A program made the position numbers and the translations under genes. From the NCBI GenBank assembly GCA_034520365.1, contig JAXHNP010000007.1, positions 310,001 to 374,000 on the forward strand: DNA of 64,000 nt. The letters run 5' to 3'. This document shows, in pieces, positions 1-64,000 of this stretch. The notes under the pieces were generated by a model. The model saw nothing but the letters and a program-made list of their open reading frames with translations. It searched no databases and was not told where the DNA came from. The first letter of the stretch is position 1; each line of letters opens with the position of its first letter. This DNA is from Desulfobacterales bacterium (lineage in GTDB: Bacteria > Desulfobacterota > Desulfobacteria > Desulfobacterales > Desulfosalsimonadaceae).

Positions 1-1461
1 AAAAGCCTGAAGGATCTATCCGAGCAATTTACCAATACGAGAATCCGCGAAAACCCGGAAAAAAAACTTGCGGATGTTATTACCTGCGTGATTGACGATA
101 TCGCCCCGCACGCCGTTAACATCGCCTCTCCCTATTTTGTCGGCCATATGACCTCGGCCATCCCTTTTTTCATGGTGCATTTAAAAACCATTGTGGCGGC
201 CCTCAATCAGAATGTGGTCAAACTTGAGACCTCCAAGGTGGTCTCGATCATCGAAAAACAGGTAATCGCCAAAATCCACCGCATGATTTTTGAAAACAGC
301 GAGGCCTTCTACCAGGCGCATGTCCAGAACACCGAGACCACGCTGGGCGCCTTTGTGGAGGGGGGGACCAGCGCCAACCTGACGGCCCTCTGGGTGGCCA
401 GAAACGCCAGACTGGCGCCCAAACCGGGCTTTGACGGCGTGGAGATGGACGGCATGGCCGCCGCGTACAGGGCCCATGAAATTGACCGGGCGGTCATTCT
501 GGTTTCCCGTCTGGGGCACTACTCGCTTCGAAAAGCGGCCGGCATCTTAGGCATCGGCAACAAAAACGTGATTCCGATTGAAACCGATGAACGCAACAGG
601 ATCGATATAGAGGCGCTCCGGCAAACCATCCGAGAGCTTGAGGCGGATCAAAAAACCAGCATAGTGGCGGTCGTAGGCATTGCCGGGGCTACGGAAACCG
701 GCACCATTGATCCGCTGCCGGAAATGGCCGATATCTGCGCGGAACACGGCATCCATCTGCATGTGGATGCGGCCTGGGGCGGTCCCACGCTTTTTTCAGG
801 CAAATACAAATACCTGCTGGAGGGCATCAAGCGCGCGGATTCGGTGACCATTGACGGGCATAAACAGTTTTACATGCCCATGAGCTGCGGCATGGTCTAT
901 TTCAAAAGCCCCACCGCCATGGATGGCATCGCCTATTACGCCAATTACGTAAACCGCCGGGGCTCGGTGGATCTGGGTATAAAATCGCTTTCCGGCTCGC
1001 GGGAGGCCAATTCGCTGATTCTCGACAGTGCCCTTAAAATTATGGGGACCAAGGGCTATGAGCTCCTGATCAATCACGGCATTGAAACCGCGGCGGCATT
1101 TGCCGAGGAAATCGACCGTCGGGAGAATTTTGAGCTGGTCACCGCACCGGCGCTAAATATCCTGACCTACCGCCTGTGCCCGCCGGCGCTTAAACATCAG
1201 CTGGTTTCAGGGGATGACGACGCCCGGCAGGCGGCCAATGAGCGGTTAAATGCCATTAACCGCAACTTGCAGCGGCTGCAGCGTGAGGCGGGCTGGAGTT
1301 TTGTGTCGCGGACGGCACTCAAAACAGCACCGAACGAAGCCCCGGAGAGCAAGGTGGTTTTGCGGGCCGTAATCATGAACCCGATGACTACCCTTGGTAT
1401 CTTAAACGAGATTCTTGACGAGCAGGAAGAAATCTATCACACTTATCTGGTCGGGGTGTAA
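1..1461 (+). CDS. PLP-dependent decarboxylase, PanP-like (5' truncated by window edge)
   Basis: Group II pyridoxal-phosphate decarboxylase. The reading frame is open from base 1, so the true start lies upstream; a GTG at 88 is internal. The cofactor site is clear: HVDAAWGG has the PLP-pyridine Asp at nt 766-768, and DGHKQFYMP has the Schiff-base Lys at nt 862-864. The sequence around the lysine resembles the putative pyridoxal-dependent aspartate 1-decarboxylases (PanP type) I recall, which make beta-alanine for pantothenate. A panB gene lies at 60 kb in the same window, which fits but does not prove this role. Glutamate or another amino-acid decarboxylase remains possible. The gene converges on iorB with a 4-base gap. 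Confidence 0.8.
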   Translation, partial: KSLKDLSEQFTNTRIRENPEKKLADVITCVIDDIAPHAVNIASPYFVGHMTSAIPFFMVHLKTIVAALNQNVVKLETSKVVSIIEKQVIAKIHRMIFENSEAFYQAHVQNTETTLGAFVEGGTSANLTALWVARNARLAPKPGFDGVEMDGMAAAYRAHEIDRAVILVSRLGHYSLRKAAGILGIGNKNVIPIETDERNRIDIEALRQTIRELEADQKTSIVAVVGIAGATETGTIDPLPEMADICAEHGIHLHVDAAWGGPTLFSGKYKYLLEGIKRADSVTIDGHKQFYMPMSCGMVYFKSPTAMDGIAYYANYVNRRGSVDLGIKSLSGSREANSLILDSALKIMGTKGYELLINHGIETAAAFAEEIDRRENFELVTAPALNILTYRLCPPALKHQLVSGDDDARQAANERLNAINRNLQRLQREAGWSFVSRTALKTAPNEAPESKVVLRAVIMNPMTTLGILNEILDEQEEIYHTYLVGV

Positions 1462-1465
1462 ACTA

Positions 1466-2065
1466 TCAGGAAATCTGATCCCGCACGGCCTCGCGCCCCA
1501 GCTCCAATGCCTTCAAATTTGTGTCCAGAAAAGCTTTTTTGGTGGTTTCCTTAATCGCGGCCTGCACGCTCTCCGGGGTGACCGGGAGCAGATCAATCTC
1601 GATCAGCGCGCCCAGAAGCACGATATTGACCGATAGCTCATTTCCGGCGGATTTGGCCAGGCGGGCGGCATCCAGGGTAATCAGATGCCCGGTTTTGGCC
1701 TTAAGGAGTGCCAGCATCCTGTCCATATCCGGATAGGTCCCTTTGCCGATGGCCGCGGTAAACGGCGGCAGCGGCGCGGTATTGGTGATCACAACCGTCC
1801 GGGAATTGCATTTTTTTATCGCCCGAAGCGCCTCCAGCGGCTCAAAGCTCAGCAGAATATTTGCCTCGCCGTCTGAAATAATGGTGCTTTCCGCATCGCC
1901 AAACACCATGGCCGATTCCACGACGCCGCCCCGCTGCGCCATTCCGTGGATTTCACTCATCCGAACCGGCACATTCTCCCGGCAGGCGGCTTCGCCCAGC
2001 ACTTTTGAGGCCAACAGATTGCCCTGGCCTCCTACGGCAACAATGATCAAGCGTGTAATATCCAT
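1466..2065 (-). CDS. iorB: Indolepyruvate:ferredoxin oxidoreductase, beta subunit
   Basis: Gamma-type 2-oxoacid oxidoreductase domain of 199 residues, the usual IorB length. It pairs with IorA to oxidise aryl-pyruvates from aromatic amino-acid breakdown to aryl-acetyl-CoA, reducing ferredoxin. The N-terminus reads MDITRLIIVAVGGQGNLLA, with the GGQG loop typical of the family. A longer frame reaches 2239, but its first 58 residues are low-quality sequence overlapping iorA. I therefore chose the ATG at 2065, 40 bases downstream of the iorA stop. It forms an operon with iorA. Confidence 0.88.
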   Translation of the reverse strand: MDITRLIIVAVGGQGNLLASKVLGEAACRENVPVRMSEIHGMAQRGGVVESAMVFGDAESTIISDGEANILLSFEPLEALRAIKKCNSRTVVITNTAPLPPFTAAIGKGTYPDMDRMLALLKAKTGHLITLDAARLAKSAGNELSVNIVLLGALIEIDLLPVTPESVQAAIKETTKKAFLDTNLKALELGREAVRDQIS

Positions 2066-2105
2066 ATATCCTATCCCGTGTTTGAAACGCGCATTTCGGT
2101 ATTGA

Positions 2106-3962
2106 TTATTCAGTTTTTTTAAGCGGCAAAATGGCATGCTCCGGACAAACCTGCACGCAGACCCCGCAGCCGGTGCAAAGGGCCGAGTTGATCTGCACGG
2201 AATCGTTTTCCACATAAAACGCCGGGCATCCCAGTTCATTGATACAGATCCGATGGTTTTTGCAGCGATCGCTCACATAAAAAGGCCTTCCCACCGATTT
2301 TTTGAGGCTTTTTTCAAACAACGTACAGTTCTGCCGGGCGATAATCACTGAAACCCCGTCATGGGAAATCGCCTCTTTGACCGCGGCAATGCTTTTTTTT
2401 ACATTATAGGGTTTGATGACGGTCACATGCTCCACCCCGATGCCGCGCACCACGGATTCAATGGAGACCTGCTGGTAGCCGCCGTAATTCAGCTCATCCA
2501 TATCCACGCCAGGATGGGGCTGATGGCCGGTCATGGCCGTGGTCTGGTTGTCCAGAATCACCAGTGTCAGGTCATGGCGGTTGAACACCGCGTTGATTAA
2601 GCCCGGAATGCCGGAGTGGAAAAAGGTGGAATCGCCGATAAACCCGATAACCTTTTTACCCGTGGCCTTTGAAAACCCGCAGGCGGTGCCGGCGGAGGAG
2701 CCCATACAGATGAGAAAATCCCCGCTGGAAAGCGGGGGCAGAAATCCCAGGGTATAGCAGCCGATATCCGTCGGCCGGATGGTCTCAATCCCCTCGGCCG
2801 CCTTGTTCACCGCATAAAAGGTTGCCCGGTGTGAGCAGCCCGCACACAGGTTCGGCGGCCGCTGGGGCAGCTCCGGCACATCGGATGCATCCGGCAGTTT
2901 GGGCGGCTCATAGGGGATACCAAAATACGCGGCCATGGTTTTTCTGACAAGCGCCGGATCATATTCGAACAACCGGGAGAAAAGTTCCGGATCTTTTCCC
3001 ATAATGGGAATCGTCAGTCCGGCCTCCTGGGCCAGGGCTTTGACGGCCTCCTCCATATAGGGCTCGCCCTCCTCGACCACCAGCACCTTCTCGCATCCGG
3101 CCAAAAAGGTTTTGATCAGCTCCCCCGGCATGGGATGGGAAAATCCGACCCGCAAAACCCGGGTTTTATCGCTTATATTCAGCTCTTTCACCGCATCGGT
3201 CACATAATTGTAGCTGACGCCGTTGCAGACAACGCCCCAGGGCCCCTCCCCGAGGGTGAAATTATACGGGGAGTCGCAGGCGATCTGCTCGGCTTCTTCA
3301 ATATGTTTCAGGAGCTTAATGTGCAGGTTGCGCGACACCGCGGGCACGGTGACATAGTTGAACGGATCTTTTGTGAAATCCCCGGCTGTCTGGGGCGCCT
3401 TCATTTGGCCGAACTCGATGGGGGCGGTCGAGTGGTTGAGCCGCGTGGTGGTGCGGAAAAGGACCGGCTCCTGGAGTTTTTCTGAAAGATCAAATGCATA
3501 CCCCACCATATCCTTTGCCTCCTGGGCCGAAGAGGGCTCAAGTATGGGAAGACCGGAGAGCTTTCCGTAATAGCGGTTGTCCTGCTCGTTCTGGCTGGAG
3601 AACATATAGGGGTCATCCGCGGTCAGTATGACCAGCCCGCCGCGCACCCCGACATAGGCCAAAGTCATCAGCGCATCAGCGGCCACATTCACGCCCACAT
3701 GCTTCATGATGCACATGCTGCGCAAACCGGAATTCGCAGCCGCGGCCGCGACCTCCAGGGCCACCTTCTCATTGGTGCTGTATTCAAAATAGAGATCGCT
3801 TTCCCGGGCCATCTGAAAAAAATTCAGGGAGATTTCAGACGACGGCGTGCCCGGATAGGTAGAGGCAAACGCCACCCCCGCCTCCACGGCGCCCCGGGCG
3901 ATGGCCTCGTTGCCTAAGAGAAACGCCCTTTCCCCGGGCTTGTCAACAATCAGCTTATGCAT
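2106..3962 (-). CDS. iorA: Indolepyruvate:ferredoxin oxidoreductase, alpha subunit
   Basis: Full-length IorA of 618 residues. The N-terminal half is the pyruvate:ferredoxin oxidoreductase pyrimidine-type domain (GNEAIARGAVEAGV near residue 18). The TPP-binding domain has GDSTFFHSG followed by an Asn-rich stretch near residues 440-470. The C-terminus holds two [4Fe-4S] motifs, a CxxxxxC...GCP segment and CTGCGVCVQVCP. The complex is cytoplasmic and ferredoxin-linked, typical of anaerobes that ferment or oxidise amino acids. An AAGGA Shine-Dalgarno precedes the ATG. It is the first gene of iorAB, with a candidate promoter at 4017-4044. Confidence 0.93.
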   Translation of the reverse strand: MHKLIVDKPGERAFLLGNEAIARGAVEAGVAFASTYPGTPSSEISLNFFQMARESDLYFEYSTNEKVALEVAAAAANSGLRSMCIMKHVGVNVAADALMTLAYVGVRGGLVILTADDPYMFSSQNEQDNRYYGKLSGLPILEPSSAQEAKDMVGYAFDLSEKLQEPVLFRTTTRLNHSTAPIEFGQMKAPQTAGDFTKDPFNYVTVPAVSRNLHIKLLKHIEEAEQIACDSPYNFTLGEGPWGVVCNGVSYNYVTDAVKELNISDKTRVLRVGFSHPMPGELIKTFLAGCEKVLVVEEGEPYMEEAVKALAQEAGLTIPIMGKDPELFSRLFEYDPALVRKTMAAYFGIPYEPPKLPDASDVPELPQRPPNLCAGCSHRATFYAVNKAAEGIETIRPTDIGCYTLGFLPPLSSGDFLICMGSSAGTACGFSKATGKKVIGFIGDSTFFHSGIPGLINAVFNRHDLTLVILDNQTTAMTGHQPHPGVDMDELNYGGYQQVSIESVVRGIGVEHVTVIKPYNVKKSIAAVKEAISHDGVSVIIARQNCTLFEKSLKKSVGRPFYVSDRCKNHRICINELGCPAFYVENDSVQINSALCTGCGVCVQVCPEHAILPLKKTE

Positions 3963-4016
3963 GGCAATTTCCTTATCTGGCTTTTTAGGTTTAAGCAGGC
4001 GTAATAGTTAGCGGTT

Positions 4017-4044
4017 AATATACCAACGCCCGGAAAACTGTAAA
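4017..4044 (-). promoter_or_regulatory. Candidate sigma-70 promoter for iorAB
   Basis: On the minus strand TTTACA (4044-4039) is followed after 16 bases by TATATT (4022-4017), giving a leader of roughly 50 bases before iorA. Called by eye only. Confidence 0.4.
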
Positions 4045-4258
4045 GTCTTTTCTTGACCGGAACGGTTAGTGGTGTTTGGAATTAATCTTGAATTCGCATC
4101 CAAACGCTGTTATTTGACAAAAAAAGAAATTTACAAAGCCCCTCGGGAGTTCTTGCCTCCCCGGCACGATTTATCTGTCCGCGATAATAAAAAGCCTTTT
4201 TATACTCATGGTATTTATGCCTTGACCGGCATCAGGGGTTAGAGGAAATGATGGGGTC

Positions 4259-4594
4259 ATGATTAAATCAATTAAAATAATTCTGCCGAAAAACCAGAAG
4301 GCAAAAGCCAAATTAATAAAGAAGCTTCATGAATATGAAAAACGGGTGGATCAATTAAAAGCCGCCTGCAATACGGATAACCCGGATATTACCTACAACT
4401 CGTTTACCGGATACAAAGCGCTGATTGCCCGCCGGCTTTGCCAACGCGGTGAGGTTCAGAGCCGGGAACTGGCCGAAGAGCTAAAAGAGGAATTCGGAAG
4501 ACTCGATCCGGACACTTACAATAATGCCGTGGGCGTTATCTATGATTACTGCCAGACCGGCGGCAAAAACGTCAAAAAGGGCACGGGTTTCTAG
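4259..4594 (+). CDS. Hypothetical protein, small helical
   Basis: A 111-residue protein I do not recognise. The N-terminal 45 residues are Lys-rich and predicted helical. The middle has a YNSFTGYKALIARRLCQRG stretch followed by an acidic helix. There is no signal peptide, membrane segment or metal motif. It stands alone between iorA (divergent) and rdgB. Codon use and a plausible ATG preceded by a purine-rich region support it as a gene. The downstream gap is filled by a family A repeat. Confidence 0.6.
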   Translation: MIKSIKIILPKNQKAKAKLIKKLHEYEKRVDQLKAACNTDNPDITYNSFTGYKALIARRLCQRGEVQSRELAEELKEEFGRLDPDTYNNAVGVIYDYCQTGGKNVKKGTGF

Positions 4595-4615
4595 CGCTTC
4601 AGACAAATCACGAGC

Positions 4616-4690
4616 GGTCGGCGCGGTGGCCGACCCTACGACGGGCGTGTTTTCCCCTTGCGTAGGGCAGGCCACCGTGCCTGCCTGCAA
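4616..4690. repeat. Family A palindromic element, partial
   Basis: Core of family A: GGTCGGCGCGGTGGCCGACC hairpin, spacer, then the GTAGGGCAGGCCACCGTGCC arm. Neither terminal inverted repeat is visible, so this is a fragment. Confidence 0.75.
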
Positions 4691-4719
4691 AACTTAAATA
4701 TGATGGCGACGTAAAAAGT

Positions 4720-5370
4720 ATGATGAAAAACAATCGAATACTTGTGGTGGCGACCCGCAATAAGGGAAAAACTGCCGAGATCCGGGACCTGCTGAAAGAT
4801 TTTCCGATCGCGGTCAAAAACTTAAATGACTTTGGCCCGATTCCGGAAGCGCCGGAGGACGGCAGCACCTTTGACGAAAATGCGTATCAAAAGTCGAGCC
4901 TCACCGCCCGGGTGTTAGGGCTGCCGGCACTGGCGGATGACTCCGGGCTGTGCGTGGAAGCCCTGGGCGGGGCCCCGGGAATCCATTCCGCGCGCTATGC
5001 CGGGGAAAACGCGACAGAGGCCGAAAAATGCGAAAAACTCCTGGCGGACATGAAAGGCATTCAAAACAGAAACGCCGCCTTTGAATGCGTGCTGTCCCTG
5101 GCGGTGCCAACGGGCGCGGCCCTGACCTACGAGGCCCGGTGTGAAGGCATTATCACCGAAGCGCCCATGGGTGAGAACGGCTTCGGCTATGACCCGGTAT
5201 TTTATTATCCGCCCCTGGATAAAACATTCGCCCAGCTCACCATGGCGGAAAAAAGCCGGGTCAGCCACCGGGGCAAAGCGCTTCGGGAGTTTAAATCAGA
5301 GATCGACAAGGTGCTTGTCTGGATTGAACAGCAGATGCCCGTACAGGAACGATTTGAGTGTAAGGAGTGA
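4720..5370 (+). CDS. rdgB: XTP/dITP diphosphatase (RdgB/HAM1 family)
   Basis: Nucleotide-pool house-cleaning enzyme that hydrolyses XTP, dITP and ITP to the monophosphates. The N-terminus has the family signature ATRNKGKTAEIRDLL (substrate and phosphate contacts). LADDSGLCVEALGGAPGIHSARYAG holds the catalytic Asp, and GFGYDPVFYYPP is the conserved C-terminal motif. At 216 residues it is slightly longer than average, with a short tail after the fold. The next gene starts 5 bases after the stop, so the two are co-transcribed. Confidence 0.93.
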   Translation: MMKNNRILVVATRNKGKTAEIRDLLKDFPIAVKNLNDFGPIPEAPEDGSTFDENAYQKSSLTARVLGLPALADDSGLCVEALGGAPGIHSARYAGENATEAEKCEKLLADMKGIQNRNAAFECVLSLAVPTGAALTYEARCEGIITEAPMGENGFGYDPVFYYPPLDKTFAQLTMAEKSRVSHRGKALREFKSEIDKVLVWIEQQMPVQERFECKE

Positions 5371-5375
5371 CGGTA

Positions 5376-5969
5376 ATGATTGCGGATCTTGTTAAGCAAA
5401 ACCGCAGCTGCCGGCGATTTAAGGAAGACCGGCCGATTTCGCCGGAGACCCTTGAATCCCTGGTTGATTTAGGCCGGTTGTCCGCATCCGCCGCCAACCG
5501 GCAGCCGCTGAAATACATTCTGTCCGGCGATCCGGCGGTTAACGCCGAAATTTTTTCCTGCCTCGCATGGGCTGCCTACCTCAAGGACTGGCCGGGCCCG
5601 GCGGCGGGCGAGCGGCCGAGCGCCTATATCGTCATTTTGGGGGATACGGAGATCAGCACGGATTTCTGGTGCGACCACGGCATTGCCGGACAGAGCATTC
5701 TTTTGGGCGCCTGCGAGCAGGGGCTTGCCGGATGTTTCATAGGCGCCATCAACCGCGAAAAGCTGCGCGCGGCCCTGGAAATCCCGGAACGCTATAAAAT
5801 CATGCTGGTGATCGCCCTGGGCGAACCGGCTGAAACCATTGTTATTGACTCAACAGCCACTGACAATAATATCCGGTACTGGCGGGACGAAAACGGTGTG
5901 CATCATGTGCCCAAACGCCCGCTGCACGAGATTATCCTGAAGACCTATCCCGGCCCCCGCGGCATCTAA
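5376..5969 (+). CDS. Nitroreductase family protein
   Basis: FMN-dependent nitroreductase fold of 197 residues. The N-terminal RSCRRFKEDRPISPETLESLVD is the usual FMN-phosphate segment, and the C-terminal half has the ALGEP motif. The substrate cannot be told from sequence. A GTG at 5367 overlaps the rdgB stop, but AGGAG at 5363-5367 is spaced correctly for the ATG at 5376, which I chose. About 130 bases after the stop hold a short open stretch in another frame ending at a stop near 6075 (ends CSQCPGK), possibly an eroded gene end. Confidence 0.82.
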   Translation: MIADLVKQNRSCRRFKEDRPISPETLESLVDLGRLSASAANRQPLKYILSGDPAVNAEIFSCLAWAAYLKDWPGPAAGERPSAYIVILGDTEISTDFWCDHGIAGQSILLGACEQGLAGCFIGAINREKLRAALEIPERYKIMLVIALGEPAETIVIDSTATDNNIRYWRDENGVHHVPKRPLHEIILKTYPGPRGI

Positions 5970-6100
5970 ATACCGGGCCAGGGAACTGGCTTTTGAGTTC
6001 AGCGAAACCTTTGACAAAACCTATGGCAGCTCGGATATTGAAGAAGCGCTTTGTTCCCAGTGCCCCGGTAAATAATATTAAATTTGGGTTATAGTTAATT

Positions 6101-7846
6101 ATGACAACACCGATAACCGGAAGCAGCGAGTGGGAAAGACACCTTAAGCGGGTGGAAAAACTGGATGCGGAACGAAAACGGATCCTTTCCCAGCCGCCGG
6201 AAACCGCCTATCGGGAGATCCTGGACCACCCGCAGCCGACCGCGCTGATTCACTCATTTGCAGAAGAAGACTTCTTTTTTCTGATCCATGACATCGGTCC
6301 GTCCGATTCTCTGGAACTTCTGGCCATGGCCTCCTCAAGGCAGTGGGAATATATCCTGGACGCTGAAATCTGGCAGCGCGACCGGATCGATTTAAAATCC
6401 ATGACCCACTGGCTGAATCTGCTGCTAAAAGCCGCCCCCAGCCGGTTTATTAACTGGGCGCAGGCGGAAAAATCCGATTTAATTGAATACTATCTCTATC
6501 AGACCGTAGATGTCTGCATCCGGGAGCATGACCAGGATCCCTCGGAGCTGGACGGCGATTTCTACACCTTTGATGACACCTACTATATCCGCCTGATCGA
6601 ATCACCGGCGGAGCGGGAAAATGATCCGGACAGCCTGGAAAAGCAGCAATCCTTTCTGGCCGACATGCTCTACCGCCTGGCCATGACCGATCACGTCAAA
6701 TACCAGGAGACGCTCTTAAGGGCCCTTAACGTGCTTCCGGCTGAAAGCGAGGAGGAGGCCTACCGCTTCCGCAACGTACGGCTGGCGGAAAAAGGATTTC
6801 TGCCCTTTGATGAGGCAGTGGGCGTCTATCAGCCGATCAATATCAAGGTGATCCAAAAGCAGGCAAAACAGATCCAGGGGGGGCGGCGTCTCGAGGCGAA
6901 TTTTCTGCCCATCCCGCTCAATCACCTCGCGTTTCTGGAAAAGGGCAGCCGGTTTAGCCGGGCTTTGAGCATCATGAGCCTGGATGAGACCTTTCAGCAG
7001 ATTCAAATCGAATTCGCCGGCCTCTGCAACCAGATTGCCGCGGCCGATCAAAAACCGATCCACGAGCGGGAAGAACTTCGGGAAATCGTTAAAAAATCCT
7101 GCGGCTACCTGGAAATCGGCCTTGAGCGCCTGGCCGACAAAAAGACCCGGCTTGATGACAGCCAGACGGCGGCTTATATCAAAACCTATCCGCTCATCGA
7201 TATCTTCCGGCTGGGCTACGGCCTGGTGGTCGGCCTGCGGCAGCGGGCCAAACAATGGCAGCAGCAAAGCTGGTTTGCCAACAACCGGCTGGCGCTTAGC
7301 TTCTGGGACGAATTTCTGGTGGGGGTCCTCGGCGGGCTCTTGGTCAACCGACCGAAATTCTTTGACAATTACCAGACCACAGATGGACTCTATCGGGAGT
7401 TTGCCTCGTTTAAAGACATCAAGTCCACCCACAAAGCCCTAAAGCAGGCCATGGCCTTTGACGATATGCTCTCATGCATGGCAATTAATACGGATGATCT
7501 GCCCGAAGGCCATTTTGTCACCTATAAAAACCTCCTGCTCACCCTGTGGGCAAGACATGAGCTCAGCCTCCCGGTTCTGCCCGAGCCGATCCCAACAGAG
7601 ACGTTCAAGCCCTTTTACCGCTCCCTGTGGGAGGCAAACGGGGACGGGCCAAAAATCAGAGAATCCATGAAATCCGAATTTCTTTCCTGGCTCTCCCGGG
7701 CCTCGGCATTTACCGAAGAGGAAATCTCAAACAATCTGGGCCGCGCCCTGGAAGCACTTTTTGCCGAAATCGTCTCGGAATACGGCGGCGTCTCAGCCGA
7801 GGATCTGGATCCCCGGTTTGTAAATCTGTTTATGCTGAGCGCGTGA
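6101..7846 (+). CDS. DUF6178 family protein
   Basis: A 581-residue cytoplasmic protein matching my memory of the DUF6178 family, large helical proteins mostly in Desulfobacterota. Recognisable stretches are AYREILDHPQPTALIHSFAE near residue 35 and DTYYIRLIE near 160. There is no signal peptide, membrane helix or metal cluster. Function is unknown. It stands alone after a 130-base gap and ends 80 bases before the convergent ASKHA gene, with a repeat hairpin between. Confidence 0.72.
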   Translation: MTTPITGSSEWERHLKRVEKLDAERKRILSQPPETAYREILDHPQPTALIHSFAEEDFFFLIHDIGPSDSLELLAMASSRQWEYILDAEIWQRDRIDLKSMTHWLNLLLKAAPSRFINWAQAEKSDLIEYYLYQTVDVCIREHDQDPSELDGDFYTFDDTYYIRLIESPAERENDPDSLEKQQSFLADMLYRLAMTDHVKYQETLLRALNVLPAESEEEAYRFRNVRLAEKGFLPFDEAVGVYQPINIKVIQKQAKQIQGGRRLEANFLPIPLNHLAFLEKGSRFSRALSIMSLDETFQQIQIEFAGLCNQIAAADQKPIHEREELREIVKKSCGYLEIGLERLADKKTRLDDSQTAAYIKTYPLIDIFRLGYGLVVGLRQRAKQWQQQSWFANNRLALSFWDEFLVGVLGGLLVNRPKFFDNYQTTDGLYREFASFKDIKSTHKALKQAMAFDDMLSCMAINTDDLPEGHFVTYKNLLLTLWARHELSLPVLPEPIPTETFKPFYRSLWEANGDGPKIRESMKSEFLSWLSRASAFTEEEISNNLGRALEALFAEIVSEYGGVSAEDLDPRFVNLFMLSA

Positions 7847-7855
7847 GGAAGGTTT

Positions 7856-7926
7856 CAGTGTTCAGTGTTCAGTGTTCAGGATGGAAATATTCAGGCCTGA
7901 AACCTGACACCTGAAACCTGAAACCT
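7856..7926. repeat. Direct/inverted TTCAGTG-type repeat between convergent genes
   Basis: Three tandem TTCAGTG units followed, after a short spacer, by the inverse series CCTGAAACCTGACACCTGAA. The arms can pair into one long hairpin, so it may act as a bidirectional terminator for the two convergent genes. It is related to repeat family C (GTTAGGTGTTAGG type) seen elsewhere in the window. Confidence 0.55.
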
Positions 7927-7927
7927 T

Positions 7928-9475
7928 CTAATGCGCCTGCCTGACAGACGGAAAGTGATCTGCCTCGGTGTGCGGCAGGAATTTGGCCGCGCTGAAACGG
8001 TTCATGAATTCCTGGTTCACGTTTAATTCCAGGTAGGTGATGTTCTGGTAGATCCGCTGGACCGCGGTCATGGCCGTCTGCTCCTCGAGCAGACGGGCGG
8101 CGCCGCCCAATGAGCTGTTACCCAGCGGCTGATAGGTCTCCTCGGGCAGGTCCGGAATCATGCCGATGGTGATGGCCGAGCGGGGCCGGATAAAGGAGCC
8201 GAATGTCCCGGCCACATAAAACCGGCTGATGTCCTTGAATGTGACGCCCACATATCCGGTAATGGTTTCTAAGATCGTGTACATGGCCGCCTTGGAGCGG
8301 ATCAGACTGTCAAAATCCGCCTGTCCCAGGGTCAGGGCCTCGCCGGTGGCCGACTGTTCAGCATTAACAATCACTAAACGGCGCTCGTCATCTGTTTTGT
8401 ATATGCGCTCCGGATGGGCATCCGGCACCAGACGGCCCCGGATATCCAATAGCCCGGCGAGAAAAAGCTGGGCGACCAGATCGATCATGCCCGAACCGCA
8501 GATACCTTTTGGCGGCTGATCATCAATGGTATGGATATCAAACGCCAGGGTTTTCGGATCGATCCGAATCTCATCGATCACCCCGGGACCGGCGGTCATG
8601 CCAATTCTCGACACCCCGCCTTCAAGTGCCGGGCCGGCGGCACCCGCGCACGCAACCAGCCAATCGCGGTTTCCCAGCACCACTTCGGCATTGGTCCCCA
8701 CATCCACCAGCATGGCGATGTCATCGCACTCGTGCATTTCGGAATAAAGGATACCGGCTATCAGATCCCCGCCGAAATAGCTGCCCACATTCGGAAACAC
8801 AAACACACAGGCATCCGGATGAATGTCTATGCCAAGGGAGGCCGCCGGCAGGAGACCCGGCCGGTTAACCACCGGGATATAGGGCTCGCGGATAATCCCG
8901 CCCGGAAAAAGCCCCATGAATAGATGCCCCATGCTGGTATTTCCCGCCACCGCCATTAGATAGATATCCTGCCCGCGGATCTCAGCTTTGCGGCATATGG
9001 CGTCTATATTTTCTTGAAAACCGTTTATAATCAGCCGGTTCAGCTTCTCCAGACCGCCATCCGTATCCGCATAGTGAATGCGCTCAAGGATATCCGGGCC
9101 GATTTCAATCTGGGGGTTGTCAAAGGCCTGTTCCGCCATGGCCTCGCCCGTATCAAGATTTATCAGCCGAAACACCACGCGGGTGGTGCCCAGGTCCACG
9201 GCCAGCCCATAAAACGGCGCGGAATCAGACGGCGCCTTGATGCCCACCAGACGCAGCCGCCCGTAGTCGTTAAAGCAGAGGCAGCGCGCCTGGTAATCCC
9301 ACTTACGCAGACGGGCCGGCAGCTTTTTTAGCAGGGAAAGATCAATATCAACGGCGTCGGCGTTAAAGGCGGATGCCAGGACGGCTTTTAACCGGTCCGC
9401 ATCCGCCCGGTTATCATCCAGGGAGGGGGCGGGTAAATTTAAGGTGACGGTCCATCCGCTCTGTTCATCCTGCAT
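7928..9475 (-). CDS. ASKHA-domain (DUF4445/RACo-like) protein lacking the ferredoxin domain
   Basis: ATP-binding protein of the acetate kinase/Hsp70/actin superfamily, related to reductive activators of corrinoid proteins (RACo). The phosphate-1 loop is AVDLGTTRVVFRLIN near residue 92. LVDVGTNAEVVLGNRDW lies near 256, GICGSGMIDL near 325 and FYVAGTFGSFIRP near 435. Classic RACo-like proteins carry an N-terminal [2Fe-2S] domain; here the first 90 residues have no Cys cluster, so an external electron donor would be needed. The CooC-like ATPase and methyltransferase upstream suggest a job in corrinoid or CODH/ACS metabolism (inference). Confidence 0.8.
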   Translation of the reverse strand: MQDEQSGWTVTLNLPAPSLDDNRADADRLKAVLASAFNADAVDIDLSLLKKLPARLRKWDYQARCLCFNDYGRLRLVGIKAPSDSAPFYGLAVDLGTTRVVFRLINLDTGEAMAEQAFDNPQIEIGPDILERIHYADTDGGLEKLNRLIINGFQENIDAICRKAEIRGQDIYLMAVAGNTSMGHLFMGLFPGGIIREPYIPVVNRPGLLPAASLGIDIHPDACVFVFPNVGSYFGGDLIAGILYSEMHECDDIAMLVDVGTNAEVVLGNRDWLVACAGAAGPALEGGVSRIGMTAGPGVIDEIRIDPKTLAFDIHTIDDQPPKGICGSGMIDLVAQLFLAGLLDIRGRLVPDAHPERIYKTDDERRLVIVNAEQSATGEALTLGQADFDSLIRSKAAMYTILETITGYVGVTFKDISRFYVAGTFGSFIRPRSAITIGMIPDLPEETYQPLGNSSLGGAARLLEEQTAMTAVQRIYQNITYLELNVNQEFMNRFSAAKFLPHTEADHFPSVRQAH

Positions 9476-9516
9476 GTAGTATCACAAAATCCCTTCTTCT
9501 AAGTAATTTCACGGGT

Positions 9517-9546
9517 ATTAGGTTTTGGGTATTAGGTATTAGGTTA
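9517..9546. repeat. Family C GTATTAGG/GTTAGG simple repeat
   Basis: Short run of TATTAGGTTTTGGGTATTAGG units, the same repeat class found at 43048, 50446 and 58378. Confidence 0.5.
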
Positions 9547-9564
9547 ATGAAATCGATGATTTAT

Positions 9565-9665
9565 GGTCGGCACGGTGGCCGACCCTACGATGGATCGGGT
9601 TTTTCCCCATTCGTAGGGCGGGCCACCGTGCCCGCCTGAAAAATAGATAGAACAAATTTACCGTG
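9565..9665. repeat. Family A palindromic element with one terminal repeat
   Basis: Contains GGTCGGCACGGTGGCCGACC and the GGGCGGGCCACCGTGCCCGCC arm, then the terminal GAACAAATTTACCGTG. The flanking 9666-9721 is matched, in inverse orientation, by 15278-15323. The two copies therefore share an extension beyond the normal element end. Confidence 0.75.
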
Positions 9666-9738
9666 CCTCAGTGCCTTTAAAGTTATTTATAGGCTCGGTC
9701 CCGGGCAAACGGCCCGGAGGAAACAATTCTAAGGAACC

Positions 9739-9890
9739 AAACAATATATGTCGTTATTCCAAAGTGTTGTGCTATTGTCATTCCGAGGAACGATAGTGAC
9801 GAGGAATCTTGTTGTAAAGATTTCTCACTGACGCTCGAAATGACAGTATGGGCTGATTTTCAGGGCCTTTTTGAGTTAGTTTCTGCAAAA
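9739..9890. repeat. Family B1 inverted repeat element
   Basis: Core palindrome 9776-9845 (TGTCATTCCGAGGAACGATAG ... CGCTCGAAATGACA), with conserved flanks AACAATATATG on the left and TTTTTGAGTTAGTTTCTGCA on the right. Copies of the same long form lie at 48207 and 49750, each just past the 3' end of a minus-strand gene. Confidence 0.7.
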
Positions 9891-9929
9891 ATGCCGGGGT
9901 GGCGGCATAAACCGCTTTTTACGCTGCCA

Positions 9930-10772
9930 TCAGACTTCAAAGCTCATATCCCGGCCTATAGCATAGCAAGCCAGCCCGGATTTTCGCTCGGAGATAATAT
10001 TGCGGGTCTGATTCAGTATGTGGTCCATGCCCTGATCCGTGCGGTCCCGGTTGTGATGGAAAAGCCCCAGCCGTTTGACACCGGCGGCCAGGGCCAGTTC
10101 CAGGGCGGCGGTATAGGTGGAATGTCCCCATTCAATGCTTTGGGCGTATTCCTCGGGCGTGTACTCCGCATCATGGAACAAGAGATCCGCGCCTTCGCAA
10201 AAGGCTTTGTAATCCTTAAATTTCAGGCCGCCGGGGTGCGTGTAGCCCAATTCGTTATCCGTTAGAAAAACAAAGGATTTGCCATCTTCCTCGAATTTGT
10301 ATCCGCATCCGCTGTTGGGGTGGCTCAAGGCGATCGGGGTGACGGTCACCGTATCGATTTGAAAGCTTGACGGGCAGCCCTGCTGATACGAAATTTTGGC
10401 GCGAAGGTCCGAATACCGGACCGGAAAATGAGGCGGGCTCATCATTTTGGCTACGATGGTCTCGACAAACTTGCCGGGAAACGGGCACCGGTAAATCTGG
10501 ATATTCGACTCCGAACTGAACAGGGGCTTAAAAAAGGGAAATCCCAGGAGGTGATCCCAGTGGGAATGGGTAAACAGCATATGGAAAAGCCGGCAGCCCT
10601 CGATGGTAAGCTGGTTGCCCAGCCGCCGCATGCCGGAGCCGGCATCCACAATAATCAGTTCGCCGCTCTTCGTGCGGATCTCAATGCAGGTGGTATCACC
10701 GCCGTATTTATCATACTCAGACCCGGAAACCGGTATAGACCCCCTGGACCCCCAGCATTTAATGTACATCAA
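9930..10772 (-). CDS. MBL-fold metallo-hydrolase
   Basis: Metallo-beta-lactamase-fold hydrolase of 280 residues with a complete metal motif: H69, H71, D73 and H74 in THSHWDH. An Asp in IVDAGSG precedes it and FHDAEYTPEEYA near residue 190 supplies later ligands. The N-terminus MYIKCWGSRGSIPVSG is typical of a subgroup related to cyclic phosphodiesterases and RNase Z-like enzymes often found near signalling genes. Substrate unknown. It starts 15 bases after the methyltransferase gene, so it belongs to the CooC operon. Confidence 0.82.
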   Translation of the reverse strand: MMYIKCWGSRGSIPVSGSEYDKYGGDTTCIEIRTKSGELIIVDAGSGMRRLGNQLTIEGCRLFHMLFTHSHWDHLLGFPFFKPLFSSESNIQIYRCPFPGKFVETIVAKMMSPPHFPVRYSDLRAKISYQQGCPSSFQIDTVTVTPIALSHPNSGCGYKFEEDGKSFVFLTDNELGYTHPGGLKFKDYKAFCEGADLLFHDAEYTPEEYAQSIEWGHSTYTAALELALAAGVKRLGLFHHNRDRTDQGMDHILNQTRNIISERKSGLACYAIGRDMSFEV

Positions 10773-10787
10773 GCATCCTTTCGACGG

Positions 10788-11648
10788 TTACATCATTTTC
10801 CCCAACATCGTGTGCCAGATGCCGTCCTGTATCCATTCCTCCAGTATTTCAGCCCGGCAGCGCACAAGCCGGTCTTTAATCCGCCGGGCCTGGGTACGCA
10901 TGAGCCCGGACAGGACAAACCATTTTTTCTGCCGAAAACCGGGGGCTGCCACCAGCTGCTGCATCACATCATAATGGATGTTGGCCACCACCAGATCCGC
11001 CGGCCAATCAATAAAGTCCCGGGCGTCGCCGGCGATGGAAAGCATCCGATCCGTTAGATGATTATGCCGGATATTCGTCCACACGGTCTTGGCGGCCAGA
11101 AAATTATTATCCACGGCCAGCACACGGGCCGCCCCCCGACGGGCCGCCGCCAGGGCCAGAAGCCCGGTACCGGCCCCCAGATCGAGCACGGCTTCAACCG
11201 TTTCATTGGCCATGAGCGTCTCAACGGCCATCAGGCAGTGCCGGGTGGTGGGGTGATTGCCCGCACCGAAAACCACGCCCGGATCCAGCACAAGCGTCTG
11301 CTCAGCCGTCCCCGAAGGCGTTTTCGCCCATGGCGGCACCACCTGCAAACCGCCCACCTGAAACGGCGCCACCGGCCCCCCATGCCAGTCCGCATAGCTC
11401 ATCTCAAACCGGTCTTTGAGCTCCAGACGGGGGCGGGCCGCTAAAAACTTTTCTATCATGTCATCCGCCGGACGGGCAAAAAAAAGAAACGAGGTCTCCC
11501 CCTCTTCCCAGTTCCCGATAAACGAAGCCCCAAAATCATGGGTCTCCTTTACGCTCAGCCGGCCGGAGAGGTAATAGATATAGAGATACGGACAGGGCGG
11601 CGCCTTATCCACGTTCCCGGACGGTTTATGCGGCATGACATCCAACAT
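10788..11648 (-). CDS. PrmA-like SAM-dependent methyltransferase
   Basis: Methyltransferase resembling ribosomal protein L11 methyltransferase. The C-terminal half has VFGAGNHPTTRHC (PrmA substrate-loop signature), AVLDLGAGTGLLALAAARRG (SAM motif I) and VVANIHYDVMQQL (motif IV region). The N-terminal half is divergent from PrmA. The frame extends to 11693, but that overlaps the upstream CooC-like gene. ATG 11648 or 11636 is more likely, with AGG just upstream of 11648. Its place between CooC-like and MBL genes, away from ribosomal genes, suggests the target may not be L11. Confidence 0.75.
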   Translation of the reverse strand: MLDVMPHKPSGNVDKAPPCPYLYIYYLSGRLSVKETHDFGASFIGNWEEGETSFLFFARPADDMIEKFLAARPRLELKDRFEMSYADWHGGPVAPFQVGGLQVVPPWAKTPSGTAEQTLVLDPGVVFGAGNHPTTRHCLMAVETLMANETVEAVLDLGAGTGLLALAAARRGAARVLAVDNNFLAAKTVWTNIRHNHLTDRMLSIAGDARDFIDWPADLVVANIHYDVMQQLVAAPGFRQKKWFVLSGLMRTQARRIKDRLVRCRAEILEEWIQDGIWHTMLGKMM

Positions 11649-11661
11649 CCGTGCCTGCGAA

Positions 11662-12408
11662 TCAAAAAATCTTGTCAAACAGCGCAAAGGCATTCTGCAC
11701 GGCCTGGCTGTCTTCCGGGAGATTTATAATCGGTGTGCCCTCGAAATCATAATCATAAATCGAGGCATCCTCGGGCACTGATCCCAGAAGCTCCACACCG
11801 GCCTCTTCCACCATTTTGGCGGCTTTGTCCGGCACCCCGTTTTTGGCCTGATTGAAAATCAGACAGGTCCGCATCACCCCGATATTTAACTCCGAGGCGA
11901 GCTCATTGATGCGAAGGGCCGCCTGGAGCCCCCGCCTTGAGGCATCCGTGACAATCAGCAGCACATCCACATTCTTGGTGGTCAGCCGGCTGATATGCTC
12001 CATACCCGCCTCGTTATCCAGCACGATATAGGGGTAATTATCCGATAGCCGCTCAAGCGCGTTGACCAGCAGACTATTGGCCGCACAATAACAGCCCTGG
12101 CCCTCGGGCTGGCCCATCACGATAAGATCATAGTTCCCGGTTTCCATGACCGCCTCCTCCATCCGCATGGTGATGAAGACATCCTTGGTCATGCCGCTGG
12201 GCACGGCCCCCTTTTTCATATCCTCTCGCGCATTGCCGAGCGTATCGGTTACGGTCAGACCGAGCACCTCGTTAAAATTAAAGTTGGAATCCGCATCCAC
12301 GGCCAGAATCGGGGTTTTCCCGTTTTTTACCATATATTTGACCAGCAGTCCGGCAAGCGTGGTCTTTCCGGTGCCGCCTTTGCCCGCTAGGGCTACAGTG
12401 TATGCCAT
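11662..12408 (-). CDS. CooC-like nickel-insertion ATPase (MinD/ParA family)
   Basis: P-loop ATPase of 248 residues. It has the deviant Walker A KGGTGKTT (residues 10-17), the VDADSN switch region, and the C106-Y-C108 pair in GQGCYCAAN. A CXC motif at this position is the metal-binding dimer site of CooC proteins, which help insert nickel into carbon monoxide dehydrogenase or the CODH/ACS complex. No cooS or acs gene lies in the window, so the client enzyme is encoded elsewhere. First gene of the minus-strand operon CooC, methyltransferase, MBL; an AGGAG lies 11 bases before the ATG. Confidence 0.87.
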   Translation of the reverse strand: MAYTVALAGKGGTGKTTLAGLLVKYMVKNGKTPILAVDADSNFNFNEVLGLTVTDTLGNAREDMKKGAVPSGMTKDVFITMRMEEAVMETGNYDLIVMGQPEGQGCYCAANSLLVNALERLSDNYPYIVLDNEAGMEHISRLTTKNVDVLLIVTDASRRGLQAALRINELASELNIGVMRTCLIFNQAKNGVPDKAAKMVEEAGVELLGSVPEDASIYDYDFEGTPIINLPEDSQAVQNAFALFDKIF

Positions 12409-12576
12409 TTAAAGTCAGTCTCCTTTCAGATCATAAGATAATATAAATACCTATGCCACTTCCTGATTTCAGTCAAGGATCTTTTATTCGTAAGGCGCCT
12501 GCTGAACAGCGGCCTCTTAAAAAGCAGATAAAATAACCAGCGCACCGGCCGCCGTCGAGGAATAAAAAATCAAAGT

Positions 12577-12606
12577 TTGCAGAACCTACTTAATTGATTA
12601 TATATT
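12577..12606 (+). promoter_or_regulatory. Candidate promoter for the SixA-like gene
   Basis: TTGCAG, an 18-base spacer, then TATATT in a clearly AT-rich stretch, followed by a near-consensus AAGGAGGT Shine-Dalgarno at about 12616. By-eye call. Confidence 0.35.
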
Positions 12607-12628
12607 TATATTAAAAAGGAGGTAACTT

Positions 12629-13090
12629 ATGGCACTTTATTTGGTTCAGCACGGCAAAAATTTAAAAAAGGATGTGGACCCCGACCAGTCCCTTTCGGAG
12701 GAAGGGATTGCGGACGTGAAACGCATTGCCGAAACCGCGGCCGGGTATAACGTGAAAGTGGGCGAAATCAAACACAGCGGTAAAAAGCGGGCCCGGCAGA
12801 CCGCAGAGATATTTGCGGATTACCTCCAGGCCGGCGGCGGGGTCCAGGAAATGGCGGGGATTAAAGCGCTTGACGATGTGGTCCCTGTCGCCCAAAGCGC
12901 GGATCCCGGAGGAAATATGATGCTGGTTGGGCACCTCCCGTTTATGGAGCGCATCACCAGTTATCTGACCGCCGGCAATCCGGATATCACTGTGATGAAA
13001 TTCCAGAACGGCGGCATCGTCTGCCTGGATCAGCTCGATGATACCAGCGACTGGGCCATTAAGTGGACGCTTCTGCCCAACATCGGTTAA
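12629..13090 (+). CDS. SixA-like histidine phosphatase superfamily protein
   Basis: A 153-residue single-domain member of the histidine phosphatase superfamily closest to SixA phosphohistidine phosphatases. The nucleophile is H8 in LVQHGKN, where the usual RHG Arg is replaced by Gln. The second catalytic His is H102 in LVGHLPFMERI, and HSGKKRARQTAEI near residue 49 supplies the phosphate-pocket Arg. A strong AGGAGGT precedes the ATG. It probably removes phosphate from phospho-His on a phosphorelay or PTS-type partner, but no partner is encoded next door. Confidence 0.78.
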   Translation: MALYLVQHGKNLKKDVDPDQSLSEEGIADVKRIAETAAGYNVKVGEIKHSGKKRARQTAEIFADYLQAGGGVQEMAGIKALDDVVPVAQSADPGGNMMLVGHLPFMERITSYLTAGNPDITVMKFQNGGIVCLDQLDDTSDWAIKWTLLPNIG

Positions 13091-13215
13091 AACAGCCGAA
13101 TATGCCGAAATTTATTGCTTCTCCATCCTTTTTGTGGCAGATATTTTCATTTATAAACTTTCATGAACGTTAATTTACGTTAAAAGCTCGCGCGCTGCGA
13201 TCAGGCAGAAATAGG

Positions 13216-13364
13216 CACGGTAAATTTGTTCTATCTATTTTTCAGGCGGGCACGGTGGCCCGCCCGCAACAATGCTGACATTTTGTAGGGTCGGCCACCG
13301 TGCCGACCTTACATGCGAGCAACCCCATGGTTATGGGGTTGTTCGCCAAAACAAATTCAACGTG
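13216..13364. mobile_element. Full-length family A miniature element with 10-bp flanking repeats
   Basis: A 149-base element from CACGGTAAATTTGTTC to the inverse end ACAAATTCAACGTG. It is flanked by perfect direct repeats CAGAAATAGG at 13206-13215 and 13365-13374. Inside lie three hairpins: GGCGGGCACGGTGGCCC..., a GTCGGCCACCGTGCCGAC arm, and AACCCCATGGTTATGGGGTT. The right flanking repeat carries the AGGA that serves as ribosome-binding site for the next gene. Confidence 0.85.
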
Positions 13365-13382
13365 CAGAAATAGGATACCGGG

Positions 13383-14453
13383 ATGCAAAAGGATAGAGAG
13401 GCCATGAAGATGGAGGTTCCCTGGAAGAAGCCGGCGGTTTCGGTTGATATTGATGCCATTGCATTAATGATTGCCGATTTACAGAAAGAAACCGGGGAAA
13501 TTCCATGGAGCCGGGGCGGCAAGACCGATCCCTGGGATCATGTGGAAGCGGCCATGGGGCTCTCTATCTGCGGCTATATCGCCGAGGCCCGGGCCGCCTA
13601 TGAATGGCTGGCAGAAATCCAGCTGGAAGACGGCAGCTGGTATTCCGCTTACCTTGACGGCGCCCCCCTGGATCGCACCCGGGAAACCAATATCTCGGCC
13701 TATATCGCGGTGGGGGTATTCCACTATTATCTGATCACCCGGGACATCCGGTTTCTGTATCAAATGTGGCCAACGATTGAGGCGGCCATGGATTTTGCGG
13801 TAAGCCTCCAGGCACCCACCGGGGAAATCTACTGGGCCAAAAGCCCGGACCTGGAAATCGATCCCATGGCGCTCCTTACGGGGTCGAGCTCCATATTTAT
13901 GAGCCTTAAATGCGCAATCTCAATTGCCGGTTTGCTCGGCAAAGCCAAACCCGAATGGAAGAGCGCGCTGATCAATCTGGGCGAGGCCATCCGGGACGGC
14001 TACCATCTTTTTAATATCACCAAATCCAGATACTCCATGGACTGGTTTTATCCGGTATTATCCGGCGCGGTCACCGGCGCAGCGGCCCAGGATCGGATCG
14101 ATCAGCAGTGGAAGAAATTCGTTGTAAAAGGAATGGGGGTGCTTTGCGTCTCTGACCGCCCCTGGGTGACCATTGCCGAAACCTGCGAGCTGGTGATCGC
14201 CCTGGCGGCCATGGGCAGCCATGAAATCGCCGCCATTGTCTTCTCCTGGCTGATTGACCGCAAATTCGAAGACGGCTCCTACTGGTGCGGGTTTACCTAT
14301 CCGGACATGGTAATCTGGCCGGAGGATAAAATCTCCTGGACCAACGGGGTGTTCATCATGGCCGCGGATGCCCTGTATCAAATAACGCCGGCAGCGGAAT
14401 TTTTCAACCACAGCTTCTGGAACACCTCAGAGTTTGCTCTCTATCTGAAATAA
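13383..14453 (+). CDS. Alpha/alpha-toroid protein, prenyltransferase/six-hairpin glycosidase-like
   Basis: A 356-residue protein built of helical hairpins with repeated aromatic/acidic motifs: DPWDHVEAAMGL, YEWLAEIQLEDGSW, TNISAYIAVGVFHY, LLTGSSSIFMSLKCA. It resembles a family I recall from actinobacteria annotated as prenyltransferase, more likely a six-hairpin glycosidase-fold protein. No signal peptide. It is followed 10 bases later by a hexapeptide acyltransferase, hinting at a role in making or modifying a glycan or glycolipid (inference). The ATG at 13383 follows AGGA inside the right flanking repeat of the upstream mobile element. Confidence 0.62.
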   Translation: MQKDREAMKMEVPWKKPAVSVDIDAIALMIADLQKETGEIPWSRGGKTDPWDHVEAAMGLSICGYIAEARAAYEWLAEIQLEDGSWYSAYLDGAPLDRTRETNISAYIAVGVFHYYLITRDIRFLYQMWPTIEAAMDFAVSLQAPTGEIYWAKSPDLEIDPMALLTGSSSIFMSLKCAISIAGLLGKAKPEWKSALINLGEAIRDGYHLFNITKSRYSMDWFYPVLSGAVTGAAAQDRIDQQWKKFVVKGMGVLCVSDRPWVTIAETCELVIALAAMGSHEIAAIVFSWLIDRKFEDGSYWCGFTYPDMVIWPEDKISWTNGVFIMAADALYQITPAAEFFNHSFWNTSEFALYLK

Positions 14454-14463
14454 GGCGCTTTTC

Positions 14464-15186
14464 TTGCGACGAGACCATCGGCCCTATTTTTTAAAAAAAG
14501 CCTACATTAAATTCCAGCAGGCCTATGCCCGGTATTTTCTGCGCCCCCAGTTCGATTTGCTCGGGCCGGGATATACCGTCATTCATCCCTGGAATATCGA
14601 AGTCTTTGGCGCCCCCATCAAGATCGGCCGGCACGCCAATATCCTCTCCTCTAAAGATAAGAAAGTCCGGCTGACGGTGTGGCCCGAAGATAAAGAAAAA
14701 GGCGGCATCGAAATCGGCGACTACTGCCTGATCTGCCCCGGTGTGCGCATAAGCTCCGCGGATTATATTAAAATCGGGGACAATACCATGCTGGCCAGCC
14801 ATGCCTATATCACGGATGCGGACTGGCACGGGATTTATAACCGGATCTGGACGATTGGCCCCACCCGTCCGATCTCCATCGGCGAAAATGTGTGGATCGG
14901 CGACAGCGCCATCGTCTGCAAAGGCGTTGAGATCGGGGATAACAGCATCATCGGCGCCGGCTCCGTGGTCATCCGCTCAATCCCGCCCAACACCATCGCG
15001 GCCGGCAATCCGGCCCGGGTGGTCAAGGCGCTTGATCCGGAGGAGAAATTTGCCATGCGCTCGGAATGGTTTGCGGATCCGGCCATGCTTGCCAAAGATA
15101 TCGATGCCATGGACCGGGAAAACTTAAAAGGCAATTCCCTTTTCCACTGGCTGCGCACTATATTTTTCCCCCGCCGCTCGGATTGA
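14464..15186 (+). CDS. Hexapeptide-repeat (left-handed beta-helix) acyltransferase
   Basis: Acetyl- or acyltransferase of the LbH/NodL-LacA type, 240 residues. Beta-helix repeats run from about residue 40 to 190, for example IGDYCLICPGVRISSADYIK and IGENVWIGDSAIVCKGVEIG. A catalytic-type His lies in DADWHGIYNR, and the family end motif IPPNTIAAGNPARVVKAL is present. The start is TTG at 14464; an in-frame stop lies at 14446 and no ATG occurs until well into the fold. It probably acetylates a sugar made or bound by the neighbouring toroid protein (inference). Confidence 0.85.
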   Translation: MRRDHRPYFLKKAYIKFQQAYARYFLRPQFDLLGPGYTVIHPWNIEVFGAPIKIGRHANILSSKDKKVRLTVWPEDKEKGGIEIGDYCLICPGVRISSADYIKIGDNTMLASHAYITDADWHGIYNRIWTIGPTRPISIGENVWIGDSAIVCKGVEIGDNSIIGAGSVVIRSIPPNTIAAGNPARVVKALDPEEKFAMRSEWFADPAMLAKDIDAMDRENLKGNSLFHWLRTIFFPRRSD

Positions 15187-15277
15187 GACCCCCTTGCATC
15201 CGCCTTCAAGGCGTAATATAGTTTTCTTTAACATGGATTTAGGCTTAACCGCGGTGGCGATAAAAACATTCCCCCGG

Positions 15278-15424
15278 ACCGCTGCCCGGGACCGAGCTAA
15301 AAATAACTTTAAAGGCACTGAGGCACGGTAAATTTGTTCTATCTATTTTTCAGGCGGGCACGGTGGCCCGCCCTACGAATGGGGAAAAACCCGATTCATC
15401 GTAGGGTCGGCCACCGTGCCGACC
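15278..15424. repeat. Family A element with extended left flank
   Basis: Element proper is 15324-15424, from CACGGTAAATTTGTTC through the GGCGGGCACGGTGGCCCGCC and GGTCGGCCACCGTGCCGACC hairpins. The left extension (TAACTTTAAAGGCACTGAGG and a GCCCGGGACCGAGC palindrome) is shared in inverse orientation with 9666-9721. Confidence 0.75.
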
Positions 15425-15487
15425 ATAACTTTTTGATTTAATAAATATAATATTTTATACCCCACTACACCTTTTGGGGACCAATTT

Positions 15488-15577
15488 CTTAACCACAGAG
15501 AGCACAGAGGCCACAGAGAAAACATTATTTATAAGAAGCCTTCTCCGTGATCTCTGTGTCCTTTGTGGTTTATATCC
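15488..15577. repeat. Family E CACAGAG inverted repeat
   Basis: TTAACCACAGAGAGCACAGAGG and, after about 40 bases, the partly inverse TCTCTGTGTCCTTTGTGGTT. A large imperfect hairpin of a type seen in many bacterial genomes. Single copy here, upstream of the 15623 gene. Confidence 0.6.
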
Positions 15578-15622
15578 ATTTCGAGCTTTCAAAAAACAAG
15601 TTACTTAGAAGGTGCGTAGCCT

Positions 15623-16000
15623 ATGGCACAGGAAAACGATATTATTTTAATCTATTATGAGGATCAGCCCGCCGGTTTTGCCCGCATCGAGGCCATTTCC
15701 CCGGATGTCAAAAAAGACTGGTATCATGTGACGCTCCTGCTTCTCCAGATCCCGCTGCAGACGGTCACCTGGATTCTGCGGGATGTGTATATCAACGGGG
15801 AAGAATTTACCATGGGTGGCAACCGGCTGCGGCTTGAAAAAGTCGAGGCCCCGCCGGAGGCGGAACCAGAATCTGATCAGGAAGAAAGCCAAGAGGCATC
15901 TGTAAAAGAGGAACAGCAGCAGGCGCCGGAAAAAGAAAAAGAGGATTCCCCGGAGGATGCCAAGGTGGTCTCCCTATGGGACCGCCAACCCAAAAAATGA
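15623..16000 (+). CDS. Conserved hypothetical protein with acidic tail
   Basis: A 125-residue protein. Residues 1-75 look like a small beta-rich domain (DIILIYYEDQPAGFARIEAI ... DVYINGEEFTMGGNRLRLEK). Residues 76-115 are a low-complexity Glu/Gln-rich tail, ending in a conserved-looking VSLWDRQPK. No known catalytic motif. It overlaps the start of the DUF1848 gene by four bases (ATGA at 15997), so the two are translationally coupled. I recall similar proteins as hypotheticals in related sulfate reducers. Confidence 0.72.
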   Translation: MAQENDIILIYYEDQPAGFARIEAISPDVKKDWYHVTLLLLQIPLQTVTWILRDVYINGEEFTMGGNRLRLEKVEAPPEAEPESDQEESQEASVKEEQQQAPEKEKEDSPEDAKVVSLWDRQPKK

Positions 16001-16905
16001 GCGGAAAAACACCAGCCAGAATCATCATCTCCGCCTCCCGCCGCACCGATATTCCGGCCTTTTACATGGACTGGTTCATGCAGGGGATTTATGACGGATA
16101 CTTTGAAATGACCAATCCGTTCAACCGTCACGTATCAAAAGTTACGGCAACGCCTGAAAATGTGCATACCATTGTTTTCTGGTCCAAGGACTTCCGCCCG
16201 TTTCTGGATGGCGGCTACGGGGAGAGGCTTCAGAAAATGGGCTATCACCTGTTTTTCAATTTCACCCTAAACTCTGAATCCCCATGGCTTGAGCCCCATA
16301 TCCCGCCCTTAAATGGCCGTTTTGAAACGCTTTCCCGGCTTGTCGAACGGTTCGGCCCGGAAGCGATTCACTGGCGCTTTGACCCGGTCTGTTTTTTCCG
16401 GCCGCCGGGCGGGCCGGATATGGACAACCTGACGGATTTTGCCCGAATTGCCGAAGTTATGGGCGATTTAGGCATTCGCCGCTGCATCACCAGCTTCATG
16501 GACCATTACCCCAAGATCAAAAAGCGCCTGGCCGCCTATCCGGGTTTTGTTTTTAATGATCCGCCGTTAGAAGAAAAAGTGCGGGTGCTGCAATGGCTGG
16601 CGCAGATTCTCAAACCGCACGATATTGACCTATATACCTGCTGCGAAAAAGAGGTGATGGCCGCCCTGCCGGCAGGCGCCCCCATTGGACCCAGCCGATG
16701 CATCCCCGGCAGGCTGCTGATGGATTTTTTCGGCGGGGACATTTCGCTTCGAAAAGACGCCGGCCAGCGCGTGAAACAGGGATGCGGGTGTACGACCTCC
16801 TCGGATATCGGTTCCTACCACCGCCAGCCCTGCCGGCACAACTGCCTGTTCTGCTATGCCAACCCGTCAAAAAGCAGTCACCCGTTATGCGAATCGGCGA
16901 CATAG
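15997..16905 (+). CDS. DUF1848 family Fe-S protein
   Basis: A 302-residue protein of the DUF1848 family, distantly like radical SAM/spore photoproduct-lyase folds. The N-terminus has IIISASRRTDIPAFY and NPFNRHVSK. The C-terminus has GCGCTTSSDIGSY followed by CRHNCLFCYANP, a Cys cluster suited to an iron-sulfur centre. Function is not established. ATG 15997 overlaps the upstream stop; an in-frame ATG at 15976 would add seven residues. Its last 19 bases overlap dusB, giving a three-gene operon. Confidence 0.83.
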   Translation: MSGKTPARIIISASRRTDIPAFYMDWFMQGIYDGYFEMTNPFNRHVSKVTATPENVHTIVFWSKDFRPFLDGGYGERLQKMGYHLFFNFTLNSESPWLEPHIPPLNGRFETLSRLVERFGPEAIHWRFDPVCFFRPPGGPDMDNLTDFARIAEVMGDLGIRRCITSFMDHYPKIKKRLAAYPGFVFNDPPLEEKVRVLQWLAQILKPHDIDLYTCCEKEVMAALPAGAPIGPSRCIPGRLLMDFFGGDISLRKDAGQRVKQGCGCTTSSDIGSYHRQPCRHNCLFCYANPSKSSHPLCESAT

Positions 16906-17855
16906 AGCTCACCAATCCATTGATTCTGGCCCCTATGGCCGGCATTACCCACATGCCCTTCCGGATTCTGGCCCGGGAGGCGGGCTGCGGCCTGGTGTGC
17001 AGTGAAATGATCAGCTCAAACGGGCTGCATTACGGCTCGGCGGAAACCCGGGACATGCTGGTGATGGATGACGCGGAAAAGCCCATTTCCGTGCAGTTAT
17101 TCGGCCAGCGCCCCGATATTATGGCCGAGGCGGCGGCTATGGTGGAAGCCATGGGTGCGGATATTATTGATGTAAATTTCGGATGCGCGGTCAAAAAGGT
17201 GGTTCGCACCGGCGCGGGCGCGGCATTGATGAAGGACCTGGACCGGGCGGAGCAGATGCTCATTAAAATGCGAAAGGCCATCCGCATTCCGTTAACCATT
17301 AAAATCCGCTCCGGATGGGATGCCTCGGGCAGGCAGGCGATCGAGCTCTGCCGCATAGCGGGGGCCTGCGGCGTGGATGCCGTAACCGTCCATCCCCGCA
17401 CCGCCAGGCAGGGGTTTCGGGGGTGTGCGGACTGGCAGGTGATTAAACGGGTAAAAGAGGCCGCTGCCATCCCGGTGATCGGAAACGGGGATATCAAGCG
17501 GCCGTCCGATGTCCAGAAAATGATCGAAGCTACCAACTGTGACGGGGTGATGATCGGCCGGGCGGCCATCGGCAACCCCTGTTTTTTTACCCAGGCCCTG
17601 GCAGCCCTCCGCCATGAGCCGATTCCGCCGGTGGACCCATTGCATCGGTTTCAGATGATGCATTGGTATATGGATCAGATGATTACGCTCTTCGGTGAAA
17701 AAAAAGCCTGCCGGATGCTTCGCAGCCGCCTCGGCTGGTTTTCCAAGGGCCTTCCGGCAAGCTCTGTGTTCAGACGCGCCATCACCCGGATCAGAAGCAG
17801 GGAAGAAGCCGAGCACCTGATCGAGGCTTACAAGAAACAATTAATGTCGGCATAG
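16887..17855 (+). CDS. dusB: tRNA-dihydrouridine synthase (DusB type)
   Basis: FMN-dependent TIM-barrel enzyme that reduces uridine to dihydrouridine in tRNA. The family start PLILAPMAGITHMPFR and the catalytic Cys in VNFGCAVKKV are visible; the residue after it is Ala where Pro is common. FMN-phosphate motifs are VIGNGDI and GVMIGRAAIGNP. At 322 residues it has normal length. The frame is open to 16698 inside the DUF1848 gene, but ATG 16887 gives the standard N-terminus. It converges on the enoyl-CoA hydratase gene with a 6-base gap. Confidence 0.88.
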   Translation: MRIGDIELTNPLILAPMAGITHMPFRILAREAGCGLVCSEMISSNGLHYGSAETRDMLVMDDAEKPISVQLFGQRPDIMAEAAAMVEAMGADIIDVNFGCAVKKVVRTGAGAALMKDLDRAEQMLIKMRKAIRIPLTIKIRSGWDASGRQAIELCRIAGACGVDAVTVHPRTARQGFRGCADWQVIKRVKEAAAIPVIGNGDIKRPSDVQKMIEATNCDGVMIGRAAIGNPCFFTQALAALRHEPIPPVDPLHRFQMMHWYMDQMITLFGEKKACRMLRSRLGWFSKGLPASSVFRRAITRIRSREEAEHLIEAYKKQLMSA

Positions 17856-17861
17856 CCCCGC

Positions 17862-18614
17862 CTATTCGGGTGATGCCAGTTTGAGCGAATACATGACCAT
17901 CATCTGGTTTCTATCCTCCATCTGGAGGCATGCCTCAAGGCCCCCGGCATCGATATTGACGTTGATGGCCTCCTTGGTCATTCGCAGGCCCAGAGGCGTT
18001 TTACTCGCCATGGTTTGGGCCAGCTCCCCGGCGGTCTCAAGCATTTGATCCTTTGGCACCAGCCGGCTGGCGAACCCCAGCTGCATGGCCTCTTCCGCAC
18101 TCATCCAGTTGCCGGTGAGCAGGAATTCATTGGCCCGGCCGGAGCCGATCAAACGCGGCAGGAAATAGCTCGATGCCATATCCGCCCCGCCCAGCCCGAT
18201 ATTGATATAGGCCGCATTAAACCGGGCGTTTTCCGCCAAAATCCGGATATCCGAGGCCATGGCCAGAGAAAATCCAAAGCCGGAGGCCGCCCCGTGGATG
18301 CAGGAGATAATGGGCTGCGGCGCCATGCGCATGGCAAGCAGAAGTCTGGCCATCCGGGCCTGGCCGTTATAGGCCTCCGTCGGCGGCATCTTAAACATCT
18401 CCGGCCCGTAGGTCTGCATATCCAGCCCGGCGCAGAACCCTTTGGCATCCCCGCCGTCAAGCACAATCACCCGCACGCTTTCATCATAGCGCCGGTCCCG
18501 CCAGAATGTTTCGAACTCCTCAATGGTCTGGCGGTCAAAGGCATTATAGTTATTCGGCCGGTTTAAGGTGAGGTAGCCGATGTGATCTTTGGCTTGATAG
18601 ATTAAATTCTCCAT
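17862..18614 (-). CDS. Enoyl-CoA hydratase/isomerase family protein
   Basis: Crotonase-fold protein of 250 residues. Oxyanion-hole segments are FCAGLDMQTYG near residue 70 and HGAASGFGFSLAMASDIRI near 115. The active-site region GLGGADMASSYFLPRLIG lacks an obvious first catalytic Glu but keeps a Gly-rich turn, so the exact reaction (hydration or isomerisation) is uncertain. AAGGAG precedes the ATG. It is on the same strand as the acyl-CoA dehydrogenase, TetR and APH genes but separated from them by pyrE, suggesting a fatty- or aromatic-acid degradation theme. Confidence 0.82.
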   Translation of the reverse strand: MENLIYQAKDHIGYLTLNRPNNYNAFDRQTIEEFETFWRDRRYDESVRVIVLDGGDAKGFCAGLDMQTYGPEMFKMPPTEAYNGQARMARLLLAMRMAPQPIISCIHGAASGFGFSLAMASDIRILAENARFNAAYINIGLGGADMASSYFLPRLIGSGRANEFLLTGNWMSAEEAMQLGFASRLVPKDQMLETAGELAQTMASKTPLGLRMTKEAINVNIDAGGLEACLQMEDRNQMMVMYSLKLASPE

Positions 18615-18654
18615 TTAAAGCTCCTTATTGGGATTGGGATTAAGAGCCGAAACA

Positions 18655-18854
18655 GTCGGCACGGTGGCCGACCCTACGACGATTATTCACGGCACATCTC
18701 ACTGTAGGCGGGCGGTCGTGTCCGCCGTTCAATTTTTGGCCGGCACGGTGGCCGGCCCTACGACGGTTGGTCCCAGGCACATCCTGCGTAGGGCGGGCCA
18801 CTGTGCCCGCCTCAAAATAGAAGGACAGGCCACTGTGCCCGCCTCAAAATAGAT
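18655..18854. repeat. Composite family A repeats
   Basis: Two successive GG(T/C)CGGCACGGTGGCCGGCC-type hairpins, a GTAGGGCGGGCCACTGTGCCC arm, and a tandem duplicate of GGCCACTGTGCCCGCCTCAA. A nested or rearranged family A insertion filling the gap before pyrE. Confidence 0.7.
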
Positions 18855-18959
18855 ATGGCGAATCTGGGTTGCGCTTGATATCATCCGGCTTGACAATCCT
18901 TGGCCATTCGGTTAGTCATCGATAGCTTTTTTAACAAAACAGGGAAAGGATTTCTATCC

Positions 18960-19520
18960 ATGACCGAAAGGGACCAACTCATTGATCTGATCCGGCAGCG
19001 TTCGTTTCAGTATTCCAAAGAGCCCATATTCACGCTGGCTTCCGGCAAAAAAAGCAACTTCTATTTCAACTTGAAGGGGGTGACCTATTACCCGCCAGGC
19101 ATCGTCCTGATCGGTGCATTGATGTATGACAAAATTCAGGAGCTTAACCTAGACCCTGCAGGCATCGGCGGGCTGACCATGGGCGCGGACCCGATCGCCA
19201 TTTCCGTGGCCTACACCTCGCAGCTCCGGGGCAATCCGATTGATGCGTTTTCCGTGCGAAAAGAACCCAAAGCCCACGGCCTGCGACTGCCGATCGAAGG
19301 CAACATGGAACCCGGCGATCCGGTAATTGTGATTGAAGACGTGGTTACCACCGGCGGCTCCACCATCAAGGCCATCAATGCGGTCCGGGATTACGGCCTT
19401 GAGATCCTGAGCGTGATTGCGCTGCTTGACCGCTGCGAGCAGAACGGCCGCGAAAACATCGAGGCCTGCGGGGTAAATGTCTACTCCCTGTTAACCATCA
19501 ACGATTTTATCAGCCAATGA
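18960..19520 (+). CDS. pyrE: Orotate phosphoribosyltransferase
   Basis: Pyrimidine biosynthesis enzyme converting orotate and PRPP to OMP, 186 residues. Visible motifs are TLASGKKSNFYFNLKG at the N-terminus, FSVRKEPKAHG with the catalytic lysines, and the PRPP-binding VIVIEDVVTTGGST. The frame is open from 18900, but ATG 18960 follows AAAGGA and gives the usual length. The stop overlaps the 3' end of the convergent phosphotransferase gene by 11 bases. Confidence 0.92.
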   Translation: MTERDQLIDLIRQRSFQYSKEPIFTLASGKKSNFYFNLKGVTYYPPGIVLIGALMYDKIQELNLDPAGIGGLTMGADPIAISVAYTSQLRGNPIDAFSVRKEPKAHGLRLPIEGNMEPGDPVIVIEDVVTTGGSTIKAINAVRDYGLEILSVIALLDRCEQNGRENIEACGVNVYSLLTINDFISQ

Positions 19521-20565
19521 CGCCTTTGGCGGCATTTTCCAGAAATCCCACCGCATAGCCCATCTGGATAAACCGTTTATCCTTGGTTTGGCCGTGATAA
19601 TACCGGTAATAAATCTGCTGGGCGATACCCGCCAGCCGGAAAAGGCCGAAGCAGTAATAGAAATCGAAATTGCCCAGCTCAATCCCCGCTGTTTCCGCAT
19701 ACCGATCCACCACCTCCCGGCGGGTCATCATCCCCTCGTAGGTCGTTGGCAGCATCCGCATGAGCTGCATCTCCTCCGGATCATCCCGGTTGATCCAGTA
19801 GGCCAGGGACGCCCCCAGATCCATTAACGGATCACCCAGGGTGGCCATCTCCCAGTCCAGAATGCCGATAATATCCAAAGGGTTGTCCGGATTTAAGACC
19901 AGGTTGTCGAATTTATAGTCATTGTGAATGATTGCCGGACGCTCAAAATCATCCGGCTGATTGGCGGCCAGCCACGCCATCACCGGCTCGAAATCCGGGA
20001 CATCCGGGGTTCGGGCCTCCCGGTACCGCCTGCTCCAGCCCTCCACCTGGCGCCGGACATAGCCCTGGGGTTTACCGAAGTCTGCCAGGCCGATGGCCTC
20101 ATAATCGAGGGAATGCAGCCGCACGTGGAGATCAACCATATTCTCGCAAAGCCGGCGGGCATCCGCCGGCGCAAGGGACAGGTCCTCGGGCAGGTCTTTT
20201 CGCAGGATAATCCCCTGCAGCCGCTCCATGACGTAAAAGGGGCAGCCCATGATGCTCTCATCCTCGGTATAGACCAGGGGCTTCGGGCAGTAGGGAAAGA
20301 CCGGATACAGGGCGCTCAATATTTTGTATTCGCGGCCCATGTCATGGGCGGTTTTGGCCTTTCTGCCGAATGGCGGCCGGCGGAGCACCATCTCCCGGTC
20401 CCCCACCCGGATAAAATACGTGAGGTTGGAGAACCCGCTGGGAAACTGTTTAATCTCCAGGCTGCCGGACAGCCCTTCGATATGCTGCTTTAAAAAACTC
20501 TCCACAGCCGCCTGATCCAGCTCTTCCCCATCGCGAATTTTAGTCGGTGTATCAACGATCGGCAT
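19510..20565 (-). CDS. APH-family phosphotransferase (ACAD10-like aminoglycoside-kinase fold)
   Basis: A 351-residue kinase-like protein. The N-terminal lobe has FPSGFSNLTYFIRVGDREMV, the catalytic loop is IIHNDYKFDNLVLN, and the metal-binding DWE is in GILDWEMATLGDPLMDLG. Such proteins commonly accompany acyl-CoA dehydrogenases and are thought to phosphorylate hydroxy-acyl substrates so they can be converted to unsaturated acyl-CoAs. The acyl-CoA dehydrogenase and TetR genes lie directly upstream on the same strand, which supports that role. Confidence 0.85.
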   Translation of the reverse strand: MPIVDTPTKIRDGEELDQAAVESFLKQHIEGLSGSLEIKQFPSGFSNLTYFIRVGDREMVLRRPPFGRKAKTAHDMGREYKILSALYPVFPYCPKPLVYTEDESIMGCPFYVMERLQGIILRKDLPEDLSLAPADARRLCENMVDLHVRLHSLDYEAIGLADFGKPQGYVRRQVEGWSRRYREARTPDVPDFEPVMAWLAANQPDDFERPAIIHNDYKFDNLVLNPDNPLDIIGILDWEMATLGDPLMDLGASLAYWINRDDPEEMQLMRMLPTTYEGMMTRREVVDRYAETAGIELGNFDFYYCFGLFRLAGIAQQIYYRYYHGQTKDKRFIQMGYAVGFLENAAKGVIG

Positions 20566-20621
20566 TTACAACTCCCTGAATTTAACCGGCATAAAAACAA
20601 TTGGCCTCAGGCTTCCGATGC

Positions 20622-20742
20622 TGTCATTTCGGGGAACGACAGTGACGAGAAATCTTGAAAATTCATGCAATTATAAGATTTCTCGCTGGCGCTCGAAATG
20701 ACAACTGAGCCATTTTTTACTGTTAAGTTAACGACATTGAAT
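20622..20742. repeat. Family B2 inverted repeat, left end missing
   Basis: Palindrome CTGTCATTTCGGGGAACGAC ... CGCTCGAAATGACA, with the right terminal region GTTAAGTTAACGACATTGAA. The left terminal repeat is not recognisable. Confidence 0.65.
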
Positions 20743-21451
20743 TTGACATCACAATGGACTCAATGACAAAAATCACAAAATCCGCATACGCGTCCACGGA
20801 AACGCGCCGCCGGCTGTATTTCCAGCGCTTGACATACCAGTCCTGGAGCATGGCCTTGATTACCGTGGCCGTCAAAACCGGATTCTCCAGCGAAAACACC
20901 CCTTCGCGAAGCCCCTGTTCCAGAATGTCGATAAACAGCTGCTCGGTGGCCAGTTCCCCCTCAATCGACCTTTTCTGCTGGGCCTTGTCCAGATTCTTGG
21001 TCTCCATGAATGAAAAGTAAAACCAGGGCTGCATGACCTCGGTCAGGTACAGATGGGTCCGGATGGCCATGCGCAGCTTCTGGCCGACCGATTCAACCGA
21101 TTCGATCTGTTGGCTGAGTATCCGGCGGGTTAAGCGCTGACCCTGGTTCTGGATCATCTCCAGCAGTTCATCTTTGCTGGTAAAATAGGAATAGAGGGCG
21201 CCCATACTTAGCCCCGAGGCCCGGCTCAGATCCCTCAGGCTCATGGTCTGAAAGCCCTTTTCATTGGAGAGCTTCAGGGTGGTGTCAAAGATATTGGCCA
21301 AGTTCCGGACCGCCACGGCCTCCTTCTTGGTCTTGATGGAAGTCTGGTTTTCATGAAAAATCTCGCGGCAGAGCTCCTCCATGGAAACCAGGGCCATCTG
21401 CCGGAATTCATTGAACCGCATATGCTGAAATGTATTTGCCGCCGTTTGCAT
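20723..21451 (-). CDS. TetR/AcrR family transcriptional regulator
   Basis: A 242-residue repressor. An unusual extension of about 45 residues precedes the helix-turn-helix. The DNA-binding domain runs from about 48 to 100 with MSLRDLSRASGLSMGALYSYFTSKDELL. The C-terminal ligand domain ends near residue 235. It lies 27 bases downstream of the acyl-CoA dehydrogenase and upstream of the APH-type kinase. It probably senses an acyl-CoA and controls this block; a candidate operator sits between the divergent promoters at 22900-22988. Confidence 0.87.
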   Translation of the reverse strand: MQTAANTFQHMRFNEFRQMALVSMEELCREIFHENQTSIKTKKEAVAVRNLANIFDTTLKLSNEKGFQTMSLRDLSRASGLSMGALYSYFTSKDELLEMIQNQGQRLTRRILSQQIESVESVGQKLRMAIRTHLYLTEVMQPWFYFSFMETKNLDKAQQKRSIEGELATEQLFIDILEQGLREGVFSLENPVLTATVIKAMLQDWYVKRWKYSRRRVSVDAYADFVIFVIESIVMSNSMSLT

Positions 21452-21478
21452 CTGCCTGCCCGTTTATCCGGTTTCTGT

Positions 21479-22684
21479 TTATCCGGTTTCTGCGGGATAT
21501 TCCCGCAGAATCCGTTTGGCCAAAGCCACCTTGTGCACCTCGTCCGCCCCGTCATAGATCCGGGCGGCCCGCTCGTGCCGGAAGAAAAAAGCAAGGATCG
21601 TGTCATCGGTCATACCGAGGCCGCCGTGCACCTGAAGCGCCCGGTCCACCACCCGCTGCATGGTGTTGGCCACCATGAACTTGATCATGGAGATATCATG
21701 GCGGGCCGCCTTGGCGCCCTCATTGTCAATTTTCCACGCTGCATGAAGCGTCATCAGCCGGGCCGCCTGAATCTCGGCCGCACTTTCGGAAATCCAGGCC
21801 TGAATGATCTGCCGGGAGGCCAGGGGCTTGCCGTCCTTGGTAATCTGCCGGCTGTTGGCCCGGCGGCACATCAGTTCAAAGGACCGCTGGCAGATGCCCA
21901 GCCACCGCATGCAGTGATGGATCCGGCCCGGCCCCAGACGCTCCTGGGCGATCACAAACCCATGGCCTTCCTGCCCGAGCAGATTCGCCTGCGGCACCCG
22001 GCAGGACTGGAACAGGATTTCCCCGTGGCTGAAATAATCCTCGCCCGCATGACCCATCACCGGAATATTTCTGACCAGGTTAAAGCCGGGGGTATCTGTT
22101 GGCACGATAATCATGCTCGCCTGGGTATAATCCGGGGCCTCGGGATTTGTCACCGCCATCACAATGGCAAATTCCGCGCCGTCTGCTGAAGACGTATACC
22201 ACTTGTGCCCGTTTATCACATAGTCGTCCCCGTCCTTTTCCGCGGTGGTTTCAAGGAGCACCGGGTTGGAGCCCGGCATGTCCACCTCGGTCATGGCAAA
22301 ACAGGACCGGATATCGCCGGCCACCAGGGGATAGAGATATTTTTTGCGCTGCTCTTCGGTGGCGTGCATGTGAAGGATTTCGACATTTCCCGCATCCGGG
22401 GCCTGGCACCAGAACACGAAATGCCCGAGCGGCGTCCGGCCCAGGGCTTCTGACAGCAGCCCGTGCTCCAACAAAGAAAGCCCCAAACCGCCGCAATCCT
22501 CCGGAAAATTGGGCGCCCAGAGCTCCATCTGCCGGACTTTTTCCTGCTTTTCCCGGATTGCGGGCAGCATCTCCCGGAATCCCTTGCTGTTAAATTCCGG
22601 CTCCAGCGGAATGAGCTCCCGGTCGACAAATTCATTGACCATTTCCAGGATGGTCTTCATTTTGTCAGATATTGAAAAATCCAT
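21479..22684 (-). CDS. Acyl-CoA dehydrogenase family protein
   Basis: FAD-dependent acyl-CoA dehydrogenase of 401 residues. It has the three-part fold, with CFAMTEVDMPGSNP near residue 135 (flavin and substrate contacts), WYTSSADGAEFAIVMAV, and the C-terminal QVHGGLGMTDD plus IYDGADEVHKVALAKRIL. The sequence resembles the ACAD10/11-like group, which fits the APH-type kinase downstream. Electrons would pass to an ETF; etfB is divergently encoded 567 bases away. GGGAGT precedes the ATG. Confidence 0.9.
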   Translation of the reverse strand: MDFSISDKMKTILEMVNEFVDRELIPLEPEFNSKGFREMLPAIREKQEKVRQMELWAPNFPEDCGGLGLSLLEHGLLSEALGRTPLGHFVFWCQAPDAGNVEILHMHATEEQRKKYLYPLVAGDIRSCFAMTEVDMPGSNPVLLETTAEKDGDDYVINGHKWYTSSADGAEFAIVMAVTNPEAPDYTQASMIIVPTDTPGFNLVRNIPVMGHAGEDYFSHGEILFQSCRVPQANLLGQEGHGFVIAQERLGPGRIHHCMRWLGICQRSFELMCRRANSRQITKDGKPLASRQIIQAWISESAAEIQAARLMTLHAAWKIDNEGAKAARHDISMIKFMVANTMQRVVDRALQVHGGLGMTDDTILAFFFRHERAARIYDGADEVHKVALAKRILREYPAETG

Positions 22685-22735
22685 GTTACTCCCTTTTTAT
22701 GACCTTTTTCTAAGATGATCAGCGATTAATGCCCA

Positions 22736-22889
22736 CACTCAGCGCCATTCACTTAAAAGTAGAAATGGGCTCGGTTGTCATTTCGAGCGGCAGCGAGAAA
22801 TCTTACAATCGCATGATTTTTTCAGATTTCTCGTCACTGTCGTTCCTCGAAATGACAGGGGCGGAATGCTAAGGTTAATAACATTGTGT
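22736..22889. repeat. Family B2 element, inverse orientation
   Basis: Terminal repeats ACTCAGCGCCATTCACTTAA on the left and AAGGTTAATAACATTGTGT on the right surround the TTGTCATTTCGAGC ... CTCGAAATGACA palindrome. It lies in the leader between the predicted promoter and the acyl-CoA dehydrogenase start. Confidence 0.65.
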
Positions 22890-22899
22890 CCATGCTGAT

Positions 22900-22928
22900 T
22901 TATTATCGGCATCCGCCTCGGCTGTCAA
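22900..22928 (-). promoter_or_regulatory. Candidate promoter for the acyl-CoA dehydrogenase operon
   Basis: On the minus strand TTGACA (22928-22923), 17 bases, then TAATAA (22905-22900). A near-consensus sigma-70 arrangement facing the dehydrogenase gene. Confidence 0.55.
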
Positions 22929-22964
22929 CAAAAAAAACGAGCGAGCGCTCTATTTTTTGTTGAC
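22924..22964. promoter_or_regulatory. Candidate operator between divergent promoters
   Basis: Perfect 12-base inverted arms GTCAACAAAAAA (22924-22935) and TTTTTTGTTGAC (22953-22964) surround CGAGCGAGCGCTC, whose GAGCGCTC (22943-22950) is itself palindromic. It sits exactly between the two -35 boxes, the expected place for a repressor such as the nearby TetR protein. Confidence 0.5.
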
Positions 22965-22988
22965 GCTAACGTTTTAATATTCTATTAG
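22960..22988 (+). promoter_or_regulatory. Candidate promoter for etfB
   Basis: TTGACG (22960-22965), 17 bases, then TATTAG (22983-22988), pointing toward etfB. It is back-to-back with the acyl-CoA dehydrogenase promoter. Confidence 0.45.
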
Positions 22989-23061
22989 AAATAAATGGTC
23001 TCCAAGCAATTTAACCCTGCGATGTCCTGGCCTTTTAACCAAGGGATCATAAAGCCAAATA

Positions 23062-23095
23062 CATGGCGGATGCGCTATCGCTTATCCGCCCTACG
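23062..23095. repeat. Family D GGCGGATGCGC palindrome
   Basis: TGGCGGATGCGCTATCGCTTATCCGCC, a REP-like palindrome also present at 43086-43122. Confidence 0.6.
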
Positions 23096-23133
23096 CGCTG
23101 GCGGTAAACCCTAAAAACCCTGGACGCACGGGT

Positions 23134-23220
23134 GGTCGGCACGGTGGCCGACCCTACGAAATGCCGGCATGCCTTCGTAGGGCAGGCCACCGCGCCTGCC
23201 TGAAAAATAGAACAAATTTC
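23134..23220. repeat. Family A element, one end preserved
   Basis: GGTCGGCACGGTGGCCGACC hairpin, the GTAGGGCAGGCCACCGCGCC arm, then AATAGAACAAATTTCCCACC, a decayed version of the terminal repeat. Lies in the etfB leader. Confidence 0.7.
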
Positions 23221-23251
23221 CCACCAAGAGCGAAAGAAAAGGAAGGCGCGC

Positions 23252-24046
23252 ATGAACATCCTGGTCTGCGTGAAGGCGGTGCCGGATTTTGACCGGATCA
23301 TCGCTTCAGAGAACATATATGACGAACCGCCGGATCCCTTGAAGGCGGTGGATGATGACACGGAACTTTCCATGAACCGCTTTGATGAGTCAGCCGTGGA
23401 AGAGGCGGTGTTAATCAAGGAAAAGTTCGGCAAAACCCATATTGACATCGTCTCATGCGGCCCGGACGGTGCCCGGAAAGCCGTCAAGCGGGGCATCGGC
23501 ATGGGCGCTGACAAGGGCATGCACATTAAGGCCGATTACGCCCGGGCCTGCGATGCCATGCAGACCGCCCGGGCCATTGCAGCGATCGCATCGGAAAAAC
23601 CCTATAATCTGATTTTAACCGGGGTGATGTCTGAAGACATGATGCAGTTTCAGGTCGGCCCCATGCTGGCCGCCTGCCTGGATATCCCCTGGGCCTCCGC
23701 AGTGGTCAGGGCTGATCTTGATCCGGAAAAATCGCTGATTTCTGTTGAGCAGGAACGCGAGGGCGGGGCCAGGGCCCTGATCGAATTGGACCTGCCGGCC
23801 CTTGTCACGATCCAGACCGGGATCAATATCCCCCGCTATCCGAGTCTCTCCAATATGCTCCGGGCCAATAAAACCGGCATCTCGGAAATCGCCATGGATT
23901 CGCTTGATATAGGGGGTAAAAGCTATAACGTGTCGGGCTATGCGCCGCCTGAGAAAAAACGGGCCGGGCAAGTGATCGACGGCACGCCGGAGGAGAAGGC
24001 CAAAAAACTCATCCATATGCTGAAACAAAAATCGCTGCTTTCCTAA
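23252..24046 (+). CDS. etfB: Electron transfer flavoprotein beta subunit
   Basis: A 264-residue ETF beta subunit (MNILVCVKAVPDFDRIIASE at the N-terminus; EQEREGGARALIELDLPALVTIQTGIN in the conserved middle). It normally dimerises with EtfA and carries electrons from acyl-CoA dehydrogenases to a membrane quinone reductase or a bifurcating partner. No etfA follows: the next gene is the opposite-strand GGDEF gene. EtfA must be encoded elsewhere or have been lost here. Divergent from the acyl-CoA dehydrogenase, with a shared candidate operator. Confidence 0.9.
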   Translation: MNILVCVKAVPDFDRIIASENIYDEPPDPLKAVDDDTELSMNRFDESAVEEAVLIKEKFGKTHIDIVSCGPDGARKAVKRGIGMGADKGMHIKADYARACDAMQTARAIAAIASEKPYNLILTGVMSEDMMQFQVGPMLAACLDIPWASAVVRADLDPEKSLISVEQEREGGARALIELDLPALVTIQTGINIPRYPSLSNMLRANKTGISEIAMDSLDIGGKSYNVSGYAPPEKKRAGQVIDGTPEEKAKKLIHMLKQKSLLS

Positions 24047-24060
24047 GACAGGTTAACACT

Positions 24061-24208
24061 CAATGTCATTCTCTTTAGCATTCCGCCCCTGTCATTTCGA
24101 GGAGCGATAGTGACGAGAAATCTTAAAAAATCATGGCAATTGTAAGATTTCTCGCTGCCGCTCGAAATGACCACCGAGCCCATTTCTGCTCTTAAGTTAA
24201 TGGCATTG
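24061..24208. mobile_element. Family B2 element with 8-bp flanking repeats
   Basis: From CAATGTCATTCTCTTTAGC to AAGTTAATGGCATTG around the TGTCATTTCGAGGAGCGATA palindrome. Direct repeats GGTTAACA lie at 24051-24058 and 24209-24216, the second one including the stop codon of the GGDEF gene. Confidence 0.55.
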
Positions 24209-24210
24209 GG

Positions 24211-25332
24211 TTAACAGCTGTTTTGGGCCTCATAAAACACCACCTGGTTGCGGCCGCTGTTTTTGGCCTGGTACAAGGCCTTATCCGCCTCCTCAAACAG
24301 GTTCTCCCGGTTTTGCGCCAGCCGGGGCACACACGTGGCAACACCCAAGCTGATCGTGGTTTTTATTTCATGGCTGTAATAAAAAAGCGTCATGCGCTCA
24401 ACCTCAGCGCGGACCTTTTCCGCCAGCTCCACCGCATCCGGCCCTTCATGGTTTAAAAGAAGCATCACAAACTCCTCGCCGCCGTATCTGGCGATAAAAT
24501 CCGTATCCCGCTGAAAAATGCCGGAGAGGACATGGGCAATTTTTTTCAGGTACGCGTCCCCGGCCAGATGGCCGTAGGTGTCGTTGACCGGTTTGAAGTG
24601 ATCGATATCGCAGATGATAACGGACAAGGGAATGGCGCTTCGGGCCGCCGCCTTCCACTGGACATTGAAAATTTCATCAAAATAGCGGCGGTTATACAGG
24701 CCGGTGAGCACATCCACCCGGCTGATTTTTTCGACCTCTTCGGATTTTAATTTAAGTAAGTGCTCATTTTCCAAGGCGTCCCAGTATTCCCGGTTGCCCC
24801 TGAAAGCCACCAGGATCATATAGGCGGCAAAAAGGCAAATCAGAAAAACGATGATATTATTGGTCTGCAGAAACAGCATCAGCAGGGCGGCCGGCATCAG
24901 CATGATCAGGTTATAGACAACCGAAGTGCGCCGGGAGGGCATAAAGGCGACCACGCCGCCGGAATCAAGCCCCACCGTGCTTGCCAGCATAATCATCTTG
25001 GAGGTCAAATCCTCGGGCTGAATCATGAAATAGGCAAACCCGACCCCCCAGGTAAGGGCTGTGGCATATACGCTCGTAAAAAACGCGCAGTAGTTGAGCC
25101 GCCGGTTGATTTGGTCGAATTTGTCGTAGAATTTAAACTGCACCACCCGGAAACAGGCGATGAGAGCCATTAGCGAGAGAAAAATGATGGAGAATATGAG
25201 GTGCCGTTTGTAGAACCCGTCCACAGAGAGCACCGCAATGGTGACGGCCAGATAAAAATACATGCCGATGGTGGACCGGTTTTTAAGATCATCGATCACG
25301 CGCCGGTTGATACGATGCCGCTCAAATGTCAT
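24211..25332 (-). CDS. Membrane-bound diguanylate cyclase (GGDEF)
   Basis: A 373-residue protein. Residues 20-190 form about five or six transmembrane helices in paired hairpins. The GGDEF domain from about 205 to 365 has a canonical ARYGGEEFVMLL active site and the metal- and GTP-binding DIDHFKPVNDTYGHLAGD. It should make cyclic di-GMP at the inner membrane. A typical RxxD inhibitory site is not obvious just before GGEEF. It lies 158 bases downstream of the HD-GYP regulator gene, a cyclic-di-GMP hydrolase candidate. Confidence 0.9.
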   Translation of the reverse strand: MTFERHRINRRVIDDLKNRSTIGMYFYLAVTIAVLSVDGFYKRHLIFSIIFLSLMALIACFRVVQFKFYDKFDQINRRLNYCAFFTSVYATALTWGVGFAYFMIQPEDLTSKMIMLASTVGLDSGGVVAFMPSRRTSVVYNLIMLMPAALLMLFLQTNNIIVFLICLFAAYMILVAFRGNREYWDALENEHLLKLKSEEVEKISRVDVLTGLYNRRYFDEIFNVQWKAAARSAIPLSVIICDIDHFKPVNDTYGHLAGDAYLKKIAHVLSGIFQRDTDFIARYGGEEFVMLLLNHEGPDAVELAEKVRAEVERMTLFYYSHEIKTTISLGVATCVPRLAQNRENLFEEADKALYQAKNSGRNQVVFYEAQNSC

Positions 25333-25490
25333 GAAAACTCCGATAGAATACTTGTCTGATCAAGAGAGGCCGCAGCGTACGGGTACGTCCGGCTTCAACG
25401 TAAGCGGCCAATTAAATGCCGCTGCCGCTCATCCATATGCGCCGCTTATAACAGCAAATTGAGCCCATTTCAATGGATTGGTGTCAGAAT

Positions 25491-26675
25491 TTAGGTCAGA
25501 TTCGTATGGTGCCGGCCAAAAAAACTGGAAAAAAACTCGTCCTGGTATTTAGACTCGGTCATATTGAAAGAAAAGTTCTTCTCCTGGAACAGCTTAATGC
25601 AGGTATCCACCGCCTGCGCATCATATAACCGGCCGCGGTTTTGGGAAATTTCTTCCAATGCCACATCAAGCCCCAAAGATTCCCGGTACGGCCGGTGAAA
25701 CATCATGGATTCGAGCACATCCGCCACGGCCACAATCCGCGACTCCACCAGGATATCATCTCCGGAAAGGCCGTTGGGATATCCCGAGCCATCCAGGCGT
25801 TCATGGTGCTGAAGCGCAATTTCGGCAATCGGCCAGGGAAATTCGATTTCTTTTAAAATTTCCCAACCGGCCTGCGGATGGGTGCGGATCATCATGTATT
25901 CAATCTTGCTAATCCGGCCCGGCTTCACCAGAATCTCGATCGGCACCGCCAGTTTGCCGATATCATGGATCAGGCCGGCATAGTAGATGCCATTTAGCTG
26001 CTCCTCCGAGAAATTCATTTCCCGGGCAATCGCCCGGGAAAGCTGGGCCACATGCCGCTGATGTCCGCCCGTGTAAGGATCGCGCATTTCAACGATAAGC
26101 GAGATCGTGCTGATGGTGCCTTCGATGGTTTTCTCAAGGCTGTTCAGGCTGTTCTTAAGCCGGTTCTCCACGGCCTTGCGCTCGTTTATTTCCGCGTTCA
26201 GCTGGCGGTTGGCCGCCTGGAGCTCATTGGTGCGGTCCAGGATCTCCTGGGTCCGTTTTTTGACTTCCGCCTCCAGATGCTCCCGATGCTGCCGGTTTTC
26301 CCGGATGAGCCGCGCCCTTTCAAGGGCCTTGTTCACCGCATGCTCCAGCGCGCCCATGTCATAGATGGGCTTTAAAATATAATCCCAGGCGCCCAGCCGG
26401 AGGCTCTCGATCACGTCATGAATGGCGCCGGTGCCGGAAATCATGATGATGGGCGTTTCAGGCGCCTCCCGGGCGACCGCCTCAAGCACCTGGAAGCCGT
26501 CCATCCGGGGCATTTTCAGATCGCACAGGATGATGTCCGGCGCCTCCTGCCTGAACTTGGCCAGGCCGTCTTCGCCGTTATCGCTTTCAATGACCTGGTA
26601 ATCATTATCTTCGAGAAAAGCGACGATATTTTCCCGAAAAACGGTTTCATCATCAATGGTGAGGACTTTAATCAT
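25491..26675 (-). CDS. Response regulator with REC and HD-GYP domains
   Basis: A 394-residue regulator. REC is at 1-120 with phospho-acceptor D52 (ILCDLKMPRMDG). A coiled coil spans about 125-190, and an HD-GYP phosphodiesterase domain runs from about 195 to 370. HD-GYP signatures are complete: GLIHDIGKLAVP, ALQHHERLDGSGYPNGLSG and IVAVADVLESM. It probably hydrolyses cyclic di-GMP when phosphorylated by the upstream kinase. Its ATG overlaps the end of the single-domain REC gene by 8 bases. Confidence 0.92.
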   Translation of the reverse strand: MIKVLTIDDETVFRENIVAFLEDNDYQVIESDNGEDGLAKFRQEAPDIILCDLKMPRMDGFQVLEAVAREAPETPIIMISGTGAIHDVIESLRLGAWDYILKPIYDMGALEHAVNKALERARLIRENRQHREHLEAEVKKRTQEILDRTNELQAANRQLNAEINERKAVENRLKNSLNSLEKTIEGTISTISLIVEMRDPYTGGHQRHVAQLSRAIAREMNFSEEQLNGIYYAGLIHDIGKLAVPIEILVKPGRISKIEYMMIRTHPQAGWEILKEIEFPWPIAEIALQHHERLDGSGYPNGLSGDDILVESRIVAVADVLESMMFHRPYRESLGLDVALEEISQNRGRLYDAQAVDTCIKLFQEKNFSFNMTESKYQDEFFSSFFGRHHTNLT

Positions 26676-27063
26676 CGCGTTTTTCCATGTTACTCAGTTG
26701 ATTGATCATAGGGGTCAATACGGATAAATCCGAAAGGGGTTTTCGAAACACCTGCGCTTTGGTCAAACCGATATCAAGCAGGGCCTGCGGCAGGGCATAG
26801 TTGGTTGACCCGGTATGAATCAGAAATTTCATCAAGGGCTGTTTCTGATGGGCGTTTAAAATCAGGGTATTGCCGTCCATACCGGGCAGCCGCATGTCGA
26901 TAATGCCCACATCAACGGCCTGGCGATCCAAGAGTTGAAGCGCCGCCTCACCGCTGGCTGCGGTATAGACCGTAAACCCCTCATCTTCAAGAAAGGCTTG
27001 CAGGTTGGCATTGACCACTTCTTCGTCATCAACCACCAGAATTTTAATCTCTGAATGCCCCAT
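26668..27063 (-). CDS. Single-domain response regulator (REC)
   Basis: A 131-residue receiver domain. It has the acidic pair in LVVDDEEVV, phospho-acceptor D56 in IIDMRLPGMDG, the Thr in LIHTGSTNY and the Lys in VFRKPL. No output domain, so it probably relays phosphate or acts by protein contact between the histidine kinase and the HD-GYP regulator. It begins one base after the kinase stop, with GGAG as ribosome-binding site inside the kinase 3' end. Confidence 0.9.
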   Translation of the reverse strand: MGHSEIKILVVDDEEVVNANLQAFLEDEGFTVYTAASGEAALQLLDRQAVDVGIIDMRLPGMDGNTLILNAHQKQPLMKFLIHTGSTNYALPQALLDIGLTKAQVFRKPLSDLSVLTPMINQLSNMEKRDD

Positions 27064-27064
27064 T

Positions 27065-29962
27065 TTACTCCGCCGCTGGCAGTTTAATGATAAACCGGGT
27101 CCCTTTGCCGGCCCGGGCGCTGACTTCCATCTGCCCCTCGTGATTTTTGGTCACGATAAAATAGGAAACCGACAGGCCGAGCCCTGTGCCGGTTCCCACA
27201 TCCTTGGTGGTGAAAAAGGGCTCGAATATCCGTTTGCGCACCGAATCGGGCATTCCGGGGCCGTTATCCGCCACCTCCACCCGCACCATATCACCTGCCC
27301 TGGCCGTGCGGATCCGAATCTGCGGTGATTCCGATTCATAGGTTTTTTCCGCCATGGCCTGGGCGGCATTCTTTAAAAGATTTAAAAACACCTGCTGAAT
27401 TTCGGTGCGGATGCAGAGAATCATCGGCAGACCGGGCTCATAATCCCGGGAGATCTCAATATGCCGGAAATCATACTGCTTTTTTAGATTATAGTCATTG
27501 GCCGCCAGCTCAATGGTCTCATCAATCAATTGGTTGATATTCTGGGACGATCGCCGGGTTTCGCTTTTCCGGCTGAAATTAAGCATATTGGCGACAATAT
27601 TCGAGGCCCGCTGGCCCATCTCGAGGATACCGGCAAGCATCTTTGAAATGCCCCGTTTCTCCATATATGCGGAGATGGCTGTCATCTCGGTGCCCACTTC
27701 TTCCGCCACCTCGTGATTCTTTTTCAAAGCCGGGGAAAACCGGCGTTCGATATTCTGCGCGGCCATCATGATGCCGCCCAGCGGATTATTGATTTCATGG
27801 GCCATGCCCGCGGCCAGACCGCCCACCGACGCCATTTTTTCGGACTGCACCATCATTTCCTCAAACCGCACCCGCGAGGTGATGTCATCCACCCGCACCA
27901 CCGCGCCCTTAACCCCGTTGGCGGTCAGCGGATAGACCACAATATCCGAATACCGGGTCTCGCCTCCCAGCTGGTAGGCGACTTTCTCGATTTTCTGCGA
28001 TTTCCGGTGATTAATGGCCGCATGCACGTTCTCCAGGTATTCGGCAAACTGGGGAATCAGTTTTTCAATGGCCTCACCCCGGGCCCGATCCTCCGCCAGC
28101 CGGGTAATCCGCTCAGCCTCCTGGTTCCAGTGGGTCACCCGGCCCTGATGATCGACGCCGATCAGCATGGACGGCATGGAGTCAAAGATATTTTTGAGAT
28201 AGAGCCGGGTATCATTCAGCTCCCGGTTGGACTCCTTAATGGAACCTACCATCCGGTTAAACGCCTGGGTGAGATACCCGATCTCATCACCGGCCCGCAC
28301 GGGAATCGAAACGTTTAAATCCCCCCAGTTGACGCGTTTTACGCCGTCCACCAGCATGCGCATCGGGTGAATAAAGGTACCCAGAAAAAACAGCCGGAAT
28401 CCCACCAGCGCAAACAGGATCAACCCGAAAAGCAGGAGAATCATCTTGGCGGCCGCCGGATGGATATAATGCCGGTAGCCGTCATAACTAAATCCCAGTT
28501 CATAGATGCGGTTGGAATCCCCTGCATGGTGAACAAATGCGACCACATGCGGAGAATCGGCCGGAAGTTTACGGTAAAACCGCTCCCCGGATGGCCGCAG
28601 GGGCTGGAGATAGGCCAGAATTTCCGATTTCAGGGCATTGCCATGGGATTCACTTTTTGCCAGATGATTCCACAGGGTGATATTAAAATTTGAAAGCGTG
28701 GCCTTGTTGCTGTCCAGAAATGCGCCGACCGCTTTTCGGACCCCCTGCGCCGGCATATTCCGGACTTTTCTGCGGTAATAGCCCACATAAAACTCAAGCT
28801 TTTCAATATAGGCCTGGATGGCTGTTGATGTCAGCCCGTCCGGCTGTCCGGCCGCAAATGCGCCCAAACTGCGAATGTAGCCGGCCAAATGCCCGCTTTT
28901 CCGCCATGTGCCGGTTAACAAGCGCCGAAGCCGGCCCTTCCCATGAGTTTCGCTGATTTTTTTGAAAAACCAGGCGTTTTCCAAATCCTGTTTTATCCGG
29001 CGCGTGTCCAGGCGCAGCCCCTTATCCTGATACTCGACGGTGGCTTGACGGGCTTTGGCATCATAGGCAGTCACGTAGGCGAGCTGGGGCGGCTGATAGT
29101 TGTCGCCTGCCGAGACAATCCGGTGGTTCATCTGCCGATGAATTTCATCATAGGCCTGCTCCTTGTCATTTAAGGCAAAATAGCTGACCCCCTGAAGAAG
29201 GACCAGGAAGGTTACCATGCTGATGCCTGCGATTTTGGCCATAAACGTGGACTGGTCCCGCGTGTTGTTAATATAGATAATGGCCAGAAAGAAGAAGCCG
29301 AAGATATTGACCATGGCCCAGATGATCTGGAAAAACTGGCGGTCGATCAGCCCCTCCCGGCTGATGGCATTGGCAATGGCCGGAATCAATGAGCCCACCA
29401 GATAGGCGATGCCCATAAAAAAAATCACCCAGCGCTCCCGGCCGCGGATTTTGGTCATTTTGTAAATAAAAATCCCGGTAAAGGGCACCAGATAGAGCCC
29501 GATGACAATGCCCACGAGCTTGCTGATATCATCCGCGGTAAAATCCCAGTAATGCCCGTCAAAATGATAGATCACCCCTGACTTGAAACTCACCCACATG
29601 AAGACGCCGGTCATTAGAAAGGAAATCAGATAATGGGGGATTTGAATCAGCCGCTCGGTCTTCAGCCGCCCCGGATGGGGATAATTGAACAAAAACAGGG
29701 TGTAATGGGTTTCCGCCAGCATGATGACGCCCACGGTCAGCCAACGGTGGTAGGCGGCCATGGGGTGGTAGACGCTGGCGGCGAGAACATAGGCCAAATT
29801 AAACAGGGTGATGAAAAGAAAGGCAATGCCCAGGTGAAGGGTGGCCCGGGATTTTTCCGGAATGGACAGAAAAAAGACCGTGATCAGAAAATGGAAAACC
29901 ACCGGAATAAGGGCGCCGATGGTGTAAAAATTGAAATATATGATATGGCCGCCGTCTGCCAA
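27065..29962 (-). CDS. Membrane hybrid-sensor-type histidine kinase (7TM-like, HAMP, PAS, HisKA, HATPase)
   Basis: A 965-residue sensor kinase. Residues 1-255 contain seven or eight membrane helices. A soluble sensory segment follows to about 485, then a last helix and HAMP ([20 protein letters not shown]), PAS (near 575-690), and HisKA with the phospho-acceptor His near 710 ([12 protein letters not shown]). The HATPase domain has [17 protein letters not shown] and GTGTGLGLS. The start at 29962 is a TTG; no better start exists before the first helix, so the N-terminus is uncertain. It heads an operon with REC and REC-HD-GYP genes. Confidence 0.9.
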
Positions 29963-30094
29963 AACGTCTGCGCCAATCCTTTCAAAAAAACGTTTTTAAC
30001 GCTTCAATAAAAATGCGAGGCAAATTAAATCGCTTTATTTACTATGATATAGTCCCGGCATGCGGTCAATAATTTTGTCAGGGAGGCCAACCCG

Positions 30095-30262
30095 ATGCAT
30101 TGCCCGGAAAACAGACACCATGCCGGTTTTCCGTTTTTTCCTTACGATAAATTTGTTCCGTTTATCGGGCTTTTTTCCTTGATTCAGAGGACAGAGTCGT
30201 TAAAATTAGCAGGCAGAATTAAAGACAGGTTTCTGATTAACGAGAAAAGAGGTGACCGATGA
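30095..30262 (+). CDS. Small ORF coupled to the hemerythrin gene
   Basis: A 55-residue ORF. It starts at ATG 30095 eight bases after GGGAGG and ends in a TGA that overlaps the hemerythrin ATG (ATGA at 30259). The product is basic and rich in Phe and His, starting MHCPENRHHAGFPFF and ending INEKRGDR. I recognise no family. The strong ribosome-binding site and four-base overlap favour translation, perhaps as a coupling leader. A small inverted repeat (CGGAAAAC/GTTTTCCG plus six T at 30105-30139) inside it could instead be a terminator, so the gene call is tentative. Confidence 0.45.
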   Translation: MHCPENRHHAGFPFFPYDKFVPFIGLFSLIQRTESLKLAGRIKDRFLINEKRGDR

Positions 30263-30747
30263 CAAATGTCAGCAAAATTGATAACACCATTGCCAAACTC
30301 TCCCAGGAACACAAATTAATTGCCGACTATGTGGCCAAATTTTCAAAAGGCAAGGCTGAAAAAGACAAGACCTTTTTTGCGCAGCTCAATCAGTTTATCG
30401 GATTTTTAAAAAAGGACCTGATAAAGCATTTTGAACTCGAGGAGCACGTGTTCTTCCCGGCGGCGATCAACGGCAGCGTATCCTATGACACGGCCCTGGT
30501 GGTGCTGGGATTTCAAAAAGAGCACGGTATTTTGGAAAAAGAACTGGAGGCCATTTTATCCCGGGAAAATGAGATTGCCCCGGGCAAAGTAGACGCCGCC
30601 CTGATTCGCGATTTGAGCTCCTTTTTTGAAAAGCTGAAAGTCCATGCGAAAAGGGAATTGATCGAACTCTTTCCCCTGATCGATGAAAACAGCCGCTGCA
30701 AAGCCCTGGTCAAACAATACCTTGACACGGAAAAGGCGGGCCCGTGA
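30259..30747 (+). CDS. Hemerythrin domain protein
   Basis: A 162-residue four-helix protein of the HHE/hemerythrin family. Candidate di-iron ligands are H18, H57, E61 or E62, H63, H89 and H129, with E133 nearby (HFELEEH and HAKREL segments). Such proteins bind oxygen, nitric oxide or iron and often protect anaerobes from oxidative stress. It is cytoplasmic, with no signal peptide. The start overlaps the upstream small ORF, and GAGGTG precedes the ATG. Confidence 0.87.
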   Translation: MTNVSKIDNTIAKLSQEHKLIADYVAKFSKGKAEKDKTFFAQLNQFIGFLKKDLIKHFELEEHVFFPAAINGSVSYDTALVVLGFQKEHGILEKELEAILSRENEIAPGKVDAALIRDLSSFFEKLKVHAKRELIELFPLIDENSRCKALVKQYLDTEKAGP

Positions 30748-30793
30748 ACCGACTCTTTCAAAAGCGGCCGCATTCGAAGGTATGAATTTAAAA

Positions 30794-30822
30794 TTGACAA
30801 TTATTTTCCGGATATACATATT
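30794..30822 (+). promoter_or_regulatory. Candidate promoter for the DUF433/DUF5615 pair
   Basis: TTGACA, 17 bases, then CATATT. AGTGCT occurs twice shortly after (30823-30840), a possible antitoxin operator. By-eye call. Confidence 0.35.
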
Positions 30823-30929
30823 AGTGCTATAGTGAGTGCTGATTCAGACAAAGCACAATACCTTAGCGATATTATGGCATTTTATGAAATTCTTTAAATA
30901 TGCATCGGAATTTAGAACGGAGCAAACTC

Positions 30930-31166
30930 ATGTTGGGATTTGATCGAATTACGTTTAACACAAATGTGATGGGGGGCCGGGCATGCATCCGGGAGACGCG
31001 AGTGACTGTATCCCTGGTTATCAATCTTGTGGCCAACGGCATGAAGGTAGAGGAAATCATTGAGGCATACCCTTATCTGGAATCTGAAGATATTCGGCAG
31101 TCCCTAAAATATGCCGCTTGGTTGGCGGAAGACGCTGTCTATAAAATAGAACCCGCTGCTATATGA
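30930..31166 (+). CDS. DUF433 family antitoxin-like protein
   Basis: A 78-residue DUF433 protein, a small winged-helix-like family used as antitoxin. Visible motifs are GGRACIRETRVTVSLVINLVANG and VEEIIEAYPYLESEDIRQSLKYAAW. The frame opens at 30900, but the ATG at 30930 has GGAG correctly placed. It overlaps the downstream DUF5615 gene by four bases (ATGA). DUF433-DUF5615 pairs are a known putative type II toxin-antitoxin arrangement; here both members look intact. Confidence 0.87.
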   Translation: MLGFDRITFNTNVMGGRACIRETRVTVSLVINLVANGMKVEEIIEAYPYLESEDIRQSLKYAAWLAEDAVYKIEPAAI

Positions 31167-31552
31167 AATTCCTGGCGGACATGGGCATTTCACCGAAGAC
31201 AATCTTCTTTCTGCGAGATTTGGGCTACGAAGCCTTGCACCTACATGAAGAAGGGCTTAATCGGATGGCAGACCCGGCCATTATGGAAAAGGCCCGCAAT
31301 GAAGGGATGGTTCTTTTGACCCATGATCTCGATTTTGGTGATTTGGTGGCAGCGAGCGGTGCCAGACTTCCCAGCGTTGTCGTCTTTCGCCTTCGGAATA
31401 TGCGGCCTGAAAATGTCAATCGCTATTTGAAACGAGTCCTTGCTGAACAAGAACGATCCTTGGCAGACGGAGCTATCATAAGCATCACAGAAGGAAAATT
31501 TCGCGTACGTCCTTTACCTTTTAATGCCAGATTTAGCTCTTGGCACCAATGA
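31163..31552 (+). CDS. DUF5615 PIN-like putative toxin
   Basis: A 129-residue DUF5615 protein with a PIN-like/Mut7-C fold. The N-terminal MKFLADMGISPKTIFFLRDLG has the first acidic residue, LLTHDLDFGDLVAAS carries the second acidic cluster, and VVVFRLRNMRPENVNRYLKRVL follows. The acidic residues suggest a metal-dependent ribonuclease, not proven for the family. Co-translated with the DUF433 gene. Its 3' end overlaps an antisense remnant of a HigA-type antitoxin. Confidence 0.85.
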   Translation: MKFLADMGISPKTIFFLRDLGYEALHLHEEGLNRMADPAIMEKARNEGMVLLTHDLDFGDLVAASGARLPSVVVFRLRNMRPENVNRYLKRVLAEQERSLADGAIISITEGKFRVRPLPFNARFSSWHQ

Positions 31553-31633
31553 CTTCCGGCCCTAACCTATCGGACAGCTTTTCCTGTGTAATCTCAAGAT
31601 CATAGTGCGTTTGCAGACTCATCCAGTCTCCTT
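31533..31633 (-). pseudogene. Remnant of a HigA-type antitoxin (C-terminal end only)
   Basis: In the frame running past the queF stop, the minus strand reads DWMSLQTHYDLEITQEKL and ends PEVIGAKS then TAA at 31535-31533. This resembles the C-terminus of HigA/VapI XRE antitoxins (W-x-x-LQ-x-x-YDLE). No start or helix-turn-helix remains because the upstream part is queF. Most likely a decayed fragment fused against queF. Recognition is from memory of the family. Confidence 0.45.
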
Positions 31634-32029
31634 CACGTAAACCGCCTCCACCCGGGATGTAAGCCCGCCCCGGCTGGTGAACTCGCCGGTGACCGTCATT
31701 TTTTTTGGCGAAAGCGCCCCGGCCAGATCATCCAGAATGCGGTTTACGATATTTTCATAAAAGATTCCCACATTCCGGTATTGCAGCAGATAATATTTCA
31801 GGGACTTTAGTTCCACAATGGTTTGATCCGGCACATAGGTGATGGTGATGGTGCCCATATCCGGCAGCCCGGTCATGGGGCAGACCGACGTGTACTCGGG
31901 GTGCCGGATGCTGATTTCAATGTCGCGGCGTCCCCGGTAATCATAATCCAATATATTTAAAAGATCCGTTTGGATGGTATCCGGCGATCGGATCTCATAC
32001 GGCAGCGGGTAATTCTCCTGATCGGTCAT
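31619..32029 (-). CDS. queF: NADPH-dependent 7-cyano-7-deazaguanine reductase
   Basis: Short (YkvM-type) QueF, 136 residues, which reduces preQ0 to preQ1 in queuosine biosynthesis. The catalytic Cys is C50 in TSVCPMTGLPDMGTI, with the partner Asp D57 in the same motif. ELKSLKYYLLQYRN is the QueF signature strand and helix. AGGAC precedes the ATG. No other queuosine genes are in the window. Its 3' end abuts an out-of-frame antitoxin remnant. Confidence 0.92.
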   Translation of the reverse strand: MTDQENYPLPYEIRSPDTIQTDLLNILDYDYRGRRDIEISIRHPEYTSVCPMTGLPDMGTITITYVPDQTIVELKSLKYYLLQYRNVGIFYENIVNRILDDLAGALSPKKMTVTGEFTSRGGLTSRVEAVYVKETG

Positions 32030-32088
32030 TGTGTCTGTCCTGCATTCCTTATTGATATCTGGTTAAGATTCCATTATGTTTATAGAGG

Positions 32089-32272
32089 CTAAATTTGTTC
32101 TGACTGTAACGCTCATAACTATGGCGCTGTTCGCAAGGGCGGTCGGCGCGGTGGCCGACCCTACGAAATTCCGTCATGCCCATCGCAGGGCGGGCCACCG
32201 CGCCCGCCCATTGAATACCATGCGTAGGGCGGGCCACCGTGCCCGCCCCAAAAAACAGAACAAATTCATCAT
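32089..32272. repeat. Family A element with internal duplication
   Basis: Ends CTAAATTTGTTCTG and CAGAACAAATTCATC are inverse of each other. Inside are one GGTCGGCGCGGTGGCCGACC hairpin and two GCGGGCCACCG arms. No clear flanking direct repeat is visible. Confidence 0.7.
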
Positions 32273-32312
32273 AATATTCCATATTATTCATGACCCATTT
32301 AATTGAATTATG

Positions 32313-32343
32313 CGGCAGTGTCAAACAGTTGTGACAACTGCCG
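32313..32343. promoter_or_regulatory. Strong hairpin upstream of pncB
   Basis: CGGCAGTGTCA and TGACAACTGCCG form a stem with one bulge, 40 bases before pncB. It may be an operator or leader hairpin for NAD-salvage control; no known box is recognised. Confidence 0.35.
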
Positions 32344-32382
32344 GTAATCTGATGAAATTGAAAACCCCGGAGTCGATAGTTT

Positions 32383-33714
32383 ATGTCTTACTTACCCCGA
32401 TCCGGACCGCTGTTAACCGATCTCTATGAACTGACCATGGCAGCGGGCTATTTTGACCACCATATCCAGGATAATGCCGTATTTTCCCTTTTTATCCGGG
32501 ATTATCCGGCAGACCGCAACTATTTCGTGGCCGCCGGCCTGGCAGATGTGCTGGCTGAATTTGAAAATTACACCTTTACAGAGAGCGATCTCAGCTATCT
32601 CAAACAAACCGGTTTTTTCACGGATGCATTTATTGACTATTTAAAGGATTTCCGGTTTACCGGCACGGTGCGTGCCATGCCCGAAGGCACGGTATTTTTC
32701 AGGGACGAACCCGTAATCGAGGTTTCCGCTCCGCTCATTCAGGCCCAGATCATTGAGACGCTTTTAATTAATACCATTGGATTTCAAACCCTGATCGCCA
32801 CCAAGGCGGCCCGGTGCCTGCATGCCGGCGAAGGCCGGAGTCTCATCGATTTCTCGGCCCGCCGCACCCACGGGGGCGAAGCCTCCCTTAAAGTGGCCAG
32901 AAGCTCTTATCTGGCGGGATTTGCCGGCACCAGCAACGTGCTGGCCGGCAAACTCTACGGCATCCCGGTATCCGGGACCATGGCCCACTCCTTTGTGACC
33001 GCCTTTGACACGGAAATCGAAGCGTTCCGGGCCTTTGCCGAAACCTACCCGGAAAATTCCGTGCTTTTGATCGACACCTATGATACGATTCAAGGCGCTG
33101 AAAATGCGGTTAAAATTGCCGGGGAAATGGCCCAGAAAGGCCGGAAACTGATCGGCGTGCGCTTAGACAGCGGGGACATGGTGGACTTGAGCCGCCGCGT
33201 TCGGCAGATTCTGGACAACGCCGGACTGAAAGACGTTAAAATATTTGCCTCAAGCGGGTTTGACGAACATAAAATCGCCCGGGTCATCGAAGCCGGGGCT
33301 AAAATCGACGCATTCGGCGTGGGCACCAAACTGGGGGTCTCGGCGGATGCCCCGTATTTTGATATTGTCTACAAAATGGTCCATTTCAGGAACCGGGACA
33401 TCCGCAAGCTGAGCCCCGGCAAGGTCAACCTGGCGGGTGAAAAACAGGTATTCCGAAAAACCGATCAAAACGGCATGTATGTTGAGGATATCATCGGCTT
33501 AAAAGATGAAGCAGCGCCGGCAGGCTGCCGGCCGCTGCTGGAGACCGTGATGGAAGGCGGAGAGCGGACGCTGCCTGAAACAAGTCTTGAAGATATCCGC
33601 AATAGGGTCAAAACCAATCTATCCAAGCTTAACGAGCCTTATACCTCTCTGACAGGGGCACAGGTGTTTCCGGTAAAAATAAGCGAGCGGTTGCGCCAGG
33701 TTCAAAGCAATTAG
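32383..33714 (+). CDS. pncB: Nicotinate phosphoribosyltransferase
   Basis: A 443-residue NAD-salvage enzyme joining nicotinate and PRPP. The N-terminal LLTDLYELTMAAGYF is the family signature, FSARRTHGGEASLKVARSSY carries the phosphorylated-His region, and VLLIDTYDTIQGAENAVK and GVRLDSGDM line the active site. The start follows GGAG by 9 bases. The last 90 or so codons are duplicated in diverged form at 34450-34737, past a two-gene insert, so the 3' end may have been replaced or duplicated during an insertion. Confidence 0.92.
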   Translation: MSYLPRSGPLLTDLYELTMAAGYFDHHIQDNAVFSLFIRDYPADRNYFVAAGLADVLAEFENYTFTESDLSYLKQTGFFTDAFIDYLKDFRFTGTVRAMPEGTVFFRDEPVIEVSAPLIQAQIIETLLINTIGFQTLIATKAARCLHAGEGRSLIDFSARRTHGGEASLKVARSSYLAGFAGTSNVLAGKLYGIPVSGTMAHSFVTAFDTEIEAFRAFAETYPENSVLLIDTYDTIQGAENAVKIAGEMAQKGRKLIGVRLDSGDMVDLSRRVRQILDNAGLKDVKIFASSGFDEHKIARVIEAGAKIDAFGVGTKLGVSADAPYFDIVYKMVHFRNRDIRKLSPGKVNLAGEKQVFRKTDQNGMYVEDIIGLKDEAAPAGCRPLLETVMEGGERTLPETSLEDIRNRVKTNLSKLNEPYTSLTGAQVFPVKISERLRQVQSN

Positions 33715-33744
33715 ACATTTAAAACTGAACCAACGCTTGCATAT

Positions 33745-34083
33745 ATGAAACTGCCAAATGCTGATCAAGCGATTATACCAACGGAAAAACTGCAGAATTA
33801 TCTCCTTTCGCCGAATCATCCCGTTGGAAAATTTAAAGCTGCATTTTTCCGAGCCATTGGCTATACTAATGATAATTGGCAGCAATTAGAATCCGAAATC
33901 CGTGCTTTGCTCACCCTGGATGCTTATGCTAGCAAATCAACAGATTACGGGCAAAAATACGAGATAAGGGGATATATTTCCAGTCCATTGGGTGGCAAAG
34001 TCAATATCGTAACCGTATGGATTATACGGGTGGAAGAACAGATTCCACATTTCATTACGGCATATCCGGGAGACCAAAGATGA
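33745..34083 (+). CDS. DUF6883 family protein
   Basis: A 112-residue protein matching the DUF6883 family as I recall it (MKLPNADQAIIPTEKLQNYL ... HPVGKFKAAFFRAIGYT ... GYISSPLGGKVNIVTVWII). Such genes usually sit with DUF4926 genes, as here, and may form a toxin-antitoxin or immunity-type pair; function is unproven. The region is visibly more AT-rich than its neighbours and has no strong Shine-Dalgarno, in line with horizontal arrival. It overlaps the next gene by four bases. Confidence 0.78.
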   Translation: MKLPNADQAIIPTEKLQNYLLSPNHPVGKFKAAFFRAIGYTNDNWQQLESEIRALLTLDAYASKSTDYGQKYEIRGYISSPLGGKVNIVTVWIIRVEEQIPHFITAYPGDQR

Positions 34084-34310
34084 CCCTTAAACTATTAGAA
34101 ACAGTGGTTTTGGAAAAAAATTTGCCGGAACAAGGGTTAAAGTGCGGAGATATCGGCGCAGTTGTGGAACTATACGAACCAGAGGGGATTGAAGTAGAGT
34201 TTGTTGCGGGTTCTGGCAGAACGCAGGCGCTTGTTACCCTTAGGTTAGCCGACGTGCGCCCTATCGGGGATACGGAAATTCTGTCCGTGCGATCATTAAG
34301 TGCAGCTTAA
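34080..34310 (+). CDS. DUF4926 family protein
   Basis: A 76-residue small beta-barrel-like protein of the DUF4926 type (LLETVVLEKNLPEQGLKCGD, AVVELYEPEGIEVEFV, LVTLRLADVRPI). ATG 34080 overlaps the DUF6883 stop, so the pair is co-translated. The partner arrangement DUF6883-DUF4926 recurs in genomes, by my recollection. The cassette is bracketed by pncB and a second pncB 3' end. Confidence 0.78.
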   Translation: MTLKLLETVVLEKNLPEQGLKCGDIGAVVELYEPEGIEVEFVAGSGRTQALVTLRLADVRPIGDTEILSVRSLSAA

Positions 34311-34449
34311 TGGCGATTCGTTATCGCAAATTTTTTACCGCATCAATTCTGTTGTGCATGACGTCAATAAAAAGCAGCCAAAATCCTTCAGGAGCGGCTT
34401 GCTGTACTTTGATACAAAATTAATGCTTTGGGGGGTTATTCTAATAGAT

Positions 34450-34737
34450 GAGAAACAGGTATTCCGCAAAACCGATGAAACCGGCATGTATGTCGAAGAT
34501 ATTATCGGATTAAAGGATGAAGCAGCGCCGGCAGGCTGCCGGCCATTGCTGGAGACCGTGATGGAAGACGGGAAACGGAAGGAGCCTGAGGTAAGCCTTG
34601 AATCCATCAGAAGCAACGTGAGCAAAAACTTATCCAGCCTCGCGGATTCATATAAAATTTTGAGCTCAGCTCTTGATTTTCCGGTAAAAATAAGTGATCA
34701 ACTATTAACAATCCAAAAGAATTTCGATGATAATTAA
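34450..34737 (+). pseudogene. Duplicated, diverged 3' end of pncB
   Basis: Codes for EKQVFRKTDETGMYVEDIIG and on to a stop at 34737, nearly matching the pncB C-terminus from residue 353 on. The nucleotide match begins at 33439/34450, is strong through GATGAAGCAGCGCCGGCAGG, and fades toward the stop. An open frame extends back to 34300, but those 50 residues are unlike pncB, so no full enzyme is encoded. It looks like the original or incoming 3' end displaced by the DUF6883-DUF4926 insert. Confidence 0.8.
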
Positions 34738-34823
34738 AGATAGGCAGTAATACCCTTTTGCTTGTAGCCCTCTCACCATCTAAGCCTTTGAATCTGCCTA
34801 TAAAAACTCAACAGGAAACACTC

Positions 34824-37800
34824 ATGCAAAAATTTTTAATTCGTCGAAAAATTTTACTATTGGCAGTTGCGGCCTTCTTTCTATTAGGTACAGCCCAACC
34901 TCTTTTTGCGGCTTTTCCCACGGACTGGTCCTATCGAAAAAGCCATGTCATCAATTCCGCCGCCGGCGCGGGGACGGATTCCGGGGAAAATGTGTATCTG
35001 GACGGCAATTGCCAGGCAGATTTCGGCGATGTCCGGTTTGTTTCCTCGGACGGTGTCACGGAACTGGATTATTGGATGGAAACCGGCAGTCTGGACCCCG
35101 GGGTCAGCGCGGTTTTCTGGGTCAAGGTGGCTGATGATCTGGGTGCGGCCAATCAAACTATTTATATTTATTATGGAAACACAACGGGAACCGTCACCAC
35201 CACTTCGAATGGCGACAACACCTTTATTTTTTTCGATGACTTTGACGGGGATCTGTCGACGAAATGGACGGTTGAAAAAACCCTGGATGGCGGGTTTATC
35301 GCCATTCAACCCGGCGATTTTCTGCGATGCGGCGGCGGCCAGACAGGCGGGACATTTGGGCATACCTCTCTGGGATCATCGCCGGCCTACGACAATTTCA
35401 CAGACGGCGCCATCGAAGTCCGGCTGAAACAATCCGTCAATGCATTGGGAGAAATTGCCTATCGCGGAAACTACGTTCCGAATGCCGGCACCGGCTATAA
35501 AGGTCGATTTGACTGCCGGACCGGCAATGAAACACCCCATATGCGACCACCGTATTATAATTGGGCAGGATTCGGGACTGCCGTCACCCGGTTCGGTAGC
35601 GGCACGAACACCTGGTACCGGGGGAGCGTGACGGTCACCTCTTCCGGCGGCTCTTACACCCACCGCATATTTAAAAACGACGCTCTGATGAGCACCACCA
35701 CCGATACAACCTATGCCGGAGATGGTGAAATCGCCCTTCAAAACCATTATGGGTCTTTTTCGGATTACGACTGGGTAGCGGTGCGGAATTTCGTGTATCC
35801 GGAGCCGGCCCATGACGCCTGGGGGGCGGAATCTTCTCTCCAGGCGGATGTTTCGGCCACCAAAAGCGTGGCGTTGAGCAAGGATGCGGATGGAAACGGG
35901 GTCATCACCCCCGGAGACACCATGCAATACAATGTTAAAATTTACAACACCGGCAATGTGGTCGCACTGGGGACGGAGCTTACCGATAACCTCCCGGCCG
36001 AAACCACCTATACAGGTTCATGGACCGCCACAAACGGCACGGTGACTCACAACGCCGGGCAGATTTCATGGACCGGTTCTGTCACCGCGGATCCAACAGG
36101 CGTTATAAAGACCGAGATCACCTTTGATGTGACTGTCAACAGTGGAACATCTATATCGACCGTGGTTTCCAACCAGGGAACCGTGTCCTATGATTCCGAC
36201 AATGACGGAACAAACGGCCCCGCTGCCGATATTCTCACGGATGGCGATCCCTATACGGCAGGCATCCAGACCACAGACTTCACCGTTGGCGGTTCAGCCC
36301 AGGCCACCGGCACCAAGACCGCCGCATTGGCCGTGGATGCGGATGGAAACGGGGTCATCACCCCCGGAGACACCCTGGAATATACCATCGTGATTACGAA
36401 TATGACCGGGTTTGTTCCTATTGCCGCAATAGAGATTACGGACGTGATCCCGCCCAACACAACCTATGACGACACGTTTACTCCCACTGTCACAGACTAT
36501 GAGGTAACGCCTGGTGTTCCTAACCCCCTAAACACAGACCACACCATTGAAATTTTTCCGCCTTTGCCAACAGGTCGTTATCCAGAGGAACTGGTCATCA
36601 AAGGCATTGATATCGGCCCGGTAGCTGATTCCCCGGACAATATTGTCGAAATTAAATTCAGGGTCATATTGGACGACCCAATGGCCGCTGGCGTGACCCA
36701 GATCAGCAACCAGGCCGTCGGGTTCTACGACAGCGATTCCGATGGAACCAATGATACCTATCAGGGGACGGATGGCGATCCGGGAACTTTAGGAAATCAG
36801 CCCACCGTCAGCGACATTTATATCGGCACAATTTCCGGAACCGTGTTTGATGATAATGGCACCGGCACTGGTGGCATTGACGGAGATGGCAACCAGAACG
36901 GCGCCGAGCCGGGGATATCCGATGTGACAGTGACTCTGTATGATTATTTGATTGATTCGTTTTATTTTTATGGAGACACCATAACCGATTCTGACGGGAA
37001 CTTTATTTTTACGGAACTTGCACCCGGAGATTACGACGTGAGGGAAACCGATCCTGATTATTATGTGTCAACGACGCCCAACGATGTATCTGTCACATTA
37101 GAGGACTCACCTTCGACCGGCGACAGCGAGGTCGTTAATTACGGGGATCAGGTTAACGGAAATGCCGACCTGGAAGTCGTCAAACACTGCACAACCGTCA
37201 CCCCGGACGGGACCAACCAGCTGGTTTTTGTGATCACGGTGACCAATGACGGACCCGATCCGGCAACCAACGTGGCGTTGACTGATGATCTTACATCCTT
37301 GATCAGCGCAGGGCTCAGCAATATCGAATATACCTTGGATGGCGGGGCACGCAACTCATGGACAAGCCCCCTGACATTAGGCGATATGGCGACATATCCG
37401 GACCCGTCCTATTCCCATACCGTCCGTATTTATGCGGATGTATCAGAGACATTTTCACCTACGGAAAACACGGCCACCGTGGTTTCTGATATTTTTGATC
37501 CCGCAACCGGGGACAACACATCTTCCTGCACAAACCAGCCTTGCCCGGGGGCACGGAGGGCAATGCAGTTTAACCCGGCGACCAATGCCAGCGTTACGGT
37601 CGCTTCCGCGCCTTCCCTTCAATTGACCACATCGGGTACGGTCGAAGCCTGGATAAATGTCGACGAATTCCAGGCCAATTCAGAATTAATCAGTAAGGGG
37701 AACACGGCTGAAACCTTTAATATCGGACTTTGCGGCGGCGATTCCGGAGATAAATTTTCCGGAGGCACCGCACAAAATATCGGCTTTGCCCTCTATGACA

Positions 37801-40379
37801 CCGGCGACAACCAGCATCTATTTATTGCGGATGACACCCTTGCTGCCAGGCAATGGTATCACATTGCCTGCGTGTGGGATCTAAACGCGTCTCCACAGGT
37901 CTTGATTTATATCAACGGCATTGAAGCCGCCATCACCACCAGCTCCACAGGCGTTTCTGATGTCCAGGCCACCACCGAAGATCTGGTCATCGGTTTCAAC
38001 CAGCTGACAGGCGGAAGCTTTACCGGCACCATGGACGAGGTTCGGATCTGGGATGAGGCCAGAACCCAGGCCCGGATAAGGGACACCATGTGCCATAAAA
38101 TCACGGACGCGGAATCCGACTACCTCGATCTTGTGGGCAACTGGCGGTTTGACGAACAGTGCGGTGTTGTCTGCAACGACGCTTCCGCGTATGGGAATAT
38201 CGGCATCACCAATGCCGAGCGGGTCTGCTCTGAAGCGCCCATTGGCGATGACAGCGCTTATGATTATAATGGAAGCGGTGCCGGCGGAAGCTTTCAGGTA
38301 TTGAATTTTGCTTCAAACTTAGCAGACAATATAACGGTGACCGAAGACGGCGGTGACTGGGATCCGTCACTGGATTCCTGCCTCCATGCCTACCGGGTGG
38401 ATATCCCCCCGGAAAGTGTGGGCCAACCGTTATTCTGGAAAAGCCTGGGATTGGCTCCCCATTACTGGGGCGTTTTCAAATCCGGCGGTACTGATCCGAC
38501 CTATAAAGTGGTTTACACTTATACCGGCTATCCATACACCAATGAAGAAACCTTTAATCTGGCATTTCGCAACCACAACTGTGAATCCTGGAAAAGCGCC
38601 AATGCGGATCAGGATAAAGTTAACGACCTTCTGACCCGGGCCGGATTCAGCGGCACGGAATTCATCCTGGGCCAGGATGTGGATCCGAGAAATGCCATTG
38701 ATTTCGACGGGACGGATGATTACATAGAGGTCAGCGACACGGTAACCAATGGCGATCTTGATCTCACCACTACCGGAACCATAGAAGCATGGGTGAATAT
38801 TTCAACACATCAGGCCAACGCGGGCATTATTCATAAAGGCGATGGCACAAATGATTCCTATTCCCTCTACATGAGCGGCGCTTCCAATGATCAAGTATAC
38901 TTTACTGTTGATGACGGATCAACGCCTAACACGATCAACAGTACCACCACACTAAAAGCAGGTACCTGGTATCATGTTGCCGGAACTTGGAACGATGGTG
39001 CGGACACGATGACGCTTTATATCAATGGGGTTCAGGAAACAACAGGCTCCACAGTTACTGCTCAGGAGACGGATAATAATCTTTTCATTGGGGTTAACCA
39101 GACAGGGCCGAATTATTTTAACGGCAAAATCGATGAAGTCCGTATCTGGGACGTTGCCAGAAATCAGGATGCAATTCGCGACACTATGTGCAAAAAAGTT
39201 ACCAGCAGCGACACCGGATGGTCCAATCTTGTGGGCTACTGGCGATTTGACGAGGAAACCAACAGCGTCAACTGCCCGGACGCATCCGGCAATGGAAACG
39301 ACGGCACGATGACGAATTTCGGCACCGACGGCAGCACTGATATTCTGGCGGCCCGGGTCTGCTCTTCCGCCCCCATTGGTGATGACAGCGCATGGGATTA
39401 TTACGATGGCGGACCGGGGACGGTTTCCACCCAACTGGCCCATCTAGATGGCGATTATATATTCGCCACAGAAAACAGCGGGCCTTGGACGGAGGATTTC
39501 TCGGGTCTCCAAATCTACCGTGTCGACGAAGCACCGGTTTACCCGCCGGATATCGGAACGAATCCCTACCCCAGCGCACCAAGTGATCCTTATCCCAGGT
39601 CTCCGAATGGCCTGACCCCGCCGATAGACCCCAATAATGATTTAGATTTTGATGATAATTGGTCTTCTATTGATTATTCTCGGTACTGGGGTGTATTTGC
39701 TACTGACTGGGGAACAGCCCCTCCGAGTTATGATGTCATGTATTATTACACGGGCAATCCCAATGTTCCGGATAAAGCGGATCCGTCTGATCCTGAAGCT
39801 CCTCAGATCGGTCTGGCTGAACGGCCAGATTATTGTTTCGCAACATGGTCGGATTCCGGTGCGAATTGGGCTTTTGGTACCGGACGCCTGGAGTTGTTCA
39901 ACCAGGATCAAAACACACCAAAAAAGACAAATCCGGAATATGTCCTTGGGGGTAAAAACCAACCCTTGGCCATATCTCTTATCTCCTTTACCGCCGACCC
40001 TGATGCGGACAGGGAGTGCATAGACATTGCCTGGGAGACCGCCACCGAGGTTGAAACCATCGGGTATTATCTGTGGCGCAGCACGAGCCGGGACGGGGAA
40101 TATGAAAGAATCGAGGACAGCTTTGTCAGCGCAAAATCCATCGATTCAACCCAGGGGGCCAAATACGCCTACCGGGACTGTGATATCTATCTGGGTGATG
40201 ATATGAATTATTTCTATAAACTCGAAGAAGTGGATATGGACAACACCCGAGACAATCCGTTTTACGGCCCCATCGGCCCGGTTTCCGAACACGGCAGTGC
40301 TGATCAGGTGACAAGTGCCAGGAATCGCAGCAATAGTTCAGGCAGCAGCTCAACCTGCTTTATTTCCATACTGAAATAA
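34824..40379 (+). CDS. Giant modular secreted protein (DUF2341, DUF11, SdrD-B-like, LamG, FN3-like)
   Basis: 1851 residues. Signal peptide 1-30 (RRKILLLAVAAFFLLGTAQP, cleavage after FA). DUF2341 at about 32-150 (FPTDWSYRKSHVIN). DUF11-type repeats lie near 340-500, 500-665 and 775-905, with an SdrD B-like domain near 668-770 (SGTVFDDNGTGTGGIDGDGN). Two tandem copies of a LamG-type lectin module plus an APIGDDSA(Y/W)DY segment are at about 910-1285 and 1289-1700, and an FN3-like domain near 1716-1810. It ends in a Ser/Asn-rich linker, then CFISILK. Probably a cell-surface or extracellular adhesin or scaffold. ATG 34824 follows AGGA; a TTG at 34758 is less likely. Confidence 0.85.
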   Translation: MQKFLIRRKILLLAVAAFFLLGTAQPLFAAFPTDWSYRKSHVINSAAGAGTDSGENVYLDGNCQADFGDVRFVSSDGVTELDYWMETGSLDPGVSAVFWVKVADDLGAANQTIYIYYGNTTGTVTTTSNGDNTFIFFDDFDGDLSTKWTVEKTLDGGFIAIQPGDFLRCGGGQTGGTFGHTSLGSSPAYDNFTDGAIEVRLKQSVNALGEIAYRGNYVPNAGTGYKGRFDCRTGNETPHMRPPYYNWAGFGTAVTRFGSGTNTWYRGSVTVTSSGGSYTHRIFKNDALMSTTTDTTYAGDGEIALQNHYGSFSDYDWVAVRNFVYPEPAHDAWGAESSLQADVSATKSVALSKDADGNGVITPGDTMQYNVKIYNTGNVVALGTELTDNLPAETTYTGSWTATNGTVTHNAGQISWTGSVTADPTGVIKTEITFDVTVNSGTSISTVVSNQGTVSYDSDNDGTNGPAADILTDGDPYTAGIQTTDFTVGGSAQATGTKTAALAVDADGNGVITPGDTLEYTIVITNMTGFVPIAAIEITDVIPPNTTYDDTFTPTVTDYEVTPGVPNPLNTDHTIEIFPPLPTGRYPEELVIKGIDIGPVADSPDNIVEIKFRVILDDPMAAGVTQISNQAVGFYDSDSDGTNDTYQGTDGDPGTLGNQPTVSDIYIGTISGTVFDDNGTGTGGIDGDGNQNGAEPGISDVTVTLYDYLIDSFYFYGDTITDSDGNFIFTELAPGDYDVRETDPDYYVSTTPNDVSVTLEDSPSTGDSEVVNYGDQVNGNADLEVVKHCTTVTPDGTNQLVFVITVTNDGPDPATNVALTDDLTSLISAGLSNIEYTLDGGARNSWTSPLTLGDMATYPDPSYSHTVRIYADVSETFSPTENTATVVSDIFDPATGDNTSSCTNQPCPGARRAMQFNPATNASVTVASAPSLQLTTSGTVEAWINVDEFQANSELISKGNTAETFNIGLCGGDSGDKFSGGTAQNIGFALYDTGDNQHLFIADDTLAARQWYHIACVWDLNASPQVLIYINGIEAAITTSSTGVSDVQATTEDLVIGFNQLTGGSFTGTMDEVRIWDEARTQARIRDTMCHKITDAESDYLDLVGNWRFDEQCGVVCNDASAYGNIGITNAERVCSEAPIGDDSAYDYNGSGAGGSFQVLNFASNLADNITVTEDGGDWDPSLDSCLHAYRVDIPPESVGQPLFWKSLGLAPHYWGVFKSGGTDPTYKVVYTYTGYPYTNEETFNLAFRNHNCESWKSANADQDKVNDLLTRAGFSGTEFILGQDVDPRNAIDFDGTDDYIEVSDTVTNGDLDLTTTGTIEAWVNISTHQANAGIIHKGDGTNDSYSLYMSGASNDQVYFTVDDGSTPNTINSTTTLKAGTWYHVAGTWNDGADTMTLYINGVQETTGSTVTAQETDNNLFIGVNQTGPNYFNGKIDEVRIWDVARNQDAIRDTMCKKVTSSDTGWSNLVGYWRFDEETNSVNCPDASGNGNDGTMTNFGTDGSTDILAARVCSSAPIGDDSAWDYYDGGPGTVSTQLAHLDGDYIFATENSGPWTEDFSGLQIYRVDEAPVYPPDIGTNPYPSAPSDPYPRSPNGLTPPIDPNNDLDFDDNWSSIDYSRYWGVFATDWGTAPPSYDVMYYYTGNPNVPDKADPSDPEAPQIGLAERPDYCFATWSDSGANWAFGTGRLELFNQDQNTPKKTNPEYVLGGKNQPLAISLISFTADPDADRECIDIAWETATEVETIGYYLWRSTSRDGEYERIEDSFVSAKSIDSTQGAKYAYRDCDIYLGDDMNYFYKLEEVDMDNTRDNPFYGPIGPVSEHGSADQVTSARNRSNSSGSSSTCFISILK

Positions 40380-40384
40380 ACTTT

Positions 40385-40491
40385 AATCACCATGTCATTA
40401 ACCTTAGCCTTCCGTCACTGTCATTTCGAGGAACGACAGTGACGAGAAATCTTAAAAATTAAAAGATTCCTCGCTGTCGCTCGGAATGACA
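40385..40491. repeat. Family B2 element, right end missing
   Basis: Left end ATCACCATGTCATTAACCTT, then CTGTCATTTCGAGGAACGAC ... CGCTCGGAATGACAG. Lies between the giant protein gene and the C25 peptidase gene. Confidence 0.65.
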
Positions 40492-40539
40492 GCAGCGAAG
40501 GCTTTGCAAGCTATAAATTTAGCGAAACCCCACTGAGAT

Positions 40540-43065
40540 ATGGTCACCGTTAACAGTAAATCCCGCCAGGAGGCAAAAATTCGAAAAGCCATATATTTTA
40601 CCCTGATTTTCTTTCTCGTGCTGCCGTTAATCACCTATGCCGCAGAAACGGACCCCCGCCCTAACAAGACCGGCCTAAAAATTGAAATTAAAAAAAGCGG
40701 ATTCTACCGGATTACCGGCCAGGATTTGGCGGATGCCGGGGTTGATCCGGCAAACATCGACCCGCAAACCCTGCGCCTGTTTCATCTGGATACGGAAGCG
40801 GCCGTCCGGGTGGCGGCATCCGGCGGCAGTTCACTTCAACCTTCTGATGTGATTGAGTTTTATGCCGGGGGCCTTGATAATCAGTTTACCGGCACGGATG
40901 TTTATTGGCTTTATTGGAACGGATCGGAAGGTAAACGAATTTCTTCGGTGAACGGGACCATTACGGGCACAGATAAGTCCCTCACGAAATTCAATGAACT
41001 TTTAACCTTTGAAGAAAACCGTGAGATCTGGACGGATACCCCGGGCGCGCCGGAGGCTGACTACTGGTTCTGGGAGAAGCTCACCGGTCGGCAAACGGCT
41101 GATTATGAAATTTTTGCCCCGACCCCGGCCGGAAACGCGGCCGGTGCAAAATTACGGATTTTCTTACAAGGAAAGGCCAAAACCGCGGACTCGCCGGTGC
41201 ATGAAACCACCATTTCCTTGAACGGGCAAACCCTTGGCACGGATACCTGGACCGGCAACACCGCTTATACCCAAGTCGCTGAAATTCCCGACGGCCTGCT
41301 TTCGCCCGGCCGCAATACGGTAACCCTTGAATCAAGCGGAAACACCATTGACGTGATCTATGTCAACCGGATTGAAATCACCTACCCCAGGCGGCTGCAG
41401 GCCTCTGGCAGCAGCTTGACCTTTCAGATGGATACAGACACCGAAGAGCCGGTCAAACTATCCGGATTCAACCAGGAGAATATCCGGATTTTTGATATCA
41501 CGCGGCCTGATGGTCCCCGGCGGGTGGCCGATATTTCGGTGACGGCGGACGGCAGCCGGTACAGCGCTGCATTTACCCATCCATCCGGCGGCAAAACCTA
41601 CATTGCACTGACGCCGGCGGCATTAAAAACCCCGCACCAAATCACCCGCCGCCCCAAAACCGACCTGAAAAACGCTTCAAACGGGGCGGATTACATTATT
41701 ATTACCTCGGCCGAGCTGGCACCGGGGCTTTCCAAGCTGGCGGAGCTCCGGCGGCGGCAGGGCTTTCGGGTGGAAACCGTGTCAATTGAAGATATTTACA
41801 ATACCTTCAGCTTCGGCCGCTTCGATCCGGCGGCGATCCGGGACTTTCTGGATTATGCGTATCACAACTGGCAGAAGCCGGCCCCGCAGTTCGTCCTTTT
41901 GGCAGGGGATGCCAATATTGATTACCGCGATTATATCGGCACCGGCAAAAAAAATATTGTGCCGGTGCATTTGAGCGCCACCCCGGAGCTGGGGCTGACC
42001 CCGTCGGATAACTGGTATGCCGCGGTGGACGGCGATGACCCGATTCCGGATCTGTATATCGGCCGGATTCCCGGCAATACGGTTGAAACGCTGCGAAATA
42101 TTGCCGACAAAACCGTCCGGTATGAAACCGGCGATTTTTCCCCCAGACAGGCGCTTTTTGTGGCAGATGATGACGAGCGGATATTCGAGACCCTCAATGA
42201 GGATCTGATCGGCTATCTGCCCGGTGGCTTTAGCGAAAACCGGGTTTACACCCGGCGCTACGAGGACGTCAGGCAAGCCACTTCCGATATTCTGGAAAAG
42301 ATCGATACCGGCATGCTGCTTACCAACTTTATGGGCCACGGGGATGTGACCCGCTGGGGGGCGGAACCTGTCGGCGGGGGCGGGGAGTCCATCCTGGACC
42401 CCGGCGATTTAAACCAGCTCTCCAATCTCAACCGCCCCACATTTGTCACCGCGCTTAACTGCTTAAACGGCTATTTTGGCCAGTCCTTTAATTACAGCCT
42501 GGCCGAAGAATTTGTCATGGCCAAAGACGCCGGGGCTGTGGCCTGCTATGCGCCGAGCGGGCTCTCCCTTCAGTGGGAGCATGAAAATTTCGGGAGAAAC
42601 CTCTTTTCCCGCATATTTACCGAAAAGACCAACATTATCGGTGCGGCCGCAACAGAAGCCAAGATCGATACCTTTTTCCAGGGCGGGACGGAAAAGATCC
42701 TCACGGTTTTTAACCTGATCGGCGACCCGGCCACCCGCCTGGCGATCTTCCGGGATCCGGGGGAAAAGGTCGCGGCCTATACCATTAAGGCTGATGCCGG
42801 CATCGGCGGCAGTATCTCACCCTCAGGCGAGGTGCCGGTGTTTGAAAATGCGGATGAAACGTTTACCATAGAGGCCGAAGAGGGCTATGAAGTGGCGGAA
42901 GTCATCGTGGACGGGGCTTCTCAGGGGGCAATCACCGAATACACATTCAGCGACGTAACCAATGACCATGAGATCCGGGTCGAATTCCAGGCGGCCGGGT
43001 CTTCGGATGGCGGGGGTGGCGGCGGCGGGTGTTTTATTGGATCGGTTTCAGGTGTTAGGTTTTAG
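40540..43065 (+). CDS. C25-family (gingipain-like) cysteine peptidase
   Basis: 841 residues. Signal peptide 1-32 (ending LITYA). A beta-rich N-terminal region runs to about 380, and the caspase-like C25 domain from about 385 to 720. The catalytic His is H600 in NFMGHGDVTRWG and the catalytic Cys is C641 in TALNCLNGYFGQ. After it comes an InlB-type beta repeat (near 750-818), then a poly-Gly linker and CFIGSV. The final GVRF and stop are encoded by a GTTAGG repeat, so the natural tail appears cut short. It shares this linker-CFI tail with the giant protein upstream, suggesting a protease/substrate or sorting partnership (inference). Confidence 0.87.
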   Translation: MVTVNSKSRQEAKIRKAIYFTLIFFLVLPLITYAAETDPRPNKTGLKIEIKKSGFYRITGQDLADAGVDPANIDPQTLRLFHLDTEAAVRVAASGGSSLQPSDVIEFYAGGLDNQFTGTDVYWLYWNGSEGKRISSVNGTITGTDKSLTKFNELLTFEENREIWTDTPGAPEADYWFWEKLTGRQTADYEIFAPTPAGNAAGAKLRIFLQGKAKTADSPVHETTISLNGQTLGTDTWTGNTAYTQVAEIPDGLLSPGRNTVTLESSGNTIDVIYVNRIEITYPRRLQASGSSLTFQMDTDTEEPVKLSGFNQENIRIFDITRPDGPRRVADISVTADGSRYSAAFTHPSGGKTYIALTPAALKTPHQITRRPKTDLKNASNGADYIIITSAELAPGLSKLAELRRRQGFRVETVSIEDIYNTFSFGRFDPAAIRDFLDYAYHNWQKPAPQFVLLAGDANIDYRDYIGTGKKNIVPVHLSATPELGLTPSDNWYAAVDGDDPIPDLYIGRIPGNTVETLRNIADKTVRYETGDFSPRQALFVADDDERIFETLNEDLIGYLPGGFSENRVYTRRYEDVRQATSDILEKIDTGMLLTNFMGHGDVTRWGAEPVGGGGESILDPGDLNQLSNLNRPTFVTALNCLNGYFGQSFNYSLAEEFVMAKDAGAVACYAPSGLSLQWEHENFGRNLFSRIFTEKTNIIGAAATEAKIDTFFQGGTEKILTVFNLIGDPATRLAIFRDPGEKVAAYTIKADAGIGGSISPSGEVPVFENADETFTIEAEEGYEVAEVIVDGASQGAITEYTFSDVTNDHEIRVEFQAAGSSDGGGGGGGCFIGSVSGVRF

Positions 43066-43087
43066 GTGTTAGGTGTTAGGTGTTAGG
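43048..43087. repeat. Family C GTTAGG repeat
   Basis: Repeated GGTGTTAGG units, which encode the last residues and stop codon of the C25 peptidase gene. Confidence 0.65.
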
Positions 43088-43122
43088 CATTTGGCGGATG
43101 CGCTGGCGCTTATCCGCCCTAC
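43086..43122. repeat. Family D GGCGGATGCGC palindrome
   Basis: TTGGCGGATGCGCTGGCGCT then TATCCGCCCTAC. Second copy of the REP-like palindrome at 23062. Confidence 0.6.
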
Positions 43123-43255
43123 TATGCTATTTAAAAACCGTCCATTCTGTCATTTTGAGCCCGCCAGGGCGAATTTTTGTTAGATTAAGAGCAAGATTAA
43201 GATGGTATGGACCCGTCAACATTTTCCAATCCAAAAGACAAGGGGGGGAGAAAAC

Positions 43256-44917
43256 ATGGCAGACATCATCAAGGGCTTTCCATCAACCTCGCAGAACGAT
43301 TATCAGTTAAACGTCATCAACATCCTGCGCCAGGCGGTTAAATCCTACGCCAGGCAGGAAATCGTGGCCCAGACCCACTCCGGCATTATCCGCACCACCT
43401 ATGAGGAGACCTATGAACGGGTGAAACGGCTGGGTAACGCCCTCAAAGGTTTGGGCGCAGGGGTGGGCGACCGCATCGGGGTGCTGGACTGGAACTCCCA
43501 TCGCCACTTTGAAGCCTATTACGGCGTGCCCGGCATCGGCGCGGTGGTGCTTCTCTTGAACCTCCGGCTGCCGCCCAATGATCTGAGCTATATCATAAAC
43601 CACGCGGAAACGAGTTTTATCCTGGTGGATGAAACCCTGATCCCGATTGCCGAGGCGGTGGCGGATTCATGCCCCACGGTCAAAGGCTACATCATCCTTA
43701 CAGACAAAGATTTGTCCGACATTCAAACCAAGCTTTCGCCGGTCTACAGCTACGAGGAACTGCTGAAGGATGCGGATACGGACATCAAATGGCCGGTTAT
43801 GGATGAAACATCCGCCTCAGGCGCCTGTTACACCACGGGCACCACGGGCAAGCCCAAGGGCGTCTATTATTCCCACCGGGATACCTATCTGCATGCCGCG
43901 GGCATTTCGGTGAATGCGGCGGTCTCCTTTCACGACTGCTATTACCAGCTGGTGCCCATGTTTCATGCCATGGGCTGGGGCACCCCCTACGGCATTCCCT
44001 TGGTCGGCGCCAAGCTCGTGCTCCCCGGTATGTATAATGTGGCGGATCTGGGGAGCCTGGCCAAGCTTTTGGTGGATGAGAAGGTGACGGTTACGGCCGG
44101 CGCGCCCGCGCTTTTCATGCCCATGCTCGAATACATCAAAAAGCTCGACCAAAAACCCGATATGACCGGCGCCCGGATGCTCTGCGGCGCCTCCGAGCCG
44201 CCGCTATCCATGATGAAGGGCTATCATGACCTCACCGGTGCGGAGATCGTCCATGCCTACGGCGCCACCGAGACCTCGCCCCTGGTCACCCTGAACCGGA
44301 TCAAGCCCTGGCTCCTGGATGAAATATCCGATGAAGAAAAATGGGATCTCATGCGAAAACAGGGCTATCCGGTGGTGGGCGTTGATCTTAAAATCGTTAA
44401 TGAAAAGGATGAGGCCCTGCCCCATGACGGCAAATCCGTGGGCGAAGTCCTGATCCGGGGGCCCTGGATTACGGCCAGTTATTACAATGCCCCGGAAACC
44501 GCGGACCAGTTCACCGAAGACGGGTACTGGCGAAGCGGAGATGCGGGCACCATTGATCCGGAGGGGTATTTGAAGATTACCGACCGGGTAAAGGACGTGA
44601 TCAAAAGCGGGGGCGAATGGATCTCCTCGGTGGACATGGAAAACGAGATCATCGCCCATGAAGCGGTGCTTGAATCGTTGGTCACGGGCCTTCCGCACCC
44701 CCAATGGGAGGAGCGGCCGATCGCCCTGGTCGTCCTTCATGAGGGGTTTGCCGATAAAATCACCGAAGATGACATCAAAACGCATCTGTTGAATAAATTC
44801 GCCAAATGGCAGCTGCCGGACCGGGTGTTGTTTGTGGATGAAATCCCCAAAACGAGCGTGGGCAAGCTGAATAAAAAGGAAGTGCGCGAGCAGTATAAGG
44901 AATTTTATGTAAAGTAA
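43256..44917 (+). CDS. Long-chain acyl-CoA ligase (AMP-forming)
   Basis: ANL-superfamily adenylating enzyme, 553 residues. The P-loop is CYTTGTTGKPKGVYYSHR. Adenylate motifs are HAYGATETSPL and GYWRSGDAGTI, with DRVKDVIKSGGEWIS and the catalytic Lys in PKTSVGKLNKKEVR at the end. It activates a fatty or aryl acid to its CoA thioester, feeding the acyl-CoA dehydrogenase type of pathway seen at 18-24 kb. The frame opens at 43202, but ATG 43256 follows a GGGGGGGAG ribosome-binding site. Confidence 0.9.
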   Translation: MADIIKGFPSTSQNDYQLNVINILRQAVKSYARQEIVAQTHSGIIRTTYEETYERVKRLGNALKGLGAGVGDRIGVLDWNSHRHFEAYYGVPGIGAVVLLLNLRLPPNDLSYIINHAETSFILVDETLIPIAEAVADSCPTVKGYIILTDKDLSDIQTKLSPVYSYEELLKDADTDIKWPVMDETSASGACYTTGTTGKPKGVYYSHRDTYLHAAGISVNAAVSFHDCYYQLVPMFHAMGWGTPYGIPLVGAKLVLPGMYNVADLGSLAKLLVDEKVTVTAGAPALFMPMLEYIKKLDQKPDMTGARMLCGASEPPLSMMKGYHDLTGAEIVHAYGATETSPLVTLNRIKPWLLDEISDEEKWDLMRKQGYPVVGVDLKIVNEKDEALPHDGKSVGEVLIRGPWITASYYNAPETADQFTEDGYWRSGDAGTIDPEGYLKITDRVKDVIKSGGEWISSVDMENEIIAHEAVLESLVTGLPHPQWEERPIALVVLHEGFADKITEDDIKTHLLNKFAKWQLPDRVLFVDEIPKTSVGKLNKKEVREQYKEFYVK

Positions 44918-44954
44918 AAAGGGTTGCATCGTTTGGATCGCCTGGGCTAAAAGA

Positions 44955-45053
44955 CACGGTAAATTTTTCTGTCTATTTTTCAGGCGGGCACGGTGGCCCG
45001 CCCTACGCGAGAATGCCGACATTTTGTAGGGTCGGCCACCGTGCCGACCTTAC
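44955..45053. repeat. Family A element, right end missing
   Basis: Starts CACGGTAAATTTTTCTGTC, then the GGCGGGCACGGTGGCCCGCC and GGTCGGCCACCGTGCCGACC hairpins. It stops before the third hairpin and right terminal repeat. Confidence 0.72.
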
Positions 45054-45187
45054 TTGCTTGCTTGAATTCCGGTTGAATCGGATTTATTTTTAACTTTCCG
45101 ATTTTATATCCTGATCCAATTGATTGATCAGGAAATCAGCTAAAAAGAGGGATCGGTTTTTATACGGTCCGCAAAGGAGATACCCAT

Positions 45188-46057
45188 ATGCACTATGAAG
45201 GATTTATTATCCGGCCGCCCAGCGAGGCCAACAGTATTCTCTTGCAGGTCACCGTGGGCTGCTCGCATAATAAATGCACATTCTGCGGCACTTACAAGGA
45301 CAAACGGTTTAAGATCAAATCCGACGATGTCATCTTGGAGGACATCGCCTATGCCGCCAAGCACTGCAAAAACCAGGACCGCCTGTTTATCTGCGACGGC
45401 GACGCCCTGATCGTGCCGCAGAAGCGGCTGCTCAAAATTTTAAAGGAAATCGAGACCCAGCTGCCCTGGGTCAAGCGCGTGGGTACCTATGCCAACACCA
45501 AGGGCATAAAGATGAAAACCGATGAAGAGCTCCGGGAGCTTAAGGCGCACGGCTTAAAAATCGCCTATTTGGGGCTTGAGTCCGGCGATGATGTGACGCT
45601 TAAAAATATCCGCAAAGGCGCCTCCGCCCAGACCATGATCGATATGGGCAGAAAAATCCGGGCAGCAGGAATACAGCTCTCCATCACCGTACTTCTGGGC
45701 CTTGCCGGCCGGGATCACTCCCAGGTACATGCGAAAGAAACCGGCAAGGTGCTGTCTGCCATAGATCCGGAATTCGTGGGCGCATTGAGCCTCATGCTGA
45801 TTCCCGGCACGCCGCTTCATGATGATTATGAAGCCGGCCGGTTTGAACTGCCCGATGCCGCGGAAATGCTGGCCGAGCTTCGAACCATGTTTGCGCATAC
45901 AGACCTCTCGGACGGCCTGTTCCATGCCAACCATGCATCCAACTACCTGCCCATCCGGGCCAAACTGCCCGAGGATAAAGAGAAAACCATCCAGTTGATC
46001 GATTCCGCGCTTGACGGCAAGGTATCCCTGAAACCCGAATTTTTAAGAGCGTTATAA
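45188..46057 (+). CDS. Radical SAM protein
   Basis: A 289-residue radical SAM enzyme with the CxxxCxxC cluster in TVGCSHNKCTFCGTYKD near residue 31. A GLESGDD SAM-binding strand lies near 135, and a GLAGRD glycine turn near 178. The N-terminus HYEGFIIRPPSEANSILLQV is shared with a conserved group I recall as uncharacterised in anaerobes. No B12 or SPASM domain. AAGGAGA precedes the ATG, and transketolase follows after 23 bases, so the two are probably co-transcribed. Substrate unknown. Confidence 0.83.
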   Translation: MHYEGFIIRPPSEANSILLQVTVGCSHNKCTFCGTYKDKRFKIKSDDVILEDIAYAAKHCKNQDRLFICDGDALIVPQKRLLKILKEIETQLPWVKRVGTYANTKGIKMKTDEELRELKAHGLKIAYLGLESGDDVTLKNIRKGASAQTMIDMGRKIRAAGIQLSITVLLGLAGRDHSQVHAKETGKVLSAIDPEFVGALSLMLIPGTPLHDDYEAGRFELPDAAEMLAELRTMFAHTDLSDGLFHANHASNYLPIRAKLPEDKEKTIQLIDSALDGKVSLKPEFLRAL

Positions 46058-46080
46058 CACCATACAAAGGAGCCTGACCG

Positions 46081-48105
46081 ATGAAGGAATGTCCGACCGG
46101 CACCCAAACCGACATGGACACACTGTGCATCAACACCCTGCGCACGCTTTCCATTGATGCCATTGAAAAAGCAAAATCCGGCCATCCGGGCGCGCCAATG
46201 GGCATGGCGCCGGCCGCCTATGTCCTCTGGAAAAACCACCTGCGCCATAATCCCGAAAATCCGGACTGGTATGATCGGGATCGGTTTATCCTGTCTGCCG
46301 GCCATGCCTCCATGCTGTTATACAGCCTTCTTTATTTATTCGGCTATGATTTGAGCCTTGATGACATCAGGGAGTTCAGGCAGTGGAAAAGCATTACCCC
46401 CGGACATCCGGAATACCGGATCACACCGGGCGTTGAAACCACCACCGGTCCGCTGGGGCAGGGGCTTGCCAATGCCGTGGGCATGGCCATGGCCGAACGG
46501 CACCTGGAAAGCCTGTTCAACCGGCCGGGAAATGAAATTGTGGATCATTACACCTATGTCATGTGCGGAGACGGGGATCTCATGGAGGGCATCTCTTCCG
46601 AGGCCGGCTCCCTGGCCGGGCATATGGGGCTTGGCAAACTGATCTGTCTGTATGACGACAACGGGATTTCCATTGAAGGGGATACGGACATCACCTTTTC
46701 CGAGGACTTGGCCGCCCGGTTTAAGGCGTTTAACTGGCACGTGATCCCGGTTTCAGACGGAAATGATATGGACGCCATTGATGCGGCCATTGCCGAGGCC
46801 AAAAAGGAGACCGGCAAGCCGTCGATGATCATTCTAAGGACCTATATCGCTTACGGCAGCCCGAACAAGCAGGGCTCCGCGGATTCCCACGGCGCGCCAT
46901 TAGGTGCGGACGAGGTCATGCTTACCAAGCAGTGCCTGGGATGTGCGGCGGATCAATCCTTCTGTGTGCCGGAGCCGGTCCTCACCGAATGCCGAAAGGC
47001 GGGGGAGGCCGGAAAAGCGCTGGAAACCCAATGGAATGATCGGTTCAATGCCTACAAACAGAATTTTCCGGAACTTGCCAAAAACTTTCTGGATATGCAG
47101 GACCGGGGCCTGGTTGAAAACTGGGATGCGGATATACCGGTTTTCTCGCCGGATGACGGCAATGTTGCCACGCGCAAGGCCTCCGGGGCTATCATCAATG
47201 CCATTTCCGAAAAGGTTCCGGGGCTGATCGGCGGCTCCGCCGACCTGGGCCCGTCTAATAAAACAATGATTGAGGGCTCCCCGGATTTTCAAAAAAATAC
47301 GCCCACGGGCCGGAATATCCGGTTCGGGGTGCGCGAGCACGCCATGGGCGCGATTTTAAACGGCATGATCCTGCACCACGGCCTTCGCCCCTATGGGGGC
47401 ACATTTTTGGTATTTGCCGACTACATGCGCCCGGCCATTCGCCTGGCGGCGCTGATGAAGCAGCCGGTGATCTATATATTCACCCATGACAGCATCTCCG
47501 TGGGCGAGGACGGCCCCACCCATCAGCCGGTGGAGCACCTGGCCTCGCTGCGGGCGATCCCGAATCTGACGGTGATCCGGCCGGCGGATGCCAATGAAAC
47601 CGCAGCCGCCTGGCGATGCGCCATTATGAGCGATGATGCGCCGGTGGCGCTAATTCTCAGCCGGCAGAAACTGCCGATTATCGACCGGAATACGTATGCC
47701 CCGGCGGACGAGCTCAAAAACGGCGCCTACATTCTGGCGGATACCGAGAACACCCCGGATCTCATCCTGATCGGCACCGGCTCCGAGGTTTATCTCTGCA
47801 TGGAAGCCAAGACGGAACTGGCAAAGCAAAACATTGCCGCACGTGTGGTGAGCATGCCGAGCTGGGAGCTTTTTGACCGGATGCCAAAGCAATATCAGGA
47901 CCAGGTGCTGCCGCCGGAAGTGACCTCCCGCATTGCGGTGGAAGCGGGCATTCCCATGGGATGGGAGCGCTACATCGGCATGAACGGTAAAATGATCGGC
48001 ATGCACCGGTTTGGCGCATCCGCGCCGGGGCCGGTGATGATGGAAAAGTTCGGGTTTACGACCGAAAATATTGTGGAAACCGCCCTTGGGCTTTTGAAAA
48101 AGTAA
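46081..48105 (+). CDS. tkt: Transketolase
   Basis: A full-length 674-residue transketolase of the pentose phosphate pathway, using TPP. The N-terminus has [18 protein letters not shown], the TPP/metal motif is [15 protein letters not shown] with the conserved Asn in YDDNGIS, and the pyrimidine domain has [30 protein letters not shown] is the classic C-half signature. In an anaerobe it supplies ribose and erythrose phosphates for biosynthesis. AAGGAG precedes the ATG. Confidence 0.94.
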
Positions 48106-48112
48106 GTGACAA

Positions 48113-48160
48113 GGTTTATAGGATTTAAGATGTAGGGTTCAGTGTTCAGGTGTCAGTATA
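48113..48160. repeat. TTCAGTG/GTTCAGG-type repeat after transketolase
   Basis: GGTTTATAGGATTTAAGATG then AGGGTTCAGTGTTCAGGTGTCAG, related to 7856-7926. Right after the tkt stop. Confidence 0.45.
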
Positions 48161-48206
48161 GGTTCCAAGCGGCAGTCCGCTGGGGTACCTCCAACCCACT
48201 CAACAA

Positions 48207-48366
48207 TATATCATGTTATTCCGGAGCGTTCTGCTGTTGTCATTCCGAGGAACGATAGTGACGAGGAATCTTATTTATGCTTATTTATAAAAGATTTCTC
48301 GCTCTCGCTCGAAATGACAGTATGGACTGACTTTGACCGCCTTTTTTGAGTTACTTTCTGCAAGAA
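48207..48366. repeat. Family B1 inverted repeat element
   Basis: Long form as at 9739: left AACAATATATC, core 48238-48318 and right TTTTTTGAGTTACTTTCTGC, just past the 3' end of the B12-radical SAM gene. Confidence 0.7.
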
Positions 48367-48394
48367 ATGGCGTAGTGACGACAAAAATCACTTT

Positions 48395-49729
48395 TCAGGA
48401 AGCGATCAATCTTTTAAGCCGGGACAATTCCTGCCAGTCAAAGGCCGGCTGGCAGGGGAAAATTGCGTTGTTGGTATATATGGGGTCAGCCGCCAGATCA
48501 TAGCGGGCCGCCTTCACGGCTGCCGGCCACATGGCGGTCTTGGGGATCGGGCTGTAATAGGCGAGAATCGGAGTGATCCCGGTCTGCCTGACCATGCGGA
48601 TGGCCTCTGCCACAGCCGTCAATTCCTGCTCTGGCAATCCGACAAGCAAATAGGCGCCCACCTGACTGGCATTAAACCCGGCTTCCGTCAAATAGGCAGC
48701 CGCCTGAAGAAACTCCTCTTTTTTGACCTTGTGATCCATGCGGCGCTCGTTAAAATCCAGGGTTTCAAGGCCCAGCCGAAGCGTTGCAAACCCGGCCGAA
48801 GCCATTAATTGTGCCGTTTCTCTGGTAATTTCCCGAATATGCACCGCATTGGGCGTGTGAAATCTGATATCCAATCCGGCGCTGATGATCTGCTCAAACA
48901 AAGGCCTGGCGTGCTTTTCCGAATTCACCAGCAGCGCGTCATCATAGAACACGAAATTTTTCACCCCGCATTTATCATGCCAGTACCGGATCTCTTCGAC
49001 GACATGGGCCGGTGTCCGGACCATCCGCCGGGGCTGCAAGATTTTTGAGGCGCAGTAATCGCAGGCATAGGGGCATCCCAGGCTTGTCAAAAGCGGGATA
49101 TAGCCGATTCTGTGCTGAAGATCGAACGCAGGCCAGGGATAGGTATCCGGATCATGCGGGTCAAAATTCTGTGAGACCGCAGCACCGCCGGTATAGGTTT
49201 GAACGATATCCAGGATCTGATCCGCTTTTCCCCCCTCAAAAACCGCATCCGCGCCGGTGGCCTGACTGGCATGATCCGGGCACAGGGTGGCATATATGCC
49301 GCCCAAAAGAATCGGCACATCCGGAAAAACCGAGCGGACATAGGCGATGGTTTCCGCCACGCCGGTATACCAGTAGGTCATAAGACTCGTCACAAGGATC
49401 AGATCCGGTCTTGCGGTTTGCGCCAGATCCTCGCGAAACCATTCCGGCCGAATGCCGTATCTGGAGAAATACCGGGGCACATCTGATAAGCCGGCGGGCT
49501 TTGCAATCCGTTCCTTGCGATAGGGGCCGCGGCCGTTTCTGGCAGCCGGGTCGGCCGGCTTTTCCCGCGGGTGAAACCGGTCCAGGCAGTCCAGGTAGGA
49601 GACCCGGAATCCATGGGCTCTCAGGATTCCGGCCAGCTGAAGCAGGCCAAAGGGCTTGGCCCACACGTCATAGGCGGCAAAATCATGAATCCAGGGGTTT
49701 ATGAGCAGAATATGGGGGGCCAAGAACAA
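48395..49729 (-). CDS. B12-binding-domain radical SAM protein
   Basis: 444 residues: an N-terminal cobalamin-binding-like Rossmann region (LLINPWIHDFAAYDVWAKPF ... ILLGGIYATLCPDHA), then a radical SAM domain with CxxxCxxC in SLGCPYACDYCASKIL near residue 215. It resembles the B12-dependent methyltransferase/P-methylase class, though the DxHxxG B12 motif is absent. The reaction is unknown. The start is TTG at 49729, or the TTG two codons later. It lies downstream of the siroheme decarboxylase gene on the same strand, with a B1 repeat between, so a tetrapyrrole link is possible but unproven. Confidence 0.82.
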   Translation of the reverse strand: MFLAPHILLINPWIHDFAAYDVWAKPFGLLQLAGILRAHGFRVSYLDCLDRFHPREKPADPAARNGRGPYRKERIAKPAGLSDVPRYFSRYGIRPEWFREDLAQTARPDLILVTSLMTYWYTGVAETIAYVRSVFPDVPILLGGIYATLCPDHASQATGADAVFEGGKADQILDIVQTYTGGAAVSQNFDPHDPDTYPWPAFDLQHRIGYIPLLTSLGCPYACDYCASKILQPRRMVRTPAHVVEEIRYWHDKCGVKNFVFYDDALLVNSEKHARPLFEQIISAGLDIRFHTPNAVHIREITRETAQLMASAGFATLRLGLETLDFNERRMDHKVKKEEFLQAAAYLTEAGFNASQVGAYLLVGLPEQELTAVAEAIRMVRQTGITPILAYYSPIPKTAMWPAAVKAARYDLAADPIYTNNAIFPCQPAFDWQELSRLKRLIAS

Positions 49730-49749
49730 TCCGCTTCTTTCGAGGGGCT

Positions 49750-49910
49750 CAATAATATATATAGCAATGCCAAAATGTTACGCCGCTGTCATTCTGAGGA
49801 GCGCCAGCGACGAGGAATCTTGATTGTTCAAGATTTCTCGCTCTCGCTCGAAATGACAGTATGGACGGATTTTAAATGCTTTTTTGAGTTAATTCCTACA
49901 AAAATAAATA
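49750..49910. repeat. Family B1 inverted repeat element
   Basis: Core 49787-49858 with right part TTTTTTGAGTTAATTCCTAC, just past the 3' end of the siroheme decarboxylase gene. The match to the 9739 copy extends toward the gene stop (ACCGCTTTTT and GCCATCAG). Confidence 0.68.
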
Positions 49911-49949
49911 CTACTACAGCAGTGGCACAAACCGCTTTTTGCTTTGCCA

Positions 49950-50438
49950 TCAGGAAAGGTCGTCGAATTCATTGTCAAAGTACTGCATAGAGGTCTTTTT
50001 GAGCTCCCGGCGGCTAAACAGCATGGTATATTCAGAAATACCGGTATCCTCGGATATTTTTCGGGCGATCTCCCGGCATCCGGCCTCATCCCGGGCGTGG
50101 ACCATGGTGTACAGGTTATACGGCCAGTCCGGTGCCGGATCACGGCGGTAGCAATGCGTGACCGCATCATAGCCGGCAATCTGCTCGCCCACCGCATCAA
50201 TTAAGGACTCATCCACCTGCCAGGCCACCATGGCATTGGCATTGTATCCGGATTTCTGGTGGCGCAGCGTTGCCCCGAAGCGCCGGATCACCCCCCGGTG
50301 ATAGAGGTCTTTCACTACCGACAGCACGGTTTCTTCATCAACACCGATCATTTCGGCAATTTCCAGATAGGGCCGCGGGGATACCGGGATATCGCCCTGC
50401 AGGGCGGCGATTACTTTTTTTTCCAGATCGTTGGGCAT
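49950..50438 (-). CDS. ahbB: Siroheme decarboxylase subunit (AhbB-like, AsnC/Lrp fold)
   Basis: A 162-residue protein with an N-terminal winged helix (YLEIAEMIGVDEETVLSVVKDL) and C-terminal RAM-like domain. IRRFGATLRHQKSGYNANAM and VTHCYRRDPAPDWPYNLYTM match AhbB/NirL-type siroheme decarboxylases as I recall them. They convert siroheme to didecarboxysiroheme in the sulfate reducer/archaeal haem route. The partner AhbA is not adjacent. No Shine-Dalgarno is visible: the 5' leader is a TTTAGG-type repeat, so expression may be unusual. Confidence 0.8.
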   Translation of the reverse strand: MPNDLEKKVIAALQGDIPVSPRPYLEIAEMIGVDEETVLSVVKDLYHRGVIRRFGATLRHQKSGYNANAMVAWQVDESLIDAVGEQIAGYDAVTHCYRRDPAPDWPYNLYTMVHARDEAGCREIARKISEDTGISEYTMLFSRRELKKTSMQYFDNEFDDLS

Positions 50439-50445
50439 TTGTATA

Positions 50446-50475
50446 AGGTTTAAGGTTTAGGGTTTAGGGTGTGTG
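50446..50475. repeat. Family C-like TTTAGGG repeat
   Basis: AAGGTTTAAGGTTTAGGGTTTAGGGTG lies directly upstream of ahbB. Confidence 0.5.
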
Positions 50476-50549
50476 GTATACCTCTATGCAAATAACTAGT
50501 TTATCAAATGAATGGTGTTATTTCCAGGGCAAAAGAAAGCGGTTACCGG

Positions 50550-50701
50550 TCCGGGAAATTTGTTCTATCTATTTTTCAGGCGGGCACAGTGGCCCGCCCT
50601 ACGCGACAATGCCGACATTTTGTAGGGTCGGCCACCGTGCCGACCTTACATGCGAACAACCCCATGGTTATGGGGTTGTTCGCCAGAACAAATTCACCGT
50701 G
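50550..50701. mobile_element. Full-length family A miniature element with 10-bp flanking repeats
   Basis: Left end TCCGGGAAATTTGTTC (slightly decayed) to right end GAACAAATTCACCGTG, with all three hairpins including AACCCCATGGTTATGGGGTT. Direct repeats CGGTTACCGG at 50540-50549 and 50702-50711. The identity runs on for a total of 19 bases (50539-50557 and 50701-50719). The right repeat includes the mtnA stop codon, so the element entered at the mtnA 3' end. Confidence 0.82.
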
Positions 50702-50704
50702 CGG

Positions 50705-51793
50705 TTACCGGTCCGGGAAGAGACGGCGGATATCTGTCTCATTTGCCTCACAGATCCCCCGCTCAGTGATAAAGGCCGTCACCAGGCGGGCCGGGGTGAC
50801 ATCAAAGGCATAGTTGGCGGCCGGGCTGTTCTCCGGCACCAGGAGATAATCTTTATCCCCCGTAAAACCCGGCATGTAGCGGACCTCATCCGGATCGCGC
50901 GCCTCTATCGGGATATCCGCCACGCCGTCCCGGATGGTCCAGTCAAAAGTGGAGGATGGAAGCGCCACATAAAACGGAACATCATTGTCTTTTGCGGCCA
51001 GCGCCTTTAAGTAGGTGCCGATCTTGTTGGCCACATCGCCGGTGTGCGTGGTCCGGTCGGTTCCCACAATCACCATATCTACCAACCCATGCTGCATCAA
51101 ATGACCGCCCGCATTATCTGTAATTACGGTATGGGGGACCCCCTGACGGCCCAGCTCCCATGCGGTAAGCCGCGCCCCCTGATTAAGCGGCCGGGTTTCA
51201 TCCACCCATACATGGACGTTTATCCCCTGGTTAAACGCTTCATAAATCGGCGCGGTGGCCGTGCCGTATTCAATGCAGGCAAGACTTCCGGCATTGCAGT
51301 GGGTCAGGATATTGACAGGTTCCCCGGATTTTTGGCGGGCGATCGGCGCAATCAGGGTCAGGCCGTGGCGGCCGATGGCCCGGGAGTTTTCCACCTCTTC
51401 TTCGGCAATGGCGGCGGCTTCGCTGCGGGCGGCATCGATTCGGGCGGAACTGTCTGAATGGGCCAGCACCTTTTTAAGCGTGCGATCCACCGCCCAGGAA
51501 AGATTCACCGCCGTGGGCCGGGCGGCCTTGATCCGCGCCGCCGCGCCACGGACGGAATCATCATCCGTTCCGGCGCTGCCCGCGTTTTTAAGGGCCACAA
51601 ATACCGCGTAAGCCCCGGTCACACCGATCAGCGGGGCCCCGCGCACGACCAGCTCCCTGATGGCGTATACGGCATCATCCAAGGCGTTTAATTCCAGAAT
51701 TTCCAGATGATGCGGAAGCCGACGCTGATCGATCACCCGGACGCAATCCAGTTCCTCATCCCGCCATATGGGCCGCATTGTGCATTCGTTCAT
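50705..51793 (-). CDS. mtnA: S-methyl-5-thioribose-1-phosphate isomerase
   Basis: A 362-residue methionine-salvage enzyme converting methylthioribose-1-phosphate to the ribulose form. The catalytic Cys region is ILTHCNAGSLACIEYGTATA and the catalytic Asp is in VIVGTDRTTHTGDVANKIGT. PLNQGARLTAWEL is the third family signature. The start at 51793 (MNECTMRPIW) could instead be the Met five residues later. Its 3' end was the target of a family A element, which left the last codons intact. Confidence 0.92.
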   Translation of the reverse strand: MNECTMRPIWRDEELDCVRVIDQRRLPHHLEILELNALDDAVYAIRELVVRGAPLIGVTGAYAVFVALKNAGSAGTDDDSVRGAAARIKAARPTAVNLSWAVDRTLKKVLAHSDSSARIDAARSEAAAIAEEEVENSRAIGRHGLTLIAPIARQKSGEPVNILTHCNAGSLACIEYGTATAPIYEAFNQGINVHVWVDETRPLNQGARLTAWELGRQGVPHTVITDNAGGHLMQHGLVDMVIVGTDRTTHTGDVANKIGTYLKALAAKDNDVPFYVALPSSTFDWTIRDGVADIPIEARDPDEVRYMPGFTGDKDYLLVPENSPAANYAFDVTPARLVTAFITERGICEANETDIRRLFPDR

Positions 51794-51955
51794 ATTGATA
51801 CACCCCTATGATCACCCTGCCGCACAGATCCGAACGGCTGGAAATGAAATATCCTTTTTTATACCTGAATTGAGCGATTTTTAGGTTATAGCCTCATCCG
51901 GAAATCGTCAACAATCTTTCCGTGAAAAACAAAAACCCGAATCATGTTAAGTTAA

Positions 51956-52528
51956 GGTTTTGTCTCAGGGCTAATTTGTTCTGTATCCAAATCGAAATCG
52001 CTATCGCTATCGGGATCGGGATCGAAAAGAATATGACCCTTGGACACGAAAAACTGGACGTCTATCGCCTTTCAATAGGCTACGTTGCATGGGTTTACAA
52101 GAAGGCCGACAGCCTGAACGGAGTTCATCGGCCCGCCCGGGATCAATGGCTTCGGGCCAGCCAGTCGATACCGCTCAATATCGCCGAAGGTAATGGCAAG
52201 ACCGCGGAAGCCGACCGAAGGCGTTATTTCGAAATCGCTCGTGGCTCCGCGCTTGAGTGCGCGGCGATTCAAGATGTGCTGGTTGTCGGCAAGGCGCTGG
52301 ACAAGATGGAAAGCCGGAACCACAAGGATGAACTCGACCGTATGGCCGCGATGCTCAGCCGTCTCGGCGGAAGAGGATACCAAGTTCGAGAGGATCAGGA
52401 AGTCTACAGCATCGATTTCGATCCCGATAGCGATTTCGATCCCGAGGAAAACGAATCCCAACCTTAGCTTTAACAGGACCGGGGGTATGGATTTTGCGGT
52501 TAGAACAAATTAGCCGTGGGTTTTGTCT
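51956..52528. mobile_element. Four-helix-bundle-carrying element, 553 bp with 10-bp flanking repeats
   Basis: Element 51966-52518. The left end CAGGGCTAATTTGTTCTG and the inverse right end (CACGGCTAATTTGTTCTA read on the minus strand) match at 16 of 18 bases and match the ends of the family A miniatures. Perfect direct repeats GGTTTTGTCT lie at 51956-51965 and 52519-52528. Inside, degenerate CGATCCCGATAGCGAT blocks (51991-52026 and 52411-52445, inverse of each other) bracket the single gene. No transposase-like gene is present. The right flanking repeat abuts the -35 box of the rhodanese operon. Confidence 0.82.
52033..52467 (+). CDS. Four-helix-bundle protein (S23/23S rRNA intervening-sequence family)
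   Basis: A 144-residue helical protein of the four-helix-bundle/S23 family. Key stretches are KLDVYRLSIGYVAWVYKKAD, RDQWLRASQSIPLNIAEGNG (the signature), RRRYFEIARGSALECAAIQD, and a final helix. Relatives occur in 23S rRNA intervening sequences and beside diversity-generating retroelements (Avd); they bind nucleic acid. ATG 52033 is chosen over a frame open from 51922. The C-terminal SIDFDPDSDFDPEENE is encoded by the right internal repeat. It is the only gene of the 553-bp mobile element. Confidence 0.85.
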   Translation: MTLGHEKLDVYRLSIGYVAWVYKKADSLNGVHRPARDQWLRASQSIPLNIAEGNGKTAEADRRRYFEIARGSALECAAIQDVLVVGKALDKMESRNHKDELDRMAAMLSRLGGRGYQVREDQEVYSIDFDPDSDFDPEENESQP

Positions 52529-52557
52529 TGACAGAAAATACGATTAAACGGTTTAAT
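52528..52557 (+). promoter_or_regulatory. Candidate promoter for the rhodanese-CDF-MauE operon
   Basis: TTGACA (52528-52533), 18 bases, then TTTAAT (52552-52557). The mobile element stops next to it, leaving the promoter whole. Confidence 0.5.
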
Positions 52558-52601
52558 TATATCCTTTTTTGATGTTAAAATTTAATAATATGGACGCATT
52601 C

Positions 52602-53078
52602 ATGAAAATTATCAGCCAAATCGCCGCCATCATCTGTATTGCGGCCATTACCGGATTCGGCGTCAATGCCGTACGCGAAAGCGGCATCATGGTGTACTGC
52701 CAATGGGAACCCGAATCCCAGGCGGATGCGGCAACGAGCGATCCGATGCGGATTTCCCTGGAAAAAGCGGCAAGGCTTTATAAACAGGATGAGGCCGTGT
52801 TCATCGACGCCCGGCCGGAATCCGCCTACCAGTCCGGGCATATCAGAGGGGCGCGCAATCTCCCCTGGGCCCGCGCGGAAGAAATGTGTTTTGAAATTTT
52901 TCAGGACATCCCAATGGATACGCCCGTTATCACCTATTGTGACGGAGAAGCCTGTGAGCTTTCCGATTTTCTCGCTGAATTTCTAAAAGAACTGGGCTAT
53001 ACAAAAGCCAGATCCCTGCACAACGGGTGGTCCCGCTGGCAGGAGAAAGGCCTGCCCCAGGCATACCCCGAAGGATGA
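52602..53078 (+). CDS. Membrane-anchored or exported rhodanese-like protein
   Basis: About 158 residues. An N-terminal hydrophobic helix (IISQIAAIICIAAITGFGVN) suggests an anchor or signal. The rhodanese domain has FIDARPESAYQSGHIRGARN and the loop YCDGEACELSDF with the candidate catalytic Cys. ATGs at 52572 and 52590 are possible, but the predicted transcript start near 52564 and a GGA seven bases before 52602 favour the latter. It begins a three-gene run with a cation-efflux protein and a MauE-like protein, and may handle sulfane sulfur or a redox partner outside the cytoplasm. Confidence 0.8.
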   Translation: MKIISQIAAIICIAAITGFGVNAVRESGIMVYCQWEPESQADAATSDPMRISLEKAARLYKQDEAVFIDARPESAYQSGHIRGARNLPWARAEEMCFEIFQDIPMDTPVITYCDGEACELSDFLAEFLKELGYTKARSLHNGWSRWQEKGLPQAYPEG

Positions 53079-53089
53079 GAAAATAACTT

Positions 53090-54076
53090 ATGACAGAAAC
53101 GCATCATCACGCCCACCAGTCAGCCGGGGATACACGGGGCGGGCGGCTTTTGATCACGCTGGCCATTAATTTTATTATTCCGCTGGCCCAGATCATCGGC
53201 GGCCTCTATGCCAACAGCATGGCCCTGATCTCGGACGCTGTGCATAATTTCAGCGATTTCGTGGCCATCCTGATCTCCTATATCGCCTATCTGATCGGCC
53301 GAAAGGGGGTTTCCGAACGGCACACCTTCGGATTCCAGCGGGCTGAAATCATCGGCGCCCTCCTGAATGTCATCATTCTGACATGTGCGGTGGTGTTTAT
53401 TGTTTACGGCGCCATCCATCGGCTTTTTAATCCGGCGGCGGTTTCCGGTTCCATCGTAATCATACTGGCGGGTGTCGGCATTGTCGGTAACGGCATTTCC
53501 GCCTGGGTGCTTCACGGGGATGCCAGCCACAACTTAAATGTCCGGGGCGCGTTTCTTCATATGCTGGGGGATTTTCTGACCTCCGTGGTGGTGCTCGCAA
53601 ACGGCGTCGTGCTTTTATTTAAGCCCTGGTACTGGTTAGATCCCCTGCTATCGCTCCTTATCGCGGCCTTTATCCTGAAAAATGCCTGGAGTGTCCTCAA
53701 GGAATCCGTGGCCATTCTCATGAATGCCGTGCCCAAGGAACTGGACCTTTCAAAGGTTCAGGAATTTCTGGAAAACCGTCCGGACATCCGATCGGCCCAT
53801 TATCTGCATGCCTGGCCGTTGGGCAGCTGCGGCATTGCCTTTACCTGCCATATCACCGTTGATGATCAAATGATCAGTGAAACCGAAAGCCTTGCGGAAA
53901 AACTCCGTCATGAGCTATACGATCAATTCGGGATCGACCATCCGATCTTCCAGTTTGAAACCACCGTGTGCGGCAATGCCACCATGCTCTGCGAGATGTC
54001 AGATGCGGAAGCTCCCCGGCGAAAAGACGAAAGCCGCCGCCCGATCGGAGAAAGGCCCCTTTCATGCCAAACTTGA
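53090..54076 (+). CDS. Cation diffusion facilitator (CzcD-type) transporter
   Basis: A 328-residue CDF protein with six predicted membrane helices. The N-terminal His-rich ETHHHAHQ is a metal-binding lead. The transport-site motif in helix II is SDAVHNFSD and that in helix V is LHMLGDFLTS, giving the H/D metal site typical of zinc exporters. The C-terminal cytoplasmic domain begins near 205 and ends with a Cys-containing TTVCGNATMLCEM. It exports divalent cations such as Zn2+. The end overlaps the next gene by 74 bases. Confidence 0.9.
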   Translation: MTETHHHAHQSAGDTRGGRLLITLAINFIIPLAQIIGGLYANSMALISDAVHNFSDFVAILISYIAYLIGRKGVSERHTFGFQRAEIIGALLNVIILTCAVVFIVYGAIHRLFNPAAVSGSIVIILAGVGIVGNGISAWVLHGDASHNLNVRGAFLHMLGDFLTSVVVLANGVVLLFKPWYWLDPLLSLLIAAFILKNAWSVLKESVAILMNAVPKELDLSKVQEFLENRPDIRSAHYLHAWPLGSCGIAFTCHITVDDQMISETESLAEKLRHELYDQFGIDHPIFQFETTVCGNATMLCEMSDAEAPRRKDESRRPIGERPLSCQT

Positions 54077-54515
54077 TCGCTGGCTGTTTGTCGGCTTGCG
54101 GCTCCTTGTCGGCGGCGTTTTTATCTACGCGGCCATCCCCAAAATTTTTGATCCGGGGGCGTTTGCCGAAACCGTCTTCAACTATCAGATCCTGCCGGAC
54201 ATTCTGGTGAATCCGGTGGCCATCGTCCTGCCATGGCTGGAATTATTTACCGGGGCATTTATCATCCTGGGGATCTGGTTAGAAGGCGCGCTGATTATCT
54301 ATAATCTGCTGATGATCGCCTTTATCAGCGCCCTTGTCTTCAACACGGCCCGGGGCCTGGATATCTACTGCGGCTGCTTTTTGCAGAAGCCGGATGATAT
54401 CATCAATACCGGGACCATAATCCGGGACGGCCTGATTTTCATTCCCTCTCTCTATCTTCTCTTCCGCGTTTTTACCCGTTCAGACGCTCCGGCAGAGGGC
54501 CGGGATCTTCGATAA
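54003..54515 (+). CDS. MauE/DoxX-like membrane protein
   Basis: About 170 residues with four membrane helices (LRLLVGGVFIYAAIPKIFDP, LPWLELFTGAFIILGIW, IYNLLMIAFISALVFNTARG, IFIPSLYLLFRVF). DIYCGCF contains the paired Cys of MauE-like proteins, implicated in disulfide or thiol redox in the membrane. ATG 54003 lies inside the CDF gene; no start fits after the CDF stop without losing the first helix. A role in thiol redox with the rhodanese is inferred from context. Confidence 0.8.
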   Translation: MRKLPGEKTKAAARSEKGPFHAKLDRWLFVGLRLLVGGVFIYAAIPKIFDPGAFAETVFNYQILPDILVNPVAIVLPWLELFTGAFIILGIWLEGALIIYNLLMIAFISALVFNTARGLDIYCGCFLQKPDDIINTGTIIRDGLIFIPSLYLLFRVFTRSDAPAEGRDLR

Positions 54516-54561
54516 TTATTTCTCAAAGCTTCGCCCCTTTTCTGCGTGGGGCCATAAAAAA

Positions 54562-54597
54562 AGCCCTGACAGCCAAAAACAAATGGCCGTCAGGGCT
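54562..54597 (+). terminator. Terminator-like hairpin after the MauE-like gene
   Basis: AGCCCTGACAGCC pairs with GGCCGTCAGGGCT (12 of 13), 47 bases after the stop, with A-rich sequence before and AT-rich after. Could act in both directions. Confidence 0.65.
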
Positions 54598-54845
54598 ATA
54601 TATATATAAACCCGCAATTTAAGCAGGCGGGATCCTATAATTTTAAGGGACCATTTAATAAAAAAAAGCCGATCGGATGTCAAGGAAAATTTTGGATAAA
54701 GGAAAGCAGATCCAGAACTTTTATATCAGGAGTGCACTGTGATAATTGATTCTTCTTGGCCTTATGCATCGGCAGCAACCGCCTCTTTCATCTTGTCTAA
54801 ATCGTCGAGTTCCATTTTATTTTTGGCATCTTTCGGATTTATCGG
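54598..54845. other. Intergenic stretch with a possible 17-codon ORF
   Basis: Nothing firm is seen. On the minus strand a small ATG ORF (54815-54762, MELDDLDKMKEAVAADA) lies in the same frame as, and just after, the stop of the 54846-56000 gene. It may be read-through tail sequence that was once part of that gene. Confidence 0.3.
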
Positions 54846-56000
54846 TTAATTGTCCTTCCAAATACCGGCCTTTACCAGACGTCGAATTAACGCCTTGCGC
54901 CGACGGTGATGGACCATAAACTCCTTTAATTCCGCCTGAAACTGCTGCTTGTTTGCGTAAAGGGCATAGGCTTCGGAAAGATCGACAAGCGCGCGGCAGG
55001 CCTCATCATAGGCAAGACCCGACCCGCGGGCGACCTTCACATCAACCGCCTGCCAAGCCTTGGAAAAATCTTTGGACAGGTCTTTAAGGTAAGCCTCCCG
55101 TTCTTCACGACGCTTCATTTCCCGCCGCTGTCGGGCGCGCTTTTGTTTTTCCAGTCGAATTTGTCGGGCCTTTTCGGCATTTTCCCGTAATTTTCCAATC
55201 GTACGCAAAGGCACACCCGTCTTGCCGGACTGAAGGTTTCGCTGCCATTTTGCGAAACGGTTTTTAATCGATCTTTCGGCCTGCTGCCCTTTGCCTTTCA
55301 GAAGCATTCTCAGGATTGACCTTACTTCATTGCTGGGCAGGTCATCGATCCATTGGTCCATCTCCTTTTCCGAAGGGTCCTCGCTTTGCGCAGCCGGGCT
55401 GTCCATACCGGCACCTGCCAGCAGGTCCGGATCGACCTCCAGAAATTCCGCCACAGCTTGCTGGGCTGGTGTCAAATCTCCCAGACCAGCAATGGACAAC
55501 GGTTCCGTCACATCGTCATCCATCATTCCCCCGGTTACGGCGGCCAGCCATCCGATATAAAGGCTGCGGATATCTCCCCGCAGCAACTCATCCCGCACCT
55601 GAGCCAAGCGCGGCATCCAGCCGCGGCCGTCTTCCATGTCGAAGCGATCATAATTCTCCGACTCTTCCAGACGCCACTCAACCACCCAGTGGGTTTTGTT
55701 GGCCTTGAAATCCAAGACATAAGGTACGGCCATGGCTTTTGCTGTTTCCTGAGGCAATGCTTCGATGGGCAATCGTACCATGAAAACCGCCATCCGCCAG
55801 TTGGCCACATAGATGTGGGCATCGAAATAGCGCCGTATCAACTTATCCGGATCGCCCTTGAAATCCCCCCAGTTGTATTCGTTGGTAAAGCTGACCGGCG
55901 TGATCGCCGCCCGGCTCGAAATGACGCGCAGCTCGGCTATCTCTTTTTCTGTCAGCGGCCGGTCAATGGCCAGAAACTCATAATACTGGTATTCGCTCAT
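54846..56000 (-). CDS. Conserved hypothetical protein, highly charged
   Basis: A 384-residue protein starting MSEYQYYEFLAIDRPLTEKE, a conserved opening I recall from uncharacterised proteins. An N-terminal globular domain runs to about 170 (YNWGDFKGDPDKLIRRYFDA). A disordered middle is at 175-225, and a long Arg/Lys/Glu-rich helical region spans about 255-320. No signal peptide or catalytic motif. Relatives often sit near SWIM zinc-finger proteins; none is here. In-frame codons continue after the stop (PINPKDAKNKMELDDLDKMK), hinting at a shortened C-terminus. Confidence 0.75.
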   Translation of the reverse strand: MSEYQYYEFLAIDRPLTEKEIAELRVISSRAAITPVSFTNEYNWGDFKGDPDKLIRRYFDAHIYVANWRMAVFMVRLPIEALPQETAKAMAVPYVLDFKANKTHWVVEWRLEESENYDRFDMEDGRGWMPRLAQVRDELLRGDIRSLYIGWLAAVTGGMMDDDVTEPLSIAGLGDLTPAQQAVAEFLEVDPDLLAGAGMDSPAAQSEDPSEKEMDQWIDDLPSNEVRSILRMLLKGKGQQAERSIKNRFAKWQRNLQSGKTGVPLRTIGKLRENAEKARQIRLEKQKRARQRREMKRREEREAYLKDLSKDFSKAWQAVDVKVARGSGLAYDEACRALVDLSEAYALYANKQQFQAELKEFMVHHRRRKALIRRLVKAGIWKDN

Positions 56001-56130
56001 GTTTCCATATTCTCAAATCTATTTTTAAACCAACTCATCGGATTATATTTTTTCATGTCAAGACGTTTCTCCCGAATCAAATGCTAATAAGGCGGAATGA
56101 GGCCGCCTTATTTTCGCCCTATTTATCGCC

Positions 56131-56319
56131 CTATTCCTCTTCATATCTCACCAGCGACCAGGTTGCGCCTCTCCCGTGACCGGAAGAAGATAACAGACCC
56201 AGTTTTTTTAAATGTAAGAGTTCTTCACGAAGCCTCCGATCGGAAGGTGCGTTAGCGATTCTTGTTCGAATCTCGCGTAGGGTGCTCAAGGGAAAGGCTT
56301 GTCCTAATAAGTTCTGATC
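56131..56319 (-). pseudogene. Remnant of a winged-helix C-terminal domain
   Basis: An open stretch of 62 codons from just after a TGA (56322-56320) to TAG at 56133-56131. It reads TLREIRTRIANAPSDRRLRE, LLHLKKLGLLSSSGHGRGAT and WSLVRYEEE. This has the shape of the winged-helix end of Fic-type or RecG-like regulatory proteins. No start codon or upstream domain remains, so it is probably a decayed gene end lying between the tRNA-Asn terminator and the 56000 gene. Confidence 0.5.
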
Positions 56320-56371
56320 TCATGACGCAGCCTCCCTTTAATTCTTGGGTACCCCGTTGGGAAGCTCCAAT

Positions 56372-56401
56372 TAAAAAAGCCCTGCCTAAATTAGACAGGG
56401 C
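56372..56401 (-). terminator. Rho-independent terminator of tRNA-Asn
   Basis: On the minus strand GCCCTGTCT/AGGCAGGGC (8 of 9 paired, loop AATTT) followed by TTTTTT, 12 bases after the tRNA CCA end. Confidence 0.8.
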
Positions 56402-56412
56402 CTTCTATATTT

Positions 56413-56488
56413 TGGCTCCCCAGCGCGGATTCGAACCACGGACGCGGTGGTTAACAGCCACCTGCTCTGCCTGCTGAGCTACTGGGGA
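56413..56488 (-). tRNA. tRNA-Asn (anticodon GTT)
   Basis: A 76-base cloverleaf with encoded CCA. Acceptor 5' TCCCCAG pairs with 3' CTGGGGA, the D arm is GCTCAGCAGGCAGAGC, and the anticodon stem-loop GGTGGCTGTTAACCACC gives GTT. The T arm GTGGTTCGAATCC is standard. TTGACA on the minus strand (56540-56535) may be its -35 box. It lies 88 bases downstream of aspS, whose product looks non-discriminating and would load this tRNA with Asp. Confidence 0.95.
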
Positions 56489-56576
56489 ATATGTGTTAAG
56501 TTAAAAATGCCTTTTAACTGTTTGTGGGATTTTTTGTCAAGAAAAATTTGAGGGCTCCGCCAAAAGTCCTTTCTTT

Positions 56577-58358
56577 CTAATCCAGACTCACCTTTAGGCC
56601 CAGTTCATCAAGCTGCGCCTGGCTGGCATCCGAGGGGGCATTGGTCAATAAACAGGACCCCTTCTGAGTCTTGGGGAAGGCAATGACCTCGCGGATCGAG
56701 GTGGCGCCGCACAAAATGGTCACCAGCCGGTCAAAGCCGAAGGCGATGCCCCCGTGGGGCGGGGCGCCCGCATCCAGGGCGGAGAGGAGGAAGCCGAATT
56801 TCTCGGTGTATTCCGATTCATCCATGCCGAGTGCTTCCATGACCTTGACCTGCAGATCCTTTTGATGGATACGGATGCTTCCCCCGCCGATTTCCGAGCC
56901 GTTTAGCACCAGATCATAGGCACGGGAGCGAACCTGTGTGGGATCGCTTTCAAGCTTGCCGTAATCTTCCTCCACCGGCGAGGTGAAGGGATGATGCATG
57001 GCCTGGTAGCGTTTTTCCGCTTCATCGTATTCCAGCATGGGAAAATGCGTGATCCAGACGAATTCATACGCCTGCTCATCAATCAGCCCCAGTTTTTTGG
57101 CCAAATGGTTTCGCAGATGGCCCAGGGATTCATTGACGATTTTGGCCTGGTCCGCCCCGAAAAACACCAGATCCCCGGGCTCCATGTTGATGCGTTCAGC
57201 CATCTGCCGGCGCTCGTCATCGGTGAAAAATTTGGTAATGGGCGACTGCCATTCGTCTCCCTTGACCTTGACGTAGGCCAGCCCCTTGGCCCGGTAAACC
57301 TTTACGAACTCGGTCAGATCATCGATTTCCTTGCGGGTAAAGGTCCCGCCCCCTTTTACATTCAAGGCCTTTACCATGCCGCCTTTTTTGACGGCATCGG
57401 CAAACACCTTAAAGCCGGAGCCCGCGACAATATCTGATATATCGACCAGTTCCAGGCCGAAGCGCAGATCCGGCTTGTCCAGCCCGTACCGGTCCAGAGC
57501 TTCCGCATAGGTCATCCGGTGAAAGGGAAGTTCCGGCCGCTTTCCCAGAACCGCCTCAAAAATGGCGGCCATCATGCCTTCAGACAACTGCATCACATCC
57601 TCTTCCCCCACAAAGGACATCTCCATGTCGATCTGGGTGAACTCGGGCTGCCGGTCCGCCCGCAGATCCTCGTCCCGGAAGCAGCGGACGATTTGATAAT
57701 ACCGGTCATAGCCGGAAATCATAAGCAGCTGTTTAAATAACTGGGGCGACTGGGGCAGGGCATAAAAACTGCCCGGGTGGAGCCGGCTCGGCACCAGAAA
57801 GTCCCGTGCCCCTTCAGGCGTACTCCGGGTGAGTACCGGGGTTTCAATATCTAAAAATCCCGCATCGTTTAAAAAATTCCTTGCCGCTGCGGCCGCCTTG
57901 TGCCGCATCATGAGATTTTTCTGCAGCCTGGGCCGGCGCAGGTCAATATGACGGCTCTGCAGGCGCACGCTCTCAGAGGCATCGATATTATCCTCGACCA
58001 TAAACGGCGGGGTCTGGGCCTTATTCAAAATTTTTAACTCATGGACAATCACCTCAATCGCGCCGGTTTTAAGATCCGGATTGGCCATCCCCTCGGGCCT
58101 TGCCTCAACCGTGCCGCGGACGCCCAGCACATATTCATTTCTCAAGTCATGGGCCTTTTCATGCGCCGCGAACTCGCGCTCCGGATTGAAAACAATCTGG
58201 GTGATCCCCTCGCGATCCCGCAAATCAATAAAAATGACCCCGCCATGGTCCCTTCTTCGCTGAACCCAGCCCATCAGAACCACTTCGCTGCCAATATCTT
58301 CAGCGCCAAGCTGATTACAGTGGTGCGTCCGTCGCATATCGCCCAGCTTATCAGTCAC
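56577..58358 (-). CDS. aspS: Aspartyl-tRNA synthetase, apparently non-discriminating (Asp/Asn)
   Basis: A 593-residue bacterial class II synthetase. An OB-fold anticodon domain is at 1-115, motif 2 at [20 protein letters not shown], a GAD insert at about 290-430 and motif 3 at [15 protein letters not shown]. The anticodon domain has H38 ([11 protein letters not shown]) and G82, residues associated with non-discriminating AspRS that also form Asp-tRNA(Asn) for GatCAB amidation; discriminating enzymes usually have Leu at the H38 position. The start is GTG at 58358 after AGGAGA. Operon with hisS. Confidence 0.92.
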
Positions 58359-58377
58359 GCGACTTCTCCTTTATTTA

Positions 58378-58401
58378 TTAGGTGTTAGGTATTAGGTGTT
58401 A
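58378..58401. repeat. Family C GTTAGG repeat at the hisS end
   Basis: TTAGGTGTTAGGTATTAGGTG. On the minus strand it encodes the last residues (LTPNT) and stop of hisS. Confidence 0.55.
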
Positions 58402-59647
58402 AAACAGATAATATGCCGGATAAAATTCCGCTGATCCCGATTTCGGTCTGCTCTTTGCTCCGCATATTCCGTAAAACAACGCGGCCCTGTTTAAGCTCCT
58501 GATCCCCGACCATAAGCACATATCCGGCGCTCATGCGGTTGGCCCGCTTCATCAGGGCTTTCAGGCTCCGATCCGAAAAATCGATCTCGGTTTTAATGCC
58601 CTCGCGCCCGAGTTCGCACGACCACTCAAATGCCTTTTCCTGCGCCGCCGCCCCCATGGCTGCGATAAAGATATCCGGCGGGAGCTCGGAGACGGATGTC
58701 TTGCTCAAGACCAGATCCACCAGCCGATCCAGGCCAATGGCAAAGCCAATGGCCGGCTGGCCCGGCCCGCCCAGGACCTCAACGAGATGATCGTACCGGC
58801 CGCCGCCGGCCACCGCATTCTGGGCCCCCAGCTCAGCGGTCTGTATTTCAAAGGCGGTACGCGTATAGTAATCCAGACCCCGGACCAATCGGGGGGCAAG
58901 CACATAGGGAACCGCCATTTGGTCAAGTGCCGCCTTTACGGTATCAAAATGTCGGGCGCAATCATCGCACAGGTAATCGGTAATGGCCGGGGCATTTTCC
59001 ACCACCGCCCGGCATCCCGGCACTTTGCAGTCCAGCACGCGTAAGGGGTTGGTATCTTTTCGCCGCAGGCAGTCGCTGCACAGGGCTTCGCTGCTGGCGG
59101 TGAGCATTTCAGAGAGCGCCTGTTTGAATGCCGGCCGGCAGGCAGGGCATCCCAGGGAATTCAAGTGGACTTCCAGACCCGTAATATGAATGCGCTGGAA
59201 AAACACCGTCAGCATATAAATCAGCTGCGCATCGATATAGGGCGCCTCAATGCCGAACACCTCGGCGTTTATCTGATAAAATTGACGGTACCGCCCCTTT
59301 TGCGGCCGCTCCTTGCGAAACATCGGGCCGATCGTATAAAGCTTTTGGATGGGATCCCTGGCATACATCCGCTGCTGGATGTAGGCGCGCACCACCGAGG
59401 CGGTGGCTTCGGGCCGCAGGGTGAGGAGTTCGCCCTTGCTTGACGGAAAGGTATACATCTCCTTTTCCACAATATCGGTGTGCTCGCCGATACTGCGCTG
59501 GAAAAGCTCCGTCTTTTCAAGAATCGGCACCCGTATCTGCCGGAAGCCGAAGGCTTCAAAAAGCATGATCGCGGTTTCCTCGATATGCTTCCACAGCTCG
59601 ACTTCGCTTGGCAGAATATCTTTAAAGCCTCGAATTAACTGAATCAT
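58385..59647 (-). CDS. hisS: Histidyl-tRNA synthetase
   Basis: A 420-residue class II synthetase. Motif 1 is near 10-40, motif 2 is MFRKERPQKGRYRQFYQINAE, and the His-specific LVRGLDYYTRTAFE and AVAGGGRYDHLVEVLGG are complete. The C-terminal anticodon domain starts near 325. Between them lies a zinc-ribbon-like CPACRPAF ... CSDCLRRKD ... CDDCARHF insertion, seen in many bacterial HisRS. The very end (LTPNT) is encoded by a GTTAGG repeat. The promoter is probably near the TATAAT on the minus strand at 59728-59723. Confidence 0.93.
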   Translation of the reverse strand: MIQLIRGFKDILPSEVELWKHIEETAIMLFEAFGFRQIRVPILEKTELFQRSIGEHTDIVEKEMYTFPSSKGELLTLRPEATASVVRAYIQQRMYARDPIQKLYTIGPMFRKERPQKGRYRQFYQINAEVFGIEAPYIDAQLIYMLTVFFQRIHITGLEVHLNSLGCPACRPAFKQALSEMLTASSEALCSDCLRRKDTNPLRVLDCKVPGCRAVVENAPAITDYLCDDCARHFDTVKAALDQMAVPYVLAPRLVRGLDYYTRTAFEIQTAELGAQNAVAGGGRYDHLVEVLGGPGQPAIGFAIGLDRLVDLVLSKTSVSELPPDIFIAAMGAAAQEKAFEWSCELGREGIKTEIDFSDRSLKALMKRANRMSAGYVLMVGDQELKQGRVVLRNMRSKEQTEIGISGILSGILSVLTPNT

Positions 59648-59760
59648 AACTGCTTGCCGGTCAATCCGCCATGCGTATTTCGGATTGCAAAAAAAATTAA
59701 TCTTTATTAATATTTAACCTAAATTATAGTTTCGGGCAGCCCTTTGAATAAGTATAATCT

Positions 59761-59905
59761 CAATGTCATTAACTTTAGCCTTCCGCCGCTGTCATTTCGA
59801 GGAACGACAGTGACGAGAAATCTAAAAAAATCATGAAATTATAAGATTTCTCGCTGGCGCTCGAAATGACAACCGAGCCGATTTTCAATCTTAAGTTAAT
59901 GGCAT
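59761..59905. mobile_element. Family B2 element with 12-bp flanking repeats
   Basis: A 145-base element from CAATGTCATTAACTTTAG to the inverse end TTAAGTTAATGGCAT around the CTGTCATTTCGAGGAACGAC palindrome. Perfect direct repeats TAAGTATAATCT at 59749-59760 and 59906-59917. Best-preserved copy of family B2. Confidence 0.72.
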
Positions 59906-59969
59906 TAAGTATAATCTGGCATTTATATTTAAATATTTTATTTGGGTCAATATATATTCCGGGTTCCGC

Positions 59970-60122
59970 CACGATGAATTTGTTCTGGCGAGAAACCCCA
60001 TAACCATGGGGTCTCTCGCATGTGAGGTCGGCACGGTGGCCGACCCTACAAAATATCGGCACAGCCCGCGTAGGGCGGGCCACCGTGCCCGCCTGAAAAA
60101 TAGATAGAACAAATTTACCGTG
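59970..60122. mobile_element. Full-length family A miniature element, inverse orientation
   Basis: A 153-base element from CACGATGAATTTGTTCTGGC to GAACAAATTTACCGTG, with the AACCCCATAACCATGGGGT hairpin at the left and the two GC hairpins following. Perfect direct repeats CGGGTTCCGC at 59960-59969 and 60123-60132. Inserted 46 bases upstream of panB. Confidence 0.87.
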
Positions 60123-60178
60123 CGGGTTCCGCCCCATGGATTAACATCCGGAAATGTTTTCTAAAAAGGAGTTTTCTT

Positions 60179-60970
60179 ATGACTTCCGCGATTACTATCC
60201 AAACGCTTTTTGAAATGAAGCAGAAAAATGAAAAAATCGCTGAACTGACCGCCTATGATCATCCGTTTGCCAAAATGGCCGATGAGGCGGGCATCCATAT
60301 CATACTGGTCGGAGATTCCCTGGGCAACGTGATTCAGGGTGAACCCCATACCCTGGGGGTCACCATGGATGAAATGGTCTATCACACCCGGCTTGTGAGC
60401 CGGGCGGCGGAAACGGCCCTTGTGGTGGCGGATATGCCGTTTATGTCTTATCAGATCTCAACCAAAGATGCCATCGCCAATGCCGGCCGGTTTTTAAAGG
60501 AAACCGGCGCGGCTGCGGTCAAACTGGAAGGCGGGGCCTCGGTCAGCCATATAATTCGCGCCCTTACAGAAGCAGGCATTCCGGTTCAGGCCCATATCGG
60601 CCTTTTGCCCCAATCCGTTCACCAAATGGGCGGATACCGGGTCCAGCGGGACGAAGACCGGCTGCTGGCCGATGCCGGAGAAGTCGAGGCGGCGGGAGCT
60701 TTTTCCGTGGTCCTGGAAGGAATTCCGGCGGCCATCTCGGCCAAAATCACCGGGAATTTGAATATTCCGACCATCGGTATCGGCGCCGGCCCGGACTGTG
60801 ACGGACAGGTCCTTGTGATGCATGACCTTCTGGGCATCCGGACCGGGCGGCTGCCCAAATTCGTCAAGCAGTATGCCAATCTGAGGGAATCGGCCATTTC
60901 CGGAATCCAGGCCTATGTGCGGGAAGTTCAGGAAGGCAGTTTTCCCTCGGACACGCATTCATACAAATGA
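60179..60970 (+). CDS. panB: 3-methyl-2-oxobutanoate hydroxymethyltransferase
   Basis: A 263-residue TIM-barrel enzyme of pantothenate synthesis that makes ketopantoate from ketoisovalerate and methylene-THF. Signatures include [49 protein letters not shown]-type ([19 protein letters not shown]) and [23 protein letters not shown] precedes the ATG. It stands without panC or panD; a PanP-like decarboxylase at the window start could supply beta-alanine. A family A element lies in its leader. Confidence 0.93.
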
Positions 60971-60980
60971 TCCCGATTTT

Positions 60981-61026
60981 GTTTTTCGCAGGACCCGAGG
61001 CCCAAGCAGCAGGACCTGCGAAAAAC
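60981..61026 (+). terminator. Terminator-like hairpin after panB
   Basis: GTTTTTCGCAGG (60981-60992) and CCTGCGAAAAAC (61015-61026) pair perfectly over 12 bases, with T and A runs, ten bases past the panB stop. Probably bidirectional. Confidence 0.7.
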
Positions 61027-61102
61027 AATCAAACAGAATATCGGCAAAAGCCTTAACCGACAAATCTCCGGAACACGCCGGGAAAAAAAGCGGGACCCAT
61101 TC

Positions 61103-63403
61103 ATGGCCAAACTATTTCGTCCGCAGCCGCCTGCAAATCAAATTCCGCTAAAACAATATCATTTTGAAATCTCCATCGATCGCCTCCGGCGAGGGATTGA
61201 CAATGTCCGGCACGACGTCCATATCAGTCCGGACTTCCAGCGGATTGCCAATCGACTGGCTTTTCAACTCATTCTATATTATGCGGAGGTCTCCCCGCCC
61301 TTCCATACCGAAACCCGGTTCCACTGGCATAACGAGACCACGGAATTCAAGCGGCTGTGCCACGAGATTCTGTCATACGGCATCAATATGGCCAAAGCCG
61401 GCCGGGAAATCCAGATTGATGTTCTGGCGCAGGTATCTGTTGTCAAAATGCTTTCCGAGACAATCGGACACCAGTTCGAAGAAACGCTGCAGCATCTTAA
61501 AACCACTATCCGCAAACATGAACTCGCCCAGCGGATGGAGCCGCCCCTTGCCTTAAGGGAAGAGGTCGGCATGGTCATCCAGCGCAAAGACCCGATCATT
61601 CGAAACGCGGGCACGGATCTCTTTCAATATTTCACGGAGGTCCAGCATGAACTGAACAAACTCAGAATTTCCAATTTCGGGGAAGAAAGCGTCATCCCCC
61701 GGGAAATATTCTCAAACCCGATTCTGCGGTCCACCGGCCAAATAAACGGATTTTTTCTGATTGAAAACTACGTACTGATCGGCCATCGCATTGAAGACCC
61801 GGTCAATTATAACACCCTGTTTAATCTTCTGATCAATTTTCTGGCGGCGCATTTCCGCGCCGATCCGCAAGCCAGCAGCGGCCGCGAAGCCGGACAGCCG
61901 CAAAGCCGGCGGATCAGGCCTCAGATCACCAATATCACGGATGCCTATCGGCCGGAACTAGACGGCATGATCAAACATGTCGAAAATATCGATCTGCTGT
62001 TTAATTATTTTAAAACCCGAAACGCACTGAAAAATTTAAAAAACCAGCAAACCGGGCCGAGCCATCAAAAAAAACTCAAAACCCGGGCCCGCGACCAAAA
62101 ACAGCGACTCAAACAGTTTTACCGGATCGTTTCAAAAAATTTGATGATCCAGGGCATTGTGGCCCCCTACCTGATGCAGCCGGTTTTTAAAGAATACTGC
62201 CCCCCGCTGTCCCCGCAGGAATGCCTCCAATACCTGGTTATCCCCAAGGCCCGCAAACCGGTTGTCCGCAAATTAAACCGTTTTAAGGCGTACTATTCCC
62301 AGAATTTCCCCTTAGGGCCCCTGAATCAGATGGTCCGTAAAATCAAGCGGACCTCCAGAAAAGATCAGCAGAAATACCTGATCCGGTATTTAACCGATTT
62401 TGCCCGCTACCACCGGGACCTCATGAATTATCAGGTGCTGAAAGATACCGCAGACAGCATCAACCTTCGGACCGAGGAGAAAAGCATCCGGCTGTCCCGG
62501 GAAAACCAGACCCTTTATGAATTCCTCCTCGCCCATGAACAAGCCGCCGAGGCCAGCCGAATTCAGAACCATTCCGTGATTAAGGCCGATATCCGGGGCT
62601 CTTCGGCAATCATTGGGCAGATGAAGGAAAAACAGCAGAACCCGGCCACCAGCTTCAGCCTGAACTTTTTTGATCCGGTCAATAACGTGCTGGCCCTCTA
62701 TGGGGCCCAAAAAGTATTTATTGAGGGCGATGCGGTCATTCTTTCAATTTTTGAGCATGAAGAAAAACCCGACGAATGGTATGCGGTTTCCCGGGCCTGC
62801 GGCCTGGCCGTCAATATTCTGCTGATCGTGAGCCGCTATAACCTGAGAAACCGAATCAACCGGCTGCCCATGCTGGATATCGGCATCGGCATCGGCTTTT
62901 CCGATCAGGCGCCGACGTTTTTCTATGACAACGACAACCGGATCATGATCTCCCCGGCCATCAACACCGCCGACCGGCTGTCGGAATGCCATAAATCCAT
63001 GCGAAAAAAGTTTCGCAAAAAAAAGCGGCCGTTTAATGTCTATCTGTATAAGCCTTCGGCCGAAGGCGGCGGAAGTTCGCTTCCGCCCACCATGGGACTG
63101 CTCCGGTATAATGTCAAAGGCATTGAACTGCACCGAAAGGCCTTTGATAAACTGGCGAAAGAGATTCATCTGAAACGGCTGAGCTGCCGGCTCCCCAAAA
63201 TTTCGGATGCACCGATAACGCTTTATTCCGGCAAATTTCCCACCATGGCGGGCCGCTATCAGCGCCTGGTGATCCGGGAGGCGCAAATCCCGGAAGTCTC
63301 CCTGACCGACTTCCGGACCCTCAGGTATACGGACCAAAAATATTATGAGGTCTGTACCAACTCCCAGATCTATGCCTATGTTAAAAAACATCTCAAAAAA
63401 TAA
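61103..63403 (+). CDS. Large protein with a C-terminal class III nucleotidyl-cyclase-like domain
   Basis: 766 residues. The N-terminal 450 residues are charged and helical, with no recognised domain. The C-terminal part (about 490-690) looks like a class III cyclase homology domain. Metal-site Asp residues are in KADIRGSSAI and VFIEGDAVIL, and the transition-state Asn/Arg pair is in SPAINTADRLSEC. The purine-specifying Lys of classic enzymes is not in place. It may be a cyclase with altered base choice or a degenerate sensor. No membrane helix. A GAF-ANTAR gene starts 17 bases later. Confidence 0.68.
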   Translation: MAKLFRPQPPANQIPLKQYHFEISIDRLRRGIDNVRHDVHISPDFQRIANRLAFQLILYYAEVSPPFHTETRFHWHNETTEFKRLCHEILSYGINMAKAGREIQIDVLAQVSVVKMLSETIGHQFEETLQHLKTTIRKHELAQRMEPPLALREEVGMVIQRKDPIIRNAGTDLFQYFTEVQHELNKLRISNFGEESVIPREIFSNPILRSTGQINGFFLIENYVLIGHRIEDPVNYNTLFNLLINFLAAHFRADPQASSGREAGQPQSRRIRPQITNITDAYRPELDGMIKHVENIDLLFNYFKTRNALKNLKNQQTGPSHQKKLKTRARDQKQRLKQFYRIVSKNLMIQGIVAPYLMQPVFKEYCPPLSPQECLQYLVIPKARKPVVRKLNRFKAYYSQNFPLGPLNQMVRKIKRTSRKDQQKYLIRYLTDFARYHRDLMNYQVLKDTADSINLRTEEKSIRLSRENQTLYEFLLAHEQAAEASRIQNHSVIKADIRGSSAIIGQMKEKQQNPATSFSLNFFDPVNNVLALYGAQKVFIEGDAVILSIFEHEEKPDEWYAVSRACGLAVNILLIVSRYNLRNRINRLPMLDIGIGIGFSDQAPTFFYDNDNRIMISPAINTADRLSECHKSMRKKFRKKKRPFNVYLYKPSAEGGGSSLPPTMGLLRYNVKGIELHRKAFDKLAKEIHLKRLSCRLPKISDAPITLYSGKFPTMAGRYQRLVIREAQIPEVSLTDFRTLRYTDQKYYEVCTNSQIYAYVKKHLKK

Positions 63404-63420
63404 CGCGTTCAAAGGTTTTC

Positions 63421-64000
63421 ATGGAAATTAAATCTTCTGAAAATACCGATAAATATTTAAAAGCCCTGATGGATATCAGCCGGGCCATTAATTCGGATCG
63501 TTATCTGGAGGATATCCTCAAACTCATCGTTATGGTGACCGCCAAGGTCACGGGCGTTGAAATCTGCTCCCTCTGGCTGATCGATGAGGATAAGGAGCCC
63601 AAAGAGTTAAGGCTTAAAGCGACCCAGACCATTGATCCGGAATATGTTCAGGACCGGGTTCTGACCCTAAACGAAGGTGTGGTCGGTTATGTGGCCGCCC
63701 AGCAGCAGCCCCTGCTGATTCCTGATGTTCTGACGGAACCCCGGTTCAAAGAAAAGGAAATGGCCCGGAAACTGGGCCTTAAATCCCTGGCCAGCGTACC
63801 GCTTCAGGTCCGGGATGAGAAGGTGATCGGGGTGTTAAACTGTTTTACCTCGGAATACCACGACTTCACCGAAAACGAGGTGAACCTGATCAAGGCGGTG
63901 GCCAATCAGGCGGCAGTGGCCATTTTCAACTCTGAACTCATGGTCAAAACCCGGGTAATCCAGGAAGAGCTGGAAACCCGCAAACTGGTGGAGCGAAGCA
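63421..64000 (+). CDS. GAF-ANTAR-type regulator (3' truncated by window edge)
   Basis: About 193 codons visible. A short N-terminal helix (LKALMDISRAINSDRYLEDI) precedes a GAF domain at about 20-165 (LNEGVVGYVAAQQQPLLIPD, SLASVPLQVRDEKVIGVLNC). The sequence runs out in VIQEELETRKLVERS, the start of an ANTAR RNA-binding domain. Such proteins act as transcription antiterminators or sensors. AAAGG precedes the ATG. Adjacent to the cyclase-like gene, so probably one signalling unit. Confidence 0.8.
   Translation, partial: MEIKSSENTDKYLKALMDISRAINSDRYLEDILKLIVMVTAKVTGVEICSLWLIDEDKEPKELRLKATQTIDPEYVQDRVLTLNEGVVGYVAAQQQPLLIPDVLTEPRFKEKEMARKLGLKSLASVPLQVRDEKVIGVLNCFTSEYHDFTENEVNLIKAVANQAAVAIFNSELMVKTRVIQEELETRKLVERS

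Follow-up and report, generated by a model that had tools for sequence, protein, structure and literature searches.

REP/BIME repeats are not known to have a target duplication, and terminal inverted repeats combined with a target duplication do not fit the single-strand mechanism of Y1 transposases. Some eukaryotic elements integrate just upstream, via polymerase III factors. Among bacterial insertion sequences, the ISAs1 family is described, in the available portion of one report, as having 14-22-bp ends that start with CAGGG and a 10-bp direct repeat (PMC11946415). For the intervening sequences of 23S rRNA, an old hypothesis casts the encoded ORF as a mobility component (Ralph and McClelland 1993, in the accessible text of PMC4990558). 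Here we describe repeats in a window of 64,000 nucleotides, positions 310001-374000 of contig C7 of the host genome G000 (8 contigs, 4.33 Mb; 4,328,727 bases). Taken as a whole, they are very probably non-autonomous MITEs of the ISAs1 family, transposed in trans, with insertion biased toward -35-like hexamers. MITEs of this kind are known; the promoter-proximal targeting appears to be the new point.

Miniature elements in the window

Two complete miniature elements, at 13216-13364 and 59970-60122, are each flanked by a perfect 10-bp duplication. A preliminary description of this DNA had reported three such copies. The third, placed at 50550-50701, lies instead between 18-bp direct repeats (50540-50557 and 50702-50719), which possibly record an aberrant insertion or a conversion. 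That description had also counted about seven further partial copies, and we indeed locate seven partial, degenerate or single-ended relatives. A fourth complete element flanked by a target-site duplication (TSD), at 51966-52518, carries a gene and had been missed. The miniature elements and their relatives are as follows (window coordinates; strand where assigned).

13206-13215: TSD CAGAAATAGG, left copy
13216-13364, plus strand: miniature element of 149 bp with ends CACGGTAAATTTGTTCT / CACGTTGAATTTGTTTT
13365-13374: TSD CAGAAATAGG, right copy
50540-50557: 18-bp direct repeat CGGTTACCGGTCCGGGAA, left copy, occupying the place of the element's outer 8 bp (left terminus)
50558-50701, plus strand: miniature element with truncated left end (outer 8 bp missing)
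50702-50719: 18-bp direct repeat CGGTTACCGGTCCGGGAA, right copy
59960-59969: TSD CGGGTTCCGC, left copy
59970-60122, minus strand: miniature element of 153 bp
60123-60132: TSD CGGGTTCCGC, right copy
32085-32273, minus strand: degenerate 189-bp relative, both termini recognisable, without TSD
44955-45057, plus strand: partial copy, single-ended
9527-9692, minus strand: half-element inside a second repeat (A2)
15297-15462, plus strand: half-element inside a second repeat (A2)
23120-23230, minus strand: partial relative with palindromes and one diverged end
4602-4715, minus strand: partial relative with palindromes only
18691-18849, minus strand: cluster of similar palindromes without termini

The RNA fold of the element at 59970-60122 is very stable (z-score -10.7). 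In the A2 repeats (the two window copies and positions 12663 and 12892 of locus L085), a second repeat, AAATAACTTTAAAGGCACTGAGG ... GTGAAGTTACTTAGAAG with CCCGGG hairpins, surrounds half a miniature element; this second repeat is usually single and once forms two tandem units. The window also contains a second palindromic repeat family, GTCATTTCGAGGAACGACAGTGACGAGAAATCTT ..., with copies at 9740-9892, 20582-20738, 22734-22900, 24050-24211, 40379-40458, 48198-48366, 49751-49905 and 59747-59910.

GC-rich palindromes would likewise be expected of REP/BIME repeats moved by a tyrosine (Y1) REP-associated transposase, and the minus strand of locus L105 contains a 290-aa ORF that by eye resembles such an enzyme. 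The complete elements, however, have terminal inverted repeats and 10-bp duplications, and we consider a REP/BIME origin extremely improbable. The duplications speak against it for the complete elements and leave the palindrome clusters at 4602-4715 and 18691-18849 unaffected; the L105 ORF could be relevant to palindrome clusters that lack ends.

Termini and target duplications across the genome

We examined 1,188,740 of the 4,328,727 bases of the host genome (27%), comprising the contiguous stretch C7:1-934000 and further sequence picked around matches, so the element counts are not an unbiased genome census. With the 149-bp element as query, 248 candidate matches are found in the genome, 40 of which were scored. 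The terminus CACGNTNAATTTGTTCT occurs 260 times in the 4.33-Mb genome with at most one mismatch, versus 0 times for its reversed control, which excludes chance. Convergent ends 100-1300 bp apart form 94 pairs in the examined sequence: 56 are short and contain palindromes, and 38 exceed 400 bp.

The 10-mers flanking these 94 pairs are identical in 49 cases and agree at nine or more positions in 66 and at eight or more in 74, versus 2 of 8742 pairings at the last threshold when left and right flanks of different elements are combined. The proposal that these are mobile miniature elements with a fixed 10-bp duplication, which should then recur in most other full-length copies, is upheld by the 74 of 94. 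All-ten matches at the nominal borders never reach 11 bp (49 of 49). The 20 pairs below 8/10 include eight with a perfect repeat whose length is 9, 11 or 12 bp; two more (C6:67074 and C7:162173), with weak end matches, were rejected as evident chance pairings, and no good duplication is seen in the others.

A 17-bp terminal repeat is common to the elements and starts with CACGG or CAGGG, the former being commoner in the miniature elements. These differ from their consensus by a mean of 4.8% (38 aligned; range 0.7-28%, diverged subfamilies included). They are short, lack a transposase, carry terminal repeats and TSDs and are present in many copies, as MITEs are. Genomes from a sister genus of the same family (G013 and G034) contain their own versions, mostly 150-160 bp long with identical termini. 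Of 22 loci there, 13 have a perfect 9- or 10-bp duplication, one matches at 8/9 and one has none; at the remaining seven the pair or a flank is missing, in some cases at contig ends. The exact element pattern searched had no match in the same-genus genomes G001-G003.

For empty sites, the 30-bp flanks of the 66 best elements were joined and searched in the examined genome sequence. The 101 joined-site matches are mostly self-matches or shared palindromes, and a clean empty site appears only for the gene-carrying element C7:450426-450977 (duplication CTTGTATCTG). The repeat that hosts this element has other copies without it: three of them are 100% identical to the joined 50-bp site over 47-50 bp, a fourth is 92% identical, and with 150-bp flanks these repeat copies span the site at 89-97% over 111-125 bp. 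The preliminary description had proposed sister genomes for this comparison; the case obtained here lies inside the host genome. Nesting also occurs, the element C6:783610-784185 lying within a miniature element.

A gene-carrying form with the same ends

The fourth complete element of the window shares its termini with the miniature elements and encloses a reading frame.

51956-51965: TSD GGTTTTGTCT, left copy
51966-52518, plus strand: gene-carrying sibling of 553 bp, termini as in the miniature elements
52033-52467, plus strand: ORF of 144 aa, 23S_rRNA_IVP / four helix bundle protein (PF05635, TIGR02436)
52519-52528: TSD GGTTTTGTCT, right copy

Elements of this longer form, mostly 547-589 bp, are bounded by the miniature-element termini and 10-bp duplications. 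The window ORF scores 69.1 bits against PF05635 (cut-off 33.8). The host genome contains 45 matches to the IVP family, and the 35 copies checked lie in elements with these ends; in each of the 59 other genomes covered by the relatives search, the family has no more than 13 matches. From the 38 end pairs longer than 400 bp, three with duplications below 5/10 were left out of this analysis; besides the two chance pairings, this concerned C2:608886, where a perfect 9-bp repeat is present.

The reading frame spans at least 130 codons in 26 of the 35 copies and is shortened in nine. Among 25 of the 26 (the outlier C2:600964, 58% from the consensus, was dropped), we count 13 unique synonymous and 30 nonsynonymous changes, a pN/pS of 0.72 at which purifying selection on the IVP gene is not detected in these 25 copies (P = 0.21). 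The gene-carrying form differs from its consensus by a mean of 0.8%, compared with about 5% for the miniature form; it looks the younger of the two and has likely spread recently. Two copies reach 1076 bp and are head-to-tail dimers, both joined by the same kind of junction; since each has its own duplications, the dimer probably transposed as a whole.

G000:C7:281069-282144 (L075): head-to-tail dimer
G000:C7:378838-379913 (L077): head-to-tail dimer
G000:C6:930857-931962: perhaps a head-to-tail dimer

Relatives of the window protein, up to 92% identical, occur in records of several phyla. Among the best 80 loci in other genomes, only L196 combines clear ISAs1-type ends and a 10-bp duplication; 21 others have weak or spurious end pairs only. 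L196, from a Myxococcota MAG, holds at 366-1023 a four-helix-bundle gene with an early stop, the ends CAGGGCAATCGCAAGA and the TSD GACCGCGAAA, and is a second capture of such a gene by ISAs1-type ends. With one of 80 loci between clear ISAs1-type ends, the gene looks like cargo. The literature searched, with most subscription papers and ISfinder outside it, yields among the matches listed no four-helix-bundle gene between ISAs1 ends.

Two further arrangements of these genes were seen. By eye, most of the four-helix-bundle genes at L159-L208 (50 of the 80 loci L159-L238) are flanked by inverted arrays of NATCGN hexamers, outside which the sequence is unlike between loci; this suggests that the NATCGN-flanked gene is an independently mobile unit. 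Rhodopirellula solitaria CA85 has at least eight loci of a related gene (L223, L224, L226, L227, L228, L229, L230 and L234), and all but L227 show near-constant outer borders, GTTCTGGCACAAAGTGGCC ... CCGTTA, which we take to resemble integron cassettes.

A presumed ISAs1 source

The host genome contains six DDE_Tnp_1 matches, and the one on contig C8 ends in CACGGCTAATTTGTTCT, the terminus of the elements. It consists of two overlapping transposase frames. Against the NCBIfam ISAs1 model (NF033564, cut-off 70), the second scores 148.6 bits over positions 117-314, and the first 42.9 bits over 1-114, below the cut-off. An ISAs1 transposase is thus assigned to this presumed source copy only, the miniature and gene-carrying elements having no transposase gene. 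The preliminary description had called for a transposase gene with matching ends; the right end of the C8 copy matches, and the 2.2 kb preceding it contain no recognisable left end.

The upstream C8 frame is interrupted by an in-frame stop, which may be damage or a gene border. At the junction of the two frames, an A7 run is followed by GTAGG; two other genomes, with proteins of 73% and 55% identity, have the identical junction (CCCAAAAAAAGTAGG; L103 1454-1483, L244 and L245), which points to a programmed -1 frameshift and away from decay. A second, different ISAs1 insertion sequence in the host genome has other termini and a 10-bp TSD, GGCATCAGGA. No intact source with the termini of the elements was seen in G000, G001-G003, G013 or G034; G013, despite many similar elements, has no ISAs1 match, and G034 has a 20-bit fragment only. 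As a yardstick, the direct repeat of plasmid-borne ISAs1 copies is 10 bp long at 11 of 12 distinct sites and 9 bp at one.

An ISAs1-family insertion sequence is the likely source of the miniature elements, and from the shared ends and the duplication length we infer movement in trans by an ISAs1 transposase. Such a DDE enzyme would recognise the termini and join them to the target with a 10-bp stagger. The hairpin-rich elements of about 152 bp would derive from a shortened element, and those of about 550 bp would have arisen when a four-helix-bundle (S23/IVP) gene was captured.

A different mobility factor could be imagined in the S23/IVP protein itself, on which the gene-less forms would then depend: 35 of its 45 family matches were checked and lie between these ends, and most gene-carrying copies looked intact. 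Several observations make this highly improbable. A conventional transposase with the same end exists, the 30 nonsynonymous and 13 synonymous changes reveal no purifying selection (P = 0.21), the frame is shortened in nine of 35 copies, and elsewhere clear ISAs1-type ends with a TSD accompany the gene at one of the best 80 loci. Given the lack of detectable selection and an ISAs1 transposase that has the ends, we rejected S23 as the leading mobility gene.

About half of the well-preserved elements lie at a near-fixed distance from promoter-like hexamers

Flank tests were restricted to the 66 of 94 elements with duplications of at least 9/10, the other 28 being left out. In an unbiased column scan for information in both orientations, the strongest columns lie about 10 bp outside the duplication and read TTGACA outward, starting 8-9 bp beyond it. 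Counted from the start of the duplication, offset 18 has the exact hexamer in 10 flanks and offset 19 in 9 (19 of 132 flanks); the 38 other offsets scanned account for 7 together, none of them at 17 or 20. With one mismatch allowed, TTGACA is found in 21 flanks at offset 18 and 14 at offset 19, and the reversed TGTCAA in at most 5 at any offset (offset 19; mean 0.9). Per element (offsets 17-20, both sides), the hexamer is exact in 18 of 66, within one mismatch in 33 and within two in 56. The 33 elements without a match within one mismatch include three of the four complete window copies. The exception is the 59970 copy (TTGACC, 17 bp, TATAAA), whose boxes point away from the element and toward a histidyl-tRNA synthetase gene (58385-59647, minus strand).

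59922-59927, minus strand: -10-like box TATAAA
59945-59950, minus strand: -35-like box TTGACC, 9 bp outside the TSD, with a 17-bp spacer to the -10-like box

That the spacing to the -35-like hexamer is fixed is a matter of measurement. Statistically, insertions show a strong bias to sites with a sigma70-type -35-like hexamer at this distance, which puts the element 18-19 bp upstream of the hexamer and leaves the hexamer intact. Such fixed-distance -35 targeting by ISAs1 does not appear among the matches listed in the same literature search, which has the same limits. ISAs1 parentage, gene-carrying siblings and this fixed distance all go beyond the preliminary description.

Whereas only 11% of the sequence is outside mechanical ORFs, 46 of the 66 elements are, so that either survival or the choice of site plays a part. 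Random insertion from which only the copies upstream of promoters survived could account for this enrichment. Selection of that kind would hardly produce a spacing that falls within 1 bp from 10 and 9 exact hexamers to none, and as the sole cause it is very improbable.

A TATAAT-like box (at most two mismatches, spacer 16-18) is present in 20 of the 35 hexamer flanks and absent from 15. The same box appears in 8.6 flanks on average, and in 16 at most, over 1000 shuffles, and at 316 of 1326 intergenic TTGACA-like sites (24%; P = 2.4e-5). For the exact hexamer, 13 of 19 flanks have a -10-like box, versus 52 of 133 other intergenic sites. There is also a weak TG upstream of the -10-like box. All these boxes are identified by sequence match. 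Within 350 bp, an ORF of at least 80 aa begins on the promoter side in 20 of 26 cases and on the other side in 13 of 25, and either element end can face the promoter-like sequence.

These data bear on what the insertion complex, proposed here to recognise a promoter on one side of the target, might read: the -35 DNA itself or bound RNA polymerase. By DNA alone, the ISAs1 transposase would read a TTGACA-like hexamer 8-9 bp outside its staggered cut, and promoters would be struck merely for containing it. A bias that is sharp to 1 bp and centred on the hexamer agrees with such recognition, as do the 15 of 35 hexamer flanks that have no -10-like box at spacer 16-18. Against it stand the weak TG and a frequency of -10-like boxes (20 of 35) above that of other intergenic TTGACA-like sites (316 of 1326); we rate it as quite possible, though short of probable. 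This excess of -10-like boxes tends to favour promoters themselves as the target; survival of harmless insertions could add to it.

The offset in other genomes and other ISAs1 copies

In G013 and G034, which belong to another genus, the hexamer (at most one mismatch) lies at offsets 17-19 in 11 of 22 loci (17-20 scanned). Autonomous ISAs1 copies from the same order have it exactly in G299 and G305 and with one mismatch in G295. For G280, we examined 30 loci of the 40 listed places and obtained 17 full copies, 12 of them with a 10/10 duplication. The hexamer (at most one mismatch) accompanies six of these 12 autonomous copies; among the 34 flanks of all 17, eight have it at offsets 18-19 and every other offset scanned has at most one. 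Ends and duplication were identified at L309, L333 (= L369), L334, L336 and five G280 copies (L362 = L337, and L363-L366); they were not found at seven ISAs1 loci (L335, L338, L339, L340, L342, L367 and L368), and L347 has a doubtful end pair.

The second ISAs1 insertion sequence of the host genome has no offset hexamer, and plasmid-borne ISAs1 has one at only two of 12 distinct sites. The plasmid sample comprised 17 loci chosen from 60 of 693 records; three loci from Pseudomonas represent a single site, no convincing ends were found at L400, L409 or L414, and 12 distinct sites with ends and duplication result. In the available text of a large survey, ISAs1 is over-represented between convergent genes (PMC9208149). 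Frankia, in the portion of the report consulted, has ISAs1-type insertions inside a coding gene under selection for gene loss; three of four lie at one locus, and a preferred site was suggested (PMC11946415). The bias thus holds robustly for the genomes examined, whereas these results do not establish it for the ISAs1 family as a whole.

Targeting could alternatively proceed via protein, with the transposase complex contacting the RNA polymerase holoenzyme (for example sigma region 4 or the alpha-CTD). This would suit the fixed distance, the promoter-like anatomy beyond the hexamer and the single direction of the signal, with at most 5 flanks per offset for TGTCAA versus 21 and 14 for TTGACA at offsets 18 and 19. 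It sits less easily with the five reversed hexamers that share offset 19, somewhat above the mean of 0.9, and with plasmid ISAs1 sites, where the bias is not clear (2 of 12); we regard the protein route as possible but doubtful. A still more specific version, in which an ISAs1 branch and its derivatives would be guided by the sigma70 promoter complex (bound RNA polymerase and not the DNA word alone), sparing the host promoter by insertion 18-19 bp upstream of -35 boxes, is one we entertain tentatively as somewhat unlikely.

Comparison with known systems

If the spacing reflects targeting, a bacterial DDE transposon would enter regulatory DNA without destroying the promoter. Targeting would help to explain the tolerance of so many copies, would supply upstream regions for regulatory evolution and could offer a handle for finding promoters or for placing DNA beside them. 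The gene-carrying form bears on whether 23S-rRNA-IVP genes are mobile, since here the gene appears to travel as cargo between ISAs1-type ends.

Unlike REP/BIME repeats, the elements described here have TSDs. With the ISAs1 family they share a 10-bp duplication and, in the host genome, an ISAs1 transposase gene with the same terminus; their own termini start with CACGG or CAGGG. They differ from it in having no transposase of their own, in many ends of CACGG, one base off CAGGG, and in sites that prefer -35-like hexamers. If the polymerase-guided reading were true, they would be a bacterial counterpart of polymerase-guided eukaryotic retrotransposon integration. The gene-carrying form resembles the 23S rRNA intervening sequences of Coxiella and Leptospira in encoding a PF05635 protein (available text of PMC4990558), but the window copy does not lie in an rRNA gene (the window has no rRNA match, only a tRNA) and has ISAs1-type ends and a TSD. 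The Chunjie MITE of Geobacter uraniireducens is likewise short, non-coding and multi-copy, according to the sections available of a review (PMC10969869); in our elements, by contrast, the likely parent is ISAs1, a word absent from the main text of that review, some copies carry a gene, and the spacing to promoter-like hexamers is fixed.
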